Below, piece after piece: positions 1 through 64,000 of a stretch of 64,000 nucleotides of DNA; within the stretch, counting starts at the first letter, position 1; each line of letters begins with the position of its first letter. This stretch comes from Nitrosospira sp. GTDB taxonomy: Bacteria; Pseudomonadota; Gammaproteobacteria; Burkholderiales; Nitrosomonadaceae. Where the stretch lies: positions 1-64,000 of the forward strand of contig JAPLQS010000021.1 in the NCBI GenBank assembly GCA_026399575.1. Direction: 5' to 3'. The notes below the pieces were generated by a model, which saw only the letters and a list, made by a program, of their open reading frames with translations, was not told the DNA's origin and ran no database searches. The position numbers and the translations under genes were made by a program.

Positions 1-734
1 CGATAAATCGCCGCCATGATGATGCCGGATTGCTGGCTTTTGCGGTCTTCCGCCGGCAGCGCCGCGAATGCACTGACGTAATAACTTTCCGCCCGTTCGA
101 TCTGGAACTCCATCAAACGCCTGAAATTGTCGCTTTCGCGCGACTGCAGTATGTCCTCCTCGGACACGCCGAAGCGGGCAAGCTCGTCCTGCGGCAGATA
201 AATACGATCGCGGCGCGCATCCTCACCCACGTCGCGGATGATGTTGGTGAGCTGGAATGCAAGCCCCAGATCCTGCGCGTACTTCAGGGTATCTGGATTA
301 CGGTAGCCAAAAATCTCGACGGAGCATAGACCCACCACGCTCGCCACGTGGTAGCAGTAACGCCGCAGGGTGTCGAAATCGGCATAGCGGTTGTAGCTCA
401 GATCCATTTCCATGCCGTCTATGATTTCATTCAGCCGCCCGGCAGTAAGGTTGAATGTTTTGGCCACACCAGCCAGCGCTTTTGTCACCGGATGAGTAGG
501 TTTGACACCGGGCTCGTCACTGAATATGGCAGCGACCTCCTGCCGCCACCATGCGAGCTTCGCATGCGCCACCGTCGCATCAGTGCATTCATCCACCACA
601 TCATCCACTTCGCGGCAGAAAGCATAGAGTGCGGTAATGGCACGGCGTTTTTCCGACGGCAGATAGAGAAAACTGTAATAGAAGCTGGAGCCGCTCTGAA
701 CAGCTTTCTGCTGGCAATACTGATCAGGGGTCAT
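1..734 (-). CDS. hpnD: Presqualene diphosphate synthase HpnD (3' end beyond window)
   Basis: Translating the minus strand from the ATG at 734 gives about 244 residues that run off the left edge, so the C-terminus is missing. The product is a trans-isoprenyl diphosphate synthase of the squalene/phytoene family. The first Asp-rich motif DDVVD follows the YAFCREV segment, and the second half carries QLTNIIRDVGED followed by R-x-Y-LP. In HpnC/HpnD/HpnE hopanoid pathways HpnD condenses two farnesyl diphosphates to presqualene diphosphate. The start is supported by the family N-terminus (MTPDQYCQQKA). HpnD is preferred over HpnC or phytoene synthase on overall resemblance, but the neighbours that would settle it lie outside the window. 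Confidence 0.85.
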   Translation of the reverse strand, partial: MTPDQYCQQKAVQSGSSFYYSFLYLPSEKRRAITALYAFCREVDDVVDECTDATVAHAKLAWWRQEVAAIFSDEPGVKPTHPVTKALAGVAKTFNLTAGRLNEIIDGMEMDLSYNRYADFDTLRRYCYHVASVVGLCSVEIFGYRNPDTLKYAQDLGLAFQLTNIIRDVGEDARRDRIYLPQDELARFGVSEEDILQSRESDNFRRLMEFQIERAESYYVSAFAALPAEDRKSQQSGIIMAAIY

Positions 735-913
735 GGTGAGTTATTCTGAAAAAAGGCTGCCGCCAAACCGCGGGGGGCAACCGGAAAATCTTCGCAAGAT
801 TTCGTAATGACTGACAAGAGTGAGCACGTCTCAATGAATCTCTGAACGGCCAACAATTTACAGGAATTCATGGACAGTGTGTGAGCGAATTAAAAATTCA
901 CTGGCCGGATCGC

Positions 914-951
914 CACAATAAAAACCCCGCCGAAGCGGGGTTTTTATTGTG
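914..951 (-). terminator. Perfect 17-bp-arm hairpin terminator after groEL
   Basis: Arms 914-930 and 935-951 are exactly complementary around a CGAA tetraloop. The GC core (ACCCCGC/GCGGGGT) is flanked by A-run and T-run on the two sides, so it can work as an intrinsic terminator in either direction. It lies 28 bp beyond the groEL stop and separates groESL from hpnD. Confidence 0.9.
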
Positions 952-979
952 TACCTGGGTATAAACCCGGTAGCGGACT

Positions 980-2662
<1,683 letters not shown>

Positions 2663-2683
2663 TTAAGGTCGTCGCTGACACAA

Positions 2684-2974
2684 TTAGCCTTCAACTACGC
2701 CCATGATGTCTTCTTCGCGCATCACCAGAAGCTCTACGCCTTCGACTTTCACCGTTTGCCCGGAGTATTTGCCGAACAGCACTTTGTCGCCGACTTTCAC
2801 ATCCAGCGCACGGATTTTGCCGTCGTCGCCAACTTTGCCCTTACCCACAGCAATGATTTCGCCTTGGTCGGGCTTCTCTGCAGCACTGTCTGGGATGACG
2901 ATGCCGGATGCGGTCTTGCGCTCTTCTTCCAGCCGCTTGACGATAACGCGGTCATGTAACGGACGAATCTGCAT
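2684..2974 (-). CDS. groES: 10 kDa co-chaperonin GroES
   Basis: The 96-residue protein begins [14 protein letters not shown] and has the mobile-loop segment [16 protein letters not shown] and the GKYSG(Q)TVKVEG region of GroES. It caps GroEL and encloses the folding chamber. A strong ribosome site (AGGAGAG) lies a few bases before the ATG at 2974. It is the first gene of groES-groEL and has an approximately 90-nt leader containing the CIRCE operator. Confidence 0.99.
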
Positions 2975-3062
2975 ATTTCTCTCCTGTTTAAAATTAACAT
3001 CATGAAATCCCTCAGAAAACCGATATGCTGTATGCGGATTTCTCAGAGACTGTTACAAAATT

Positions 3063-3089
3063 TTAGCACTCACTGCCAACGAGTGCTAA
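3063..3089 (-). promoter_or_regulatory. CIRCE operator (HrcA binding site)
   Basis: TTAGCACTC at 3063-3071 and GAGTGCTAA at 3081-3089 are a perfect 9-bp inverted repeat with 9-nt spacing, identical to the CIRCE consensus. HrcA represses groESL through this site. The hrcA gene itself is in this window at 37994-39016, so operator and repressor agree. Confidence 0.97.
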
Positions 3090-3090
3090 T

Positions 3091-3118
3091 AATAGGGGCT
3101 GCCAGCAGAAATTTCAAG
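3091..3118 (-). promoter_or_regulatory. Sigma-32-type heat-shock promoter of groESL
   Basis: On the minus strand CTTGAAA (3118-3112) is followed after 13 nt by CCCCTATT (3098-3091). This matches the sigma-32 consensus (CTTGAAA, 11-16 nt, CCCCATnT). It sits directly upstream of CIRCE, so transcription should start at or near the operator. Dual control by RpoH and HrcA is inferred from the sequence. Confidence 0.75.
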
Positions 3119-3674
3119 TAGTTGGGCAATAAAAACTTGTCGAGATACAATCTGAAGCTGGTCTGGCACCCCTCCTGAGGAATTCTCCTCTGCTCCATTA
3201 CGCTTGTTAACTTCCTCCCTTATTCTGTCGCCTTTTGGAGACAAAATAAATCCTTCTATAACAAATAGTTAACCGAGCCAAATAAATATCCGTCGCGGAT
3301 TGACGACAAACCGGCAGCCACTGCCCCGTCAATGAATCGTCTAGCATCATGATTATTAACATGATGTGTAACTGGCGCAAATTTTGCTTTAGTACTGTAG
3401 ACGTGCATTTAAGTTTGAATTCCTTTTGCCCTGGTACAGAAGGATAGGGATCAAACCAAGTTGCCCCGCTGAATTACCCTTACCCTGCGGCCACAATCCG
3501 CAGGGGTTTTTTATGTCCAAAAAATATATTTGATATTGAAGACTGAGGGGTTGCCAAAGGCGGCGCAACTTACATTAACAGTCGCCATGACCATGATGAT
3601 ACACACCTTAAATTTATTTTCGGCCCGTTGAGATCAAATCCACTTTAACCTGCTAATAAAAAAAGGAAGGATAA
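3119..3674. other. Long intergenic region between groESL and the DUF1611-like gene
   Basis: About 550 bp without a supported protein gene. The only clear structure is the hairpin at 3483-3512. The stretch around 3360-3480 ends in that hairpin and could be a small transcript, but I recognise no RNA family. A good ribosome site (GGAAGG) precedes the next gene. Confidence 0.5.
3483..3512 (+). terminator. Rho-independent terminator hairpin in a gene-free region
   Basis: CCCTGCGG (3483-3490) pairs with CCGCAGGG (3498-3505) around a 7-nt loop and is followed by G and six T residues on the plus strand. No coding gene lies upstream on this strand, so it either ends an unannotated small RNA or shields the next gene from upstream transcription. 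Confidence 0.7.
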
Positions 3675-4787
3675 ATGAAAACAATGTTCGTTTCCCAGTC
3701 GTTGCCAATCACCCGGGAACGCCTACTGAATGCGAAAGTCGCTTACACGTCACGTAATATAAATCTGGAATTGGCAAACAATACCCTGTTGACCGGTGAT
3801 GACATCGCTCCCAGCAGCGGTGACCTGGTGTTAGCACGAGTAGAAGAAATTGGCCAGCATAGCCGACTGGAGTTGGCGTGTGGCCGTCATGCCAGTCTGT
3901 TTGAGGGTGATGAAATCGTAGTGTGTTATGGCAACTGTTATGCACCTGACCAGTTTGAAGCTGAAGTACCCGGTGATCTGGGGCTATGTAATCTGGTGGC
4001 ATCGGGCGGGATTGCCGCACGTGCCAGATCATGCCACACCGATATGAAAACCCCCACCAGCATTAGACCCATTGGTCTGTTGGCAAATTCTACGGGCAAA
4101 CGCATCAATTTGATGGATGCAGCCCTTCCCAAGATCACCGGATCAAGTAGCCGCCCCTATACGATAGCCGTACTGGGCACGTCCATGAACGCTGGCAAGA
4201 GCACCACAGCAGCCGCACTGATTCGCGGACTGGTCGGTGCAGGTCGCGTGGTAGGCGCCGCCAAGGTGACCGGCACTGGTTCGGGAAGGGATGCCTGGCT
4301 CATGACAGATGCAGGGTCAAAATTGACGCTGGACTTTACCCATGCCGGGTTTCCCTCCACCTATCTGGCCAAGCCATCTGAGGTAGATAAAATTTTAGAG
4401 ACACTCACCGCATATCTGACCAAGGCCGGAACAGATGTGATCGTAATAGAAGTGGCGGATGGCTTATTCCAGAGCGAAACTGCGGCGTTACTTGATTCTT
4501 CAGTATTTTCCAGAATGGTGGACAGCGTGATTTTTGCGGCAAGTGATTCGATGGGTGCCACGGCAGGCGTAAAGTGGTTACACCGGAAGAGATTGCCAGT
4601 AATTGCGGTTAGCGGCCTGTTGACGGCTTCCCCTCTGGCAATAGTCGAAACAGCCAAGGCAACCGGGTTACCGGTGCTGGATAAAAAAGAACTGGGTTCT
4701 GCATCCATTGTAAATATGCTGAACATTCCTGTCAGGATGCCACCATTGCGTTCTGTGACAAGGACCGCAGCCGTCTCCGGAAATTAA
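3675..4787 (+). CDS. P-loop NTPase of DUF1611 type
   Basis: 370 residues. The N-terminal about 140 residues are a small domain with no clear catalytic motif. A nucleotide-binding domain follows, with Walker A GTSMNAGKSTT near residue 169 and then KVTGTGSGRD, which resembles the KATGTGQTG-like segment of DUF1611/COG3367 proteins. A later VIVIEVADGLF strand may carry the Walker B acidic residues. The ATG at 3675 has a good GGAAGG site. The gene stands alone between groESL and the sensor-kinase operon, so context gives no function. The family is known for a P-loop, but its substrate is not established. Confidence 0.6.
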   Translation: MKTMFVSQSLPITRERLLNAKVAYTSRNINLELANNTLLTGDDIAPSSGDLVLARVEEIGQHSRLELACGRHASLFEGDEIVVCYGNCYAPDQFEAEVPGDLGLCNLVASGGIAARARSCHTDMKTPTSIRPIGLLANSTGKRINLMDAALPKITGSSSRPYTIAVLGTSMNAGKSTTAAALIRGLVGAGRVVGAAKVTGTGSGRDAWLMTDAGSKLTLDFTHAGFPSTYLAKPSEVDKILETLTAYLTKAGTDVIVIEVADGLFQSETAALLDSSVFSRMVDSVIFAASDSMGATAGVKWLHRKRLPVIAVSGLLTASPLAIVETAKATGLPVLDKKELGSASIVNMLNIPVRMPPLRSVTRTAAVSGN

Positions 4788-5085
4788 GGCCGCTGATAAA
4801 GCGACAACGTCACGTCAAGGCTACTCTCCTCAATTTCACTCATCGTATGCTGCGGCATGTAACAGCGCTGCGACTACCCTTCCTCATTCTGTTCCATCAG
4901 GGTCTCCCCGTCCAACCGCTCCAGCGTGTCAGCCGAATGTGACTTCACTCGGTGCGCACTCACTTCATTCTGCTGGACGAACGAATAATGCAATACAGCT
5001 TAGGTGGGTCTAAAATGCTGCAATCCCGCATATCCACCCGGCGTCAACCCGTATGTCGGCTGGCAGCAATGAAAGGACGCAAGAA

Positions 5086-6591
5086 ATGAACACTCGTATG
5101 GAATCCATGAAACCGGAAGGTGGATCTGGTGCCGCCCTTCTGGCACTGCTGCGACACAGCCCCAAATCTTTCCTGAAATTAATCCTGCTGGGATTCGCCC
5201 TCATGGGCCTGCCGCTCATCATCGCGCTCATCAATAGCGCCGTATCCATCGATCAACTGGCAGAGCACAGCCGGAAAACCGTGTATCAGGCGGCGCAAAT
5301 TGCGCATGGCAGCCGTGTCCTGGTCGATGAGATCGCAATCATGGAACGCAGTGTGCAGCAAACGCTTATCCTTGCCGATACATCCTTGCTGGAAGGTTAT
5401 TTTGATGCACACAAAAAATTTGAAGATACAGTAACCAGTCTTTTCGAACTCTCCCCGCGTACTGAACAGAAACAATCGCTGCAGCAACTGCGATCATCGG
5501 AAGCAGAGATTTTTCGAAAGGTAGCGGCTGCACGTCAGACCCCGAAAAAGTTGCGCGGACTGACTGGCGACTTCGTGCCACTATTGGATTCGGCGCGGGC
5601 CTTCTCTGCCGACGGCGACGCACTGATTGAGCTCGAGGTAGGTGAAATGCAGGAGATGGCAGAGCATGCCCGCTCCGTTGTGGGGCGGCAACTACTTGCC
5701 CTGATCCCGTTCATGATACTGCTGGCGTTCACTTTTTCCATGATAATTGCACGCCCGATTCGTCAGATTGACGATGCTATCCGCAACATGGGCCAGGGTG
5801 ACTTATCAGAAGCAGTGCGCGTCGATGGTCCCCAGGATCTGATCTACCTCGGCAAGCGTCTGGACTGGATGCGGCGCCGTTTTCTGGAACTGGAAGAACA
5901 AAAGACCCAATTTCTGCAACATGTTTCTCACGAACTCAAGACGCCGCTCACTGCCATACGTGAAGGGGCGGATCTGCTTGCGGAAGGAGTGGTCGGGGAT
6001 CTGACCGCAAAACAGCAACATGTTGCAAGCATCCTTCATAGCAACAGCAAGCAATTGCAAAGACGTATCGAGGATTTATTGAGTTACAGTGCACTGCAGA
6101 CTGACAAATTCACGCTCGTGAAACATCCAGCGAATTTGGCAATAATTGTCGATACTGTATTACAGGATCAAAATCTTGCCATCATGAATAAAGGGTTGAG
6201 AATCGACCTCATTTGTCCGGAACTGATGCTAGACTGCGATGAATTTAAAATCAGAACCATTGTGGACAATCTGTTATCGAATGCCGTGAAATTTTCCCCA
6301 CCTGCCAGCTGCATCAAGATCCGGACAGGCAAAGTCGACCAGTCAATTCAGCTGGACATAACAGATGCCGGTGCCGGCATAGACGAAACCGACTGGGACA
6401 AGGTATTCGAGCCCTTTTATCAAGGACGGAGGGTACCCGACAGCCACGTCAGAGGGACAGGGCTGGGGCTATCCATCGCTCGCGAGTACGCACTTGCACA
6501 TGACGGCAACATCGAGCTTGTGCAACAAGCGGAAGCGGGTGCCCACTTCCGCCTCACCCTCCCTATCCACGATCCGCAAAATGCTTCATGA
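5086..6591 (+). CDS. glrK: Sensor histidine kinase of GlrK/QseE type
   Basis: Membrane histidine kinase of about 501 residues. TM1 spans about residues 28-54 and TM2 about 201-222, around a helical periplasmic sensor. A HAMP segment and a HisKA domain with the phospho-acceptor His at about 282 (SHELKTPLT) follow, then HATPase_c with N, G1 (DAGAGID) and G2 (GTGLGLSIA) boxes. The ATG at 5086 has AAAGGA 8 nt upstream; an in-frame ATG at 5053 lacks a ribosome site, so the later start is chosen. It overlaps the next gene by ATGA. Kinase, small lipoprotein and sigma-54 regulator in this order match the enterobacterial glrK-qseG-glrR operon. Its signal here is unknown. Confidence 0.8.
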   Translation: MNTRMESMKPEGGSGAALLALLRHSPKSFLKLILLGFALMGLPLIIALINSAVSIDQLAEHSRKTVYQAAQIAHGSRVLVDEIAIMERSVQQTLILADTSLLEGYFDAHKKFEDTVTSLFELSPRTEQKQSLQQLRSSEAEIFRKVAAARQTPKKLRGLTGDFVPLLDSARAFSADGDALIELEVGEMQEMAEHARSVVGRQLLALIPFMILLAFTFSMIIARPIRQIDDAIRNMGQGDLSEAVRVDGPQDLIYLGKRLDWMRRRFLELEEQKTQFLQHVSHELKTPLTAIREGADLLAEGVVGDLTAKQQHVASILHSNSKQLQRRIEDLLSYSALQTDKFTLVKHPANLAIIVDTVLQDQNLAIMNKGLRIDLICPELMLDCDEFKIRTIVDNLLSNAVKFSPPASCIKIRTGKVDQSIQLDITDAGAGIDETDWDKVFEPFYQGRRVPDSHVRGTGLGLSIAREYALAHDGNIELVQQAEAGAHFRLTLPIHDPQNAS

Positions 6592-7109
6592 ATAGCCGCC
6601 TGCTGAAACTCTGGTTACTGCCGCTATTATTGCTGACTATGCTGACAGCATGTTCGAGCATACTCAGCAAGTTATCACCACCACGACCAATCGTGACCAG
6701 TGAGTTGGAAGGCCTATTGCAATATTACGACTCCTTGCGCGAAAAGCCGATAAAAGAGCTGGCTGGGGAATATGACAGAGCAAAGCAGAATTTTGCACAG
6801 GATGGGAGCAATGCAAACCGTGCCAGACTCATATTGCTTCTCGCCCTTCCCAGTACCCCTTTTCACAGCACAACCAACGCATTAAATTTTCTGAATGAAT
6901 GGCCGAAGAGTGCAGAGCAAGCACCCAGTCCGGACAGCTTGAAAACCTTGCTGACGCTGCTGCTTACCGAGCAGCAGCGCGCAAACCGCAGAGCCGGCGA
7001 GTTATCTAAAAAACTGAAAGAGGAGCAGAATCGTGCCGAGACTCTGCGCAACAAGGTTAATGACATTAAAAGCATGGAGAAAAACCTTATCCTCAGGCGC
7101 AAGAACTGA
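6588..7109 (+). CDS. QseG-like outer-membrane lipoprotein
   Basis: 173 residues with a signal peptide and a lipobox ending LTAC (Cys at about 22), followed by a mostly helical domain. The C-terminal third (ELSKKLKEEQNRAETLRNKV) looks like a coiled coil. In the enterobacterial counterpart, QseG is an outer-membrane lipoprotein that modulates the QseE/GlrK kinase. The 4-bp overlap with the kinase gene and the 15-bp gap to the response regulator show a single transcript. Sequence similarity to QseG was judged by eye, so the role comes mainly from operon position. Confidence 0.65.
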   Translation: MNSRLLKLWLLPLLLLTMLTACSSILSKLSPPRPIVTSELEGLLQYYDSLREKPIKELAGEYDRAKQNFAQDGSNANRARLILLLALPSTPFHSTTNALNFLNEWPKSAEQAPSPDSLKTLLTLLLTEQQRANRRAGELSKKLKEEQNRAETLRNKVNDIKSMEKNLILRRKN

Positions 7110-7124
7110 GCATGACGCAAAAGC

Positions 7125-8480
7125 ATGATTGAATCCAATCCGACCATACTCATCGTTGACGATGATGCAGATCTGCTGGAACTGCTCTCCATCCGTTTAA
7201 TGGCCGCCGGCTACAAAACGGAAACTGCGCAGAGTGCTGAAATAGCGCTCAATCATCTCGACGTGTCGCGCCCGCAACTGGTCATCAGCGACATGCGAAT
7301 GAGCGGCATGGATGGAATGTCCCTGTTCGAACGCATCCATCGCATAATGCCCACTCTGCCAGTCATCATCCTGACTGCGCACGGAACCATCCCGGATGCG
7401 GTTGCCGCTGTGCAGCGAGGGGTATTCGGCTATCTGACCAAGCCTTTCGACAGCAAGACTCTGTTGCTGCAGATCGCCCAGGCCCTCAGGCTCGTGCCGG
7501 GCGCAGCGCCTCAGGCTGCAACGTCACAAGCACCCTGGCGAAAAAGCATCATTACGCGCAGCGCTGCGATGGAAGATCTTCTCACCAAAACTGAGCTCGT
7601 TGCGGAAGGTGATGCCAGCGTGTTGATTTATGGCGAAAGCGGTGTGGGCAAGGAATTATTCGCCCACGCCATTCACGATGCATCCAAACGCCGTCAGCGG
7701 CCTTTCGTGGCCGTTAATTGTGCGGCCATTCCGGAGCAATTGCTTGAATCGGAACTATTTGGACACATCAGGGGAGCGTTTACCGGCGCTGTCCGCGACC
7801 ACAAGGGCTTGTTCCACCTGGCCGAGAGTGGCACGCTGTTTCTCGATGAAATTGGCGATATGCCGTTGCTGCTCCAATCCAAGTTATTGCGCGTCCTCCA
7901 GGAAAGACAAATACGTCCCGTGGGATCCGCACAGACAGTTGCGGTGGATGTGCGGATCATTTCCGCGACTCACCGTGATCTCAGAGCTGATATTGCCACG
8001 GGGCGCTTTCGCGAGGATCTCTATTACCGACTGGACGTAGTGGCGCTGACCATCCCGGCATTGTCGCAGCGGCGCGAGGACATTTCCTTGCTGACGAACC
8101 ATTTTCTCAATCTGTTTTCCACAAAATATAGCAAAAACATCAACGGCTTTTCCCCTGAGGCGATGGAAATTCTGGTGGGCGCTTCCTGGCCTGGCAATGT
8201 GCGGCAGCTCATGAATATCGTTGAGCAATGTGTCGCCTTGAGTACGCTTCCGCTCATTTCACTGGTGCTGGTACGCGAAGCCATGCACAAGGAAGAGGAA
8301 CGACTGATTTCGTTTGAAGATGCATGCAGACATTTCGAAAGAGACTATCTGGTGCGAGTATTGAAAATTGCAACTGGCAACGTGACACAGGCTGCGCGCC
8401 TGGCCAAGCGTAACCGCACCGAGTTCTACAAACTGCTCAAGAAATATCAGCTTGACCCCTCTGTTTTCAAACAGCCGTGA
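7125..8480 (+). CDS. glrR: Sigma-54-dependent response regulator of GlrR/QseF type
   Basis: 451 residues. A receiver domain has acidic residues DDD at 12-14 and the phospho-acceptor Asp56 (VISDMRMSG). A sigma-54 activator AAA+ domain follows, with Walker A GESGVGKE, the sigma-54 loop GAFTGA and Walker B LFLDEIGD. The C-terminus is a Fis-type HTH ([20 protein letters not shown]). It should be phosphorylated by the kinase encoded two genes upstream and should activate sigma-54 promoters. In enterobacteria the target is glmY. I saw no GlmY homologue and no convincing -24/-12 promoter nearby, so the regulon here is open. Confidence 0.85.
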
Positions 8481-8543
8481 AGCCGATTCCTGAAGCAATA
8501 GCATGTATCTTGTTTGCATATTCCGGACCTTCTGCGTACTGAC

Positions 8544-9866
8544 ATGAGCAATAAAAACTTATTGGAACGCAGCCTGCAAGCGGTCTGGCACCCCTGCACC
8601 CAGATGAAGCAGCACGAGATGCTGCCGCTCGTTCCGATTGCCCGGGGCGAAGGGGTATGGCTGCATGATTTCGATGGCGGGCGCTACCTCGATGCCATCA
8701 GTTCCTGGTGGGTCAATTTGTTCGGCCACGCCAATCCGCGCATCAATGCTGCCATCCGCGATCAACTGGATCGGCTGGAGCATGTCATGCTCGCAGGCTT
8801 CACGCACGAGCCGGTGGTGCAATTGTCGGAGCGCCTGAGCAAACTCGCGCCGGGCAAACTCGGCCACTGCTTCTACGGCAGCGATGGCGCATCGGCCACC
8901 GAAATCGCACTGAAAATGAGTTTTCATTACTGGCACAACGTGGGCCATCCTGGGAAAACCGGTTTTGTTAGTTTGCAGAACGGCTATCACGGCGAAACTC
9001 TGGGTGCGCTGGCAGTCACCGATGTGGCGCTGTTCAGGGAAACCTATGCACCGCTGCTGCGTCACAGCGCCCATGTCCTCACACCCGACTGGCGCTATGC
9101 GGCAAAGGGAGAATCTCCCAGAGACTACGCGCTGCGTGCTGCAGCCCAACTGGAAAATCACCTGGCGCAACACCATGCCGGAATTGCAGCATTGATCGTC
9201 GAACCCCTGGTACAGGGTGCAGCCGGCATGGGCATGTACCATCCCGACTACCTCAAGCTTGCGCGTGCGCTCTGCGACAAATACCAGGTGCATCTGATCG
9301 CTGATGAAATCGCGGTCGGCTTCGGCAGAACCGGAACCCTGTTTGCCTGCGAACAGGCCGCTATCTCACCGGATTTTTTGTGCCTGGCAAAAGGTCTGAG
9401 CGGCGGCTATCTGCCGCTGTCCGTGGTGATGACCACCGATGAGGTTTACCAGGCGTTCTATCACGACGAAACCGCGCGCGGCTTTCTGCATTCGCATACC
9501 CACTCCGGCAATGCGCTCGCCTGCCGTGCCGCGCTTGCCACGCTGGATATTTTCGAACAGGACGAAGTCATTGCCGCCAATCGCGTCAAGGCGCATTATC
9601 TCAACCGGGCAGCGCAGCCGCTCACATCCCATCCCAAGGTAAAGAACTTCCGCAACTGCGGCATGATCTGGGCATTCGAAGTAGAAACCAGCGACCCCGC
9701 ATTTGCCGGAAAATTCTTCCAGGCAGCACTCAAACAGGAACTGCTGCTGCGGCCATTGGGCGATACTGTCTATTTCATGCCACCGTATGTGATCAACGAA
9801 CAGGAGATGGACATGCTGGTGGCGGGAACTTTGCGGGCATTGGACTCATGCGACTCACTTTTCTAG
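8544..9866 (+). CDS. bioA: Adenosylmethionine-8-amino-7-oxononanoate aminotransferase
   Basis: About 440 residues. This PLP-dependent class-III aminotransferase makes 7,8-diaminopelargonate in biotin synthesis, using S-adenosylmethionine as amino donor. Diagnostic segments are VWHPCTQM at the N-terminus, SSWWVNLFGHANP, the pyridoxal-binding YGSDGASATEIALKM, LIADEIAVGFGRTG and the Schiff-base lysine in CLAKGLSGGYLP. I start at the ATG at 8544 (MSNKNLLERS), because the TTG 30 nt upstream has no ribosome site and adds a non-family leader. The 3' end overlaps the next gene by 19 nt. No other bio genes are in the window. Confidence 0.95.
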   Translation: MSNKNLLERSLQAVWHPCTQMKQHEMLPLVPIARGEGVWLHDFDGGRYLDAISSWWVNLFGHANPRINAAIRDQLDRLEHVMLAGFTHEPVVQLSERLSKLAPGKLGHCFYGSDGASATEIALKMSFHYWHNVGHPGKTGFVSLQNGYHGETLGALAVTDVALFRETYAPLLRHSAHVLTPDWRYAAKGESPRDYALRAAAQLENHLAQHHAGIAALIVEPLVQGAAGMGMYHPDYLKLARALCDKYQVHLIADEIAVGFGRTGTLFACEQAAISPDFLCLAKGLSGGYLPLSVVMTTDEVYQAFYHDETARGFLHSHTHSGNALACRAALATLDIFEQDEVIAANRVKAHYLNRAAQPLTSHPKVKNFRNCGMIWAFEVETSDPAFAGKFFQAALKQELLLRPLGDTVYFMPPYVINEQEMDMLVAGTLRALDSCDSLF

Positions 9867-11251
9867 GCGCGGCCGGTGAAGTCACCGGCTCCAGCTATCT
9901 GGTCGAAACCGGCGAGGTGCGCTTTCTGGTGGATTGCGGCATGTTTCAGGGTGGGCGCGAAGCGGAACACAAAAACCGCGCAGCTTTTGGCTTCAACCCC
10001 GAGACGCTCGATTTCGTTCTGCTCACCCATGCGCATATCGACCATTCCGGACTGCTGCCGCGGCTTGCAGCGTTGGGTTTCAGAGGCCCGGTCTACACCA
10101 CTGCCGCAACCAATGACCTGCTCAAGGTGATGCTCAAGGATAGCGCGCATATCCAGGAAAAAGAAGCCGAGTGGAAAAACAAGATGGACTACCGCGATCA
10201 GCGCAAGTCGCACCACGAAATCGCGCCGCTTTATACCGTAGCCCAAGCTGAATCCTTTCTTCGGCAAGTGAAAGGCACGGATTACGATACTGAAATCACA
10301 CCCCATCCGTCAGTGCGTTGCATGTTCCGTGATGCCGGCCATATTCTGGGCTCGGCCATCATCGAAGTATGGATAAAATCCGCCAACGATCACAAGAAAC
10401 TGGTGTTCTCCGGCGACCTGGGGCAACCGGGCCATCCCATCGTGCGCGACCCCGCCCCGATCCAGCAGGCCGATGTGCTGCTGGTGGAATCGACCTACGG
10501 CAATCGTCTGCACCGCAGCATGCCGGACACGCTGGTGGAACTGGTGCACGCCATCAACGATACATTGCAGCGCAAAGGCGGCAATGTGATCGTGCCCGCT
10601 TTCACCGTAGGCCGTACCCAGGACCTGCTGTTTCTGCTGATTGATCTCTATCGTCAGGGCAAGCTCGCGGAGATGGACATTTATGTGGATTCGCCCATGG
10701 CACTGGCCGCAACCGACATCACCCTGAAGCACATGAAACTGCTCGACCAGGAAGCCGTCAACACGATGCAGTGGTTAACCCAGAACGGTGGAAAGCCCCG
10801 CATCCATTTTGTGCAGGATGTCGAGGAATCAATGCGGCTCAATGACGTGCGGCATGGCGCGGTCATCATTTCCGCCAGCGGCATGTGCGATGCCGGACGC
10901 ATCAAGCATCATCTCAAATACAATCTGGGCAGAGCGGAGTGCAGCATACTCATCACCGGTTTCCAGGCCGCAGGGACATTGGGGCGGCGACTGGTGGACA
11001 AAGCCAAATTCGTGAAAATTTTTGGGCAGGACATGCCGGTGCGGGCGGATATTTACACCATCGGCGGTCTCTCCGCCCATGCCGACCAGGCAGGCTTGAT
11101 GAGCTGGCTGCGGCATTTTCACACTGCCCCCGGTCAAACCTTCGTGGTGCATGGCGAGCCGCTCAATGCCGCCACCCTGGCTGACGTGATCCGACAGCAA
11201 TTGCAGTGGAACGTGAGCATTCCGGCACAACTGACATCGGTTACATTCTGA
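9848..11251 (+). CDS. MBL-fold/beta-CASP RNA-processing exonuclease
   Basis: 467 residues. The N-terminal metallo-beta-lactamase domain has the zinc motif HAHIDHSG at about residue 58, then GHILGSA and FSGDLG. The beta-CASP insertion and C-terminal GGLSAHADQAGL and VVHGEP segments complete a CPSF73/Ysh1-like bacterial RNase. Members cleave or trim RNA with two zinc ions. The ATG at 9848 lies inside the end of bioA (19-nt overlap in another frame), which suggests translational coupling. The dacB start follows two nucleotides after the stop. The physiological substrate is unknown. Confidence 0.85.
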   Translation: MRLTFLGAAGEVTGSSYLVETGEVRFLVDCGMFQGGREAEHKNRAAFGFNPETLDFVLLTHAHIDHSGLLPRLAALGFRGPVYTTAATNDLLKVMLKDSAHIQEKEAEWKNKMDYRDQRKSHHEIAPLYTVAQAESFLRQVKGTDYDTEITPHPSVRCMFRDAGHILGSAIIEVWIKSANDHKKLVFSGDLGQPGHPIVRDPAPIQQADVLLVESTYGNRLHRSMPDTLVELVHAINDTLQRKGGNVIVPAFTVGRTQDLLFLLIDLYRQGKLAEMDIYVDSPMALAATDITLKHMKLLDQEAVNTMQWLTQNGGKPRIHFVQDVEESMRLNDVRHGAVIISASGMCDAGRIKHHLKYNLGRAECSILITGFQAAGTLGRRLVDKAKFVKIFGQDMPVRADIYTIGGLSAHADQAGLMSWLRHFHTAPGQTFVVHGEPLNAATLADVIRQQLQWNVSIPAQLTSVTF

Positions 11252-11253
11252 GC

Positions 11254-12672
11254 ATGATCAGGCTAGTCAATGCCCTGTGTGTTTTTGTGCTGGCTGCCGC
11301 ACCGCTGCCTGCAGCCACACAAAACCTGCCTGGCCCCGTCGGCCAGATGCTCAAGCAGGCAGGAATTCCCGAATCTGCTGTCGCCATTTATGTGCACGAG
11401 ATCGGCGCAGCACAACCGCTTATTACCGTCAACGCCAATGCGGCGATGAATCCGGCATCGGCCATGAAACTTGTCACCACTTTCGCCGGACTGGAACTGC
11501 TGGGACCGGCATATGTCTGGAAGACCGAGTTATACGCCAATGGCATCATGGAAGGCGGCACATTGCGCGGCGATCTGGTGATCAAAGGCTACGGCGATCC
11601 CAGACTCAATCTGGAAAACTTCTGGTTGCTGACCCGGCGTCTGCGCCAGACCGGGCTGCGGGAGATTACCGGTGATCTGATCCTGGACAGCAGCTACTTT
11701 GACGCGCCCGGCGGCGACCCTGGAGCTTTCGACGGCAAACCCCACCGCGCTTATAACGTGCCGCCCGAAGCACTGCTGGTGAACCAGCGCATACTGGCGT
11801 TGCGCCTGATTCCACAACCCGGCAGCAAGACCGTGCGGATAGTGGTTGACCCGCTGCCGGAATCGATTGATCTCAGCAATACCCTGAAACTCAGCGATGG
11901 CAAATGCAACGAATGGCGTGATCTGCTCAATGCCGACATCAAAGGCAATGGTCGCATCGCGCTCGCACTCAGTGGCAACTACCCGGCTGATTGTGGTGAG
12001 AAGACCCTGTTTCTCAGCCTGCACGATAGTCCCGTCTACACTTTCAGTCTGTTCCAGCAGCTATGGACGCAACAGGGTGGGATATTGCGCGGCAAGGTGC
12101 GCAATGGCATCGCACCGGAAGAAGTGGCACCACTGGAAATTCATCAGTCTCCCCCGCTTGCCGAAATCGTGCGTGACATCAACAAATTCAGCAACAATGT
12201 CACAGCACGGCAACTTTATCTCGCCCTGGGGGTAGCTGGTGGCGAGGCGCCTGCCACGCTCACCAAATCGCAGGCAGCCATCAGACAGTGGCTCGCTTCC
12301 AGGCGTATGGATTTTCCCGAACTAGTCATTGAAAACGGCTCGGGGCTGTCACGCAATGAGCGCATCAGCGCCGGCCATCTGGGAGAACTTCTGCTCACCG
12401 CTTTCCAGAGCCCGGTCATGCCGGAATTCATTTCGTCACTGCCGATTTCGGCAGTGGACGGCACCATGAAGAAACGTTCCAACGGCACCGCTATTGCCGG
12501 TCAGGCGCATATTAAAACCGGTTTATTGGATAATGTGAGGTCAATGGCGGGTTACGTGCTCGACAAACCAGGCAGGCGCGTGGTTGTGGTTTTCTTCGTC
12601 AATCATTCCCGCGCTGCCAGCGCACAACCCGCGATGGACGCGCTGCTGCACTGGATTCATGCGCGGCCGTGA
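11254..12672 (+). CDS. dacB: D-alanyl-D-alanine carboxypeptidase/endopeptidase (PBP4)
   Basis: About 472 residues. The signal peptide (MIRLVNALCVFVLAAAPLPA) directs export, and the mature protein has the serine-peptidase S13 motifs: SAMK (SxxK nucleophile), SNN in NKFSNNVTA, and KTG in HIKTGLLDN. It trims or cleaves peptidoglycan cross-links in the periplasm. The ATG at 11254 is chosen over an in-frame start at 11206 because only the later start puts the signal peptide at the N-terminus and leaves the upstream nuclease gene unoverlapped. It converges with trpE, with only about 30 bp between. Confidence 0.93.
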   Translation: MIRLVNALCVFVLAAAPLPAATQNLPGPVGQMLKQAGIPESAVAIYVHEIGAAQPLITVNANAAMNPASAMKLVTTFAGLELLGPAYVWKTELYANGIMEGGTLRGDLVIKGYGDPRLNLENFWLLTRRLRQTGLREITGDLILDSSYFDAPGGDPGAFDGKPHRAYNVPPEALLVNQRILALRLIPQPGSKTVRIVVDPLPESIDLSNTLKLSDGKCNEWRDLLNADIKGNGRIALALSGNYPADCGEKTLFLSLHDSPVYTFSLFQQLWTQQGGILRGKVRNGIAPEEVAPLEIHQSPPLAEIVRDINKFSNNVTARQLYLALGVAGGEAPATLTKSQAAIRQWLASRRMDFPELVIENGSGLSRNERISAGHLGELLLTAFQSPVMPEFISSLPISAVDGTMKKRSNGTAIAGQAHIKTGLLDNVRSMAGYVLDKPGRRVVVVFFVNHSRAASAQPAMDALLHWIHARP

Positions 12673-12701
12673 CGAATAGAGAATTTCTGTAGAACTACCT
12701 G

Positions 12702-14174
12702 TTATTCGATTTTGCTGTCCAGTCCGCTCTCGGCGATTTCCGCCGCGCGCAGCAGCGCTTTGGCTTTGTTCTGGGTCTCGATCCACTCGCTTTGCGGCAC
12801 CGAATCGGCAACGATGCCGGCGCCCGCCTGCACATGCAGCATGCCGTCCTTGATCACGCCGGTGCGGATGGCGATGGCCAGATCCATATCGCCGTTGAAT
12901 CCCAGATAACCCACCGCACCGGCATAGATGCCGCGCCTGGAAACTTCCAGTTCGTCGATGATCTGCATCGCCCGCACCTTGGGTGCGCCGCTCACGGTGC
13001 CCGCCGGAAAAGTGGCGCGCAGCACGTCCATCGCCTTCAGACCGGGTTTGAGCTTGGCGTCCACGTTGGAAACAATGTGCATGACGTGCGAATAATTCTC
13101 GATCTGCATGTGCTCGGTAACCTTTACCGTACCGGTCTGGGCAACACGTCCGACATCGTTGCGCCCCAGATCCATCAGCATTACGTGCTCCGCGCGCTCC
13201 TTCGGATCAGCCAGCAGCTCGGCAGCCAGCACCGCGTCTTCCTGTGCGGTTTTGCCGCGCGGACGCGTACCCGCGATGGGGCGTACCGTGACGGTGTCGC
13301 CTTCCAGCCGCACCAGAATCTCCGGCGAAGCGCCGACCACATGAAACTCGCCGAAGTGGTAATAGAACATGTAAGGCGACGGGTTGAGGCTGCGCAGCGC
13401 ACGATACAGCGCCAGCGGCGATGCGGCATAAGGTTTGCTGGTGCGCTGCGACAGCACCACCTGCATGATGTCGCCGTCAAAAATGTAGCGCTTGGCACGT
13501 CCCACCGCTGCGATGAAATCTGCCTCGCTGAATTCGGATACCGCTTTGCCCGCTTTGCTCGGCGCTGCCAGTGGAATCTCCAATGGCCGACGCAGCAGCG
13601 CCAGCAATTCCTTCAGACGTGTCTGCACCGCCTGGTAAGCGCCGGCTTCAGCCGGATCGGCATAAACAATGAGGTAAAGTTTGCCGGAAAGATTGTCCAC
13701 CACTGCCAGTTCTTCAGACAGCAGCAACAATATATCGGGAGTATTGAGCGTATCCGGCCGGGCGTGGCCGACAAGCTTGCGTTCGATGTAACGCACTACG
13801 TCATAAGCGAAATAACCCGCCAGACCGCCGCAGAAACGCGGCAACCCGGGATAGAGCGCCGCCTTGAAATGCGCCAGGTAGGATTCGACGAAAGCCAGCG
13901 GGTCATCCACTTCGCTTTCCTGCGACCCGGCGGCGTTGATGACGCTGAGATGGTTTCCGCGCGCTTCAATGCGGGTGGCGGCGGGCAGACCGATGAAAGA
14001 ATAACGCCCGAAACGCTCGCCGCCCTGCACCGACTCCAGCAGATACGAATAAGGCCGGTTGGCAAGCTTGAGATAAACCGACAGCGGCGTGTCGAGATCG
14101 GCGAAGGTTTCCAGTACCACCGGAATACGGTTGTAGCCTTGCGCCGCCAGCCGGTTGAATTCGGTTTCGGTCAT
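12702..14174 (-). CDS. trpE: Anthranilate synthase component I
   Basis: 490 residues. TrpE makes anthranilate from chorismate, with ammonia from the TrpG partner, in the first step of tryptophan synthesis. The N-terminal regulatory part includes [19 protein letters not shown], which contains the LLES tryptophan-binding element. The chorismate-binding domain shows [35 protein letters not shown] and AGAGIVADS. The ATG overlaps the stop of gph by ATGA, so gph and trpE are coupled. trpG, which usually follows, is not downstream here: dacB lies convergent instead. Chorismate-binding family members can be confused, but the order rpe-gph-trpE settles this one. Confidence 0.97.
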
Positions 14175-14896
14175 GACGGCTTGCAGATCAATCTGCTGGC
14201 TGCATCAATGGACGTGACGACAGCATCGCACTTGAGCTCGTGCACATCCCGCCCTTCGTTGTAGCCATAGGGTACGCAGAACACATGACAGCCGGCTGCG
14301 CGCGCCGCTTCCGCGTCGTTGAGCGAGTCGCCGATCAGCAGCATCTCATGCGGCAGGATGCCGAAATGCTTGCAGGCATGCAACAGGGGCAGCGGATCGG
14401 GTTTCTTTTTCGGCAGACTATCGCCGGACAGGACCATCTCGAAGTAATCCCGCAGGCCGGTGGCACGCAGCAGCGGCAGGGTGAAAGCCTCGGCCTTGTT
14501 GGTGATGCATGCCAGCCGAAAACCTGTTTCCCGCAAAGCGTTCAACCCCTCCACCACGCCCGGATAGGGATGCGTGCTGATGCACAGGGTATGCGCATAT
14601 TCGCGTTCGTAAATCGGCATCGCCCTGGCGAACAGGGCTGCATCCGGCTCACCGTCAAGGCTGCCGGTGAGCGAACGCTTCACCAGTTTCTGGATGCCCT
14701 TGCCGATGTAGGACTGAATGGTCGCAAGCGGCAGCTCTGCTCTACCCAATTCCCGCAGCATCGCATTGGCGGCGGCAGCAAGATCAGCCGCCGTATCGAG
14801 CAAAGTGCCGTCCAGATCGATCATCACAGCCTTGACCGGCAGGAGTGCTCCCGTTTGCGCTGCCGAAGCAGCAGCATGCGGGAAAACTTTACTCAT
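14171..14896 (-). CDS. gph: Phosphoglycolate phosphatase
   Basis: 241 residues of the HAD superfamily. The catalytic loop DLDGTLLDT lies at about 27-35, ITNKAEAF is motif II and [13 protein letters not shown] is motif IV. Gph dephosphorylates 2-phosphoglycolate, which comes from Rubisco oxygenation or DNA repair. It lies 8 bp after rpe and overlaps trpE by 4 bp, the standard betaproteobacterial rpe-gph-trpE cluster. The N-terminal roughly 20 residues ([16 protein letters not shown]) are longer than in many relatives; a start nearer the HAD domain is possible. Confidence 0.93.
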
Positions 14897-14904
14897 TGTT
14901 GCGG

Positions 14905-15588
14905 CTAAACCTTTGCCAGTTCGGCGCGCAATGCGCCCACGACCGTGTCGTAACGGTGCGGATCGCTATCCTTGGCCGCGCTGAAAATGGCGGAACCGGC
15001 AACAAAGGCATCGGCGCCAGCGCGGGCGATTTCGGCGATGTTGTCCACTTTCACGCCACCGTCGACTTCCAGTATGATGTCCCTGCCGCAAGCATCAATC
15101 CGCGCGCGTACTGCACGCAGCTTGTTCAATGCTTCAGGGATGAATTTCTGTCCGCCAAACCCGGGATTGACCGACATGATCAGCACCAGATCGATCTTGT
15201 CCAGCACGTGATCGAGATAATGCAAAGGGGTTGCGGGATTGAACACCAGTCCGGCCTTGCAGCCCTGCTCCTTGATCAGTCCGATGGTGCGGTCGATATG
15301 CCTGGATGCTTCCGGGTGAAAAGAAATGATATTGGCTCCAGCCTTGGCAAAGTCTGGAACAATCCGATCCACCGGCTCCACCATCAGATGCACGTCAATG
15401 ATCGCCTTGGTCAGGGGACGAATCGCTTCACATACCAGCGGACCAATGGTGAGATTGGGGACGTAGTGATTGTCCATCACGTCGAAATGTATGATATCCG
15501 CGCCGGAAGCGATAACAGCGGTGATTTCCTCGCCCAGCTTGGCGAAGTTTGCGGAAAGAATGCTCGGAGCGATGCGATAGTTGGCCAT
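14905..15588 (-). CDS. rpe: Ribulose-phosphate 3-epimerase
   Basis: 227 residues with a TIM barrel. It begins [21 protein letters not shown] and carries the metal and catalytic segments [28 protein letters not shown] and LEVDGGV, plus VAGSAIF for phosphate binding. It interconverts ribulose-5-phosphate and xylulose-5-phosphate in the pentose-phosphate or Calvin cycle. It is the first gene of rpe-gph-trpE and is divergent from apaG, with a 129-bp intergenic promoter region between them. Confidence 0.97.
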
Positions 15589-15717
15589 GAACCACTTCCT
15601 TATATTAAAAGCGCCATTTTAACCGTAAATGCTGGTCACGCGCCAATGGCTTCACCGCCGCAGAATATTTTTCAAGCACTCCTTGCCCTGATGCGAAAAA
15701 TAGTGTGCAATGCCGAC

Positions 15718-16101
15718 ATGGCTGACAGTAAAAAATATGAACTCAATGTGACGGTACGCACCGCCTATCTTCCGGAACAATCAGATGAAATCATCGACCG
15801 TTACGTATTCGCCTATACCGTCACCATCGCCAACACCGGCTCGGTTGCGGCGCAGCTTATCAGCCGCCACTGGATCATTGCGGATGGCGGCGACAGCGTG
15901 CAGGAAGTGCGGGGGTTGGGCGTAGTGGGGGAACAGCCGCTACTGAAGCCCGGTGACAGTTTTGAGTACACCAGCGGCACTGCCCTCTCCACGCCGGTGG
16001 GATCAATGAAAGGCAGTTACCAGATGGTGGCTGAAGACGGCCTCTACTTCGACGCAACCATTCCGGAATTCATTTTAAGCGTGCCGCGGATATTGCATTA
16101 G
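15718..16101 (+). CDS. apaG: ApaG domain protein
   Basis: 127 residues, the usual size for ApaG, with a fibronectin-like fold. Recognisable segments are RYVFAYTVTIANTG, LISRHWII, VRGLGVVGEQP, FEYTSGTALSTPVGSMKGSYQM and IPEFILSVP. In E. coli the gene sits with apaH/ksgA and is linked to cobalt resistance and magnesium efflux; its biochemical role is unclear. The start at MADSKKYELNV aligns with the family N-terminus, though an in-frame ATG 27 nt upstream cannot be excluded. It is divergent from rpe and convergent with der. Confidence 0.93.
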   Translation: MADSKKYELNVTVRTAYLPEQSDEIIDRYVFAYTVTIANTGSVAAQLISRHWIIADGGDSVQEVRGLGVVGEQPLLKPGDSFEYTSGTALSTPVGSMKGSYQMVAEDGLYFDATIPEFILSVPRILH

Positions 16102-16145
16102 CTGGCACAAGCACGTCCCGGGTTTTACTTTCCAAACTTCCCTGA

Positions 16146-17546
16146 TCAACCGTATTTCTTCCTGCCATAGCGCCGCCGCCGATGGGCCTGTTTTGCTTCG
16201 GCTTCGCTTAATGGCGCGGGTTTCTTGCCGGCATAGGGATTACTGCTCGACCTGAACTCAACCCGCAATGGCGTGCCTTCGAGCCGGTAGACCGCACGGA
16301 AAGTGTTTTCAAGGTAGCGCCGATAGGTTTCCGCCACGTGGTCAAGACCACTGCCGTGGACTATGATCAACGGCGGATTAGAGCCGCCCTGATGCGCGTA
16401 GCGTAACTTGGGACGTGACACACCGCTGTGTGGTGGCGCCTGTTTTTCTACTGCCGCCAGCAGGGTACGGGTGAGTTTGGGGGTGGGCAGTTTCGCCATC
16501 GCAGCTGCATAAGCAGTGTCGATTGACGGCAGTAGTCCCTTCATGCCGCTGCCATGTAGTGCTGAAATGTAGTGGGGTTTGGAAAAACTCAGGAGAAAGG
16601 CAAGTTTCCGAGCAATCTCGCGCTTGATATTGTCACGCTGATATTCGTCCAGACCGTCCCACTTGTTCACCACCAGCACCAGCGCACGTCCCGCCTCCAG
16701 AATGAATCCGGCAATATGCGCATCCTGGTCGGAAATTTCGTTGCTCGCATCCAGTACCAGCACAACCACATTGGCATCTTCCACTGCCTGCAGGGTTTTT
16801 ACCACCGAGAATTTCTCGACAACCTCCTGCACCTTGCCACGCCGGCGCAAACCGGCAGTATCAATCAAGGTATAACGCCGTCCGTCGCTCTCAAAATCAA
16901 TATAGATGCTATCGCGGGTGGTGCCGGGCTGATCAAAGGCTATCACGCGCTCCTCTCCGAGCAGCGTATTCACCAGCGTGGATTTGCCGACGTTGGGGCG
17001 TCCCACGATGGCAATCTTGGGGTGCTTGTCTTTTTCTTCTTCCTCTTGCTGTTCCGGGAAATCCGCCAGTGCCAGCTCTACCAGTTCATTCACATTGTCG
17101 CCGTGAACAGCGGAAACAGCACAGGGTTCACCCAGACCCAGTTCGTGAAATTCGGCAGTAACAACAGAAGTCGTCATGCCCTCGGTCTTGTTCACCACCA
17201 GCAGAATTTTGTGGCCGGTTTTGCGCAATTGCTCGGCGATTATTCTGTCGTGCGCTGCCAAACCCTGTCTGCCATCAACAATGAACAGCACCATGTCGGC
17301 TTCATCCACCGCCTGCAGAGTCTGCCGGGCCATTTCGTGCAGAATGCCATCCTTCGCCACTGGCTCGAAACCGCCGGTATCCACTACCAGATGTGGTTTA
17401 TCGCCCAGCCTGCCATGACCATAATGCCGGTCGCGCGTCAGTCCCGGAATATCCGCAACGATCGCATCGCGACTGCGGGTCAGGCGATTGAAAAGTGTTG
17501 ATTTGCCGACGTTTGGCCGTCCGACCAGGACGAGAGTGGGTTTCAT
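16146..17546 (-). CDS. der: Ribosome-assembly GTPase Der (EngA)
   Basis: 466 residues with two tandem GTPase domains. Each has a P-loop GRPNVGKST (near residues 8 and 182), switch motifs DTGG and DTAG, and NKxD signatures (VNKTEG in the first, VNKWDG in the second). The C-terminal KH-like domain ends in a basic tail ([13 protein letters not shown]). Der is essential for 50S ribosome maturation. In the first domain the fourth motif reads NKTE, where NKxD is usual. The gene follows bamB after 12 bp and is the last of the ndk-to-der series. It converges with apaG. Confidence 0.98.
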
Positions 17547-17558
17547 GATTGCATTTTT

Positions 17559-18785
17559 CTATTGTATGCCGAACGCGTAAAGCCCACCCTTTCGGGTCTG
17601 CACCACGATCCCATTGGACAGGTGCTCGGGATGGGCGAGGATGGAACTTTCGTCAGTGGCAGCACGGAGCACGATCGCGCCGTCGTCATGCCTGAAAAAA
17701 TTTACATAACCCTGCGAATCAGCTACCACCACCCGGCTACCGCGCACGATGGGCGTAGTCAATCTGAGACCGCTGAGTATGTCTTGTCGCCACACAGTGG
17801 TACCGTTAGTTTTAGTGTAGGCGATTACCGCACCGCGATCTTCACTCAGGTAAATATAAGTATCGTCCATCGCCAGACCGGCGCTGCTGGATGCATCCCG
17901 CGCCCAAATCTGGTTACCATTGCTGATTTCAAAGCAGGCGATACGCCCTTGATAGGCTACGGCACATATCTGCCATTCATCCGCCACCGGCAGACTGGTG
18001 ATATCCGTGATGCGCTCCAGCTCCGTGGCGCCACGCGGGCGTGATACGGTTGCTTCCCACTTCACATTGCCACCGGATAAACTCAGTGCTACCAATTTGC
18101 CGCCGGCAAATCCGGCGAATACCGTGCCGTGTTTGATCAGTACACGACTTGGGTTGCGTACCGTCAGTGCCGGGGTAGCGCCCTGGTATACCCATTTACG
18201 TTTGCCATTGGCTGCATCCAGGCCAAAAATCCTGCCGTCGCCAGTGCGCACCACTATTACTTCGCTGTCCACCTGCGGCGGACCCAGCACCTCGCTGGAA
18301 ACCTGTGCTTTCCAGCGGAACTTGCCAGTGTCATCAAATGCCAGCACTTCGCCTTTGAAGGTTCCAACCAGCGTCATCCCTTCACCCACACCCACGCCAC
18401 CCGACAACTGATGCTGTGTGTCTATGCTCCCCGCTAGTTTGCCGGTGGCGGCGTCAAGGCGCACAATCCGCCCCGCGGGATTGGCAGCATAAACCCAACC
18501 ATTTTCAAATGCCGGCGATAATACTGCCACGTTACTCTCGTTCTCGCCAACGCTGCTCTGCCACAGCGGGCGCGCAGCGGCAACCAGCTTCAAGCGGGCA
18601 GTCTGTTCAGCGCTGATCTCGGGTTCCTTGGTTTTGAACAGATCAATGACGGGCGACACATCAAGGTCGGCGACACTCGCGATCCGTTCAACGAAACTGG
18701 CACAGCCGGCCAGTGCCAGGTGTAACAGCAGCAGCAAGAGATGCCGTGGAATGGTGCCGATGGTCTTCGTTGCGGGTCTGCTCAC
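17559..18785 (-). CDS. bamB: Outer-membrane assembly lipoprotein BamB
   Basis: 408 residues. The signal peptide ends in a lipobox (LALAGC) and the mature part is an eight-bladed PQQ-type beta-propeller with repeated segments such as RLDAATGKLAG, GLDAANGKRKW and ALSLSGGNVKWE. BamB is an accessory subunit of the BAM complex that inserts beta-barrel proteins. The start is a GTG at 18785, supported by its position 5 bp after the ancestral stop (18791) of the yfgM-like gene and by the lack of a better start before the signal peptide. Confidence 0.95.
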   Translation of the reverse strand: MSRPATKTIGTIPRHLLLLLLHLALAGCASFVERIASVADLDVSPVIDLFKTKEPEISAEQTARLKLVAAARPLWQSSVGENESNVAVLSPAFENGWVYAANPAGRIVRLDAATGKLAGSIDTQHQLSGGVGVGEGMTLVGTFKGEVLAFDDTGKFRWKAQVSSEVLGPPQVDSEVIVVRTGDGRIFGLDAANGKRKWVYQGATPALTVRNPSRVLIKHGTVFAGFAGGKLVALSLSGGNVKWEATVSRPRGATELERITDITSLPVADEWQICAVAYQGRIACFEISNGNQIWARDASSSAGLAMDDTYIYLSEDRGAVIAYTKTNGTTVWRQDILSGLRLTTPIVRGSRVVVADSQGYVNFFRHDDGAIVLRAATDESSILAHPEHLSNGIVVQTRKGGLYAFGIQ

Positions 18786-18819
18786 GGACGCTACTTGGTC
18801 TCTGCCAAAGCATCCAGCT

Positions 18820-19359
18820 TCATTTGGATGATATTGTGATAAGCACTACTGGCACTGATTCTGTCCAGCGCCATTTGATAAGCGGCGCGCGCTTCGGCAA
18901 CCTTACCCGCAGCTTCAGCGCTTCGTCATATTTCTTCTCGTCCAGCAACAGTCCCGCCAGTCGCAGCCGTACGAGATCTTTCAATTCCTCCTCCTTGGCA
19001 TGGTCCAGCGTCCATTGCAGTCGGCCTCTGGCATTCTGCCTGTCCCCCGCCTCAAGGCTCGCCAACGCCGAAGCCAATGCCGCACGCGGAGCATAGCCGC
19101 TGTTGGGAAAGCCTTCCAGCAGCAAGTGGGCAGCATCGCCAATCTTCTTCGGATCGCCACTTTCTTCGATCTGTTGCAGCGAAGCGTACAATTCCGCTGC
19201 CTGTTCAATCTGCTGCTTCTGGTAGTATTTCCACACTTGCGTGCCGACGATGCCGGCGATGAAAGTCGCTACCACCACGATCGCCACTGTGCCGTACGAT
19301 TCCCACCAGGATTTCAGCCCGTCTATCTTTTCCTGTTCTTCCAGATCATATGTTGCCAT
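18820..19359 (-). CDS. YfgM-like tetratricopeptide membrane protein, frameshifted near its C-terminus
   Basis: 179 residues as read. The N-terminus is the normal YfgM type: a cytoplasmic segment, one TM helix (about residues 22-42) and a periplasmic TPR-like domain. In E. coli YfgM is a SecYEG-associated periplasmic chaperone partner. After KKYDEALKL the frame shifts into an unrelated tail. The other frame resumes at GKVAEARAAYQ and runs through NIIQMKLDALAETK to a stop at 18791, just before bamB. About 22 family residues normally lie between these points and are absent. This indicates an out-of-frame deletion rather than a one-base slip. The gene is probably impaired, or it makes a novel C-terminus. 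Confidence 0.8.
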   Translation of the reverse strand: MATYDLEEQEKIDGLKSWWESYGTVAIVVVATFIAGIVGTQVWKYYQKQQIEQAAELYASLQQIEESGDPKKIGDAAHLLLEGFPNSGYAPRAALASALASLEAGDRQNARGRLQWTLDHAKEEELKDLVRLRLAGLLLDEKKYDEALKLRVRLPKRAPLIKWRWTESVPVVLITISSK

Positions 19360-19394
19360 TTAGTTTCCTGAATAAATTGAAGAATTTCTTCGGC

Positions 19395-20660
19395 TCAAAT
19401 CCGTTTAAGCAGATCTGCCGCTGCTGCCAGTCCCACTCGCACCTGTTCTGCCGCCTCACGCAATGGCTTGATGCTTATCTCCGCAGCATGCGCTTCGTCA
19501 TCACCAATAATAACTGCAAAACGTGCGCCGCTGGCGTCGGCTTTTTTCATCTGCGCCTTGAAACTGCCGCCACCGCAATGCAGGATGGCTTTAAGGCCGG
19601 CGGCACGCAAGTACCTTACGGCTTCCCAGGCAAACCCGGTCGCAGCTTCACCCTGGTGTACCACGTATACATCCGCTGCGGCATGCGGTATGTCCTTGCC
19701 GCATTCCAGCATCAGCGCCAGCAAGCGCTCCACACCCATGGCAAAACCGCAGGCGGGTGCCGGTTTGCCGCCAATCTGTTCCACCAGTCCGTCATACCGC
19801 CCGCCAGCGCACACCGTGCCTTGCGCACCAAGTCTGTCGGTGACCCACTCGAACACGGTGCGATTGTAGTAATCCAATCCTCTCACCAGCCGCGGGTTGA
19901 TCTCGAAATCAACCCCCTGGCTGCGCAGGGCGCGCTGCAATTCCTCGAAATGCTTGAGCGAATCCTCATCCAGGTCATCCAGCAAGCGCGGTGCACCGTC
20001 TATGATCTGCTGCATTTCCGGATTCTTGCTGTCGAGTATCCGCAGCGGGTTGCTGTGCAGGCGCCTGTGAGCATCGTCGTCGAGCTTGCCCAGATGCTGC
20101 TGCAGATAGCTGATCAGTCGCGCCCGATGCAGGGTGCGCGATTCGACGCTACCCAGTGTGCCGATTTCGAGACGTACATCATCAGCTATCCCCAGTTTCT
20201 CCCATAACCCCGCACACATGACGATGTGCTCGGTATCGATATCCGGGCCGGCGTATCCCAGCGCTTCCACGCCCACCTGATGAAACTGGCGGTAACGTCC
20301 TTTCTGCGGACGTTCATGGCGGAACATCGGACCCGAGTAGTACAGTCTCTGCGGTCCCGCATACAGCAGATTATGCTCCAGTACTGCACGCACACAGGAA
20401 GCAGTGCCTTCCGGACGCAGTGTCAGGCTGTCGCCGTTGAGATGATCCTGAAAGGTATACATCTCCTTCTCGACTATGTCGGTCACTGCACCGATGGAGC
20501 GCACGAACAGGTCGGTCTGCTCGACAATCGGCAAACGGATGTTGCGGTAACCACAAGCCGCCATCCACTCATGCACGGTCTGCTCAAAGAATTCCCAATG
20601 ATGCGCCTGGTCAGGCAGGATGTCGTTCATCCCGCGAATGGCCTGGATAATTCTAGTCAT
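19395..20660 (-). CDS. hisS: Histidyl-tRNA synthetase
   Basis: About 421 residues of a class-II synthetase. It starts [17 protein letters not shown] and shows motif 2 ([23 protein letters not shown]-type), [23 protein letters not shown] and motif 3 (GFAMGVERL). The C-terminal anticodon-binding domain follows. It charges tRNA-His. The ATG at 20660 is chosen over an upstream in-frame start at 20726, because the extension is the end of ispG read in another frame. Even so, the start overlaps the ispG stop by 8 nt, which suggests coupled translation. Confidence 0.97.
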
Positions 20661-21897
20661 TACCTGATTTCTTCGGGTATTTTGCCTGCACGTACTCGTC
20701 AACGATCTGACGGAACTCTCCGGCAATATTGTCGCCTTTGAGGGTCACGGTTTTCTGCCCATCGACAAAAACCGGCGCTACCGGCTTCTCTCCCGAACCC
20801 GGCAGACTGATGCCGATATTGGCATGCTTGCTTTCGCCGGGACCATTGACTACGCAGCCCATCACCGCCAGCGTCATATTTTCCACACCCTCGTATTGCT
20901 CGCGCCACACCAGCATCTGGCTACGCACATAGCTCTGGATGTTTTCCGCCAGTTCCTGAAAATAGGTGCTGGTGGTGCGCCCGCAACCGGGACACGCCGC
21001 CACCATCGGAACAAATGCGCGCAAACCCATGGTCTGCAGAATTTCCTGCGCCACGATTACTTCGCGGGTGCGGTCGCCACCCGGCTCTGGCGTCAATGAT
21101 ATGCGGATGGTATCGCCGATACCTTCCTGCAACAGCACTGCCAGTGCAGCAGTAGAAGCAACAATTCCCTTCGAGCCCATGCCCGCTTCGGTCAATCCCA
21201 GGTGCAATGCGTAATCGCAACGTGTCGCCAGATCGCGGTAGACCGCAATCAGATCCTGCACCCCGCTTACCTTGCACGACAGGACAATGTGGTCGCGGCC
21301 CAGACCGATTTCTTCAGCCCTGGCAGCACTTTCCAGTGCGGAGGTGATCAAGGCCTCACGCATGACATAACCCGCATCTTGCGGGTCCTGGGAGCGCGCG
21401 TTCTCGTCCATGATGCGCGCCAGCAATTCGGGGTCCAGGCTGCCCCAGTTGACCCCGATGCGTACCGGCTTGTCATACTTGCAGGCAGTTTCGATCATGG
21501 CGGAAAACTGTTCATCGCGTTTCCTGCCATGCCCTACATTGCCCGGATTGATGCGGTATTTGGCCAGCGCCCTGGCGCAGTCCGGATATTCCGTCAGCAG
21601 TTTATGTCCGTTGAAATGAAAGTCACCCACCAGTGGCACATGACAACCCATGTCATCAAGGCGTGAGCGGACGGCTGACACCGCTTGCGCCGCGATGGCG
21701 GTATTGACCGTAATGCGCACCAGTTCCGAGCCGGCGCGTGCGAGCTGCGCCACCTGTACCGCAGTGGCGACTTCATTTTCGGTATCGGTATTGGTCATGG
21801 ACTGCACTACTACCGGAGCCCCACCGCCAATGGTGACCGAACCAACCCGGACGCCGACACTCGGACGGCGGTGTGTGGAACAAATATTCTGAGACAT
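20653..21897 (-). CDS. ispG: 4-hydroxy-3-methylbut-2-en-1-yl diphosphate synthase (GcpE)
   Basis: 414 residues. IspG is the Fe-S enzyme that converts MEcPP to HMBPP in the MEP isoprenoid pathway. The TIM-barrel part has [28 protein letters not shown] and [12 protein letters not shown]. The C-terminal Fe-S region has the cysteines of CPGCGRT and GCVVNGPGE. The MEP product would feed the HpnD-type hopanoid pathway at the window start. It belongs to the conserved rodZ-ispG-hisS segment. Confidence 0.97.
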
Positions 21898-21935
21898 GAT
21901 ATGGTAGGTAAGTAAGTTTTATAAAGACGGAAACA

Positions 21936-22847
21936 CTATTCGAGCGACAGACGCGCCACTCCCCCATTGGTATTGGTATGCGGTGCCAAATTCACCGGTT
22001 TGTTGTTGTACACCAGCTTGACGTTGGCAGCATTCCCGATTACCACGGAAAGCGGCATCTTGCCACGGATTACCTGCTCGCTGCCGGCGGGATTAAGCTG
22101 TGAAAAAATCATCCTGCCTGTACCATCGTTGACTTCAACCCATGATTCTTGCGCAAACCCGAAGCGGAGAACGCCTTCTCCTTTATTCACCAGATCGGGA
22201 GCAGCAACTACCGCTGCAACTTGCTGCCGCTGCGGCGTGGACAGATTACTGTTTCCCTGCTGGGCCACAGCAACTTCCTGCACTGCTTGCACCGGATCAG
22301 CATCACTAGCTGGAGTCGCAGGCATTAATTCAGATCCGGATTCTGCTTGTTCCGCTGTTTGCCCTGTCTCGGCTTCAGCCTCGGTTGCAACCTGCGCTGC
22401 CGGTTGCGGCACCGTTTCATTCCCCTGATAAATTTCATAAATCAGGAACAGCAACGCCATAACCACCACGCCGGCAATAATCAGGCTACGACCCACTGAT
22501 CTCTGATCTGACGGAAAAGGAATACCTTCTGTCCGGGGGGCGATAACCTGATGAGCAGGCGGTAGCACTTGCTGTAACAATAGCAGCAATGGCGCCGCAT
22601 CCAGCTGCGCCAGCTTGGCGTAATTGCGCACAAAACCGCGTAGAAACGTGCCGCCTGAAAGCTTGGCGTAATCATCCTCTTCCAGCGCAGTGACCTGCCG
22701 TACCGACAGCCGCAGATGCCGCGCCACATCCTCGATGCTCAAGCCGCGCACCAGCCGCGCTGCCTGCAGCAGTTGCCCGACGCTCTGTTGCGTTTCGGCC
22801 GCCGCTGTTTCGGCTACACCGTTATCGTTATTGTCAGTAGCATCCAT
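21936..22847 (-). CDS. rodZ: RodZ-like cell-shape protein (HTH, TM, DUF4115)
   Basis: About 303 residues. An N-terminal Cro/C1-type HTH (LLQAARLVRGLSIEDVARHLRLS) is followed by a cytoplasmic linker, one TM helix (SLIIAGVVVMALLFLIY, about 130-148), an Ala/Pro/Gln-rich periplasmic linker and a C-terminal DUF4115 domain (QESWVEVNDGTGRMIFS). RodZ links MreB to the cell-wall elongation machinery. The ATG overlaps the pilF stop (TGATG); a GTG three bases earlier is an alternative start. Confidence 0.88.
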   Translation of the reverse strand: MDATDNNDNGVAETAAAETQQSVGQLLQAARLVRGLSIEDVARHLRLSVRQVTALEEDDYAKLSGGTFLRGFVRNYAKLAQLDAAPLLLLLQQVLPPAHQVIAPRTEGIPFPSDQRSVGRSLIIAGVVVMALLFLIYEIYQGNETVPQPAAQVATEAEAETGQTAEQAESGSELMPATPASDADPVQAVQEVAVAQQGNSNLSTPQRQQVAAVVAAPDLVNKGEGVLRFGFAQESWVEVNDGTGRMIFSQLNPAGSEQVIRGKMPLSVVIGNAANVKLVYNNKPVNLAPHTNTNGGVARLSLE

Positions 22848-23629
22848 CACTCGAATCTGCCATCACGTAGTGCTGCTGCTTCCTTGGAATCCGGAAATCG
22901 TTTCTGTAACTGCATGGTATAACTGGCCTCAGCATGACGATCTCCGGTCTTGCGTTCAATCTGAATTCCCAGCCACAAACTTTCTGCTGTCGGCACTGAA
23001 ACCTGCATGTGGCGTGAAAGATTCGCTTTGGCTGCCGCCAGATTGCCGCTTCTGAAATTAACTTCAGCCATCCCGATCAGCGCCTGCGAATCCGCTGGTC
23101 TGAGCGCCAGCGCTTTCTGGAAGAATTCCTCTGCGCTCTTGTAATCGCCACGGCTCAACACACAGATTCCGGCGTTGTTATACGGTTTCTCCGGCGTGGA
23201 ATAAAGAGGATTCTTCAATGCCTCCATGAAATGCTTCACTGCCTGCTCCATTCGCTCCGGCCTGCGCTGGCATAAAAACCAGCCATAATTGTTATGCGCT
23301 TCGGGATCGTTGGGCGCAATTTTCAATGCCTGCTCGAAATTCTTCTGCGCCAGCCTGTCTTCACGCAAATCCATGTAAATCAACCCGAGTACATTATACG
23401 CAGGTGCGTATTTGGAATCAGAACGTAATGCTTCGGTCACTTCTTCCAGCGCCACCACAAATTGACCGCGGCTGTAGTATTCCGCAGCCAGTTCAGTATG
23501 TATTTTTGCGCTTTGCTGCGCAATGCTCAGGAACTGCTCCGACACCAACCCTTCCTGAACCGGCTGTTGGGCACAGCCCCCCATCAGCGTCAACAGGACA
23601 ACGAACAAACCTGCCGGAACTCGTCTCAT
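22847..23629 (-). CDS. pilF: Type IV pilus biogenesis lipoprotein PilF/PilW
   Basis: 260 residues. The lipobox ends in LMGGC (Cys at about 19), and consecutive TPRs form the mature protein ([76 protein letters not shown]). PilF helps assemble the PilQ secretin of type IV pili in the outer membrane. It overlaps rlmN by 4 nt and rodZ at the stop codon. No other pil genes are present, but the location between rlmN and rodZ is the conserved one. Confidence 0.9.
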
Positions 23630-24774
23630 CCTGCCACCTGCAGGGTTTCGTAACCGCTGCGCTGCGCGCGCCGGGTCTTGTCCAGTACCTGGCCCGCAAG
23701 CTGACCGCAGGCAGCGGCAATGTCATCGCCGCGGGTCTTGCGCACCGTCGTCACCAATCCAGCCTGCATCAGCACATCACGAAACAGCTGTACTGCTTCC
23801 GGCGATGAACGCTGATAGCCGGAATGGGGAAACGGATTGAACGGGATCAGGTTGAATTTACAGGGCGTGTCCCGCACCAGTTGCACCAGTTCGCGCGCAT
23901 GGCTGATGCTGTCGTTGACTCCAGCCAGCATGACGTATTCAAAAGTAATGAAATCCCTGGGCGCAGATTGCAGATAGCGCTGACACGCTGCCAATAGCTC
24001 CTTGAGCGGATATTTCCGGTTGATCGGCACCAACTGATCACGCAACGCATCATTGGGAGCATGCAGCGATACCGCCAATGCCACCGGACAGCGTTCGCGC
24101 AGCCGATCCATCGCCGGAACCAGACCGGAAGTGCTCACTGTCACACGCCGCCGCGACAGTCCATAGGCATTGTCGTCCAGCATCAGGTCGAGCGCCGTTA
24201 CCACATTTTCAAAATTGGCCAGCGGTTCACCCATGCCCATGAATACCACATTGCTGATGGCACGGCGGCGGACTGCCGATTGAATCGCTTCCTGCTTGTT
24301 TACAGCGCCTTCCGTTTCCTCACTGCCGGATCGCTCTCCCACTGCTTTATTTGCCCACCATAGCTGACCGACAATTTCCGCCACTGTCAGATTGCGATTG
24401 AAACCCTGCCTGCCGGTGGAGCAGAAAGTACATGCCAGCGCACAGCCCACCTGACTGGAAATGCATAGCGTGCCGCGGTTGGCTTCAGGGATGAAAACCA
24501 TCTCGATGCCATTGCCCGTATCCACCGACAGCAGCCACTTGCGGGTGCCGTCGCTGGCAATATGGTCACTGATAACCCGAGGCGGCTCGACTACTGCGGT
24601 TGCGGCAAGCTTTTCCCGCAACACTTTCGCCAAGTCGCTCATGCCGGCAAAATCCGCTACCCCGGACTGGTGAATCCAGCGCAGCAACTGCCTGGCGCGA
24701 AATGGCTTTTCCCCGATTTCTGCACAGAAACCGGCAAGGCCTTCCGCACCAAAATCAAGCAGATTAACCGTCAT
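23626..24774 (-). CDS. rlmN: Dual-specificity 23S rRNA A2503 / tRNA A37 C2-methyltransferase
   Basis: 382 residues of a radical-SAM methyltransferase. The Fe-S cluster motif CALACTFC (CxxxCxxC) is present, as are [16 protein letters not shown] at the N-terminus, [13 protein letters not shown] for SAM binding and [17 protein letters not shown], whose Cys is the methyl-carrying residue. It methylates C2 of A2503 in 23S rRNA and of A37 in some tRNAs. It lies 22 bp after ndk. Confidence 0.97.
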
Positions 24775-24796
24775 GATGTCGAACCACGGCTCATTA

Positions 24797-25222
24797 TCAG
24801 CGGGAATAAATGTTCAGTGCAGGGAAGAAATAGGCGATTTCAACTGCTGCAGCCTCCGGCGCATCAGAGCCATGCACGGCATTGGCATCTATGCTGTCGG
24901 CGAAATCTGCTCGAATAGTCCCTTTCTCCGCCTTTTTCGGGTCGGTTGCCCCCATCAGATCACGGTTCTTCTTGATCGCATCTTCACCTTCGAGCACCTG
25001 TATCATCACCGGCCCGGAAATCATGAACTGCACCAGATCGCCGAAGAACGGGCGACTGCGATGCACCGCGTAGAATCCCTCGGCCTCGGTCTGGGAGAGA
25101 CGCAGCATGCGCGCAGCGATAATTCTCAAACCGTTACTTTCAAAACGGGAATAAATTTGTCCAACCACATTTTTTGCCACTGCATCCGGTTTGATAATGG
25201 ATAAAGTCCTTTCAACAGCCAT
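24797..25222 (-). CDS. ndk: Nucleoside diphosphate kinase
   Basis: 141 residues, a standard Ndk. It begins [15 protein letters not shown] and has the active-site histidine in NAVHGSDA and the [16 protein letters not shown] and FFP segments. It transfers the gamma phosphate between nucleoside triphosphates and diphosphates via phospho-His. It is the first gene of the ndk-rlmN-pilF-rodZ-ispG-hisS-yfgM-bamB-der series. The upstream region has an AT-rich stretch containing TAAAAT that may be its -10 element. Confidence 0.98.
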
Positions 25223-25355
25223 CGAAATACTCCACTAAATTAAGAAATTAAAAGCGTATTTTAACAAAAAACCCATGCCGGAAACGGGAAAAGAAAAACC
25301 CGGTATCAGGCTTTGACAGATGGCAAGCCGGATCATTCGAGTTTCCCGGCTTCTT

Positions 25356-27392
25356 TTATTCGAGTTTCATCACCTGCATACGCATCGGCCACGTGCCGCG
25401 CTCGATCATCTTGGCGCCGTCGAAGACAATATAACTCTGCCGGCCATAATGCGGCAGCGGCCGCGCCAGCGCCGCAAGCGCCCCGGCATCGCGCGCGGAT
25501 ACGAGCGTAAGCGTCACACCCTGCGGACGGCTTACTGTCCAGGCCTGCGCCGAACCCTTGCCCTGCACGATCTCCGGGCGCGCAGGCAACTGCCGGTATG
25601 CAAGCCATGCATCAACCTGCGCATGCAGGCCTATCACCAGTGTCGGCAGCGCGGGCAGGCCATTCGCCGCTGAAATTATTCTCGGGGCACGGTTCTGCAG
25701 TTTTGTCGCCAGCATCTCGGCGGCGGTATGCGCCTCGCCACTTTCCGGCAACAGAATGGTTGCCACCGTCCGATCCACCATGACCTGGCGCAGAATCGGC
25801 GGCGCTTCGTCCGGCAGCAGGCGTCGGAATAACCGCAGATCCGGGTCGAGTGCCACCGCCAGTGGCCGGGCACGCAGTTCCAGCGTAAACGTCTGACGTC
25901 CGCGCTCCAGATCAAGCACCCGGATTTCCTCACCCCCTTCGCTACGCAGCGCAACCGGCACGCGCAAACGGTATGCAGGTGCCGACTGCTCCAGCGTGAC
26001 CGTCACGCGGTGACCCGCGTCTGAACGCGTACGAACCGCTTCTGCAATGCGTACTGTCGGCGCACCCGCACGCGTCAGCCACTGCTCAAAAAACACCCGC
26101 AGATCCTGGCCGGATGTGGTCTCAAATGCACGCCGCAAATCCACCCACGTGGCGACGCGGAAGCGCTGCTCGCGCCAGAACAACTGCAAGGCGCGGTCAA
26201 AAGTGTCGCGTCCAAGCTGGTCGCGCAACATCAGGAACATCATCGCTGCCTTGTTGTAACCGACGATCTGCGAGGCACCGTGCGTGCGCGAGGTGAATGC
26301 AGCCAGCGGCGCATCCTGCCCGGGCGCCAGTGCAGCAAAATCACGCAACCAGCCCAACCGCATCTCGTGCGCGGCTTCGGGTCCTTCGCGCTCCTTGTAG
26401 GCATAGTCCGCCATGAAGGTGGTCAGCCCTTCGGACCAGTTGCCATGCGCGTAATCGGGATAAACCCCGTTGCCCCACCAGTTGTGCAGCACCTCATGGC
26501 CGAGTGAGGTGGCGCGGATGAACGGCAGTCGCAGCACTTCGATGCCAAGATAAGTGAGTGTGGGCATGCCGAAGCCGGTCGGGGTCGGACTCGATACCAC
26601 GCTGAATTCGGTAAATGGATACTCGCCTATCCAGGTCTCGTAGAATTCAACGTAACCCTTTACTTCGTCGAGATACTTGCGGGCAAGCTCCGCAATTTGC
26701 GGATGGAAATAGGTTCGCAGCTGGATCGGCTTGCCGCCCGCACCGCGCATGGTATCGGTCTCGACCGTGTAGGGGCCGGCCATGAGATCAATACCTTCAG
26801 CGGGAAAGGGAAATTCGAAGCGCGCGCGATAACCTTCGGCTGTGTCGGATTCCTCGAGCAAGCGGCCTGCCACCAGACCGCGCTGCCCTGGTGGCAGTTC
26901 CAGACTCACACGGTAACTCGCAAGCGTTCCGGCCAGGTGCGGATACCAGCCGCTGGAATCAGGCAGAAAAGTGCCGGCCGCGCTACTCGCCGCTTCGATC
27001 CTGCCGAGTGTTTGCCGATGATCGAGTGAGGTATCCAGCGGCGCAAGTTCACCGCGCCAATGGACTTCGATACGGCGCGGCCCACGCTGGCTGCGCGCAA
27101 TTCGCCAGGCATGCATATTGACGGTGCCTGCAGTGGACGCCCCCAGCGGTGCCCCATCGATGAGCGCATGCGTCACTTCGAAACGGCGGCCCAACACCAG
27201 CATCAACTCGCCCGCCGCTGCCGCCGTGATGACGCTGCGCCCTTCAATGCGGCGCGCAACCGGATCTATGCGTACGGCAATGTCATATTCGATTGCAGTA
27301 GTGACACTTGCTGCTGCGGCTGCGCCAGTTGCCACAAGGGCTGCGAGCAGGATGCATGTAACACTCCTGACCCTCGATAGCGACAGACTCAC
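25356..27392 (-). CDS. Exported M1-like metallopeptidase
   Basis: 678 residues with a signal peptide (VTCILLAALVATGAAAAAS). An M1-type N-terminal beta domain precedes the catalytic motif HEVLH at about 299-303, with the third zinc ligand Glu321 in NWSEGL. There are 17 residues between motif and Glu, where classical M1 aminopeptidases have 18. The preceding GFGMPTLTYLG segment is where the GAMEN motif normally sits. The last 200 residues have no recognised domain. The GTG start at 27392 overlaps the stop of the upstream ChaN-PDZ gene by 4 nt, so both are co-translated. The substrate is unknown. The C-terminus lies beside a short direct repeat (25334-25372). Confidence 0.8.
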   Translation of the reverse strand: MSLSLSRVRSVTCILLAALVATGAAAAASVTTAIEYDIAVRIDPVARRIEGRSVITAAAAGELMLVLGRRFEVTHALIDGAPLGASTAGTVNMHAWRIARSQRGPRRIEVHWRGELAPLDTSLDHRQTLGRIEAASSAAGTFLPDSSGWYPHLAGTLASYRVSLELPPGQRGLVAGRLLEESDTAEGYRARFEFPFPAEGIDLMAGPYTVETDTMRGAGGKPIQLRTYFHPQIAELARKYLDEVKGYVEFYETWIGEYPFTEFSVVSSPTPTGFGMPTLTYLGIEVLRLPFIRATSLGHEVLHNWWGNGVYPDYAHGNWSEGLTTFMADYAYKEREGPEAAHEMRLGWLRDFAALAPGQDAPLAAFTSRTHGASQIVGYNKAAMMFLMLRDQLGRDTFDRALQLFWREQRFRVATWVDLRRAFETTSGQDLRVFFEQWLTRAGAPTVRIAEAVRTRSDAGHRVTVTLEQSAPAYRLRVPVALRSEGGEEIRVLDLERGRQTFTLELRARPLAVALDPDLRLFRRLLPDEAPPILRQVMVDRTVATILLPESGEAHTAAEMLATKLQNRAPRIISAANGLPALPTLVIGLHAQVDAWLAYRQLPARPEIVQGKGSAQAWTVSRPQGVTLTLVSARDAGALAALARPLPHYGRQSYIVFDGAKMIERGTWPMRMQVMKLE

Positions 27393-28603
27393 CGTTCCGC
27401 TGCCGGAAATCTGGCGATGATTTCGATTATCTCGCTGCCGCGCTTCACCCTGAGCGGCAACCAGGTACCGGGCGCCTGGCGCTTGACTGCTGCGACCACA
27501 TCGCCGGTCTGCTTGACCGCCACCCCCGCCACTTCCAGCAGCACATCGCTGTCACGCAGACCGGAGGTTTCGGCAATGCTGCCTTTTTCGATCTGCAACA
27601 CCCGTGCCCCGCCTTCCGTTGCCATCTCAAAGCGGATGCCCAGCCGTTGATACTGCTGCACGTGCGCGACCAATGGCGCGACACCGAATACTGCATCGGC
27701 TGTGCCCGCAACCAGTTGTCCGCACGCTTTGCCGCTGTCCCATGGCAACAGCATGGCAACGTCTGCAACCTTGAGGTCTTTCAACTGATGCGGAACGCCG
27801 TAGCCATGCTTGATGTGTCCTGCACCCATGATCCCGACCACCAGCGGACGCCCCGGCCGCTCCAGTGCTCGCTGGATCGCTTGTGCCATCGCCCGGTCCC
27901 ACAACTGCTGGCTCTCGACAAAGCGCCGGAAATCCGGGTCGTCGCGGCTGGTTTCGGATTTTTTCTTGCCCTCGCGTTCATGCTCCCGGTATATCGGCAG
28001 CAGGTAATCGAGATAGGCAATGTTCGGCGCAGCCGGGCGCGTCACGCCTTCACGTTCGCTCTCCGCCACACCGTCGAAACCCTTCGTGGAAATCTCCCGC
28101 CGCAAACGCGTATCGATGTTAAGTGCCAGCATCGGTATCCGGTTCATTCGCGCGAAATGGAACAGCGGCAAATAATAACTTGCCTCCGTGTTCCAGACGG
28201 TGTCCCAGTCTGCTGCGGCAAGAAACTCGGTTTCGGAGAGTTCACCCGCCACCCAGCGATCGAGCGCTTTCTGCACCCGGCGCGGGAACATCTCGAAACC
28301 GATCACCATGTCGGGGCGCACGGCATGCAGTGCGGCCAGCATCTGCAACTGCCAGCGGTGATGCTCCAGGTTATCGTGCGTCTCGCCGAGCAGCACCACC
28401 GACTGCTTTGCCGCGCGCGCAATGATTTCGGTACTGGTTACCTTCTTGCCGCCAGGCACCACCCAGCTTGCCACCGGAGCACAATCCGTAGCGTCCTTGT
28501 TGGCGGATTTCGCCTGCGCCAGCACAAGGCTGGAGCCAGCACTGAGCACAAGCAAGGCACCAGCGAAAAATCCGCTGCCTAGCGCACTTCTGAAAATTGT
28601 CAT
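27389..28603 (-). CDS. ChaN-type haem-binding protein fused to a PDZ domain
   Basis: About 404 residues from the ATG at 28603, where a signal peptide begins (MTIFRSALGSGFFAGALLVL). The main domain (about 50-300) is of the ChaN/DUF399 family: VVLLGETHDNLEHHRWQLQML, VIGFEMFPR and LVVGIMGAGHIKHGYG. ChaN of Campylobacter binds haem and is iron regulated. The C-terminal about 90 residues look like a PDZ domain (IEKGSIAETSGLRDSDVLLEVAG). A longer in-frame reading back to 28810 would overlap purL and lose the signal peptide, so it is rejected. It is co-translated with the M1-like peptidase and lies 35 bp after purL. Confidence 0.82.
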   Translation of the reverse strand: MTIFRSALGSGFFAGALLVLSAGSSLVLAQAKSANKDATDCAPVASWVVPGGKKVTSTEIIARAAKQSVVLLGETHDNLEHHRWQLQMLAALHAVRPDMVIGFEMFPRRVQKALDRWVAGELSETEFLAAADWDTVWNTEASYYLPLFHFARMNRIPMLALNIDTRLRREISTKGFDGVAESEREGVTRPAAPNIAYLDYLLPIYREHEREGKKKSETSRDDPDFRRFVESQQLWDRAMAQAIQRALERPGRPLVVGIMGAGHIKHGYGVPHQLKDLKVADVAMLLPWDSGKACGQLVAGTADAVFGVAPLVAHVQQYQRLGIRFEMATEGGARVLQIEKGSIAETSGLRDSDVLLEVAGVAVKQTGDVVAAVKRQAPGTWLPLRVKRGSEIIEIIARFPAAER

Positions 28604-28637
28604 GCCGGATACCCCGCAGCGTAAGTTATGTCCATGC

Positions 28638-31600
28638 TCACCCCAACCATTTTCTCGCGTTCCTGAACATCCGCATCCACGGACCATCTTCATGCCACTC
28701 AGTCCCGCCTCCCGCCCCCGGTTCCGCTTCGCTCCCAGCGGGGCGCCACGAATGCTGCGCAGCGCGAAACACGCGCTCCGGGTGCGGCATGAATATGCTG
28801 AAACGACCATCGGGCGTGGTCATGCCGGCGATGCCCTGGGGTGAACCATTGGGATTGAGCGGATAAATCTCGGTGGGCTTGCCGCGATTGTCGACAAAAC
28901 GCAATGCAACCAGCGACGAGCCGGCTGCCAATTTTTTCTCGTCGGCAAATTCCGCATAGCCCTCGCCATGCGCAACAGCAATGGGCATGCGGCTGCCGGC
29001 CATGCCGGAGAAAAACAGCGAGGGACTTTGCTGAACTTCCACCATGACGAAGCGCGCCTCAAACTGCTCGGATTTGTTGCGCACGAAATGCGGCCAATGC
29101 TCGGCGCCAGGAATGATTTCGTGCAGATTGCTCATCATCTGACAGCCGTTGCAGATGCCCAATGCAAAGGTGTCAGCACGCCGGAAAAATATTTCGAATT
29201 CGTCGCGCGCGCGGCGGTTGAACAAAACTGATTTGGCCCAACCCTCCCCCGCTCCCAGCACATCGCCATAGGAGAATCCGCCGCATGCAGCCATACCCTG
29301 ATAATCCTGCAGCGAAACACGCCCCGCGATGATGTCACTCATGTGCACGTCGGTCGCGGCAAAACCCGCCCGGTCAAAGGCTGCAGCCATTTCCACCTGA
29401 CCGTTCACACCCTGTTCGCGCAAAATGGCGATTCTCGGTCTGACCCCGCTGTGAATATAGGGTGCGGCAATGTCGTCGTTCACGTCGAAACTCAAATGCA
29501 CGTGCAGACCGGGATCGGCAGCATCGAGGATACGATCGTATTCCTGCTGCGCACACTCCGGATTATCGCGCAGCTTCTGCATTTGATAGGTGGTCTCCGA
29601 CCAGGCGCGCTGCAAATCTACACGCTGCTCGGCGAATACCGGTTTGTTGTTGCGCAGGAACTGGACTTCATCCTTGCCGTTGAGACCGCCGATGACAAAA
29701 CTCACATCGCGCAAACCGGCTTCCGCCAGGATTTCCAGCACGGCCTGATGCTGCTCTGTCTTTATCTGGATTACCGCTCCGAGTTCCTCGTTGAACAAGA
29801 CTGACAGGGTGCGCCCTCGTGTCCGACCACCGAGTATTTCCGATCTCAGTTCGTAACCGTCCACATCGCTGGCGAGCGCATCGAAACACAATTGATCGAG
29901 ATTGACCGTGATGCCCGCATGGCCGGCAAAAGCCATCTCGCATAACGTCGCAAACAGGCCGCCGTCGGAACGGTCGTGGTAAGCGAGTAGCCTGTTTTCG
30001 CGATTCAAACGTTGCAGCGCGGCAAACAGCCTTTTGAGTTTCTGCGCATCATCCAGATCCGGGGCGATGTCACCCACCTGCTTGTACACCTGCGCCAGCG
30101 CTGACCCGCCCAGACGGTTTCTGCCTGCGCCCAGATCGATCAGGATCAATTCCGTCTCGCCGCAATCCGTGCGCAATTGCGGCGTGAGAGTCTTGCGCGT
30201 ATCCGTCACGCGCGCAAAAGCGGAGACGATCAGCGACAGCGGCGCAGTCACTTCCTTCCTGGTTCCCGTGGCCTGCTCGCTGCCTGCTTCTTCCCACACC
30301 GTTTTCATCGACATGGAATCCTTGCCCACCGGGATGCTGATTCCCAGTTGCGGACACAATTCCATTCCTACGGCATGGACTGCATCGTACAAGCCCGCGT
30401 CCTCGCCGGGATGCCCCGCCGCCGCCATCCAGTTGGCGGAAAGCTTGATCTCGCCGATATGCTCAATCAGCGCTGCAGCGATATTGGTGATGGCCTCGCC
30501 CACCGCCATGCGCGCAGCCGCAGCAGGATCGAGCAGCGCCAGCGGCGTGCGTTCGCCCACGGCGAAAGCTTCGCCCAGATGAGTCTGATAGCCCATCAAT
30601 GTCACTGCCACATCCGCCACCGGAATCTGCCACGGCCCCACCATTTGGTCGCGCGCAGTCATGCCGCCGACCGTGCGATCGCCGATGCTGATGAGAAAAG
30701 TCTTGTCAGCCACCGCCGGCAGGCGCAACACCCGGTAGGCGGCTTCCTTCAAATCCAGTCCTGCCGGATCGAACGGTGCCAGCACCTTGCTGATATGGGT
30801 AACCTCGCGCGTCATTTTCGGCGGTTTGCCCAGCAGCACCGCCAGCTCCATGTCCACCGGCAGCGGCTGCTCGCCGAATGCCGGATCAATCACCGTGAGT
30901 TGCTGTTGCACAGTTGCCACGCCCACCACTGCAAACGGGCAGCGTTCGCGCTCGCAAATCTCCTGGAACCGTGGCAGCGACTCCGGCCCGATGACGAGCA
31001 CATAACGCTCCTGCGCCTCATTGCTCCAGATCTGCAGCGGCGACATGCCCGGCTCTTCCGAGGGAATGTCACGCAGATTGAAACGTCCCCCGCGCCCTGC
31101 ACCATGCACCAGTTCCGGCAATGCATTGGACAGGCCGCCTGCGCCGACATCATGTATCGACAGAATCGGATTGGACTCGCCCTGCCTCTCCATCTGCCAG
31201 CAACGGTCGATCACTTCCTGCGCGCGCCGCTCCATTTCCGCGTTACCGCGCTGCACCGAATCGAAATCGAGACTTTCCACATTCGCCCCGGTATCCATGC
31301 TGGAAGCCGCGCTGCCGCCGAGACCGATCAGCATCCCCGGTCCGCCCAACTGGATCAGCAATGCGCCTGGCAAAAATTCCTGCTTGAATGAATGCTGCTC
31401 GGAGATATGACCTATGCCCCCCGCCAGCATGATCGGCTTGTGATAGCCGCGCATCTCGCCCGCAACCAGCTCTTCGAAAGTGCGGAAATACCCCGCCAGA
31501 TTGGGCCGGCCAAACTCGTTGTTGAACGCCGCCCCGCCTATCGGGCCTTCCAGCATGATCTGCAGCGCAGAAGCGATGCGCGCGGGCTTGCCATAAGAAC

Positions 31601-32672
31601 CGGCCTCGCCTGCCTCCTGGTATTTCTCCCAAGGCTGGACAGATCCAGGAATATTCAGGTTGGAAACAGAAAACCCCGTGAGCCCCGCCTTGGGCCTGGC
31701 ACCGCGGCCGGTGGCGCCTTCATCGCGGATTTCACCGCCCGCACCGGTGGCGGCACCGGGGTAAGGCGAGATCGCGGTGGGGTGATTATGCGTTTCCACT
31801 TTCATCAGAATATGCGTCTGCTCGTCGGCATGGCCGTAAGCATGATCCTTGCCGGGATAAAAGCGTGCGATCTTCGCGCCTTCGATGATGGACGAGTTGT
31901 CCGCATAAGCCACCACCGTGCCCTGCGGATGCTGCTGGTGGGTATTGCGAATCATCGCAAACAGCGAGTGCGGTTGCGGCTTGCCGTCTATCACCCAGTC
32001 GGCATTGAAAATCTTGTGGCGGCAATGCTCCGAATTGGCCTGGGCAAACATCATCAGTTCGACATCGGTGGGATTGCGCCCGATGCGGCCAAAATTGGCC
32101 GCAAGATATTCGATTTCATCAGGCGACAGCGCCAGCCCCATGTCGCTGTTGGCGCGTTGCAACGCCGCCATTCCACCGGCCAGCACATCTACCGTGTGGA
32201 GCGGCGCAGGCGCATAATGCCGGAACAGTTTTTCCGCATCATCAAACGAACTGAACACCGCCTCGGTCATGCGATCGTGTATCGGTACGAGCAGTGCCGC
32301 TCTCGCTGCTGCAGCAAGCTCACTCGTGGTTTGAACGTAAAATGCCACGCCGCGCTCCAGTCGCCCGACTGCTTCCAGTCCGCAATGACGAGCGATGTCA
32401 GTGGCCTTGGACGACCACGGCGAAATGGTGCCGGGACGCGGCAGCACCAACAGTAATTCGCCTGCAGGCTCTTCCCCCTGCTGCGCCGCACCATAGGTCA
32501 GCAGCTTCGCAAGAATGGCGCTTTCATCTGGCCGCAGATCGCGCGCCACCGCGCAAAAATGCCAATATTCGGCGTAAATGTGGGAAACTTGCGGAGCAGC
32601 GGTTTTGAGTGCGGCCGTTAATTTTTCCAGACGGAATGGGGAAAGGGCGCTACCGCCGCGAAGTCGAAGCAT
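28638..32672 (-). CDS. purL: Phosphoribosylformylglycinamidine synthase
   Basis: 1344 residues of the large single-chain type. The N-terminal part is followed by the synthetase domains ([51 protein letters not shown]) and a C-terminal glutamine amidotransferase domain ([32 protein letters not shown], catalytic Cys in [18 protein letters not shown]). It converts FGAR to FGAM in purine synthesis. Near the C-terminus, between QHSW and [10 protein letters not shown], there is a Gly/Glu-rich insertion encoded by a GC-rich DNA repeat (28701-28743) that also occurs in nnr. It diverges from nnr. Confidence 0.98.
28701..28743 (-). repeat. GC-rich dispersed repeat, copy inside purL
   Basis: On the minus strand this 43-bp stretch starts CCCCGC and contains GGAGCGAAGC and GGAGGCGGG. 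It matches 29 of 38 positions without gaps to 32873-32910 inside nnr. In purL it encodes a Gly-rich insertion just before the conserved C-terminal EDGPWMRMF block; in nnr it is read in another frame. Confidence 0.65.
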
Positions 32673-32776
32673 CAGGCAAAATGAGGCGATAAATTGGAAA
32701 GCGTAATTTTACACGAGAAGACAAGCTGCCCGCAGCCCGATAAGCTGGCAAGCAATGCCCGGATCAACCCTGAAAT

Positions 32777-34396
32777 ATGATTAATTCCACTCCCGTCTAC
32801 ACTGCTGCCGAGATCCGTGCCATCGAGCGGCTTGCCACCACTCTGCCTGCTTCACCTGCCCCGCCGATACAGCGAGGAGCGAAGCAGGATCAAGGGCAGG
32901 AGGCGGGGCTACGGTACGCTTCCCGCGAGCGGGCGACTTCGTCGCTAACGAGTCCGCGTACCTTGATGGAAAAAGCCGGCCTGGCTGCTGCCGAAATTGC
33001 ACGCGACCGGCTGCTCACCGATGACCGCAACGCGGTGCTGGTGCTGGCCGGCCCCGGCAACAACGGCGGCGATGCCTTTGTCGTCGCCCGCCATCTGCAA
33101 GCCTGGTGGTTCAAGGTCACGCTGGTATTCAGCGGCGAACGCGAGCGCCTGTCCGCTGATGCCAAACAGGCGCTGGATGCCTGGCTGGCTGCAGGCGGCG
33201 AGATCCTGACCGAAATTCCCGCAGATAAAGCCTGGGATGCAGTGATAGACGGGTTGTTCGGCATCGGTCTCGAACGCGATCTGGCAGACAAATACCTGGA
33301 ACTCGTTAATGCGGTCAACCGCATGCATCTGCCAGTACTCGCGCTTGACATCCCGAGCGGCCTGGGCAGCGACGATGGCAACGTTTATGGTGCGGCGATT
33401 CATGCCGCCGTGACGGTCACGTTCATCGGCTTCAAACCCGGCCTGCTGACTCAGTATGGTCCTGACTATTGTGGCGAAGTTTTACTGCGCACGCTTGATC
33501 TTGAGCCACCTTCCCTGATTGAACCCCATGCCTGGAAACTGGATCAGGCTTACGCGCAGAAACTGCTGCCGCCGCCGCGCTCCGCCAACAGTCATAAAGG
33601 CATGTTCGGCAGCGTCGGCATCATCGGTGGTGCGGCCGGGATGGTGGGGGCGGCGTTTCTGGCCGGAACCGCCGCGCTGAAACTGGGTGCAGGGCGTGTC
33701 TATCTCGGCTTGATGGCTGCTGACGCGCCGGGTGTGAACACCGCACAGCCGGAATTGATGCTGCGCCCGGTGCACGAGCTGTTCAAACTCGATCACCTCA
33801 GCTGCCTGGTCGTCGGCCCCGGTCTGGGCATGGAACCCGACGCTCATTTCTGGCTGGGCAGCGCGCTGGAATCTGCGCTGCCGCTGGTGCTGGACGCCGA
33901 TGCGCTGAACCTGATCGCCACCCATTCCCGGTTGGCCGGCCTGCTGCGCGCACGCGCGGCCGCTGCCATCCTCACCCCGCATGCCGCAGAAGCTGCGCGG
34001 CTGCTCGACACCGACACAATGACGATACAGCGTGACCGCATGGCCGCTGCGGCCAGACTGGCGCAGCGTTTCAACTGCTGTGTGGTGCTGAAAGGCGCCG
34101 GCAGCATCTGTGCTACGCCCGATGGCAGACGTTACCTCAACACCAGCGGCAATCCAGGTCTGAGCAGCGCGGGAACAGGCGACGTGCTGTCCGGCATCAT
34201 CGGCGCTTTGCTGGCGCAGGGGCTGAGTGCGGAGAATGCGCTGCTGCTGGCGGTTTATCTGCATGGCGCGGCGGCAGATGCGCTGCTGCAAGCGCACGGC
34301 GGCCCGATAGGAATGACTGCGTCGGAAATCACCGATGCGGCGCGCAGCCTGTTAAATCAATGGATCAACAATCAGCGTTTCCGCAATCCGAACTGA
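32777..34396 (+). CDS. nnr: Bifunctional NAD(P)HX epimerase/dehydratase
   Basis: 539 residues. The N-terminal epimerase (YjeF_N) has VLVLAGPGNNGGDAFVVARHL and LALDIPSGLGSDDG. The C-terminal ADP-dependent dehydratase has GSVGIIGGAAGMVGAAFLAG, VVGPGLG, LVLDADALNL, ILTPHAAEAARLL, VVLKGAGS and NPGLSSAGTGDVLSGIIGALLAQG. It repairs hydrated NAD(P)H. Between the first helix (AEIRAIERLA) and LMEKAGLAAAEIA there are about 35 extra residues, unusually rich in Arg, Gln and Ser, encoded partly by the repeat at 32859-32910. It is divergent from purL, and its stop is 12 nt before the carbonic anhydrase start. Confidence 0.95.
   Translation: MINSTPVYTAAEIRAIERLATTLPASPAPPIQRGAKQDQGQEAGLRYASRERATSSLTSPRTLMEKAGLAAAEIARDRLLTDDRNAVLVLAGPGNNGGDAFVVARHLQAWWFKVTLVFSGERERLSADAKQALDAWLAAGGEILTEIPADKAWDAVIDGLFGIGLERDLADKYLELVNAVNRMHLPVLALDIPSGLGSDDGNVYGAAIHAAVTVTFIGFKPGLLTQYGPDYCGEVLLRTLDLEPPSLIEPHAWKLDQAYAQKLLPPPRSANSHKGMFGSVGIIGGAAGMVGAAFLAGTAALKLGAGRVYLGLMAADAPGVNTAQPELMLRPVHELFKLDHLSCLVVGPGLGMEPDAHFWLGSALESALPLVLDADALNLIATHSRLAGLLRARAAAAILTPHAAEAARLLDTDTMTIQRDRMAAAARLAQRFNCCVVLKGAGSICATPDGRRYLNTSGNPGLSSAGTGDVLSGIIGALLAQGLSAENALLLAVYLHGAAADALLQAHGGPIGMTASEITDAARSLLNQWINNQRFRNPN
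32859..32910 (+). repeat. GC-rich dispersed repeat, copy inside nnr
   Basis: It starts CCCCGCC (32859-32865) and ends GGCGGGG (32902-32908), an inverted pair enclosing GGAGCGAAGC. The 38 bp from 32873 align without gaps to the minus strand of 28701-28738 in purL (29 of 38 identical). It codes for an insertion in the epimerase domain that relatives lack. Confidence 0.65.
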
Positions 34397-34410
34397 AAGG
34401 AACTCTCAGC

Positions 34411-35187
34411 ATGTGCCATCGGTGTGACCAAAGAAATAATGATCAGCAGAATTCCAGACAAGATCCAAGCAAGCGCTCATTTCTCAAACTGACTGCAGCT
34501 TCCGCCATCGGCTTGGGTTTTGCCGGCACGGGCATTGCAACAGCCCAGGAAAAAAAAGCCGCCAAGACTTACAGCAAAGCCCCGCCCAAACCTGAAAACG
34601 TACTGACACCCGACCAGGCTCTGGAAAGGTTGATGGAAGGTAACGAGCGTTATGTCGCCGGCAAATCAATGCCGCTGGATTTCCATGACGTTCAAGACTC
34701 TCTGGTCAAAGGACAGAATCCCTACGCCACCATCCTGGGTTGCTCCGATTCCAGAGTCAGCCCTGAACATTGCTTTGATGAAGCCCAGGGCGATCTGTTT
34801 GTAGCCCGAGGCGCGGGCAATTATCTGACGAACGACAATGTGGCCACACTGGAGTATTCAGTCGTCGTATTGAATACGCCGCTGATCATGGTGCTGGGTC
34901 ATGAAAGTTGCGGCGCGGTCAAAGCGGCGATAGATGCCGTTGACCATCATAAAGATTTCCCTGGGCATATCCAATTATTGGCCAGCGCGATAGCACCCGC
35001 AGTCAGGGCAGTCAGCGATACTTCCAGCAGTCGCCTGCTCAATGTGACCAAGCAAAACGTCATCATGACAGTCGAAAGACTCAGAACCAAAACACCCATT
35101 CTGGATAACTATCACGACCAGAAGAAAATTCGGGTGGTCGGCGGCTTGTATCACCTGGATACCGGCAGGGTCGAGCTGATCGCTTAA
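34411..35187 (+). CDS. Exported beta-class carbonic anhydrase
   Basis: About 258 residues. The beta-CA zinc ligands are clear: Cys and the Asp-Arg dyad in GCSDSRVSPEH, then His and Cys in GHESCGAVKAA. It hydrates CO2 to bicarbonate. The N-terminus has a Tat-like signal, SKRSFLKLTAASAIGLGFAG, in which the usual twin Arg is Lys-Arg, so periplasmic location is likely. The ATG at 34411 has GAAAGGA 9 nt upstream; an in-frame ATG at 34360 lies inside nnr and is rejected. It probably shares a transcript with nnr and converges with recN, 7 bp away. Confidence 0.9.
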   Translation: MCHRCDQRNNDQQNSRQDPSKRSFLKLTAASAIGLGFAGTGIATAQEKKAAKTYSKAPPKPENVLTPDQALERLMEGNERYVAGKSMPLDFHDVQDSLVKGQNPYATILGCSDSRVSPEHCFDEAQGDLFVARGAGNYLTNDNVATLEYSVVVLNTPLIMVLGHESCGAVKAAIDAVDHHKDFPGHIQLLASAIAPAVRAVSDTSSSRLLNVTKQNVIMTVERLRTKTPILDNYHDQKKIRVVGGLYHLDTGRVELIA

Positions 35188-35194
35188 GGAATCG

Positions 35195-36880
35195 CTAACC
35201 TTTGCTCTGCAACTGCAACATTTCGGCGGCGTGCTGGCGCGTGGTTGCGGTGATTTTCACACCGCCCAGCATGCGGGCAATTTCTTCGATGCGCTGCTGC
35301 GGATCAAGCACGGTGATGCGGCTGGTTATTTTCCCGCCGTTGTCCGGATCGGCCGATTTCATGACCTGCCATTGCTGATCTGCCGCTGACGCGACTTGCG
35401 CCAGATGGGTGACGCACATCACCTGGCGCTCCTCTCCGAGTTTTTTCAGCATGGCACCGGTTATTTCCGCCACACGTCCGCCGATGCCGGCATCCACTTC
35501 ATCGAATATCAGCGTCGGCGCCGTGCCGATCTTGCTGGTGATGACCTGTATCGCCAGACTGATGCGCGACAACTCGCCACCGGAAGCAACTTTCGCCAGC
35601 GGTCTTAACGGCAGTCCCTGATGCGCGGAAACCTGGAACTCGATTTGTTCCATGCCATGTGCGTTGCCCTGTGCCAGCGGCAGTAACGCCACGGCGAACT
35701 CTCCGCCCGTCATCGCCAGAGTCTGCATCGCGGCGCTGACCTGCTGCGCCAGCGTCCTGGCTGCCTTGTCTCTGGCCGCAGTCAGTTTCCTCGCAAGCTT
35801 GAGATATTCCTCCCTGGCCGCCGTTTCTTCTTTCGCCAGCGCCTCACCATCGCCGCCCTGGGTCAACTCTTCCAGGCGCCCAGTGGATGTTGCCAGCAGA
35901 TAGGGCAATTCGTCGGGGGTCACGCGATATTTTCTGGCGGCGGCATGAATCGCGGTCAGGCGCTGCTCCATCTCCTGCAGGCGCTGCGGATCAAGATCAA
36001 GGCGCTGCTGATAATGTCCCAGTTCGTACACCGCTTCCTGTAACTGAATCTGCGCCGACTCCAGCAAATCGAGCACAGTTCTAAGACTGCTGTCGTAATC
36101 CAGCAGACTCTGCAGTCGGGCGATGACCGAGTTGATTTGTGCCAGTGAGGCCAATTCGCCTTCCGACAGAATCTCCAGTCCCATCTGCGTTGCTTCCAGC
36201 AGGCTGGCAGCATGCGACAAGCGGCTGTGATCGGCTTGCAGGGCCTGCCACTCACCGGGTGAAAAATTCAGCGTGGCGAGTTCGCGCACCTGCCATTGCA
36301 GTTGTTCGCGCTCCTGCAGAAATGCGGCGGCGTTCTGCTCCCAGGCTGTACGCCGCTGCTGCAAGCTCTGCCAGCGGCGATAGGCTGCAGCCACCATCTG
36401 CACCAATTCGCGGCTGCCGCAAAAGGCATCGAGCAGGTCCCGCTGCGCTTCGTTGCGCAGCAGGGATTGATGCGCATGCTGACCGTGGATATCGATCAGT
36501 TGCTCCCCCGCCGCGCGCAACTGCTGCAGGGTGGCGGAACGGCCGTTGATGAAGCTGCGCGAACGTCCGCTGGCGTCTATCACGCGACGTAGCAGACAGG
36601 TACCGCTGTCATCGCCATCGTTGTCCAGATCGTTTTCGCGCAACCAGTCTGCCAGTCCCGGCAATCCGCTCACGTCAAACTCCGCGCTGATTTCGGCACG
36701 TTCGCAGCCATTGCGTATCTGCCCCGCTTCACCGCGCTCGCCCAAGGCAAGTGACAGCGCATCGATCAGAATGGATTTGCCCGCGCCGGTTTCGCCGGTG
36801 AGCACGGTGAAGCCGGGGGGAAATTCCAGTTCCACCCGGTCAACGATGACAAAATCCTGGATGCTCAAAAATCTCAGCAT
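35195..36880 (-). CDS. recN: DNA repair ATPase RecN
   Basis: 561 residues of an SMC-like protein. The N-terminal Walker A is GETGAGKSILIDAL, followed by long coiled-coil arms and the C-terminal signature ASGGELSRISLAIQ with Walker B TLIFDEVDAGIGG. RecN acts in double-strand-break repair by holding DNA ends or sisters together. The ATG at 36880 fits the family N-terminus MLRFLSIQDFVIVDRVELEF. It follows nadK after 16 bp, an arrangement seen in many Proteobacteria. Confidence 0.97.
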   Translation of the reverse strand: MLRFLSIQDFVIVDRVELEFPPGFTVLTGETGAGKSILIDALSLALGERGEAGQIRNGCERAEISAEFDVSGLPGLADWLRENDLDNDGDDSGTCLLRRVIDASGRSRSFINGRSATLQQLRAAGEQLIDIHGQHAHQSLLRNEAQRDLLDAFCGSRELVQMVAAAYRRWQSLQQRRTAWEQNAAAFLQEREQLQWQVRELATLNFSPGEWQALQADHSRLSHAASLLEATQMGLEILSEGELASLAQINSVIARLQSLLDYDSSLRTVLDLLESAQIQLQEAVYELGHYQQRLDLDPQRLQEMEQRLTAIHAAARKYRVTPDELPYLLATSTGRLEELTQGGDGEALAKEETAAREEYLKLARKLTAARDKAARTLAQQVSAAMQTLAMTGGEFAVALLPLAQGNAHGMEQIEFQVSAHQGLPLRPLAKVASGGELSRISLAIQVITSKIGTAPTLIFDEVDAGIGGRVAEITGAMLKKLGEERQVMCVTHLAQVASAADQQWQVMKSADPDNGGKITSRITVLDPQQRIEEIARMLGGVKITATTRQHAAEMLQLQSKG

Positions 36881-36896
36881 GGTGGGAGATTCATGC

Positions 36897-37775
36897 CTAT
36901 TTTTGCGGAAAACCGCTCCAGCCGAGTTTCTCGCGCAGCATGCGGTAATAGCTGTGATCGGCGGAATGCAGCAATCTCACCGTGTGCGGGGAACGCCGCA
37001 CGACAACCTTGTCATTCTCCTGCAAATCAAAATGGAAATGACTGTCGGAATGAACACGCGCATCCGCAGTACGGTGCATCAGGATTTCAACGATGGCATC
37101 AGGCCCTACGACGATGGGACGATTACTCAGGGTATGCGGACTCACCGGCACCAGTGTAATCAGGTCAAGGCTGGGGTGCAGGATGGGTCCGCCCGATGAC
37201 AAGGCATAAGCGGTGGAACCCGTAGGCGTGGCTACAATCAGACCATCGGCGCGCAGCGAGTAAACGTATTCGCCGTTGATATGCACCTCGAATTCGATCA
37301 TGCTGCCGCCGCTGCCCCGGTTCACCGCCACATCGTTTAATGCCAGCGCACCGAATACGCTGGCTTCATTGCGCATGACCTCGGCCGACAGCAACATGCG
37401 CCGCTCGGTAACATAGCGGCCATCGAGCATGGCGCCGACCGTTTCCAGCATGGTGTCGATGGAAAGATCGGTGAGAAAACCAAGCCGCCCCTGATTGATC
37501 CCGACCAGCGGCACGTCGAACGGCGCGAGCTTGCGCGCGATATTGAGCATGGTACCGTCACCACCCAGAACAATGGCAAGATCGGCGCGCGCACCGATCT
37601 CCTCCAGCGCAAGGGCGGGATACGCTGTTGCTGTTACTTCGGAGGCGGTGAGGCAATCCAGCAGCACTTCCAGATTGCGGCTTTGCAGATATTGCCCCAG
37701 ACGCAACAGTGGCGCCACGATTTCCGGATTCTTATGCTTGCCGATCAGGGCTATGGTTTTGAATGGAGAACTCAT
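36897..37775 (-). CDS. nadK: NAD kinase
   Basis: About 292 residues. The GGDGTML motif (about residue 72), NQGRLGFLTD, and the substrate segments LALNDVAVNRG and VATPTGSTAYALSSGGPI identify ATP-NAD kinase, which makes NADP. The ATG at 37775 is preferred to the GTG directly before it. It forms an operon with recN. Its upstream region is shared with the divergent hrcA and contains a dispersed short repeat. Confidence 0.97.
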   Translation of the reverse strand: MSSPFKTIALIGKHKNPEIVAPLLRLGQYLQSRNLEVLLDCLTASEVTATAYPALALEEIGARADLAIVLGGDGTMLNIARKLAPFDVPLVGINQGRLGFLTDLSIDTMLETVGAMLDGRYVTERRMLLSAEVMRNEASVFGALALNDVAVNRGSGGSMIEFEVHINGEYVYSLRADGLIVATPTGSTAYALSSGGPILHPSLDLITLVPVSPHTLSNRPIVVGPDAIVEILMHRTADARVHSDSHFHFDLQENDKVVVRRSPHTVRLLHSADHSYYRMLREKLGWSGFPQK

Positions 37776-37950
37776 CACTGGATATGAATAATTATTGAGC
37801 CGCAGGCCAGCCAGCTATTTGTTGTAAAACAACGTTCTCAAGATTAAACCATATCGGGCTGGGGGTGACAAAGAATTCTGAGAATTATGGGTGCCCACCC
37901 CTTCTTTGTCCGCATCCCGGGGAGTATCTGCACAAATCCCGCGCGGGCAC

Positions 37951-37979
37951 GACGGAAGACTTGCTCAGCGGTTCCCTGG
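37951..37979 (+). repeat. Short dispersed repeat, copy A (hrcA upstream)
   Basis: Core ACTTGCTCAGCGGTTCCCTGG at 37959-37979. Related copies are at 45666-45684 (same strand) and 40181-40207 (opposite strand). This copy lies 15 bp before the hrcA ATG and would include its -35 region. Confidence 0.6.
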
Positions 37980-37987
37980 TGTAGAAT
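37961..37987 (+). promoter_or_regulatory. Candidate hrcA promoter, possibly giving a leaderless mRNA
   Basis: TTGCTC (37961-37966) and TAGAAT (37982-37987) are 15 nt apart; shifting the -35 by two bases gives 17 nt. The -10 box ends 6 nt before the ATG and no ribosome site is visible, so the transcript may start at or next to the start codon. The -35 lies in the dispersed repeat. No CIRCE site was seen here. Confidence 0.35.
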
Positions 37988-37993
37988 AAGCAC

Positions 37994-39016
37994 ATGCTCA
38001 ACCAACGCGCCCAAATCCTGCTCAAGACTCTGGTCGAACGCTATATCACCGAAGGCCAGCCGGTGGGTTCCCGCTCGCTTTCCAAATTCTCCGGACTGGA
38101 TCTGAGTCCCGCCACCATCCGCAACGTGATGGCTGACCTGGAGGAAATGGGTTTTGTTACCAGCCCCCATACCTCTGCCGGGCGTATACCGACTCCGCGC
38201 GGCTACCGTTTTTTTGTCGACACGTTGCTGGTGGTCAAACCGCTGGACAGTGTCGAAATCCATCACCTGGAAGACCAGTTGCATCTGGACAATCCGTCAC
38301 GGCTGATCAATTCCGCTTCACAACTGTTGTCGGAATTGACACGCTTTGCCGGGGTGGTGGTTACTCCCAAGCGCAGCAGCGGTGCGGTATTCCGTTATAT
38401 CGAGTTCATGGCGTTATCGGAGAAACGCATTCTGTTGATCATCGTCACGCCTGAAGGTGATGTGCAGAACCGGGTACTTTTCACCGACAGAATCTATAGC
38501 TCAACCGAATTGATTGAAGCAGCGAATTTCATCAACCAGAATTATGCCGGTTGCGACCTGGATGAAATCCGCAGCCGCCTCCAGAACGAGTTGAAAAAAT
38601 TGCGCCACGACATGACCGACCTCATGACTGCAGCCATCGAGGTGGGCGGGGATGCGATCAGGGAGAGCAGCGATGCCGTGGTGGTGGCGGGCGAACGCAA
38701 GCTGCTGGATGTGCATGATCTGGCCGGCAACATGACCAGCCTGAAAAAACTGTTTGATCTGTTCGAGCGCAAAACCGCGTTGCTGCAATTGCTGGAACTC
38801 AGCCGCCAGGCGCAAGGCGTACAGATTTTCATCGGCGGCGAATCGGGCGTGGTGACACTGGATGAATTCAGTGTAGTCACTGCCCCTTACGAAGTGGATG
38901 GAATAATCGTCGGCACCGTCGGCGTGGTTGGGCCCACGCGCATGGCTTACGAGCGCATCATTCCAATCGTGGATGTGACTGCCAGGCTGCTGTCCAGCGC
39001 ACTGTCGCAGCACTAG
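37994..39016 (+). CDS. hrcA: Heat-inducible transcription repressor HrcA
   Basis: 340 residues. The N-terminal winged helix has [26 protein letters not shown] and [33 protein letters not shown], the segment that binds CIRCE. A GAF-like dimerisation domain with an inserted dimerising segment follows (HITFIGGES-like: [10 protein letters not shown]). HrcA folds with GroEL help and represses groESL; its operator is at 3063-3089. hemH follows 59 bp later, an adjacency also found in other Betaproteobacteria. Confidence 0.97.
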
Positions 39017-39075
39017 ACTTCCGTTAGCCAAGTGTCATAGCGCAGACTATCTGCTCAATACTGGATACCAGACCC

Positions 39076-40170
39076 ATGTCGCCTGAACCCGCTTACCAGC
39101 ACGGCACACCCAGCCAGACCGGCATTCTGCTGATCAACCTTGGCACTCCCGCAGCCCCTACCGCCGAAGCGCTGCGGCCTTATCTCAAGCAATTCCTCAG
39201 TAACCCGCGCGTGGTGGAGATGCCACGCTGGCTGTGGTGGCCGATTTTGAACGGCATCATACTCAATACTCGCCCCAAAGAATCAGCCAGGAAATATGCG
39301 CAGGTCTGGATGCCGCAAGGCTCGCCATTGAAAGTGCATACCGAACGCCAGACCCGGCTGTTGCTGGACTTCCTGCAGGAACGCATCCAGCCCGTACCCG
39401 TGGTGGAGTACGCCATGAGCATAGGCAGCCCTTCGGTTGCCGAGGTGCTGAGGCGCATGCAACAGCAAGGCTGCGAGCGCATCCTGGTATTGCCGCTCTA
39501 TCCCCAGTATGCCGCCAGCAGCACCGCTTCGGCATTCGATGGCGTCTTCGCGGAACTGGAAAAAATGCGCAACGCACCCGCCATCCGCACAGTAAAGCAT
39601 TACCACGATCACCCCGGTTATATTGCCGCGCTGGCGCAGAATGTACGCGATTACTGGTTACGCGTTGACGGCGGCGGCAGACCCGACAAGCTGGTGATGA
39701 GTTTTCACGGCGTGCCACGTTTCACTCTGGACCAGGGTGATCCCTACCACTGCGAATGCCAGAAAACCGGGCGATTACTGGCCGAAGCGCTGGAACTGAA
39801 TGTCGACCAGTACCAGATCTGTTTCCAGTCGCGCTTTGGCAAGACCGAATGGTTGCGCCCTTACACCACGGAAACGCTGGAGCAGCTTGGTCAACAGCAC
39901 ACCCGCCGCGTGGACGTGGTCTGTCCCGGTTTCGTTTCCGACTGCCTCGAAACTCTGGAAGAAATCGCCATGGAAGGCAAAGCCCTTTTCGTTCAGGCTG
40001 GCGGCCACGAGTTTCATTACATCCCCTGCCTGAATGAACGCACCGACTGGATAGAGGCACTGGCCGACATTGCCCTCAGCAACCTGCAGGGCTGGCTGGG
40101 TCTGGAACAAGCAAAAGAAGAACTGGCTGGATCGCGGCAGCGGGCGCTGCAGCTGGGTGCCAAGGAGTGA
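39076..40170 (+). CDS. hemH: Ferrochelatase
   Basis: 364 residues. HemH inserts ferrous iron into protoporphyrin IX, the last step of haem synthesis. It begins with [14 protein letters not shown] and contains [27 protein letters not shown], the metal and catalytic His in [28 protein letters not shown] and [15 protein letters not shown]. It is the last conserved housekeeping gene before an accessory region. Confidence 0.97.
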
Positions 40171-40180
40171 GCACAAAATG

Positions 40181-40207
40181 CCAAGGAACCGCTGAACAAG
40201 TTCCGCG
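40181..40207 (-). repeat. Short dispersed repeat, copy C (after hemH)
   Basis: On the minus strand this reads ACTTGTTCAGCGGTTCCTTGG and matches copy A and copy B almost exactly across 19-21 bp. It lies 10 bp after the hemH stop, at the left edge of the lipoprotein/sensor-kinase module. It is in the opposite orientation to copy B at the right edge. Confidence 0.6.
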
Positions 40208-40358
40208 TGAGGTATTTGTTGCTTGCGGTGCTTGCTCAAAGCTGAAACCAGTGTCACACAGCCCTGCATAGGAGCAAGGCTGCTGTGCCCATTAGAATCA
40301 CTTATGATCCAGACCGACTAAACTCGTCATCTTGACTGGTTCATGCGCCCACATACCT

Positions 40359-40841
40359 TTATAGGGTTTTGCCGGGATTCTCGATCTTGTCTGTAGAGTC
40401 TGGTCCAACCTTGGCCTTGTTTTCCCGGTTGTTTCGCTGGCTAGGTGTTTCTGCTGGGGCGGCATAATCGCGCTTCGCGAGTTCTGCCGCCCTTTCCCGG
40501 TGAAAGGAGGCTTCCTTCAGGTTCTCCCTTGCGGCTCGATCATAACTGCGAATCATAGCCGAAGTATGCGCCTGGAAAGTTTGCCCATTTGTGCCATAGA
40601 GATAACTTCTGTCCTCATAATGCTGCATCAGTTTCCTTTGCTCCTCTGCTTTTACCTGCATTTCTTTAGCAGAATTTTCATATTGCTTTACCAAATTATC
40701 GTGGTCAGCATAGGTTCTGGCATTCTGTGCCGCCTTGCTAATATCGGTATTTTGCGCCTCGAAAGAACCCAGTTGCGCGCAGGAGGCCAATAGACTCAGC
40801 ATAGATAAAACTGCGTAGAGTTTTCTTACATTTGTATTCAC
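40359..40841 (-). CDS. Small lipoprotein, paralogue A of a tandem triplet
   Basis: 160 residues. The signal peptide ends with lipobox LLASC (CAQLGSFE), followed by a charged helical region rich in Lys, Glu and Gln that looks like a coiled coil. The C-terminal third is highly conserved between the three copies (FHRERAAELAKRDYA, then ETPSQRNNRENKAK). The start is a GTG at 40841, set by a strong GAGGAG site 5 nt upstream. No family was recognised. A has the same layout as B and C, but its upstream DNA lacks the box shared by those two. Confidence 0.75.
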   Translation of the reverse strand: MNTNVRKLYAVLSMLSLLASCAQLGSFEAQNTDISKAAQNARTYADHDNLVKQYENSAKEMQVKAEEQRKLMQHYEDRSYLYGTNGQTFQAHTSAMIRSYDRAARENLKEASFHRERAAELAKRDYAAPAETPSQRNNRENKAKVGPDSTDKIENPGKTL

Positions 40842-40937
40842 AAAGTCTCCTCTTGTGAATTTGGTTAAGTAGAGAGTTGGAAAGTAGCGTGGTGACAGCC
40901 GGCACTGTTGCCTAACTCAGTGTCCGCCCGCATCCTT

Positions 40938-41417
40938 TTATAAGGCTTGGCCGGGACTCCCAATCTTGTCTGTGGAGTCTGGTCCGACCTTGGCTTTGTT
41001 TTCCCGGTTGTTTCTCTGGCTGGGTGTTTCTGCCGGGGTGGCGTAATCGCGCTTCGCGAGTTCCGAGGCCATTTTCCGGTGAAAGGAGACCTTGTTTAAG
41101 GCTTCTTCTGCAGCTCTCTCATGCCTGTTTACCATGGCCCAAGTGTGCGCATGAAGATCCTGACCCTGCCTGCCAAGATATTGGCTATGATTGTCATACT
41201 CTTCGAGTAATCTTTTCTTTTCTTCTACCTTTGCCAATATTTCCTTGGCCTTAACCTCATAATCTTTAGCCAAATTATCATGGTAGCTACGGGTCATCCC
41301 GATGTTCTGTGTTTCACTGCGGGTATCAGCATCCTGTAATTCGACAGCACCTAGCTGCGCGCAGGGAACCAACAGACTGAGTACAGATAGAATTGTAAAA
41401 AGTTTTTTCGTTTTCAT
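40938..41417 (-). CDS. Small lipoprotein, paralogue B of a tandem triplet
   Basis: About 159 residues from the ATG at 41417 (MKTKKLFTILSVLSLLVPC). The lipobox LLVPC has Pro at -1, an unusual residue at that position, followed by AQLGAVELQ. The helical middle is the most diverged of the three (YEVKAKEILAKVEEKKRLLEEY), but the last 50 residues are almost identical to A. A 58-bp box about 47 bp upstream is 90% identical to one before C. The in-frame extension to 41453 would precede the signal peptide and is rejected. Confidence 0.75.
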   Translation of the reverse strand: MKTKKLFTILSVLSLLVPCAQLGAVELQDADTRSETQNIGMTRSYHDNLAKDYEVKAKEILAKVEEKKRLLEEYDNHSQYLGRQGQDLHAHTWAMVNRHERAAEEALNKVSFHRKMASELAKRDYATPAETPSQRNNRENKAKVGPDSTDKIGSPGQAL

Positions 41418-41463
41418 GATAGTAAAACTCCAATTAAAATGGCACGACATCATCGTAACCCAA

Positions 41464-41521
41464 TCAACACTGCGGGTTATATTGGGGAAACCTTGGTTTT
41501 ATACTAAGGGAAACCATTAGA
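41464..41521 (-). promoter_or_regulatory. Shared upstream box of lipoprotein B
   Basis: 58 bp, 52 identical to 42246-42303 upstream of lipoprotein C. The invariant core covers 22 bp and includes two GGTTTC(C/T)C half-sites on the minus strand, spaced about 20 bp. The gene-proximal edge is 47 bp from the start. It is probably a promoter plus operator. The adjacent NarL-type regulator (42326) is the natural candidate to bind it, which is inference. Confidence 0.5.
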
Positions 41522-41735
41522 CAGCGTCTTGCGTGCAGACATGATCGTGGCGGATATAAACCCGAATAATCTATCCGACGACAGCATGAGGAGGAAACCA
41601 ACTAAAAATCTAGCGTCGTCAGCCTGTGACTGCAGCACTGCACAAAAACAAGACTGCCGTGCCCAATAAACACTCAATCTGACGTGGTCAGACTACCCTG
41701 GCATCTTGTCTGATCCAGTGCGCGGTCACATTCCT

Positions 41736-42185
41736 TTATAAGGCGTTGCCAGAGTTTTCAATTGAGTCTGTGGGGCCTGATCTGGCCTTGGCCTTGTTTT
41801 CCCGGTTGCTTCGTTGGCTGGGTGTTTCTACTGGGGTGGCGTATTCGCGCTTCGCGAGTTCCGCCGCCCTTTCCCGGTGAAAGGATGCTTCCTTCATATT
41901 TTCCCTTGAGGCTTGCTCGTAATAGCGGATATTAGCCGAAGTATGCGCCTGGAAGTCTTGCCCCTGTCTGCCATAGAGATAGCTTTTGTCTTCATAAGAC
42001 TGCAGCAGCTTCCTTTGCTCCCCTGCCTTTATCTGCATTTCTTTGGCCGTATTTTCATATTGCTTCGCCAAATTATCGTGGTCGGCATAGGTTCTGGCAT
42101 TCTGTACTTCGAAAGCACCTAGTTGTGCGCAGGAAGCCAATAGACCCAACATAGAAAAAACCGCGAAAAGTTTTCCCGTTTTCAT
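41736..42185 (-). CDS. Small lipoprotein, paralogue C of a tandem triplet
   Basis: About 149 residues from the ATG at 42185 (MKTGKLFAVFSMLGLLASC). It is closest to A in the middle (QNARTYADHDNLAKQYENTAKEMQ and EEQRKL-type helix), with the conserved C-terminal ETPSQRSNRENKAK. It is probably anchored to the outer membrane, since no Asp follows the lipid Cys. It lies between paralogue B and the response-regulator gene and has its own upstream box. Confidence 0.75.
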   Translation of the reverse strand: MKTGKLFAVFSMLGLLASCAQLGAFEVQNARTYADHDNLAKQYENTAKEMQIKAGEQRKLLQSYEDKSYLYGRQGQDFQAHTSANIRYYEQASRENMKEASFHRERAAELAKREYATPVETPSQRSNRENKAKARSGPTDSIENSGNAL

Positions 42186-42245
42186 GATAGCGATGACTCC
42201 AAAAATAGAATGAGAAAAAATTGACACGGACTCATCCTAACTCAG

Positions 42246-42303
42246 TCAACACTACGAGGCATATTGGGGAAACCTTGGTTTTGTACTAAGAGAAACCATT
42301 AGA
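42246..42303 (-). promoter_or_regulatory. Shared upstream box of lipoprotein C
   Basis: 58-bp partner of the box at 41464-41521, with six differences, ending 61 bp before the start of lipoprotein C. It lies between the regulator stop (42326) and the lipoprotein. The segment CTTAGTACAAAACCAAGG with flanking GGTTTC repeats is conserved, whereas surrounding DNA is not. Confidence 0.5.
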
Positions 42304-42325
42304 AAGCAACACTTTCCTGATCTTC

Positions 42326-42982
42326 TTAATGCTCTTCCGAGATCCAGTGGGTGGCATAACGTATTAAATCGGCACCGTCTTTCAAATTCAGTTTGGTACG
42401 GATATTGAAGCGATGCGTTTCGATAGTTTTAATACTGCGATTAAGCAACTTGGCAATTTCCTGACTGCTATGTCCGGATCCAATCAGATGCAGCACTTCA
42501 AACTCACTGGGGGTCAAGCTGTTGATCAGCAGTTCGGGTTCTGAATGTCCGGTCACGACCCGGTTCAATAGCTTGGTGTGCATTTGCTTGCTCAGATAAA
42601 TGTTCCCCTTCAATACTTCGCGGATAGCGGCTACCAGCACTTCACCCGGCTCTTGTTTCATCACATAGCCGCGCGCCCCAGCCCGCAAAGCGCGTTCGGC
42701 ATAGACCGCTTCATCATGCATGGAGACAACGAGCACCGGCAACGCGGGAATCAACATGTGCATGCTTTTTATCAGATCAAGGCCGGAGCGGGTCTTGAGA
42801 GATACATCCACTAAAGCGATATCGGCATGGTGTTCCATCTTGAGTATGGCCAGCGCTTCATCACTATCACCCGCCTCGGCAAACACCTCCATATCAGGTT
42901 CGGCATTGATGAGCATTGCCATACCATGCCGCAACATGGCATGATCATCCACCAGCATCACTTGTGCTTTCAAGGCTGACAT
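42326..42982 (-). CDS. NarL/FixJ-family response regulator
   Basis: 218 residues. A receiver domain has Asp acidic residues at 11-12 and phospho-acceptor Asp59 (LVDVSLKTRSG). A LuxR-type HTH follows (LTPSEFEVLHLIGSGHSSQEIAKLLNRSIKTIETHRFNI, with the recognition helix in SIKTIETHR). It should be phosphorylated by the histidine kinase encoded 1 bp upstream. Possible targets are the three lipoprotein genes directly downstream. Confidence 0.92.
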   Translation of the reverse strand: MSALKAQVMLVDDHAMLRHGMAMLINAEPDMEVFAEAGDSDEALAILKMEHHADIALVDVSLKTRSGLDLIKSMHMLIPALPVLVVSMHDEAVYAERALRAGARGYVMKQEPGEVLVAAIREVLKGNIYLSKQMHTKLLNRVVTGHSEPELLINSLTPSEFEVLHLIGSGHSSQEIAKLLNRSIKTIETHRFNIRTKLNLKDGADLIRYATHWISEEH

Positions 42983-42983
42983 A

Positions 42984-45347
42984 CTAGACCATCCGCATTT
43001 CTAACCGCACTTCCGTACCACCTTCGGTGCGCGACAGGAATTCAAGTGTCGCGCCGATTTGCCTGGCGCGATGCTGCATGATTTTAATGCCCATCCCCGA
43101 CCCGTGCTTTGTGTCAACACCAGCAAAGCCGGTGCCGTTGTCGCATATCGACAGACGGAGCATTCCTTCCTCGGAGGCCAGTGAAATTGTGAGGTGTTGC
43201 GCACCAGCATGACGTATTGCATTGTTGACAGCCTCCTGGACAATCCGATAAAGATTAAGCGCAATATTATTATCGTCGATGAGGACTTCATTTTTGCACA
43301 CAAAATCGCAAATAATTTTATAGGTGACTGCGATTCTCGATGCAAATTCCTGCAGCGTGGCTATCAGGCCGTTGGTCTCCAGTTCAAACGGAAGCAGCCC
43401 CTGCGCGAGCTGCTTGCATTGCATCACGGCGATCTGTGCTTGTGTCGCAATGGAAGCAGCGACTGTTGCCGCATCTACGCTTCCCAAATCAGCTATTTTT
43501 TTCTCCAGCGCTTTGGCTTGATAGCCGATCGCCGCAATCTGTTGGCCAAGATTGTCGTGCAACTCCTGTCCGATCAAACGCTGGTGTTCTTCCGCTATAG
43601 AAACCAGTGCCTGCTCCAAACGTTTGCGTTCAAGCCACCCCTCCAGATCACTCGCAATGGCGTCGATGAGTCTCTGCTCTTCCAGCACCAGGAATGGCTT
43701 GTCTTCCGGATAGAACACGCGCAATTGGCCGCAGACCCTGCCGTTGACACTAATGTTCGATTGCAACTCGTGTGTAAATCCCTTGCCATGATTCCCGGAG
43801 GTGAATCGCCTGCCATCGAGTTCGATCACGGCCGTGGCAATCTCCGGGAACTGCATTGCGGGTATCAGATGCTGAAAAATCTGCTGACAAACACTATCCA
43901 CCGACAATTCCGACCCCATGCCTCGACGAATCTCGTAGAGGCAGGTGATCTCCTTCAAACGCTCGCGCAGCACTTCGTCGATCTGCTTGCGCTCAAGCCA
44001 CCTCTCCAGATCACTTGCAATGGCATCGATGAGTCGCTGCTCTTCCAGTGCCAGGAATGGCTTGTCTTCAGGATAGAACACGCGCAATTGGCCGCAGACC
44101 CTGCCGTTGACACTAATGTTCGACTGCAATTCGTGTGTAAGACTCTGGCCATGATTCCCGGAGGTGAATCGCCTGCCATCGAGTTCGATCACGGCAGTGG
44201 CAATCTCCGGGAACTGCATTGCGGGTATCAGATGCTGAAAAATCTGCTGGCAGGCATTATCCACCGACAACTCCGGCCCCATGCCTCGACGAATCTCGTA
44301 GAGGCAGGTGATCTCCTTCAAACGCTCGCGCAGTGCCAGTTCCTTGTGGTGCAGTTCCGCAGAAAACTGCTCGGCGCTTTCCTTGGCATCCCGTGCTTCC
44401 TGCTCCGATCTGATCAGTTTGCGTACCAGCCAGTACAACAGCAGTATCTCGGCGATTATCAGTCCAATGAGATACAGAACGATAATTTTTAACTGCTCAG
44501 TCACCGGCTTGAACAGTTCTTCCTCGTCCAGCTTGAGCACCATACCGAGGCCAAATGCACCCAGCGGCGCGTATGCCGCAATTACCGGCACCTGGCGGTA
44601 ATCTTTCACGGTTGTAACGCCGCTTTTCCCTTCCAGCACATAATTCATTGGCAGTGGCACGCCCCCGACCACGCGCGGCAAATGCTGGAATTTCACACCA
44701 CCAAGCTGGCTCAAAAGGCATGCCATCCCTTGTCCGTCATCTCCTGGCGGCGCGCACAGCATGAATTCGCCGGTTTTACCGATCTCCCTTATTTTACTGA
44801 AGCTGCGGGTTAGTTGCGGCAGGTCTTTTTCCGTCGTGATGCTGCCAATACGGCGTCCGTCCTGATCCAGCACGCCCTCAGTAGTACGCAGGATGAACTG
44901 CCCGTCCCACAACAGGGATGTGTTGTTGAGGCTAAGCAGTGGCAGCGACGGAGCCTGGTTCGTGGAAAAGCGGCCCACTTGCGCCAATTTATTGCCGCGC
45001 ATATCGAAAACAGATGCCGCCGTGAAGCCGACCCGCAGCAATGAATTGATGTTCAGTTCCAGGTCATATAATGCGCTGGTGTTATCCGGTTGCGCATTGA
45101 GCTGCTGCATGGATTGAACCAGGAAAGGCCGGTTGACCACCGCGCGCGTGTCCGCCAGACCCTCTTCGATCTGGCTCTCAAACAGGCGTGCCTTGCCCTG
45201 CAAGGCTACGTCGAGGCCCCTGCCGAGAGTGGATTCAATCTGTTGCCGCATCACGCCATAGACCGCGATGCCTGTCACCAAGGTCAATCCCACCAGCAGC
45301 AAGCCGCCGATAATGCTGATCTTGCGATCATCACGTATTAGTAGCAA
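42984..45347 (-). CDS. NarX-like sensor histidine kinase with a tandem-duplicated GAF-like domain
   Basis: 787 residues. TM1 lies at about 12-30, then a periplasmic dCACHE-like sensor and TM2 at about 285-305. Two nearly identical 121-residue blocks (LRERLKEITCLYEIRRGMG to LERK) follow. The HisKA_3 domain has the phospho-acceptor His in IGQELHDNLGQQI, and HATPase_c has NAIRHAGAQ, DNGTGF and GSGMGIKIM. The start is a TTG at 45347, placed by AAGGAG 7 nt upstream; no in-frame ATG exists before the TM helix. It is coupled to the response regulator with a 1-bp gap. The signal is unknown. Confidence 0.88.
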   Translation of the reverse strand: MLLIRDDRKISIIGGLLLVGLTLVTGIAVYGVMRQQIESTLGRGLDVALQGKARLFESQIEEGLADTRAVVNRPFLVQSMQQLNAQPDNTSALYDLELNINSLLRVGFTAASVFDMRGNKLAQVGRFSTNQAPSLPLLSLNNTSLLWDGQFILRTTEGVLDQDGRRIGSITTEKDLPQLTRSFSKIREIGKTGEFMLCAPPGDDGQGMACLLSQLGGVKFQHLPRVVGGVPLPMNYVLEGKSGVTTVKDYRQVPVIAAYAPLGAFGLGMVLKLDEEELFKPVTEQLKIIVLYLIGLIIAEILLLYWLVRKLIRSEQEARDAKESAEQFSAELHHKELALRERLKEITCLYEIRRGMGPELSVDNACQQIFQHLIPAMQFPEIATAVIELDGRRFTSGNHGQSLTHELQSNISVNGRVCGQLRVFYPEDKPFLALEEQRLIDAIASDLERWLERKQIDEVLRERLKEITCLYEIRRGMGSELSVDSVCQQIFQHLIPAMQFPEIATAVIELDGRRFTSGNHGKGFTHELQSNISVNGRVCGQLRVFYPEDKPFLVLEEQRLIDAIASDLEGWLERKRLEQALVSIAEEHQRLIGQELHDNLGQQIAAIGYQAKALEKKIADLGSVDAATVAASIATQAQIAVMQCKQLAQGLLPFELETNGLIATLQEFASRIAVTYKIICDFVCKNEVLIDDNNIALNLYRIVQEAVNNAIRHAGAQHLTISLASEEGMLRLSICDNGTGFAGVDTKHGSGMGIKIMQHRARQIGATLEFLSRTEGGTEVRLEMRMV
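43608..44333 (-). repeat. In-frame 363-bp tandem duplication within the sensor kinase
   Basis: Copy 1 is 44333-43971 and copy 2 is 43970-43608. Each is exactly 121 codons. The proteins differ at few positions (for example MGPELSVDNAC against MGSELSVDSVC), so the duplication is recent or kept alike by conversion. Each unit begins LRERLKEITCLYEIRRGMG and ends near LERK. Confidence 0.9.
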
Positions 45348-45521
45348 ATAAATCTCCTTGATTTTTCATACTCGCTCCCGCGCAGATGCCGGGTACCCGC
45401 AAGAGACATCCCGGTCATGAAGTAGCGCAGTTGCCACGAGCATCATCGTCAGGATTATAAGTACAAATAAAAAAGAAAAAAGGAGCTACAAGCCTTAGCC
45501 TGTAACCCCATGATTTTTATT

Positions 45522-45565
45522 TGGCAGGTCGTGAGCGATTCGAACTCTCGACCTGCGGATTAAGA
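45522..45565 (-). tRNA. tRNA-Lys(CTT) 3'-half remnant (non-functional)
   Basis: On the minus strand this reads from the anticodon loop (CTTAATCCG) through the variable region to a T-loop TTCGAAT, then acceptor ACGACCT, discriminator G and CCA. The T-stem has one mismatch (A-G). The 5' half (D-arm and 5' acceptor) is absent upstream. A tRNA 3' half starting in the anticodon loop is what tyrosine integrases leave as an attachment-site copy. Confidence 0.55.
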
Positions 45566-45665
45566 CACGGCATGCTCACTTGGCACCGGAGCAGTTTGCA
45601 CAATACAGCAAGCGCCAGATTTTGTCGTAACCCGTCCCGCAAAACCGCCGTCGCGCCGACGTGGG

Positions 45666-45684
45666 ACTTGTTCAGCAGTTCCCT
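45666..45684 (+). repeat. Short dispersed repeat, copy B (after dedA)
   Basis: Core ACTTGTTCAGCAGTTCCCT. It lies 4 bp beyond the 3' end of dedA and matches copy A in the same orientation and copy C in the opposite orientation. Confidence 0.6.
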
Positions 45685-45687
45685 TCC

Positions 45688-46287
45688 CTAACGGCCGTTG
45701 TTACGCTGCCAGCGCCAGTAAGCAGTGATTCCAAGTATGATGGCGACAGCCAGAATGATGATGATGCTGCGCAGGTATTCCCGGATCAGCAGCTCATTGC
45801 CGCCAATGAAGTAACCCAGCAGCGCCAGGATGGTGACCCAGATACCGGCGCCCAGGCTGGTATAGAAACTGAAAACTGCCAGGTTCATCCGCGCCAGGCC
45901 AGCCGGCAATGAAATGTACTGGCGCACCACCGGTATCAACCGGCCGGTGAAAGTGGAGATATGACCGTGGCGGGCGAAGAAATCCTCCATCTTCTGCAAG
46001 CTGGCCTCGTTGAACATGACATATTTCCCGTAATGCAGCAGGAACGGACGGCCCAGCTTGATGGCAAGGTAATAATTGAACAGGGCACCCATCAGGCTGC
46101 CCAAAGTTCCGGCCAGAATAGCCAGCAGCAGGTTCATCTCGCCCTTGTAGGCGAGATAACCGGCCGGGATCATGACTACTTCGCTGGGGAAAGGAACAAA
46201 GCTGGATTCCAGGAACATCATGATGAATATGCCCGGATAGCCGAGACCACCCACGGTGCGGACAATCCAGTCGATGATTTCGTACAA
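45688..46287 (-). CDS. DedA-family membrane protein
   Basis: 199 residues with several TM helices. The N-terminal re-entrant motif [22 protein letters not shown] and the second amphipathic segment [22 protein letters not shown] identify DedA/SNARE-associated proteins, which include undecaprenyl-phosphate flippases. The start is a TTG at 46287, preceded by GAGGTG about 8 nt upstream; no ATG is available before the first hydrophobic segment. It follows secF after about 115 bp and may be cotranscribed. Confidence 0.88.
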
Positions 46288-46403
46288 GCTGCTTCACCTC
46301 GAGTTGATTTGAAGCGCGGCTGATGTGCTACCAGTGACTCCGCGTCATTGCACTATGCGCGCATTTTTTCTTCTCTGGGAAGAAGGGTGGAAGCAGGGAT
46401 GCT

Positions 46404-47339
46404 TCAGGGCAGCGCTTCTGTTTCTTCCTTCTTCTTCTCCGGCTTGACCAGATCCTCGCGTGTAACGCCCAGCAGCATGATGATGGGGCTTGCTACCAGC
46501 ACCGAAGAATAAATGCCAAACAGAATGCCGATGGTAAGCGCCAATGCAAAATAATGCAGCGCCTCGCCGCCGAACAGCAGCATCGAGACCACCACCATCT
46601 GGGTACTGCCGTGGGTAATGATGGTGCGCGACATGGTGCGGGTAATCGCGTTGTCTATGGTCTGCGCTACCGTGGCCTTGCGCATCTTGCGGAAGTTTTC
46701 GCGGATGCGGTCGAATATCACCACCGATTCGTTTACCGAATAACCCAGGATCGCCAGGATTGCGGCCAGCACGGTGAGCGAGAATTCCCACTGGAAGAAT
46801 GCAAAGAAGCCGAGAATGATCACCACGTCATGCAGGTTGGCAATGATGCCGGCGACACCGAATTTCCACTCGAAACGCATCGCCAGATAAGCAACGATGC
46901 CGAACGACACGACCAGCAGCGCCAGCGCCCCGCTCTCAACCAGCTCCTTGCCGACTTGCGGGCCGACAAACTCCACCCGGCGCATTTCCACCGAACTGTC
47001 ATCCTGCCGCAATGCCGCCATCACTGTTTCGGATAACTGGGCACTGGAGATTTCCGGCTTGGCGGGCAGGCGGATCAGGACATCGCGCGAAGTGCCGAAA
47101 TTCTGCACGCTGGCATCCCCCATTCCCAGTTTGGTAACGACATTCCGTACCCGGTTGAGGTCGGCAGTCTGGCTGTAACCGACTTCCATCACTGTGCCGC
47201 CGGTAAAATCGACACCCAGGTTCAGACCCTTGCTGAAGAGAAAAAATACCGACAGGATAAAAGTCGCCAGCGAGATGGCGGTGGTGTATTTCCCCCAGCT
47301 CATGAAGGGAATGTCACGCTTGATTCTGAAAAATTCCAT
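46404..47339 (-). CDS. secF: Protein-export membrane protein SecF
   Basis: 311 residues. It has the N-terminal TM helix, GVDFTGGTVMEVGY, and the six-TM RND core with ILGYSVNESVVIFDRIRENFRK, TRTMSRTIITHGSTQMVV and FGIYSSVLVASPIIM. SecDF uses the proton gradient to pull preproteins across the membrane. It follows secD after 53 bp. Confidence 0.97.
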   Translation of the reverse strand: MEFFRIKRDIPFMSWGKYTTAISLATFILSVFFLFSKGLNLGVDFTGGTVMEVGYSQTADLNRVRNVVTKLGMGDASVQNFGTSRDVLIRLPAKPEISSAQLSETVMAALRQDDSSVEMRRVEFVGPQVGKELVESGALALLVVSFGIVAYLAMRFEWKFGVAGIIANLHDVVIILGFFAFFQWEFSLTVLAAILAILGYSVNESVVIFDRIRENFRKMRKATVAQTIDNAITRTMSRTIITHGSTQMVVVSMLLFGGEALHYFALALTIGILFGIYSSVLVASPIIMLLGVTREDLVKPEKKKEETEALP

Positions 47340-47392
47340 GTAAAACCCTTATTTGCTGGCGACGTGGAACATGCCCGCCCTGTTCCTGAACA

Positions 47393-49237
47393 TCAACGTT
47401 TCTCACTCACCGGTTTCCACACCTGGCCGATGGGCACCTTTTCCAGTTTGCGGCGGCTGCCGTACATCACATTGACCATGCCGCGCGACACCATCAATGC
47501 ACTGAACATCGAAGTCAGAATACCCAGGCACAGCACCACAGCGAATCCCTTCACCGGGCCGCTGCCGAAGGCAAACAACGCGATGCCGGCAATCAGGGTG
47601 GTGACGTTGGAATCCAGGATGGTGCCGAAAGCACGTTCATAGCCTGCACTGATCGCCGCCTGTGGCGAAATGCCATTGCGTAATTCGTCGCGGATGCGCT
47701 CGTTGATCAGCACATTGGCATCGATCGCCATGCCGAGAGTGAGCGCAATTGCCGCCATGCCAGGAAGCGTCAGGGTGGCTTGCAGAATCGACAGCAGTCC
47801 GATCAGCAGCAGCAGGTTCACGCCCAGCGCCACCACCGAAATACAACCAAACATCATGTAATAAATGCTCATGAAAACGGCAACCGCCAGAAACCCGTAC
47901 AGCGTTGAATTGAAGCCACGGGAAATATTGTCGGCGCCGAGACTGGGGCCTACCGTGCGCTCCTCGATGATGTCCATGGGTGCAGCCAGCGCACCGGCGC
48001 GTAACAGCAGCGCCACATCGCGCGCTTCTTCGGTGGTCATGCGTCCGCTGATCTGCACCCGCCCGCCGCCAATTTCCTCGCGGATCACCGGTGCCGTGAC
48101 GACTTCCACCAGATTCTTCTCGATCAGCAAAATCGCCATGCGCTTGCCGACATTATCGCGCGTCAACTGCTTGAAAATGCGCGAACCGTTGTTGTCGAGG
48201 TTGATGTGCACCGCCGGCTGGTTGTTGCTGTCGAAACCAGCCTGGGCATCATTGATGCGGTCGCCCGTCAATACCACCTGCTTCTTCACCAGTATCGGAC
48301 CGCCGCCACGCTCGGCATGCAGCTCCGAACCAAATGGAATTTGTCCGCGCAACGCGGCTTCGACGTCACGCTCCTCATCCACCATGCGCACTTCCAGCGT
48401 GGCGGTACGTCCCAGAATATCCTTGGCTTTGGCCGTGTCCTGCACGCCAGGCAATTGCACCACCACACGGTCGGCGCCAGCTTGCTGGATGATGGGTTCA
48501 GCCACGCCCAATTCGTTGACGCGATTGCGCAGGGTGGTGATGTTCTGCTGTACCGCGGAATCCTGGATGCGTTTCTGCGCTTCCTCCTTGAGGGTGGCGC
48601 TGAGATGGAACTCGCCGCTCACATCCTGCTGGCGCAAATTCAAATCGCCGTAGGTCTTGCCGATCTCAGCTTCCCCCTTGGCGCGCGATTCGGCGTCGCG
48701 GAATTTGACGATAATCTGCGAGCCTTCCCTGTCGAGCCCGGCGTACTGGATTTTCTGTTCGCGCAGGCTGCCGCGGATATCGGCGCCATGGCGGTCCATC
48801 GCTTTGGAAAGCGCACCCTTCATGTCCACCTGCAACATGAAATGTACGCCGCCGCGCAGATCCAGCCCCAGATACATCGGCAATGCGCCGATGCTGGTCA
48901 GCCATTGCGGGGAATTGGGCAGCAGATTCAGTGCCACCACATAGTTGTTGCCCAATGCCGACTGCAGCGCATCCTTGGCCTTGAGTTGCATATCGGTATC
49001 GGCAAAGCGCGCTTTGATGCCGCCCGCTTCCAGAAACATGCCGCTGGGCGCGAGATTGGCTTTCTTCAGAGCATCTTCCACCCGCTGCAACAGCACGGTA
49101 TCGACCTTGGCGGCGGAACGCAGCGGTGAAACCTGTACCGCAGGCGATTCCCCAAAAAAATTGGGCAGGGTGTAGAGCAGTCCAAGCAGGACCGAAACCA
49201 CGATGATCAGGTATTTCCAGAAGGGGTAGCGATTCAT
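47393..49237 (-). CDS. secD: Protein-export membrane protein SecD
   Basis: 614 residues. It starts MNRYPFWKYLIIVVSVLLGLLYTLPN, followed by the P1 periplasmic head (LGLDLRGGVHFMLQVD, RNRVNELGVAEPIIQQAGADRVVVQLPG) and the RND TM core (ALTLGMAIDANVLINERIRDELRNG). It pairs with SecF. yajC lies 70 bp upstream. The order yajC-secD-secF is standard. Confidence 0.98.
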   Translation of the reverse strand: MNRYPFWKYLIIVVSVLLGLLYTLPNFFGESPAVQVSPLRSAAKVDTVLLQRVEDALKKANLAPSGMFLEAGGIKARFADTDMQLKAKDALQSALGNNYVVALNLLPNSPQWLTSIGALPMYLGLDLRGGVHFMLQVDMKGALSKAMDRHGADIRGSLREQKIQYAGLDREGSQIIVKFRDAESRAKGEAEIGKTYGDLNLRQQDVSGEFHLSATLKEEAQKRIQDSAVQQNITTLRNRVNELGVAEPIIQQAGADRVVVQLPGVQDTAKAKDILGRTATLEVRMVDEERDVEAALRGQIPFGSELHAERGGGPILVKKQVVLTGDRINDAQAGFDSNNQPAVHINLDNNGSRIFKQLTRDNVGKRMAILLIEKNLVEVVTAPVIREEIGGGRVQISGRMTTEEARDVALLLRAGALAAPMDIIEERTVGPSLGADNISRGFNSTLYGFLAVAVFMSIYYMMFGCISVVALGVNLLLLIGLLSILQATLTLPGMAAIALTLGMAIDANVLINERIRDELRNGISPQAAISAGYERAFGTILDSNVTTLIAGIALFAFGSGPVKGFAVVLCLGILTSMFSALMVSRGMVNVMYGSRRKLEKVPIGQVWKPVSEKR

Positions 49238-49307
49238 GTTTTGGATGAGGGGCGAATAAAAAAAGATGAGTACAGAATTATTTCCGCCTCATCTTTTCCG
49301 GTATTGA

Positions 49308-49643
49308 TTAATCCTTTTCGACGGTCTTCAATGTGCCTTTGGGCAACAGGGTCTGAATGGATGTCTTGAGCACGTTGATTTCGGTATTCGCGGCAATTTC
49401 CAGCACGATGTAACTCCCGCTGATCTTGACCACGCGCCCCAGTATGCCGCCGCTGGTCACCACCTCGTCGCCTTTCTGCAGCGCTTCTATCATCAGCTTC
49501 TGCTCTTTTGCACGTTTCGATTGGGGGCGAATCACTATGAAATAGAACAAGGCGAAGATCATGACGATCATCGGCAGTGTCGTCAGGAAATCCCCCCCGG
49601 GCTGGGCCGCCGCAGTCTGAGCGTACGCTTCACTAATCAACAT
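49308..49643 (-). CDS. yajC: Preprotein translocase subunit YajC
   Basis: 111 residues. One TM helix (LTTLPMIVMIFALFYFIVIRP) is followed by SKRAKEQKLMIEALQKGDEVVTSGGILGRVVKI, the YajC signature. It associates with SecDF at the translocon. It lies between tgt and secD in the usual order. The N-terminal stretch before the helix (MLISEAYAQTAAAQPGG) is typical of betaproteobacterial YajC. Confidence 0.96.
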   Translation of the reverse strand: MLISEAYAQTAAAQPGGDFLTTLPMIVMIFALFYFIVIRPQSKRAKEQKLMIEALQKGDEVVTSGGILGRVVKISGSYIVLEIAANTEINVLKTSIQTLLPKGTLKTVEKD

Positions 49644-49689
49644 GGCATTTCTCCGAAAACTATCTCAAAAGGGGCAAAAGCGGCACATT

Positions 49690-51827
<2,138 letters not shown>

Positions 51828-51892
51828 CGGCACATTATACCGATGCGCCGCGCATTCACCCACGCCGGTTGCCGCGAGGGGTGATTTCAGTG

Positions 51893-51940
51893 AAAATCCC
51901 GCGACTGTGAGGTCACGGGGGTTCGATTCTCCCTCCCGGC
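51893..51940 (+). tRNA. tRNA-Leu 3'-half fragment (attachment-site-like remnant)
   Basis: 48 bp from the anticodon loop to the 3' acceptor, identical to the intact tRNA-Leu (53218-53265) except for two substitutions. The 5' half is missing: upstream DNA switches to the queA leader after CAGTG. The fragment sits 13 bp before a tyrosine-integrase fragment, as expected for a prophage- or island-type junction. Confidence 0.75.
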
Positions 51941-51953
51941 CCCCAGCAGGTAG

Positions 51954-52148
51954 ATTATTTACCCGGACAGGGGGCTTGCCGATGCCCGAGTGGCGGCGAA
52001 GGCTGCCCGCCAGTTGGTGGTCAATGGCATGGACCCGGTGCAAAACAAACGCGTACAGGCATCCAAGCAAGCGGCTTCTTCTGCTGCTGCTGCCATTTTC
52101 CGGCACGGGATGCTGGTGAAAAATGCGGAACGGAAAGGGCGCTACTAA
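51954..52148 (+). pseudogene. Decayed P4-type tyrosine integrase fragment (DUF4102 region)
   Basis: Between a TAG at 51951 and a TAA at 52146, one frame reads [17 protein letters not shown], then [22 protein letters not shown]. This is the C-terminal part of the DUF4102 arm-binding domain of P4-like integrases (LADAR-KA-AR, G-DPV). There is no start codon, core-binding domain or catalytic domain. The rest has been deleted. Its place directly after the tRNA-Leu fragment supports integrase origin. Confidence 0.75.
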
Positions 52149-52196
52149 GGCCTGATGATATTGGGTAAAGAGGGAGCGCAACGATGAACAAAATTC

Positions 52197-52223
52197 TTGA
52201 CGTTTAACGCCACACGGTAATAT
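52197..52223 (+). promoter_or_regulatory. Candidate promoter/operator of the toxin-antitoxin pair
   Basis: TTGACG (52197-52202) precedes TAATAT (52218-52223) by 15 nt, or TATTAT (52221) by 18 nt. The stretch GGTAATATTATTGACC overlapping the -10 is a near-palindrome and could be the antitoxin operator. Downstream is the HigB ATG at 52232, leaving little or no leader. Confidence 0.4.
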
Positions 52224-52231
52224 TATTGACC

Positions 52232-52513
52232 ATGGCAATCCGATCATTTCTATGCGCCGATACAGAAGCGCTTTACGAAGGCAGAAAGCCGAGGCGATTC
52301 AGGAACATTGAAACCGTCGCGCAGCGCAAGTTGCAGATGCTTGAAGATGCCGAGGAATTGCGAGACTTGGCTTCGCCCCCAGGCAACCGGCTGGAAGCAT
52401 TGAAAGACGATCGAAAGGGGCAGCACAGCATCCGTATCAATGACCAATGGCGGGTGTGTTTTGTCTGGACTGCGACCGGGCCGGAAAACGTAGCGATAGT
52501 TGATTACCACTGA
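52232..52513 (+). CDS. higB: HigB/RelE-family toxin
   Basis: About 93 residues from the ATG at 52232. Typical HigB features are [33 protein letters not shown] and the C-terminal [17 protein letters not shown], the RelE-fold segment that carries the catalytic basic and aromatic residues. Such toxins cleave mRNA on the ribosome. The antitoxin follows 13 nt later. The toxin-first order is characteristic of higBA. It lies within the deleted integrative element. Confidence 0.9.
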
Positions 52514-52526
52514 ATGAGGTTATGAC

Positions 52527-52832
52527 ATGGCAACGAACAAGATGAGACCGATTCACCCAGGAGAGATAATCCGCGAGGAATACCTTGTGCCCATGAATAT
52601 GAGCGCCCACGCCTTGTCTATTGAGCTGCGTGTACCGGCTACTCGAATCAATGACATCGTGCGCGAGCGCCGGGCTATTACGCCCGACACGGCTTTGCGG
52701 TTAGCGCGCTGCTTTGGTACAACCGCGCAGTTCTGGCTTAACCTGCAAAGCTCGTTTGACCTGAAACAGGCGGCGATCAAGACTGGCAAGCGGATCGAGC
52801 GGGAAGTCAGGCCGCTAGAAACGACCTCATAG
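52527..52832 (+). CDS. higA: HigA-family antitoxin
   Basis: 101 residues with a Cro/C1-type HTH: MRPIHPGEIIREEYLVPMNMSAHALSIELRVPATRINDIVRERRAITPDTALRLARCFGTTAQFWLNLQ. HigA neutralises HigB and represses the operon. A GAGGT site precedes the ATG at 52527. The pair is intact although the surrounding element is decayed, as expected of a maintenance module. Confidence 0.93.
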   Translation: MATNKMRPIHPGEIIREEYLVPMNMSAHALSIELRVPATRINDIVRERRAITPDTALRLARCFGTTAQFWLNLQSSFDLKQAAIKTGKRIEREVRPLETTS

Positions 52833-52844
52833 AGTTTCACCACC

Positions 52845-52863
52845 CCCCATGTGGCACATGGGG
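52845..52863 (+). terminator. Hairpin after higA
   Basis: CCCCATGT and ACATGGGG form an 8-bp perfect stem with a 3-nt loop, 12 bp after the antitoxin stop. There is no U tract, so termination is uncertain. It also marks the junction with the duplicated queA DNA. Confidence 0.35.
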
Positions 52864-52870
52864 AAAACGG

Positions 52871-53084
52871 GGCAGCCTGCCGTGGTGTTCCAGCAGTTCG
52901 CTTACCGTGTCCGCATGCTCGAAACGCAAAGTATAAAAATTGTGTTCGCGCGCCAGCACCCGCTCCACCATCACTCGCCGCTGCCACCGTGAAGATGCAA
53001 CATGCGGCTGCTGCTGCGCTGCTCGGGCGGAAACTGCGCGATCAACCCGGCGGGAAGATCGAAATCGAAATCCTGGATTTTCAT
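52871..53084 (-). pseudogene. Deleted second copy of the queA 5' end
   Basis: The minus strand from an ATG at 53084 matches queA codons 1 to about 37, then jumps to the segment at about 51590-51570 and again to 51479-51391 of queA. Two internal deletions fall at short direct repeats (CAGCACC and CCATCAC). The homology continues upstream to about 53150, copying the queA leader that abuts the tRNA-Leu fragment. This is a tandem-duplication relic, not a gene. Confidence 0.85.
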
Positions 53085-53182
53085 CGGCACATTATACCGA
53101 TGCGCCGCGCATTCACCCACGCCGGTTGCCGCAAGGGGTAATTTCAGTGATAATTGCGCTCCCCGCTGACACGCGGGAAATT

Positions 53183-53270
53183 TGCCGGGATGGCGGAATT
53201 GGTAGACGCACGGGACTCAAAATCCCGCGACTGTGAGGTCATGGGGGTTCGATTCCCCCTCCCGGCACCA
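53183..53270 (+). tRNA. tRNA-Leu(CAA)
   Basis: 88 nt including encoded CCA. The acceptor GCCGGGA pairs with TCCCGGC, the anticodon loop CTCAAAA gives CAA (53217-53219), the long variable arm is typical of Leu, and the T-loop is TTCGATT. It is intact. Its 3' half is duplicated at 51893-51940. Confidence 0.97.
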
Positions 53271-53308
53271 TCGAAGTATTGCAACGATTTACTACGCCGC
53301 CATTTTTC
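53271..53308 (+). repeat. Left copy of an imperfect direct repeat flanking the accessory block
   Basis: Directly after the tRNA CCA. It shares TCGAAGTAT, CAACGA and CGCCGCCATTTTTC in the same order with 58322-58361, with a 2-nt indel. It may be duplicated tRNA-flanking DNA or an attachment-like sequence. Confidence 0.45.
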
Positions 53309-53364
53309 TGTGGCAAAAGTCGCAAACCGACATATTTCAGACGGTCGAAATTGTAAATATTTTT

Positions 53365-53976
53365 CTAAATTTTCACTAGATCAGCGATCTCATTTCCACA
53401 TCTGTGTAGAAAAACTGTAATCTCCTCGCACTCCATCTTCGTTATATTTAACTTCGTGCTTGTCACAGGGTCAATATCTGCTTCGTGAACAATTACATTT
53501 CGCCTATCAGCAATGAGTCTCAAGGTTTTTCGTGCTTCCGAATCAGATAATCCCATTTTTTTCGCAATCTCTTGCCATTTATGATCCTCATTCCAGATAT
53601 AGCTTAAACCGCTTACTACTTTCTCGGGGTCTTGGAATGAAACAGCTTTAAATTTTTGGAAAAGAATCTGTTCGAATATGTGTTCCCTTGGCGGTAATGA
53701 CGCGACGGCTAAATCAGCATGTGACTTCAACGAGATTGACTCATTGAGATATTTTGCTGTTGCAGTGCGAATCCCCGTAAAAATTTCAACCATACCAATA
53801 CGCACAAGATCATGTATCAGCTTGTCAAATGCGCTAACCGAGTAAACAACCTGAGACCGTAGCAAGTCGTCGAAAGACAGAGGGCTTGTGACCGAGAGTG
53901 CCAGATAGTCGTAAATACTTCCTGCTTGTTTCGCAGCGATTATGTTCGTATTGAATAGCGCGCGCGCATTATGCAT
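53365..53976 (-). CDS. HEPN-domain ribonuclease-like protein (RiboL-PSP-HEPN type)
   Basis: About 203 residues. The N-terminal helix pair (YSVSAFDKLIHDLVRIGM) and the C-terminal ADRRNVIVHEAD with Arg159-Asn160 and His164 give the HEPN active-site signature RNxxxH of metal-independent RNases. The layout resembles RiboL-PSP/MAE-type HEPN proteins of defence and toxin systems. The ATG at 53976 lies inside the ParA-like gene (8-nt overlap, ATGCATAA), so it is translated after the ATPase; a TTG at 53982 is an alternative. It is the likely effector of a two-gene module. Function is inference from motif and pairing. Confidence 0.7.
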   Translation of the reverse strand: MHNARALFNTNIIAAKQAGSIYDYLALSVTSPLSFDDLLRSQVVYSVSAFDKLIHDLVRIGMVEIFTGIRTATAKYLNESISLKSHADLAVASLPPREHIFEQILFQKFKAVSFQDPEKVVSGLSYIWNEDHKWQEIAKKMGLSDSEARKTLRLIADRRNVIVHEADIDPVTSTKLNITKMECEEITVFLHRCGNEIADLVKI

Positions 53977-55000
53977 GAGCAAGCAAACTCACCAGCTTGT
54001 CGGAAATCGCAGAAAATTTCTCGTAAAAAAGAGTCCGTTTCGCTTGCATTCCAGACAACACTGGTCCACTTTCGTTAATGTCAGCGTCTGTTAAGTCAAA
54101 TACTGGAACTCCTGATTGATGAGCTTTCGGCAACAAACCTTGGAAATCCGGTATTTCAGAAAGGCAGTAATGGTTTGCTATAAACTCGGCACCGTACTCG
54201 TCAGAAGTAAATACCATTCCTGCGGACTGGATCGCCCTATAAAAGTCAGCACTCATTGCTCGCTTTATTTCATCAATGTTGTCTCTATATGGTCTGGCTG
54301 CACGTCCGTTCCGAATATTGAACCGCTGAATTAATGTTCCGGAGAATTTAGGCACTCCATCAAGCAATGGATATGCTGATTCGGCAAAGAGCGGAATGGC
54401 TGCCCGCTTCCAGTCAGCCCATCTAGGCAAAGTACTCTTTAACGTATTAATCGCCATGATCGAAAACGGATCAGGATTCGTTGGAATAACAAATGCATGA
54501 GCTGACAAAAAGAGGTTCTGATTGATGGCGCTTAAGCTCGGATTTAGGTCGATGATCGTGTAGTCAATAGAATATCTCTCTTCAGTCAGAGAAAGTAATT
54601 CTGAAAACGCTCCTGGTAAATTTTGAAGCGTTGCCAACGCATTGTTTGACATTTGTGCAAAAGAAAGTGCCGCATCATATTCCGTAAGGTCGGCATGACC
54701 GGCCAAGAGATACATCGAAGGCGCTTTTTGAGGGCTGAAACAATTCACTGCTGTTATAGGCCGTGGCTTGCCTTGGAAAGCAGCCGAGACACCATCTTTA
54801 ATGTTTTGAAGCCGAGTTATATCTTCGACGTAATATTTTTCGAAATCATCACCGAGGACTAAACTTGATAAATTACATTGGGAATCCGCGTCCACCACAA
54901 GCACTTTAAATCTTTTCGACAGCATCCAACCGAGGTTGTAAACCGTGGTTGTCTTGCTAACACCACCCTTGTGATTAAAGATAACAAGACGCTTAGACAT
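53969..55000 (-). CDS. ParA/Soj-like deviant-Walker ATPase
   Basis: About 343 residues from the ATG at 55000, with GGAG 5 nt upstream. The deviant Walker A KGGVSKTTT is at residues 11-19, VLVVDADSQCNLSSL is the A' strand, and IIDLNPSLSAINQN takes the place of the usual DxPPSLG. A C-terminal extension has LSGMQAKRTLFYEKF. No ParB gene or parS-like array is adjacent, so this is not an ordinary partition locus. Its direct coupling to an HEPN RNase suggests it senses or restrains the effector. G+C content is visibly lower than in nearby genes, a sign of transfer. Confidence 0.8.
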   Translation of the reverse strand: MSKRLVIFNHKGGVSKTTTVYNLGWMLSKRFKVLVVDADSQCNLSSLVLGDDFEKYYVEDITRLQNIKDGVSAAFQGKPRPITAVNCFSPQKAPSMYLLAGHADLTEYDAALSFAQMSNNALATLQNLPGAFSELLSLTEERYSIDYTIIDLNPSLSAINQNLFLSAHAFVIPTNPDPFSIMAINTLKSTLPRWADWKRAAIPLFAESAYPLLDGVPKFSGTLIQRFNIRNGRAARPYRDNIDEIKRAMSADFYRAIQSAGMVFTSDEYGAEFIANHYCLSEIPDFQGLLPKAHQSGVPVFDLTDADINESGPVLSGMQAKRTLFYEKFSAISDKLVSLLAHA

Positions 55001-55388
55001 GAGAACTCCGTATGAAGGATAGCTACAAGGTGCTCGATAGATCAATGCCAATTGTAACCTGACGATGGATCGCTGATTATATATTCTCGCTGTTCACCAA
55101 GAGCAGCTTTTGGCATAACTGAAACCTTTACCGCATTGCTGAGTGCCATGGCATGAATCAAGGCGACGACAGTTCCACCCATGACTCGCTTCGGCGGGTT
55201 TGTTATTTACACCCTTTGAAATGCCACGGTTGAGTTATGCTGTCGGCAAGACTATGCACCCCGGATCTATCGGGCCGTATATGCTGCTTACTTAATTTAA
55301 TGGGGTTAAAAATGAAACGCCTTCTCACGCACGCACACGCACGCATGGGGCGCACGCACGCATGGGGTCAGGTCTATAAAAGATGCGA
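55001..55388. other. Gene-free region between the ParA-HEPN cassette and the RAYT element
   Basis: 388 bp. The left part must hold the ParA promoter: a TATAAT-like sequence lies at about 55078-55083 on the minus strand, with a weak -35. A copy of the TTGAAA-N14-TATGCT motif lies at 55216-55241, and GC-rich tandem repeats (55334-55367) mark the RAYT end. A short plus-strand reading frame (55237-55443) was not convincing. Confidence 0.5.
55216..55241 (+). promoter_or_regulatory. Repeated TTGAAA-N14-TATGCT motif, copy 1
   Basis: TTGAAA (55216) and TATGCT (55236) have the same 14-nt spacing as copies at 56367 and 60123. The GGTTGAGT stretch before TATGCT is also shared. Similarity to copy 2 continues about 20 bp downstream. 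No convincing gene follows on the plus strand here. Confidence 0.4.
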
Positions 55389-56317
55389 TCACTTGCTGCT
55401 CCTGACAATTTTCCCCACCGTCGTGAAGTGTACCCCGAAATAATCGGCGAGTTGCTGATAAGAATACCCGCCCGTCGCGTAAGCCGCTACGATGGCCGCA
55501 TTTCTGTCTGCTGCATGATGCTCGATTTTCGCTAACGGTGGCGGCGGGGGGCGACGTTGCGCGAGGGGAATTTGCACATCGTCCTTACCTGACAAAAGGT
55601 GGGCTTGCATGCGGTGCACAAACTGCTCATCGCCTAAAAATACCTGACCCTTGAGATTCGACCAAGGTGAAGCCGCTTTGATACCCTCTGCCACGAACTG
55701 CGCATAACGCTGTTGTGCCAGGCTGCGCCGTTTGGCGAATTGCGCCAGCAATCCATCTATCGCCAACCAGGGGGCTGCAGGCTCCAGTCCCACGCTTGCC
55801 CGGTAACTGCTCCATTTCCAATCGACTGGTTTCTTCACCATCCCCGCGCGAACCGGATTGAGTACAACATAACGCGTCAACTCCAGCAGATAGGCATCGC
55901 TGTCTACCAAAATGGCCTTGAAGCGCCCTTGAAACAGATGCCCCACGCGCTGGTGGCGTCGATTGCTGGCCTGGGTGTAGATGCCGTTGAGCTGACACAT
56001 CCCTTTGGACAAATTGCCATCCGGTGTTTGTATCAACAAGTGGTAGTGGTTATTCATCAGGCACCAGGCATGGCATATCCAGTTAAATTGGGTAATGACC
56101 TGCGCAAGTGTCGACAGAAACATCTGCCGATCCTCATCGTCCTCAAAAATATCCTCACGCCTATCACCACGCGCGGTGACGTGATAGAGGGCATTTGAAA
56201 ACTCGATGCGGATAGGGCGCGACATGATAGGAAAAATATAGTATGAATCTTGCTGTCATGCTATAAAGCTAGACTTGACCCCGTGGCCGCTACACATGAC
56301 CCCGTGGCCGCTACACA
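55334..56317 (-). mobile_element. RAYT transposase with REP-like inverted ends
   Basis: The left end ATGGGGTCAGGTCTATAAA (55362-55380) and the right end TATAAAGCTAGACTTGACCCC (56262-56282) are inverted and share GGGGTCA(A/G)GTCTA. Outside them lie tandem repeats: 17 bp twice on the left (55334-55367, one mismatch) and 21 bp twice on the right (56276-56317, perfect). REP-type ends with tandem GGGG-containing units around a Y1 transposase fit a RAYT/TnpREP element. Confidence 0.7.
55389..56225 (-). CDS. REP-associated tyrosine transposase (RAYT, Y1 family)
   Basis: 278 residues. The N-terminal Y1-transposase domain starts ARGDRREDIFEDDEDR and has the metal-binding HUH motif in NNHYHLLIQTPDGNLSKGM and QGRFKAILVDSDAYLLELTRYVVLNPVRAGMV, which may contain the catalytic Tyr. 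The C-terminal about 40 residues form a helix-turn-helix (GGYSYQQLADYFGVHFTTVGKIV), a known addition in one RAYT subgroup. Such enzymes cut REP hairpins and often stay single-copy. The REP-like ends flank this gene. Confidence 0.9.
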   Translation of the reverse strand: MSRPIRIEFSNALYHVTARGDRREDIFEDDEDRQMFLSTLAQVITQFNWICHAWCLMNNHYHLLIQTPDGNLSKGMCQLNGIYTQASNRRHQRVGHLFQGRFKAILVDSDAYLLELTRYVVLNPVRAGMVKKPVDWKWSSYRASVGLEPAAPWLAIDGLLAQFAKRRSLAQQRYAQFVAEGIKAASPWSNLKGQVFLGDEQFVHRMQAHLLSGKDDVQIPLAQRRPPPPPLAKIEHHAADRNAAIVAAYATGGYSYQQLADYFGVHFTTVGKIVRSSK

Positions 56318-56366
56318 AGAAAAATCGCTGGTGCTGAGATAGTCCGGCGGTTTTTATTTATACTGC

Positions 56367-56392
56367 ATGAAATATAGCGATTAAGTTATGCT
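56367..56392 (+). promoter_or_regulatory. Repeated motif, copy 3 (ATGAAA-N14-TATGCT)
   Basis: It lies 85 bp before the GTG of the lipoprotein at 56477. The CGATTAAGT TATGCT stretch matches copies at 55216 and 60123 with identical spacing. The -10-like TATGCT could drive the lipoprotein pair. Confidence 0.4.
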
Positions 56393-56476
56393 AAATATGG
56401 GGTTGTACATAGTAATAAGTCACTCGAAGCGCTGTTTGGATTTTCGACACTGTATATTTCTCTTAAGGGGGCGTCT

Positions 56477-56893
56477 GTGAAAAAAGCAATCGTAGTTTGC
56501 GTTTCCATTTCAGTCGCGCTAATGGGTTGCGCTACATCATCGAAGAACATAGCAACATCCTATATATCCCCACTACAGTATCAGTCGTATGATTGCGACC
56601 AGCTTGCCGGTGAGATTCAACGAGTTCAGGTTCGCGCCAGCCAGTTGGGAGGAACGCTGGATAAAGCCGCCACTAACGATAAGTGGGTTATGGCAGGCGG
56701 CCTGATTCTTTTCTGGCCCGTCCTATTTGCCTTGGGCGGAACAAGCAATCAAGAAGCAGAATATGCGCGTTTAAAAGGTGAACATGATGCTATAGCACAA
56801 TCAGCCGTAATTAAGAAATGTCCAGGTGTAGTCGTGCAATCAGCACCAAGTCCAGCGACCGATAAGCCTGCTGAGATAGTGCAAAACCCCTAA
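56477..56893 (+). CDS. Small hypothetical lipoprotein with one TM segment
   Basis: 138 residues. The signal peptide ends in lipobox LMGC (CATSSKNIATSYISPLQYQSYDCDQL). A Cys-rich N-terminal part is followed by a helical segment and a second hydrophobic stretch (VMAGGLILFWPVLFAL), then a Pro/Ser-rich tail. The family is frequent in Proteobacteria but of unknown role. The GTG start at 56477 has AAGGGGG 6 nt before it. The next lipoprotein starts at its stop codon. Confidence 0.8.
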   Translation: MKKAIVVCVSISVALMGCATSSKNIATSYISPLQYQSYDCDQLAGEIQRVQVRASQLGGTLDKAATNDKWVMAGGLILFWPVLFALGGTSNQEAEYARLKGEHDAIAQSAVIKKCPGVVVQSAPSPATDKPAEIVQNP

Positions 56894-56919
56894 TGATTTA
56901 CCAACAATTGCAGTTCATC

Positions 56920-57474
56920 ATGAAAACTAACCTCTCTATTTGTGTGCTGTTAGTCTTGGTGGCCTTCATTTCCGGCTGCGCAGCACCAGCGAGAGTTGCG
57001 AATATGACTGTGGAGGGGCAGCCGTCTCAACGAATTGCGGAAACCCCTCTACGTAACAACCTTGCTATCAGGGATGTCACTGGTGGTAAGGAGACTAACC
57101 CTATGTGGAAATCCAACATTGGTAGCCCTGAGTTCGAGCAAGCACTTGAAGGCTCATTACGCGCAGTAGGATTACTTGCACCTAGACAAGGGGGGCTCTA
57201 TGTGTTGACAGCACACTTAGAAAAGGTTGACCAACCGTATATAGGTGTGAACATGACTGTAACAGCTTGGGTGCGATATATGGTTACGGAACGAGCAACT
57301 GGCAAGGAAGTATTTGACAAGACTCTTGCTGTCCCCTATACGGCGAGTTTTACTGATTCACTATATGGTGTTGAGCGGTTAAGGCTTGCTAACGAAGGTG
57401 CCGTAAGGGCGAGTATCACTCAACTTATTGATGATCTATTCCGCTTGAACATCCAGAGTATCTCAATGAATTGA
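56920..57474 (+). CDS. Hypothetical lipoprotein
   Basis: About 184 residues from the ATG at 56920, giving the signal peptide MKTNLSICVLLVLVAFISGC; an in-frame ATG at 56893 overlaps the preceding stop. The mature part has a conserved-looking core (LEGSLRAVGLLAPRQGGLYVLTAHLEKV, VRYMVTERATGKEVFDKTLAVPYTA) that resembles other outer-membrane lipoproteins with the same length and fold, but I cannot name a family. It probably shares a transcript with the previous gene. Confidence 0.7.
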   Translation: MKTNLSICVLLVLVAFISGCAAPARVANMTVEGQPSQRIAETPLRNNLAIRDVTGGKETNPMWKSNIGSPEFEQALEGSLRAVGLLAPRQGGLYVLTAHLEKVDQPYIGVNMTVTAWVRYMVTERATGKEVFDKTLAVPYTASFTDSLYGVERLRLANEGAVRASITQLIDDLFRLNIQSISMN

Positions 57475-57530
57475 TGGAAATCAGAGCAGAGTGTCCATAT
57501 TAGGATCGTCCATTCTTCTTGGCCAGAAAA

Positions 57531-57596
57531 ATGAATAGATTACAACTCTTTGTAATTGGCCTTATAGTCATCTGGCTACTCTATCCGGTTTCTTAA
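57531..57596 (+). CDS. Possible 21-residue membrane micro-protein
   Basis: ATG to TAA encodes a short hydrophobic peptide (NRLQLFVIGLIVIWLLYPVS) with one TM-like helix. The upstream ribosome site is poor. It could be a leader or toxin-like peptide, or chance. Confidence 0.2.
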   Translation: MNRLQLFVIGLIVIWLLYPVS

Positions 57597-57684
57597 ACCG
57601 CTGCCGTTTGCTGCCCCGGCATGATTTCATTCTGCAACACTTCGGGGCTGTACGACATACGCCCAGGCAAATATCAGGACTGCA

Positions 57685-58077
57685 ATGCATAAAGCGATGT
57701 TGATGCTGCTACTGGCTGTTGTGAGCAGCAGTGCGGCGGCACAGTGGGTCAGGGCTGGTAATGATGGTGAATTTGCCCACTACGCCGACCTCTCCACCAC
57801 TGGAAAAACACACAACAGCAGGGTAAGAATGCGGACTCTGATTGATTTCAAGACGGCTCAGAGAGCAGCTCATGGCGTAATGTTTTTATCAAAAATGACA
57901 AAAGTTGAATACGACTGCAAGAAAGAGGAATCTCGGGATCTTTATATGAAGTTCTACTCCGGGAATATGGGCAGAGGGCGCGTAATTCATATCGCCAATA
58001 ATCCTGGCGATTGGGAATCAATCCAGCCGGGCAGCATGTCCGAAATTTTGTGGAGAGCCGCCTGCAGGCGCTCATGA
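57685..58077 (+). CDS. Surface-adhesin E-like secreted protein, paralogue 1
   Basis: 130 residues with a signal peptide (MHKAMLMLLLAVVSSSAAA). The mature part WVRAGNDGEFAHYADLSTTGK, RVRMRTLIDFKTAQ, YDCKKEESR and a C-terminal Cys fit the small all-beta adhesin E-type family with one disulfide. AGGA precedes the ATG at 57685. It is about half identical to the protein at 59215. The role in adhesion is a family name only; no target is known here. Confidence 0.7.
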   Translation: MHKAMLMLLLAVVSSSAAAQWVRAGNDGEFAHYADLSTTGKTHNSRVRMRTLIDFKTAQRAAHGVMFLSKMTKVEYDCKKEESRDLYMKFYSGNMGRGRVIHIANNPGDWESIQPGSMSEILWRAACRRS

Positions 58078-58544
58078 TCTTCTCGCTGGAGACAAAGACG
58101 GCGTCCCATGTGGAATCATCTGCCGCTGACAGCGCCCGAAAAGAATTGCCCATTCCCCCATGTGGTTACCAAAGAGTAAAGAAAAACTTTCAAACAATTA
58201 CAGGCTTTGAAAGAAAAGTGGCAAATTCTTTCAAAGCTCGTAAAACTTGCATAAGAATAGTGGCTTAACGTCTAAGCCCAGCCGTCCGCAGTTGCGGTGT
58301 TAGCGATAGCCCACCCTTTTATCGAAGTATCTCAACGAGTTTTGCTTCGCCGCCATTTTTCCTGGCGCATCTCAAAAATTTATTTGTGTCTTGCCCTTCA
58401 GGAACTACGGCGGAGGCCGATAACTGTTATTGATGGGGAGGAAAAGCACGATGGCTTGAATCCTGTCATGCACGCAACCAGTGAGGTCATGCCGATTGGG
58501 ACGCGTTTTGCCAGAGATCGCTCTGGCGCAGTTGGAGATGCAAC
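58078..58544. other. Gene-free region with a repeat copy
   Basis: About 470 bp with no supported gene. It contains the right copy of the imperfect direct repeat (58322-58361). A short plus-strand reading frame (58297-58548) has no ribosome site or recognisable product and runs into the next gene start. Confidence 0.5.
58322..58361 (+). repeat. Right copy of an imperfect direct repeat
   Basis: Same order of blocks TCGAAGTAT, CAACGA and CGCCGCCATTTTTC as at 53271-53308 after tRNA-Leu. It bounds about 5 kb of accessory DNA. Confidence 0.45.
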
Positions 58545-59150
58545 ATGACGAAGACAGTTGCAAAGCTGCCGTGGGACGCACGAGCCGCCCCGCTACACTT
58601 GTTGGCCCGGTTATACCTGATCGTCCGCTCAGATTTCGAGCGGTGGAGCGCGGCCAAAGCGCTTTCTGACCGGCCCGCGCCGCGCCGCCGCGCCGCTGAT
58701 ACCTCTTTCTTTTACCCGCCCCTGCAAGGCGATCGGCCTGAACCGCGCCGGCGCGCCATTGACGCCCCTGTTTTTTGTCCGCTCCCGCAAGATTGCCTTG
58801 CCGACAATGAACTGCTGATCAAGGGCATCCGCCGCGACGGCAAGACCTTTCGTCCCAGCGACTGGGCCGAACGGCTGTGCGGTGCAGCGGTCGTGTTCTT
58901 CCCTGGCGCCACGTCGTTATGCGGCGCACGATCCACCGCCCGCCCCTATCACGGTTACGCCGCCTGCGTGCGGCCCGCCATCATCAGCGGCGTCTATTGC
59001 GTGATCATCGACGCACGCCTGCGCGATCTGGAGCCGCGCGCCTGGGACTACGTCACCAGCTTCGCGCACGACAACGACCTCGCCATGTTTGATGCCGCCG
59101 ACCTTGCGACTGCGGCTGCGTTGCCAAAGATGTCGCGCGCTGCCGCCTGA
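58545..59150 (+). CDS. DUF3579 protein with a long tandem-repeat N-terminal extension
   Basis: 201 residues. The C-terminal about 115 residues are DUF3579: LLIKGIRRDGKTFRPSDWAERLCG, YAACVRPAIISGVYCVIIDARLRDLEPRAW and FAHDNDLAMFD. That domain is a small, mostly betaproteobacterial family of unknown role. The first 85 residues are additional: a hydrophobic helix (LHLLARLYLIV) and two 21-residue repeats starting DRPxPRRRA (residues 42-62 and 63-83). A GGAG site precedes the ATG at 58545. DUF3579 proteins are normally around 100 residues, so the extension is unusual. Confidence 0.8.
   Translation: MTKTVAKLPWDARAAPLHLLARLYLIVRSDFERWSAAKALSDRPAPRRRAADTSFFYPPLQGDRPEPRRRAIDAPVFCPLPQDCLADNELLIKGIRRDGKTFRPSDWAERLCGAAVVFFPGATSLCGARSTARPYHGYAACVRPAIISGVYCVIIDARLRDLEPRAWDYVTSFAHDNDLAMFDAADLATAAALPKMSRAAA
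58668..58793 (+). repeat. 63-bp tandem repeat in the DUF3579 gene
   Basis: Two copies of 63 bp, each 21 codons, encode Arg/Pro-rich segments (RPAPRRRA and RPEPRRRA). They keep the frame but differ at several positions, so the duplication is not recent. Confidence 0.75.
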
Positions 59151-59214
59151 CGCGAATCACCCGGCATGGTTTTACTGGGGACAGTGATATGCACTGGCAG
59201 ACACGACTACAACC

Positions 59215-59622
59215 ATGGGAATTGCAATGCGTAGAGCTTTTTTGATGATGCTGCTGGCTGTGGTGAGCACGAGTGCGGCGGCGGATTGGGTTTTGGTCAG
59301 CGGTGGTGCAGCCGACGACATCAGCGCATACGCCGATCCCGCCACCATCCGCAGAATGGACAGCAGGATAATAATGTGGACTCTGATTGACTACAAGACG
59401 GCGCAGAAAACCGATGGCAAGACGTTCATGTCGGTAAAGTCGCAAAACGAATACGACTGCAAGGAAGAGCGATCGCGAATATCTTATGCAAATGTCCATC
59501 TTAAAAATATGGCCGGGGGTGAAATAATCAGCACCAGTATCAAGCCGCGCGATTGGGAACCAAATGAGCCTGGCAGCGTAGGTGAAGCGCTGTGGAAAAT
59601 CGCCTGTGGAGTTAAGCGCTAG
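59215..59622 (+). CDS. Surface-adhesin E-like secreted protein, paralogue 2
   Basis: 135 residues with a signal peptide (FLMMLLAVVSTSAAA). WVLVSGGAADDISAYADPATI, MWTLIDYKTAQK, YDCKEERSR and the C-terminal WKIACG match the protein at 57685. An alternative ATG lies at 59227. The stop overlaps the GTG of the next gene. Confidence 0.7.
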   Translation: MGIAMRRAFLMMLLAVVSTSAAADWVLVSGGAADDISAYADPATIRRMDSRIIMWTLIDYKTAQKTDGKTFMSVKSQNEYDCKEERSRISYANVHLKNMAGGEIISTSIKPRDWEPNEPGSVGEALWKIACGVKR

Positions 59623-60116
59623 TGCTTTTCTTCCGGGCCATTGCCGGGGCCAGTCTCGCACTGGCTCTGTCTTTTCCGGCATGGGCGAACTTCACCGGCA
59701 AGGTGGTAGGCATTGCCGATGGCGACACAGTAACCGTTCTGGACGTGGGCAATGTGCAGCATAAGGTTCGCTTGACTGGCATTGACGCGCCGGAGAAAAA
59801 ACAGCCTTTCGGCAGTCGTTCCAAGCAGAGCCTGAGCGATATGGTTTTCAATAAAATCGTGACGGTGGAATCCGACAAGCGCGACCGCTACGGGCGGGAG
59901 CTGGGCAAGGTGTTGATGGGCGGCATGGATGTAAATCTGGAGCAAATCCGGCGCGGCATGGCGTGGCATTACAAAGCCTATCAGCGCGACCAGTCTGCTG
60001 CTGACAGACAAATCTACGCCGATGCCGAGCACGAGGCTGAAGATCAACGGCGCGGACTGTGGACAGACGCTGAACCACTCCCACCTTGGGAGTGGCGCAA
60101 ATCAAGACGACAGTAA
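59622..60116 (+). CDS. Secreted thermonuclease-like (SNase) protein
   Basis: 164 residues with a signal peptide (IAGASLALALSFPAWA). The SNase fold and active site are visible: GKVVGIADGDTVTVLD (Asp pair), VRLTGIDAPEK (catalytic Arg), DRYGRELG (Glu and Arg) and NLEQIRRGMAWHYKAY. It is likely a calcium-dependent nuclease in the periplasm or medium. The GTG start overlaps the previous stop (TAGTG). It may be coupled to the adhesin-like gene. Confidence 0.88.
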   Translation: MLFFRAIAGASLALALSFPAWANFTGKVVGIADGDTVTVLDVGNVQHKVRLTGIDAPEKKQPFGSRSKQSLSDMVFNKIVTVESDKRDRYGRELGKVLMGGMDVNLEQIRRGMAWHYKAYQRDQSAADRQIYADAEHEAEDQRRGLWTDAEPLPPWEWRKSRRQ

Positions 60117-60122
60117 TCCCCC

Positions 60123-60148
60123 TTGAAATAATACGATTGAGTTATGCT
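60123..60148 (+). promoter_or_regulatory. Repeated motif, copy 2 (TTGAAA-N14-TATGCT)
   Basis: It lies 32 bp before the ATG at 60180. CGATTGAGT TATGCT and the 14-nt spacing match copies at 55216 and 56367. It is well placed to be a promoter for the Sel1-like gene. Confidence 0.45.
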
Positions 60149-60179
60149 GCCAGCGAAACTTCGCACAATGAGACACTGA

Positions 60180-60683
60180 ATGTTCACCCTGACATACGAC
60201 AGCATGCGCCACAACATCACCCTGGCCTTGCGGCGCTGGCTCACTGCTGCAGGCACGTGCTGCCTGCTGGGTGCCGGCATTGCAACCGCGGCGCCCATCG
60301 ATGATGGGATAGCAGCCTATCTCAAGGGTAACCACAAGCAGGCTCTCGCGATATGGGAACCATTGGCTGCACAGGGGAATGCAGAGGCGCAATATTGGCT
60401 TGGTTCGATATATTTCAATGGCCAGGGCGGCATGCTTCAGGATTACAAGGTAGCCATGAAGTGGGTCCACCAGGCTGCGACGCAGGGACATGCAGGGGCG
60501 CAATTTACGCTGGGCCATATGTATGCCGCAGGCGAAGGTGCTGAGCAGGATTATCAGGAAGCCGTGAAATGGTTCCGGCTGGCTGCGGCGCAGGGGCATG
60601 AAGCTGCCAGGAAAATCCTGAAAGACCCCAAAATGGTCGAAGCGGCGAAAAGCCTCGATCCCCCGCCAGCACAACCCGAGTAG
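60180..60683 (+). CDS. Secreted Sel1-repeat protein
   Basis: 167 residues. After a signal peptide (LTAAGTCCLLGAGIATA), three Sel1-like repeats follow: NAEAQYWLGSIYFNGQGG, HAGAQFTLGHMYAAGEG and the WFRLAAAQGHEAARKIL helix. Such repeats mediate protein-protein contacts. An in-frame ATG at 60204 gives a shorter N-terminus and is equally possible. It is preceded by the repeated TTGAAA-N14-TATGCT motif. Confidence 0.85.
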   Translation: MFTLTYDSMRHNITLALRRWLTAAGTCCLLGAGIATAAPIDDGIAAYLKGNHKQALAIWEPLAAQGNAEAQYWLGSIYFNGQGGMLQDYKVAMKWVHQAATQGHAGAQFTLGHMYAAGEGAEQDYQEAVKWFRLAAAQGHEAARKILKDPKMVEAAKSLDPPPAQPE

Positions 60684-60734
60684 CCCCGACACTCGGGTCA
60701 GCAAACATGAGCATGCGTCAGCAAACCGGTATTG

Positions 60735-60775
60735 CAGGAGGAATGCTACCGGCAGCCATTCGCAGCCTCCTCCTG
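60735..60775. terminator. Hairpin between convergent genes
   Basis: CAGGAGGA (60735-60742) and TCCTCCTG (60768-60775) are perfect inverted arms with a 25-nt loop. It lies between the Sel1-like gene and the lipoprotein gene that converges on it. No U tract, so only a weak terminator claim. Confidence 0.35.
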
Positions 60776-60796
60776 AAAATCCGGATCATCTCCTGA

Positions 60797-61417
60797 TCAT
60801 TGCCTCGGTTTCGCAGCCTCAATCTCATTCTCCAGTTCCTGAAACGCTTTTGATGCCCGCAGTTTGGCATCAAGCACCGCGCTCTTTTTCATCTGGTCCA
60901 GAATCATGCGGTTGGACTCGCCCAGCGGGTAGCGCAGCAGCACATAAGTTCTGTAGCCCTTGCCCTGAGGAATAAGCTCGCTCTTGTCGCGCGTAAAGCC
61001 CGCAAGATTGACTTCGGTAATGACGTTGGTGGTTACCCGCTCAATCTCCTTGGTGATTTGAACGTCATCGCCAGCGCCCACCTGCATGGCGAACTCTTTC
61101 ATCTTGGATGACAGCCGATTGCCGATCTGGCCCGCCAACGTGCGCTTGGCAGACAGCACCGCCATATCCATGGACATTTGCATGTCGCTGGATGTCTCGG
61201 TACTCGCCGCATAAATTGAGCTGGCGTCAACCGGGGGCTGCGTGTACCAGGAAGGGGCCTTGGCTACGGACTGCTCCGCAACCTTGATTGCGGCTTTCTG
61301 CTGATCTTCCTGCTGCATGGTGACAAAACCTGATGTTCCGGGCTGAGGGCCCGCACATCCGGCTAACCCCGTTAAGAGAACTGCCGCTGCAACAAAAACT
61401 GGTTTGTTAAAGTTCAT
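60797..61417 (-). CDS. LPP20-family lipoprotein
   Basis: 206 residues. The lipobox ends LAGC, followed by a Gly/Gln linker and the LPP20-type core (WYTQPPVDASSIYAASTETSSDMQMSMDMAVLSAKRTLAGQI, NVITEVNLAGFTRDKSELI, YRTYVLLRYPLGE). A GGAG site precedes the ATG at 61417. It is the last gene of the minus-strand operon with the caspase-like protein, the DUF4384 protein and the large TPR lipoprotein. In related organisms these families co-occur, but no pathway is established. Confidence 0.85.
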   Translation of the reverse strand: MNFNKPVFVAAAVLLTGLAGCAGPQPGTSGFVTMQQEDQQKAAIKVAEQSVAKAPSWYTQPPVDASSIYAASTETSSDMQMSMDMAVLSAKRTLAGQIGNRLSSKMKEFAMQVGAGDDVQITKEIERVTTNVITEVNLAGFTRDKSELIPQGKGYRTYVLLRYPLGESNRMILDQMKKSAVLDAKLRASKAFQELENEIEAAKPRQ

Positions 61418-61452
61418 GATCGACTCCTTTTTAAAAAATGAAACTTCTGCTT

Positions 61453-62874
61453 CTAAGAAACCTGCAGCGCCTTGATCTTGCTCTCGAGGACATCAAGTTC
61501 GCCTGCAGGCATTAATTTAGCCAGATCCATTGCGCGCAATATATTCAGCGCTCTGGTTGCCGTGGCCGGGTCGTCTCTTGCTATCCCGAGTATCACGCCA
61601 CGGCGCAGCATTCTGACCGCTTCTTCGTTTGCACCCGTGCCCGCCTGGGCAATGGCTCCGTGCAAAAGCGCATAACTGTTGACACCATCTCTGGCCAGAA
61701 CCTTGGCGAAAGACGCCGCTGCTCGCGGGTAATCACCCATCTGGTTATAGGCCGTGCCCAGCGCGCTTAAATGAATCCCCTTTCCGCCGCCCAAAGCCAC
61801 GGCTTTGAGCAGGGGTTCGGTAGCTTCTTTGGGCTGATTTGCAACCAGATGTATGCGGCCCAGCAAGAACTGGCTGTCCGCATTTGCCGGCTCAAGGGCG
61901 ACGGCACGCTGGGCGTTTGCAAGTGCCGCGCCTGGCTCCGACAGTTGCAGTCTGGCGAGCGCAGCTTCGTAATATCCCAATGGCTGCCTATCATCAATTC
62001 TGATTAACGCCTCGGATAGCAGAACACGGTCGTGGGGCCTGCTCCACCGGTTGCTTTTAAGCTCTTCAATCAGTCGTTGTGCAATCTGATCGGCCGGCAG
62101 TGATTCCAGTGAAGCCAGCAATCTGTAGGCAGTCTGGGGGTGAGCAGGTTCCACCTTTGCCAGAACAGGCAGCTCTGCAACGGGCAACATTTCAGCCTGA
62201 TAGGCCAAATCCGGAATAGCCAATACCAGCCTTCTGGCAAGATCATGGATTACCCGGACTCCCTGCTCACCCACAAGGTTTAATCCCGCAAAAACCACAT
62301 TCATGGCAAGACTCACCATGCCAAAAGGTACTCCTCCGCCCCTGAGCACTGCGGTGTGACTGCCCTGCCAGAGCACGGCTCCGGTGGAAGCCTGGATGAT
62401 CTGCACTTTGGCTCCGGCACGAACTTCGGAGTACACCCCATAGAACCTCGCCGCTCCGTCAGTCACTTCACCTTGCATGATGGTGTCACAGCCAATTGAT
62501 CTGGCCACCGTAGCGGTTGAACCTTCCCCCGGTCCATCGGCCGCCTTGATTGCCGCATCGATCTGTTGCAGCGCCACCAGACGGATGCCGGTTGGTGCCA
62601 GGTGTGCGTGCAGCGCAGATCGAATGGATTCTGCACTCCTGAGATCCTCCTTCCTGGCCGTGAGCGGGAAGACCGCAAGACAAGACAAGGGTGTGGACTT
62701 TAATTCCGGAGAAGACTCGAAGACGACGACATCATTGATGGCTTCCATGATGGTATCTGTTGTCTTGACCATCTCTGGATTGCGCTCGGCATAATCCGCG
62801 CTGCGCTCAACATAGCGCGTCGCGCAGCCAGTAATGCCAAACATGCAGGCGATCAGGAGAGGAAGCGGTTTCAT
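61453..62874 (-). CDS. Large lipoprotein with GNA1162/CsgG-like domain and TPR tail
   Basis: 473 residues. The lipobox ends ITGC. The first about 220 residues have CsgG/GNA1162-like elements (LSCLAVFPLTARKE, LHAHLAPTGIRLVALQQIDAAI, IMQGEVTDGAARFYGVYSEVRAGAKVQII, GAVLWQGSHTA). The C-terminal half is TPR-like (ALANAQRAVALEPANADSQFLLGRIHLVAN, LSALGTAYNQMGDYPRAAASFAKVL). It overlaps the DUF4384 gene by 4 nt. Assignment to GNA1162/DUF799 is by eye and moderate. Confidence 0.75.
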   Translation of the reverse strand: MKPLPLLIACMFGITGCATRYVERSADYAERNPEMVKTTDTIMEAINDVVVFESSPELKSTPLSCLAVFPLTARKEDLRSAESIRSALHAHLAPTGIRLVALQQIDAAIKAADGPGEGSTATVARSIGCDTIMQGEVTDGAARFYGVYSEVRAGAKVQIIQASTGAVLWQGSHTAVLRGGGVPFGMVSLAMNVVFAGLNLVGEQGVRVIHDLARRLVLAIPDLAYQAEMLPVAELPVLAKVEPAHPQTAYRLLASLESLPADQIAQRLIEELKSNRWSRPHDRVLLSEALIRIDDRQPLGYYEAALARLQLSEPGAALANAQRAVALEPANADSQFLLGRIHLVANQPKEATEPLLKAVALGGGKGIHLSALGTAYNQMGDYPRAAASFAKVLARDGVNSYALLHGAIAQAGTGANEEAVRMLRRGVILGIARDDPATATRALNILRAMDLAKLMPAGELDVLESKIKALQVS

Positions 62875-63725
62875 TGAACTGCGGCCACTTGAGTGGTTTT
62901 GCGAATGAGCTGGTAGCCGCGCTTGATGACGCGCCTTTCATCCAGGGGAATCTCGCGCAACCTGGATTTAAAGTCTGCGAGGTCATAACTTGACAGCCAT
63001 TTGATGGGGGCTTTTGTTCCGATCACGATCAGGTATTCGTCTACAAAACTTCTGCCCTTGGGCAGTGACTCCAGCCACACCAGCGTGAAACTGTAGGCCG
63101 CCAGTTTATGCTCAGTGGGTACATTGGTCTTTTTGGCGATGTAGTTGTACGGGTCCATTGCATTTGGAAATATCTGTGTCACGGTATTGCTGCTCTGGTA
63201 CGGCACCCAATTAAAGATGGCGATATGCATGGGCACGGTGGGCTCAAGCTCAAGGGTCAGCGCTTCACCCGCGCGATACCTCTTCTCGTTGATGTTCACT
63301 CTGATATCAAAATTCGCATCGGGTCTGCGGTCGGGCAGGACGATATCGACGGTAAGCGTTACGATGCAGGCCTGCGCGCCTGTTCTTGGTTCAATCGTTT
63401 TCCGGCTTGCAGTCACGGCCCGGATGTCCCCTTCGATTGCAGACCAGGACACACGATCCAGCTCGCAGCCATAATCGGCCTTGCCGCCGCTGATCTCCCG
63501 GCAGGACATCTGTTCTTCCATGGAGATGCTTTCACCAAACACTTTGCTCAACGCGGCCGCCTTGGCCCTTTCCTCCGCGAGTCTGCAGGCATCTGCCTCC
63601 GAAGTCTCCGGGCCATAGAGATACTCCCCCCTGGCGCTCACTGCCTCGGCTTGAGCTGCATCCACGGATGCCAGGAAAAAAACAGCAAGCATCAGCAGGC
63701 GGACGCTGTCCGGCAGATTTGTCAT
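62871..63725 (-). CDS. DUF4384-domain exported protein
   Basis: About 284 residues from the ATG at 63725, which starts a signal peptide (LLMLAVFFLASVDAAQA). The first 110 mature residues have a small domain with several Cys (CRLAEERAKAAALSKVFGE, CREISGG). DUF4384 follows (DANFDIRVNINEKRYRAGEALTLELEPTVPMHIAIFNW, TQIFPN). DUF4384 often accompanies caspase or serine/threonine kinase domains. It starts about 28 bp after the caspase-like gene and overlaps the next gene, so it is in the same operon. Confidence 0.85.
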   Translation of the reverse strand: MTNLPDSVRLLMLAVFFLASVDAAQAEAVSARGEYLYGPETSEADACRLAEERAKAAALSKVFGESISMEEQMSCREISGGKADYGCELDRVSWSAIEGDIRAVTASRKTIEPRTGAQACIVTLTVDIVLPDRRPDANFDIRVNINEKRYRAGEALTLELEPTVPMHIAIFNWVPYQSSNTVTQIFPNAMDPYNYIAKKTNVPTEHKLAAYSFTLVWLESLPKGRSFVDEYLIVIGTKAPIKWLSSYDLADFKSRLREIPLDERRVIKRGYQLIRKTTQVAAVQ

Positions 63726-63753
63726 TTCGCGTAACTGTCGTGATGTGTGCATG

Positions 63754-64000
63754 CTAGTAACTGACCAATATCCTGGTGCTATCCCCGATCAACTGCGGGT
63801 CCTGCTGGCGGTTGCGCCGCGCAGCTACTTGCCTGACGCGTTTTGAAACATAATCGTGCAGCTCCCCCGTGGTGATTGTCCGGTCACCATTGGCTTCCGC
63901 TTCTCCCTCCAGCCCTTTCATCAGCCAATAACTGAACAGACCATGCTGGGCCGCATCGTAGGTGGAAGACAGTTGCGCACCGGTTGCAGCCGCCAATAGC
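63754..64000 (-). CDS. Caspase-family (C14) protein, C-terminal end only
   Basis: At least 82 residues; the 5' part is beyond the right edge. The visible tail SSTYDAAQHGLFSYWLMKGLEGEAEANGDRTITTGELHDYVSKRVRQVAARRNRQQDPQL is typical of the caspase p10-like end, with the EF-hand-like DxNGDxxIT segment. The catalytic His/Cys are not in the window. With DUF4384 and lipoproteins it probably forms an envelope-linked protease system. Confidence 0.8.
   Translation of the reverse strand, partial: LLAAATGAQLSSTYDAAQHGLFSYWLMKGLEGEAEANGDRTITTGELHDYVSKRVRQVAARRNRQQDPQLIGDSTRILVSY

Follow-up and report, generated by a model that had tools for sequence, protein, structure and literature searches.

The locus and its genes

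The window, by which is meant the whole stretch of 64,000 nucleotides of Nitrosospira sp. that was analysed, carries on its minus strand a sensor kinase gene, a gene for a NarL-type response regulator (RR) and then three further genes, A, B and C, in that order. The three tandem paralogues that the original prediction placed beside a NarL-type regulator and a sensor kinase are real, being three minus-strand open reading frames directly 3′ of both, and sequence comparison assigns A, B and C to one protein family. The genes and the one terminator-like feature are as follows.

42984–45347, minus strand: sensor kinase (TTG start as listed), in which two hydrophobic segments (by eye) flank a single predicted periplasmic loop; it also has two GAF-fold modules in tandem, HisKA_3 and HATPase_c
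42326–42982, minus strand: response regulator of the NarL/FixJ type, Response_reg plus GerE, the proposed binder of the upstream element
41736–42185, minus strand: gene A (ATG start), with a canonical lipobox LLASC, a predicted two-helix hairpin and a disordered charged tail
41675–41695, minus strand: terminator-like hairpin 3′ of gene A, a pattern match only
40938–41417, minus strand: gene B (ATG start), of the same family as A and C, with a non-canonical lipobox LLVPC
40359–40841, minus strand: gene C (GTG start), with a canonical lipobox LLASC and without an upstream element of its own

No terminator-like site is listed on the minus strand between B and C, and gene C is probably read through from B, depending on the element upstream of B. 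The genome also contains a fourth, motif-less copy of the family on another contig (L221:4195-5610), which lies some 120 bp from a cupredoxin gene and a DUF411 gene. AMO (PF02461) was found in two of the nine genomes of the window's genus and was not found in the window's own assembly; it is therefore to relatives that the description ‘ammonia oxidiser’ applies, and for the genome of the window it is unproven.

The types of the two signalling proteins follow from their domains. The RR matches Response_reg at 79.9 bits (cut-off 30.2) and GerE at 50.9 bits (cut-off 23.5), as a NarL/FixJ-type regulator does, and the kinase matches HisKA_3 at 28.5 bits (cut-off 24) and HATPase_c at 50.7 bits (cut-off 26.4), as a NarX-type kinase does. 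In terms of NCBIfam families, membership of the Nar system proper is not indicated, the scores being 108 bits for NarL (cut-off 250), 98 for NarQ (553) and 70 for NarX (578), with the NarP cut-off likewise far from reached. Nor does the RR reach the NCBIfam cut-off for GacA/UvrY (101 against 280).

A conserved element upstream of genes A and B

Directly upstream of genes A and B lies an element of about 44 bp, which the original prediction had overlooked. It is made up of two palindromes, with GGTTTCCC repeated 23 bp apart; more fully, the palindromes measure 17 bp and 12 bp, and a direct repeat of 10 bp has that 23-bp spacing. In the window the 18-base core has two matches, against 0.03 expected by chance. 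The sub-sites given here were read off the sequence.

42243–42305, minus strand: element upstream of gene A, a putative operator/promoter (R1 match, E 3.8e-17)
42286–42302, minus strand: palindrome 1 of the gene A element, with the second site at about 42263–42281
42234–42239, minus strand: candidate −10 hexamer TAGGAT of gene A, suggested by a conserved TAnGAt block (72 distinct sites)
41461–41523, minus strand: element upstream of genes B–C (R1 match, E 1.5e-17)
41504–41520, minus strand: palindrome 1 of the B–C element, with the second site at about 41481–41499

Over the approximately 44 bp, 72 distinct sites give an information content of 1.2–1.7 bits per base, compared with 0.02–0.10 upstream; 3′ of the element it drops, and a weaker TTGA...TAnGAt block follows. 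Palindrome 1 has the consensus CTAAkGG-TTT-CCCTTAG, and 23 bp downstream of it is a degenerate second site, AAACC-AG-GGTTTCCC. In two sites of group g3 (L132:1368-1431 and L134:1367-1430) palindrome 1 has an inverted centre, with GGAAACC for GGTTTCC between unchanged arms, as would be expected for a dimer site.

The promoter of gene A is without a good −35, and the element occupies the position where a −35 would be expected. If TAGGAT is taken as the −10, the second site would fall roughly 43–48 bp before the start of transcription. Class II activators bind roughly 43–48 bp upstream of the start, and the RR is plausibly placed at this class II position, as in NarL-type systems. A scan for an ordinary sigma-70 promoter at the element gave no convincing candidate. 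A reading of the palindrome as an RNA hairpin was also considered, and pair covariation was not above that of shuffles, such that the element is treated here as a DNA site; its near-fixed distance before genes of one family argues against a mobile element, and that reading was rejected.

Distribution of the element and the regulator

Of 125 Nitrosomonadaceae genomes, 95 have an orthologue of the RR. In a hand-made table, the negatives of which were obtained partly by subtraction, the element (E ≤ 1e-4) is found in 86 of the 95 genomes with the RR and in none of the 30 without it (Fisher 3e-21, genomes counted as independent), leaving nine with the RR and no element at this threshold. The same is seen within g3 (60/69 with the RR, 0/16 without) and within the window's genus (3/3 and 0/6, respectively). 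A second table, made in the same way, shows both RR and protein family in 93 genomes, the RR only in two (G058 and G061, which are without a family gene), the family only in seven and neither in 23, with G026 scored as having the RR on the basis of a fragment and G120 (42% identical) scored as lacking it. No element was found in the seven genomes that have the family and not the RR.

At 20 of 30 RR loci a family gene with an element lies directly downstream; in the other ten the RR is unlinked, and the genomes concerned contain elements elsewhere. These observations bear on the possibility that some other regulator binds the element, the two-component system being a passive neighbour inherited with the lipoprotein locus. 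The linkage of RR and element in 20 of the 30 loci could indeed be inheritance as one block, but the ten unlinked loci, in genomes that still have elements, and the lack of any element in genomes with the family and without the RR make such an explanation improbable. It is further opposed by a genome from outside the Nitrosomonadaceae (G397) which has the RR and an element, no family gene and a different kinase.

In that genome the RR is 82% identical and the kinase is PAS-based. The element copy (L265:8064-8113) lies directly 3′ of the RR, before a CheB/CheR-PAS-GGDEF-EAL gene, and carries AAA for TTT at the centre of palindrome 1; its match has an E of 4.9e-5 in 62 kb and is weak genome-wide, not being reported at E ≤ 0.001. 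As a single case, it suggests that element and RR are separable both from the protein family and from the GAF-type kinase. Across 399 genomes of the order, family genes occur in 23, of which 10 are Nitrosomonadaceae, and elements in 10, with one weak hit outside the Nitrosomonadaceae.

Taken on this comparative evidence, the proposal that the two-component system controls these genes is well supported, with a shared putative operator as the route, since the element tracks the RR in 86 of 95 genomes against 0 of 30. The original prediction had held that homologues without a two-component neighbour would speak against such control. Homologues of this kind do exist, most copies being scattered; control is not thereby refuted, because many of them carry the same element.

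A putative dispersed regulon

With a sequence-only model of the element, 85 sites were found at E ≤ 0.005 in 26 chosen genomes, weaker rows being excluded. For 66 of them a family gene follows 38–211 bp downstream in the same orientation, and these sites are scattered over the chromosome; the remaining 19 have no profile match downstream, which is explained for some and not for several. The association holds in both directions; the loci counted overlap from one genome to another, and duplicates were removed on the basis of the upstream sequence alone. When loci were fetched by the DNA pattern and nothing else, a family open reading frame lay within 260 bp downstream of the site in 27 of 30, the others being L045, scored as a miss (its site has 4 differences from the consensus used) though a family frame is listed downstream, L062, without an intact family frame right downstream, and L067, which stops at a contig edge. 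From gene to element, the element is present for 34 of 38 family frames in protein-fetched loci, and the four exceptions are second or third genes of tandems. A reversed control pattern gave no matches in at least 120 genomes.

The family reaches about two dozen copies per genome, and by no means all of these belong to the regulon. In 14 genomes with both RR and family the element is directly upstream of 64 of 121 family genes, 57 being without it; in five genomes with the family and without the RR it is found at none of 15.

Some sites precede genes of other kinds. A lipoprotein of 49–53 aa stands downstream in G025 (twice), G044, G090 and G092, a P-II-like gene in the same four genomes (P-II by Pfam for G025) and a BBP2 porin in G025, G090 and G092. 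In G106 the gene downstream is an RR in truncated form, and in G100 it is a family member that has decayed; for the sites in G075 and G058 and for a truncated copy in G044 there is no clear gene. One island (L190, G025:C1:3536500-3551000) holds five elements within about 11 kb, together with two tiny lipoproteins, a P-II-like gene, a family lipoprotein and a BBP2 porin.

It might be argued from such genes that the signal is the status of inorganic carbon or nitrogen and not metals, with the envelope proteins and the porin adjusting uptake. Beyond the P-II-like genes after the element in four g3 genomes, the RR loci of G023 and G035 (L267 and L268), without an adjoining family gene, lie near a SulP-type permease gene and a universal-stress gene, and G035 has a half-element upstream of the SulP gene. 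This half-site, however, is weak (E 0.0039 in 62 kb), and in the window's genome, which has two element sites only, neither is tied to P-II or SulP. A carbon or nitrogen signal is accordingly regarded as rather unlikely.

The kinase and its signal

Pfam gives no GAF hit in the kinase, and the GAF fold was recognised instead from a model of the module (pLDDT 87.3), which matches DosP (E 4.0e-4) and the NLH1 GAF domain of A. aeolicus (E 8.9e-4). The two modules of the window's kinase (43608–44345) are 89% identical as protein and 94% as DNA, and each of 14 kinases examined has between one and three. This range in relatives, together with the near-identical copies, suggests that the number of modules changes by recombination. 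An N-terminal periplasmic region is present in 10 of the 14 kinases and absent from all four of g4, a group labelled Nitrosospira-type since the named loci L037–L039 match g4 contigs (g3 is probably Nitrosomonas). Sensing that is common to all 14 kinases is thus likelier to be cytoplasmic, because all of them have the GAF module and the four g4 kinases lack the periplasmic region.

In this regard the suggestion in the original prediction, that the system responds to envelope stress, does not fare well. On such a reading the periplasmic domain of the kinase would detect envelope damage, and the task of the lipoproteins would be to repair or protect the envelope. Export of the products, the predicted periplasmic region of the window's kinase and the regulon-like behaviour of the BBP2 porin and the tiny lipoprotein would fit such a role. 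Against it, the g4 kinases (four of four loci) lack the N-terminal domain and yet element and genes persist, the GAF module lies outside that domain, and no known envelope-stress gene is found behind any element. The NCBIfam cut-offs of the envelope-stress families LiaS (62.8 against 450 bits) and RcsB (64.2 against 235) are also far off. Envelope stress is therefore judged a very improbable signal.

The predicted hairpin proteins

The proteins encoded by A, B and C are without close counterparts in reference collections. None has a Pfam match over the cut-off, A and C have no match in PHROGs, a search of the PDB by sequence gave no significant match (best E 0.062, to the adhesin FadA), and gene A scores 15 bits against the cut-off of 43 for the Lpp/OprI family NF040598. 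No paper on the protein family or the element was found in the literature, of which coverage was partial; the matching passages of a proteomics study of three ammonia oxidisers contain nothing on the hairpin family (PMC5960693).

The model of protein A has helices at residues 33–66 and 74–115, forming an antiparallel hairpin, followed by a disordered tail (mean pLDDT 74, with hairpin blocks at about 91–98). When the hairpin was searched by fold, unrelated hairpins came out highest (WXG100 proteins, ESCRT-III, receptors and FadA), the WXG100/ESAT-6-like and FadA-like ones being mixed with the others at Z 9–11.8 and a Foldseek E of about 1. Such likeness is uninformative on function, because the two-helix hairpin is a common arrangement.

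Among motif-bearing members, with sequences that have less than 250 bp upstream excluded from all residue counts, His36 is present in 90 of 91, His103 in 89 of 90 and His81 in 80 of 91. His57 is found in 16 of 16 other-family relatives, 12 of 47 motif-less Nitrosomonadaceae copies and 1 of 90 motif-bearing members, and Cys82 in 14 of 15, 8 of 46 and 0 of 91, respectively. The other-family relatives thus hold a full set of ligand-like His and Cys residues, part of which the motif-bearing members have lost, with the motif-less copies intermediate. Residue arithmetic would place position 36 about opposite 103, and 57 about opposite 81.

Copper-type genes are found in 16 of 41 stretches fetched around motif-less or other-family copies and in none of the other 25, where the 16 are a hand-made union of clusters with Pfam run on one representative each, several stretches are orthologous, and a family frame is present at E ≤ 1e-4 in only 28 of the 41. 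The neighbours are of the CusB, CusA, OEP, CopA-type ATPase, cupredoxin and DUF411 types, with CusF-type genes also near distant relatives. These copper links belong to the motif-less relatives and not to members of the regulon. Metal binding is then the leading guess for the function of the hairpins, based on the conservation of His and Cys and on the copper neighbourhood of their motif-less relatives.

The hairpins could instead be structural or adhesive surface proteins, of a coat, a matrix or a cell–cell contact, diversified by recombination. Their antiparallel form and weak likeness to FadA (sequence E 0.062, fold Z about 9) are compatible with this, as are the multiple copies, the conversion of tails and the chimera described below, and the varied types of signal peptide and lipobox. 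The FadA-like matches, however, are within the range of any helical hairpin, and a surface role does not account for the two nearly invariant histidines or for the relatives in copper loci; it is a serious possibility, albeit the less favoured one.

Lipoboxes and probable gene conversion

To call all three products small lipoproteins, as the original prediction did, is too strong. By eye, A and C have the canonical lipobox LLASC, in keeping with the description; B has LLVPC, with Pro before the Cys, which is not canonical. A chimeric protein in a related genome (G121) has Ser where the lipobox Cys would be, and some regulon members elsewhere have, by eye, an ordinary-looking signal peptide in place of a lipobox. 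In other words, the lipoprotein label fits, as far as sequence goes, part of the family only.

The prediction further held that the 3′ ends are much more alike than the middle parts, which is correct for the pairs that include B and not for A–C. B and C share the tail ETPSQRNNRENKAK without a difference, and A differs at one position (ETPSQRSNRENKAK). DNA identities in the middle, the tail and the last segment are, respectively, 58%, 87% and 84% for B–C, 60%, 87% and 69% for A–B, and 84%, 91% and 65% for A–C. The last segment of C agrees with B at 43 of 51 positions, against 38 of 51 for its G121 orthologue and 37 of 51 for its G119 orthologue; the middle of C is 86% and 84% identical to these orthologues, respectively, against 58% to B. 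The two orthologues have in common a two-residue insertion that C lacks. G121 has two genes only, the first being a chimera whose signal region is of the A type (85% identical to A and 74% to B) and whose body is of the B type (91% to B). Gene conversion of the tails, as originally proposed, thus gains support from the B-like last segment of C next to its orthologous middle and from the G121 chimera; it appears supported and not proven, because the counts of identical codons are small.

Proposed mechanism

The explanation that we consider likely is that the kinase and the RR activate a lineage-specific regulon through the approximately 44-bp element, and that the exported hairpins most likely bind or buffer metal. 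Phosphorylated RR would bind the element as dimers, at palindrome 1 and at the degenerate second site. The element sits over the would-be −35 and before a TAGGAT-like candidate −10, and the RR would activate rather than repress. The regulon at the window would consist of gene A and the pair B–C; in other Nitrosomonadaceae it would take in dispersed paralogues of the hairpin family, with, in g3, the lipoprotein of about 50 aa, the BBP2-type porin and the P-II-like protein as additions. Its products would be two-helix hairpins that are exported, carry a flexible charged tail and are either held by a lipid anchor or free in the periplasm. Small periplasmic proteins of copper-efflux loci may be their ancestors or may have a common origin with them; the hairpins would have retained His36 and His103 and lost His57 and Cys82. 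At the envelope they would most likely bind a metal, for instance copper, or buffer it.

A more far-reaching version is put forward tentatively, as rather less probable than not by a wide measure. According to it a portable module of RR and 44-bp double-palindrome element captured an ancestral hairpin of a copper locus in Nitrosomonadaceae. The hairpin then radiated into exported His-pair proteins, dispersed as a regulon, by which copper-dependent ammonia oxidisers would buffer or deliver metal at their envelope, and in G397 the same module was rewired to a c-di-GMP/chemotaxis-type gene.

Significance and comparison with known systems

From this work an uncharacterised RR of ammonia-oxidising bacteria gains a candidate operator and a list of targets in dozens of genomes, and an unannotated family of exported proteins is named. 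Should the metal reading be true, it opens the matter of how copper-dependent nitrifiers handle metal at the envelope. The RR–element pair outside the Nitrosomonadaceae, moreover, offers a possible natural case of a regulator kept with its site as the regulated genes change.

The nearest comparison is with the NarX/NarQ–NarL systems, which likewise combine a HisKA_3 kinase with a GerE regulator and a palindromic target with a central spacer. The operator here is different, however, and the regulon is one expanded protein family and not a set of respiratory genes. GacA/UvrY and RcsB boxes have TAAG-type half-sites, and palindrome 1, with TAAG...CTTA, resembles the GacA box; the RR nonetheless falls under the cut-offs of both GacA/UvrY (101 against 280 bits) and RcsB (64 against 235), and a second site lies 23 bp away. 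As for the Cus and Cop proteins, distant relatives of the hairpin family sit near CusA-, CusB-, CusF- and CopA-type genes. CusF itself has a beta-barrel fold, whereas the present family is predicted as an all-helical hairpin and has no sequence match to CusF. Finally, the Lpp/OprI lipoproteins are similarly small and helical, with a signal peptide and a lipobox, but the proteins described here are predicted to form an antiparallel hairpin, and gene A scores well under the NF040598 cut-off (15 against 43 bits).
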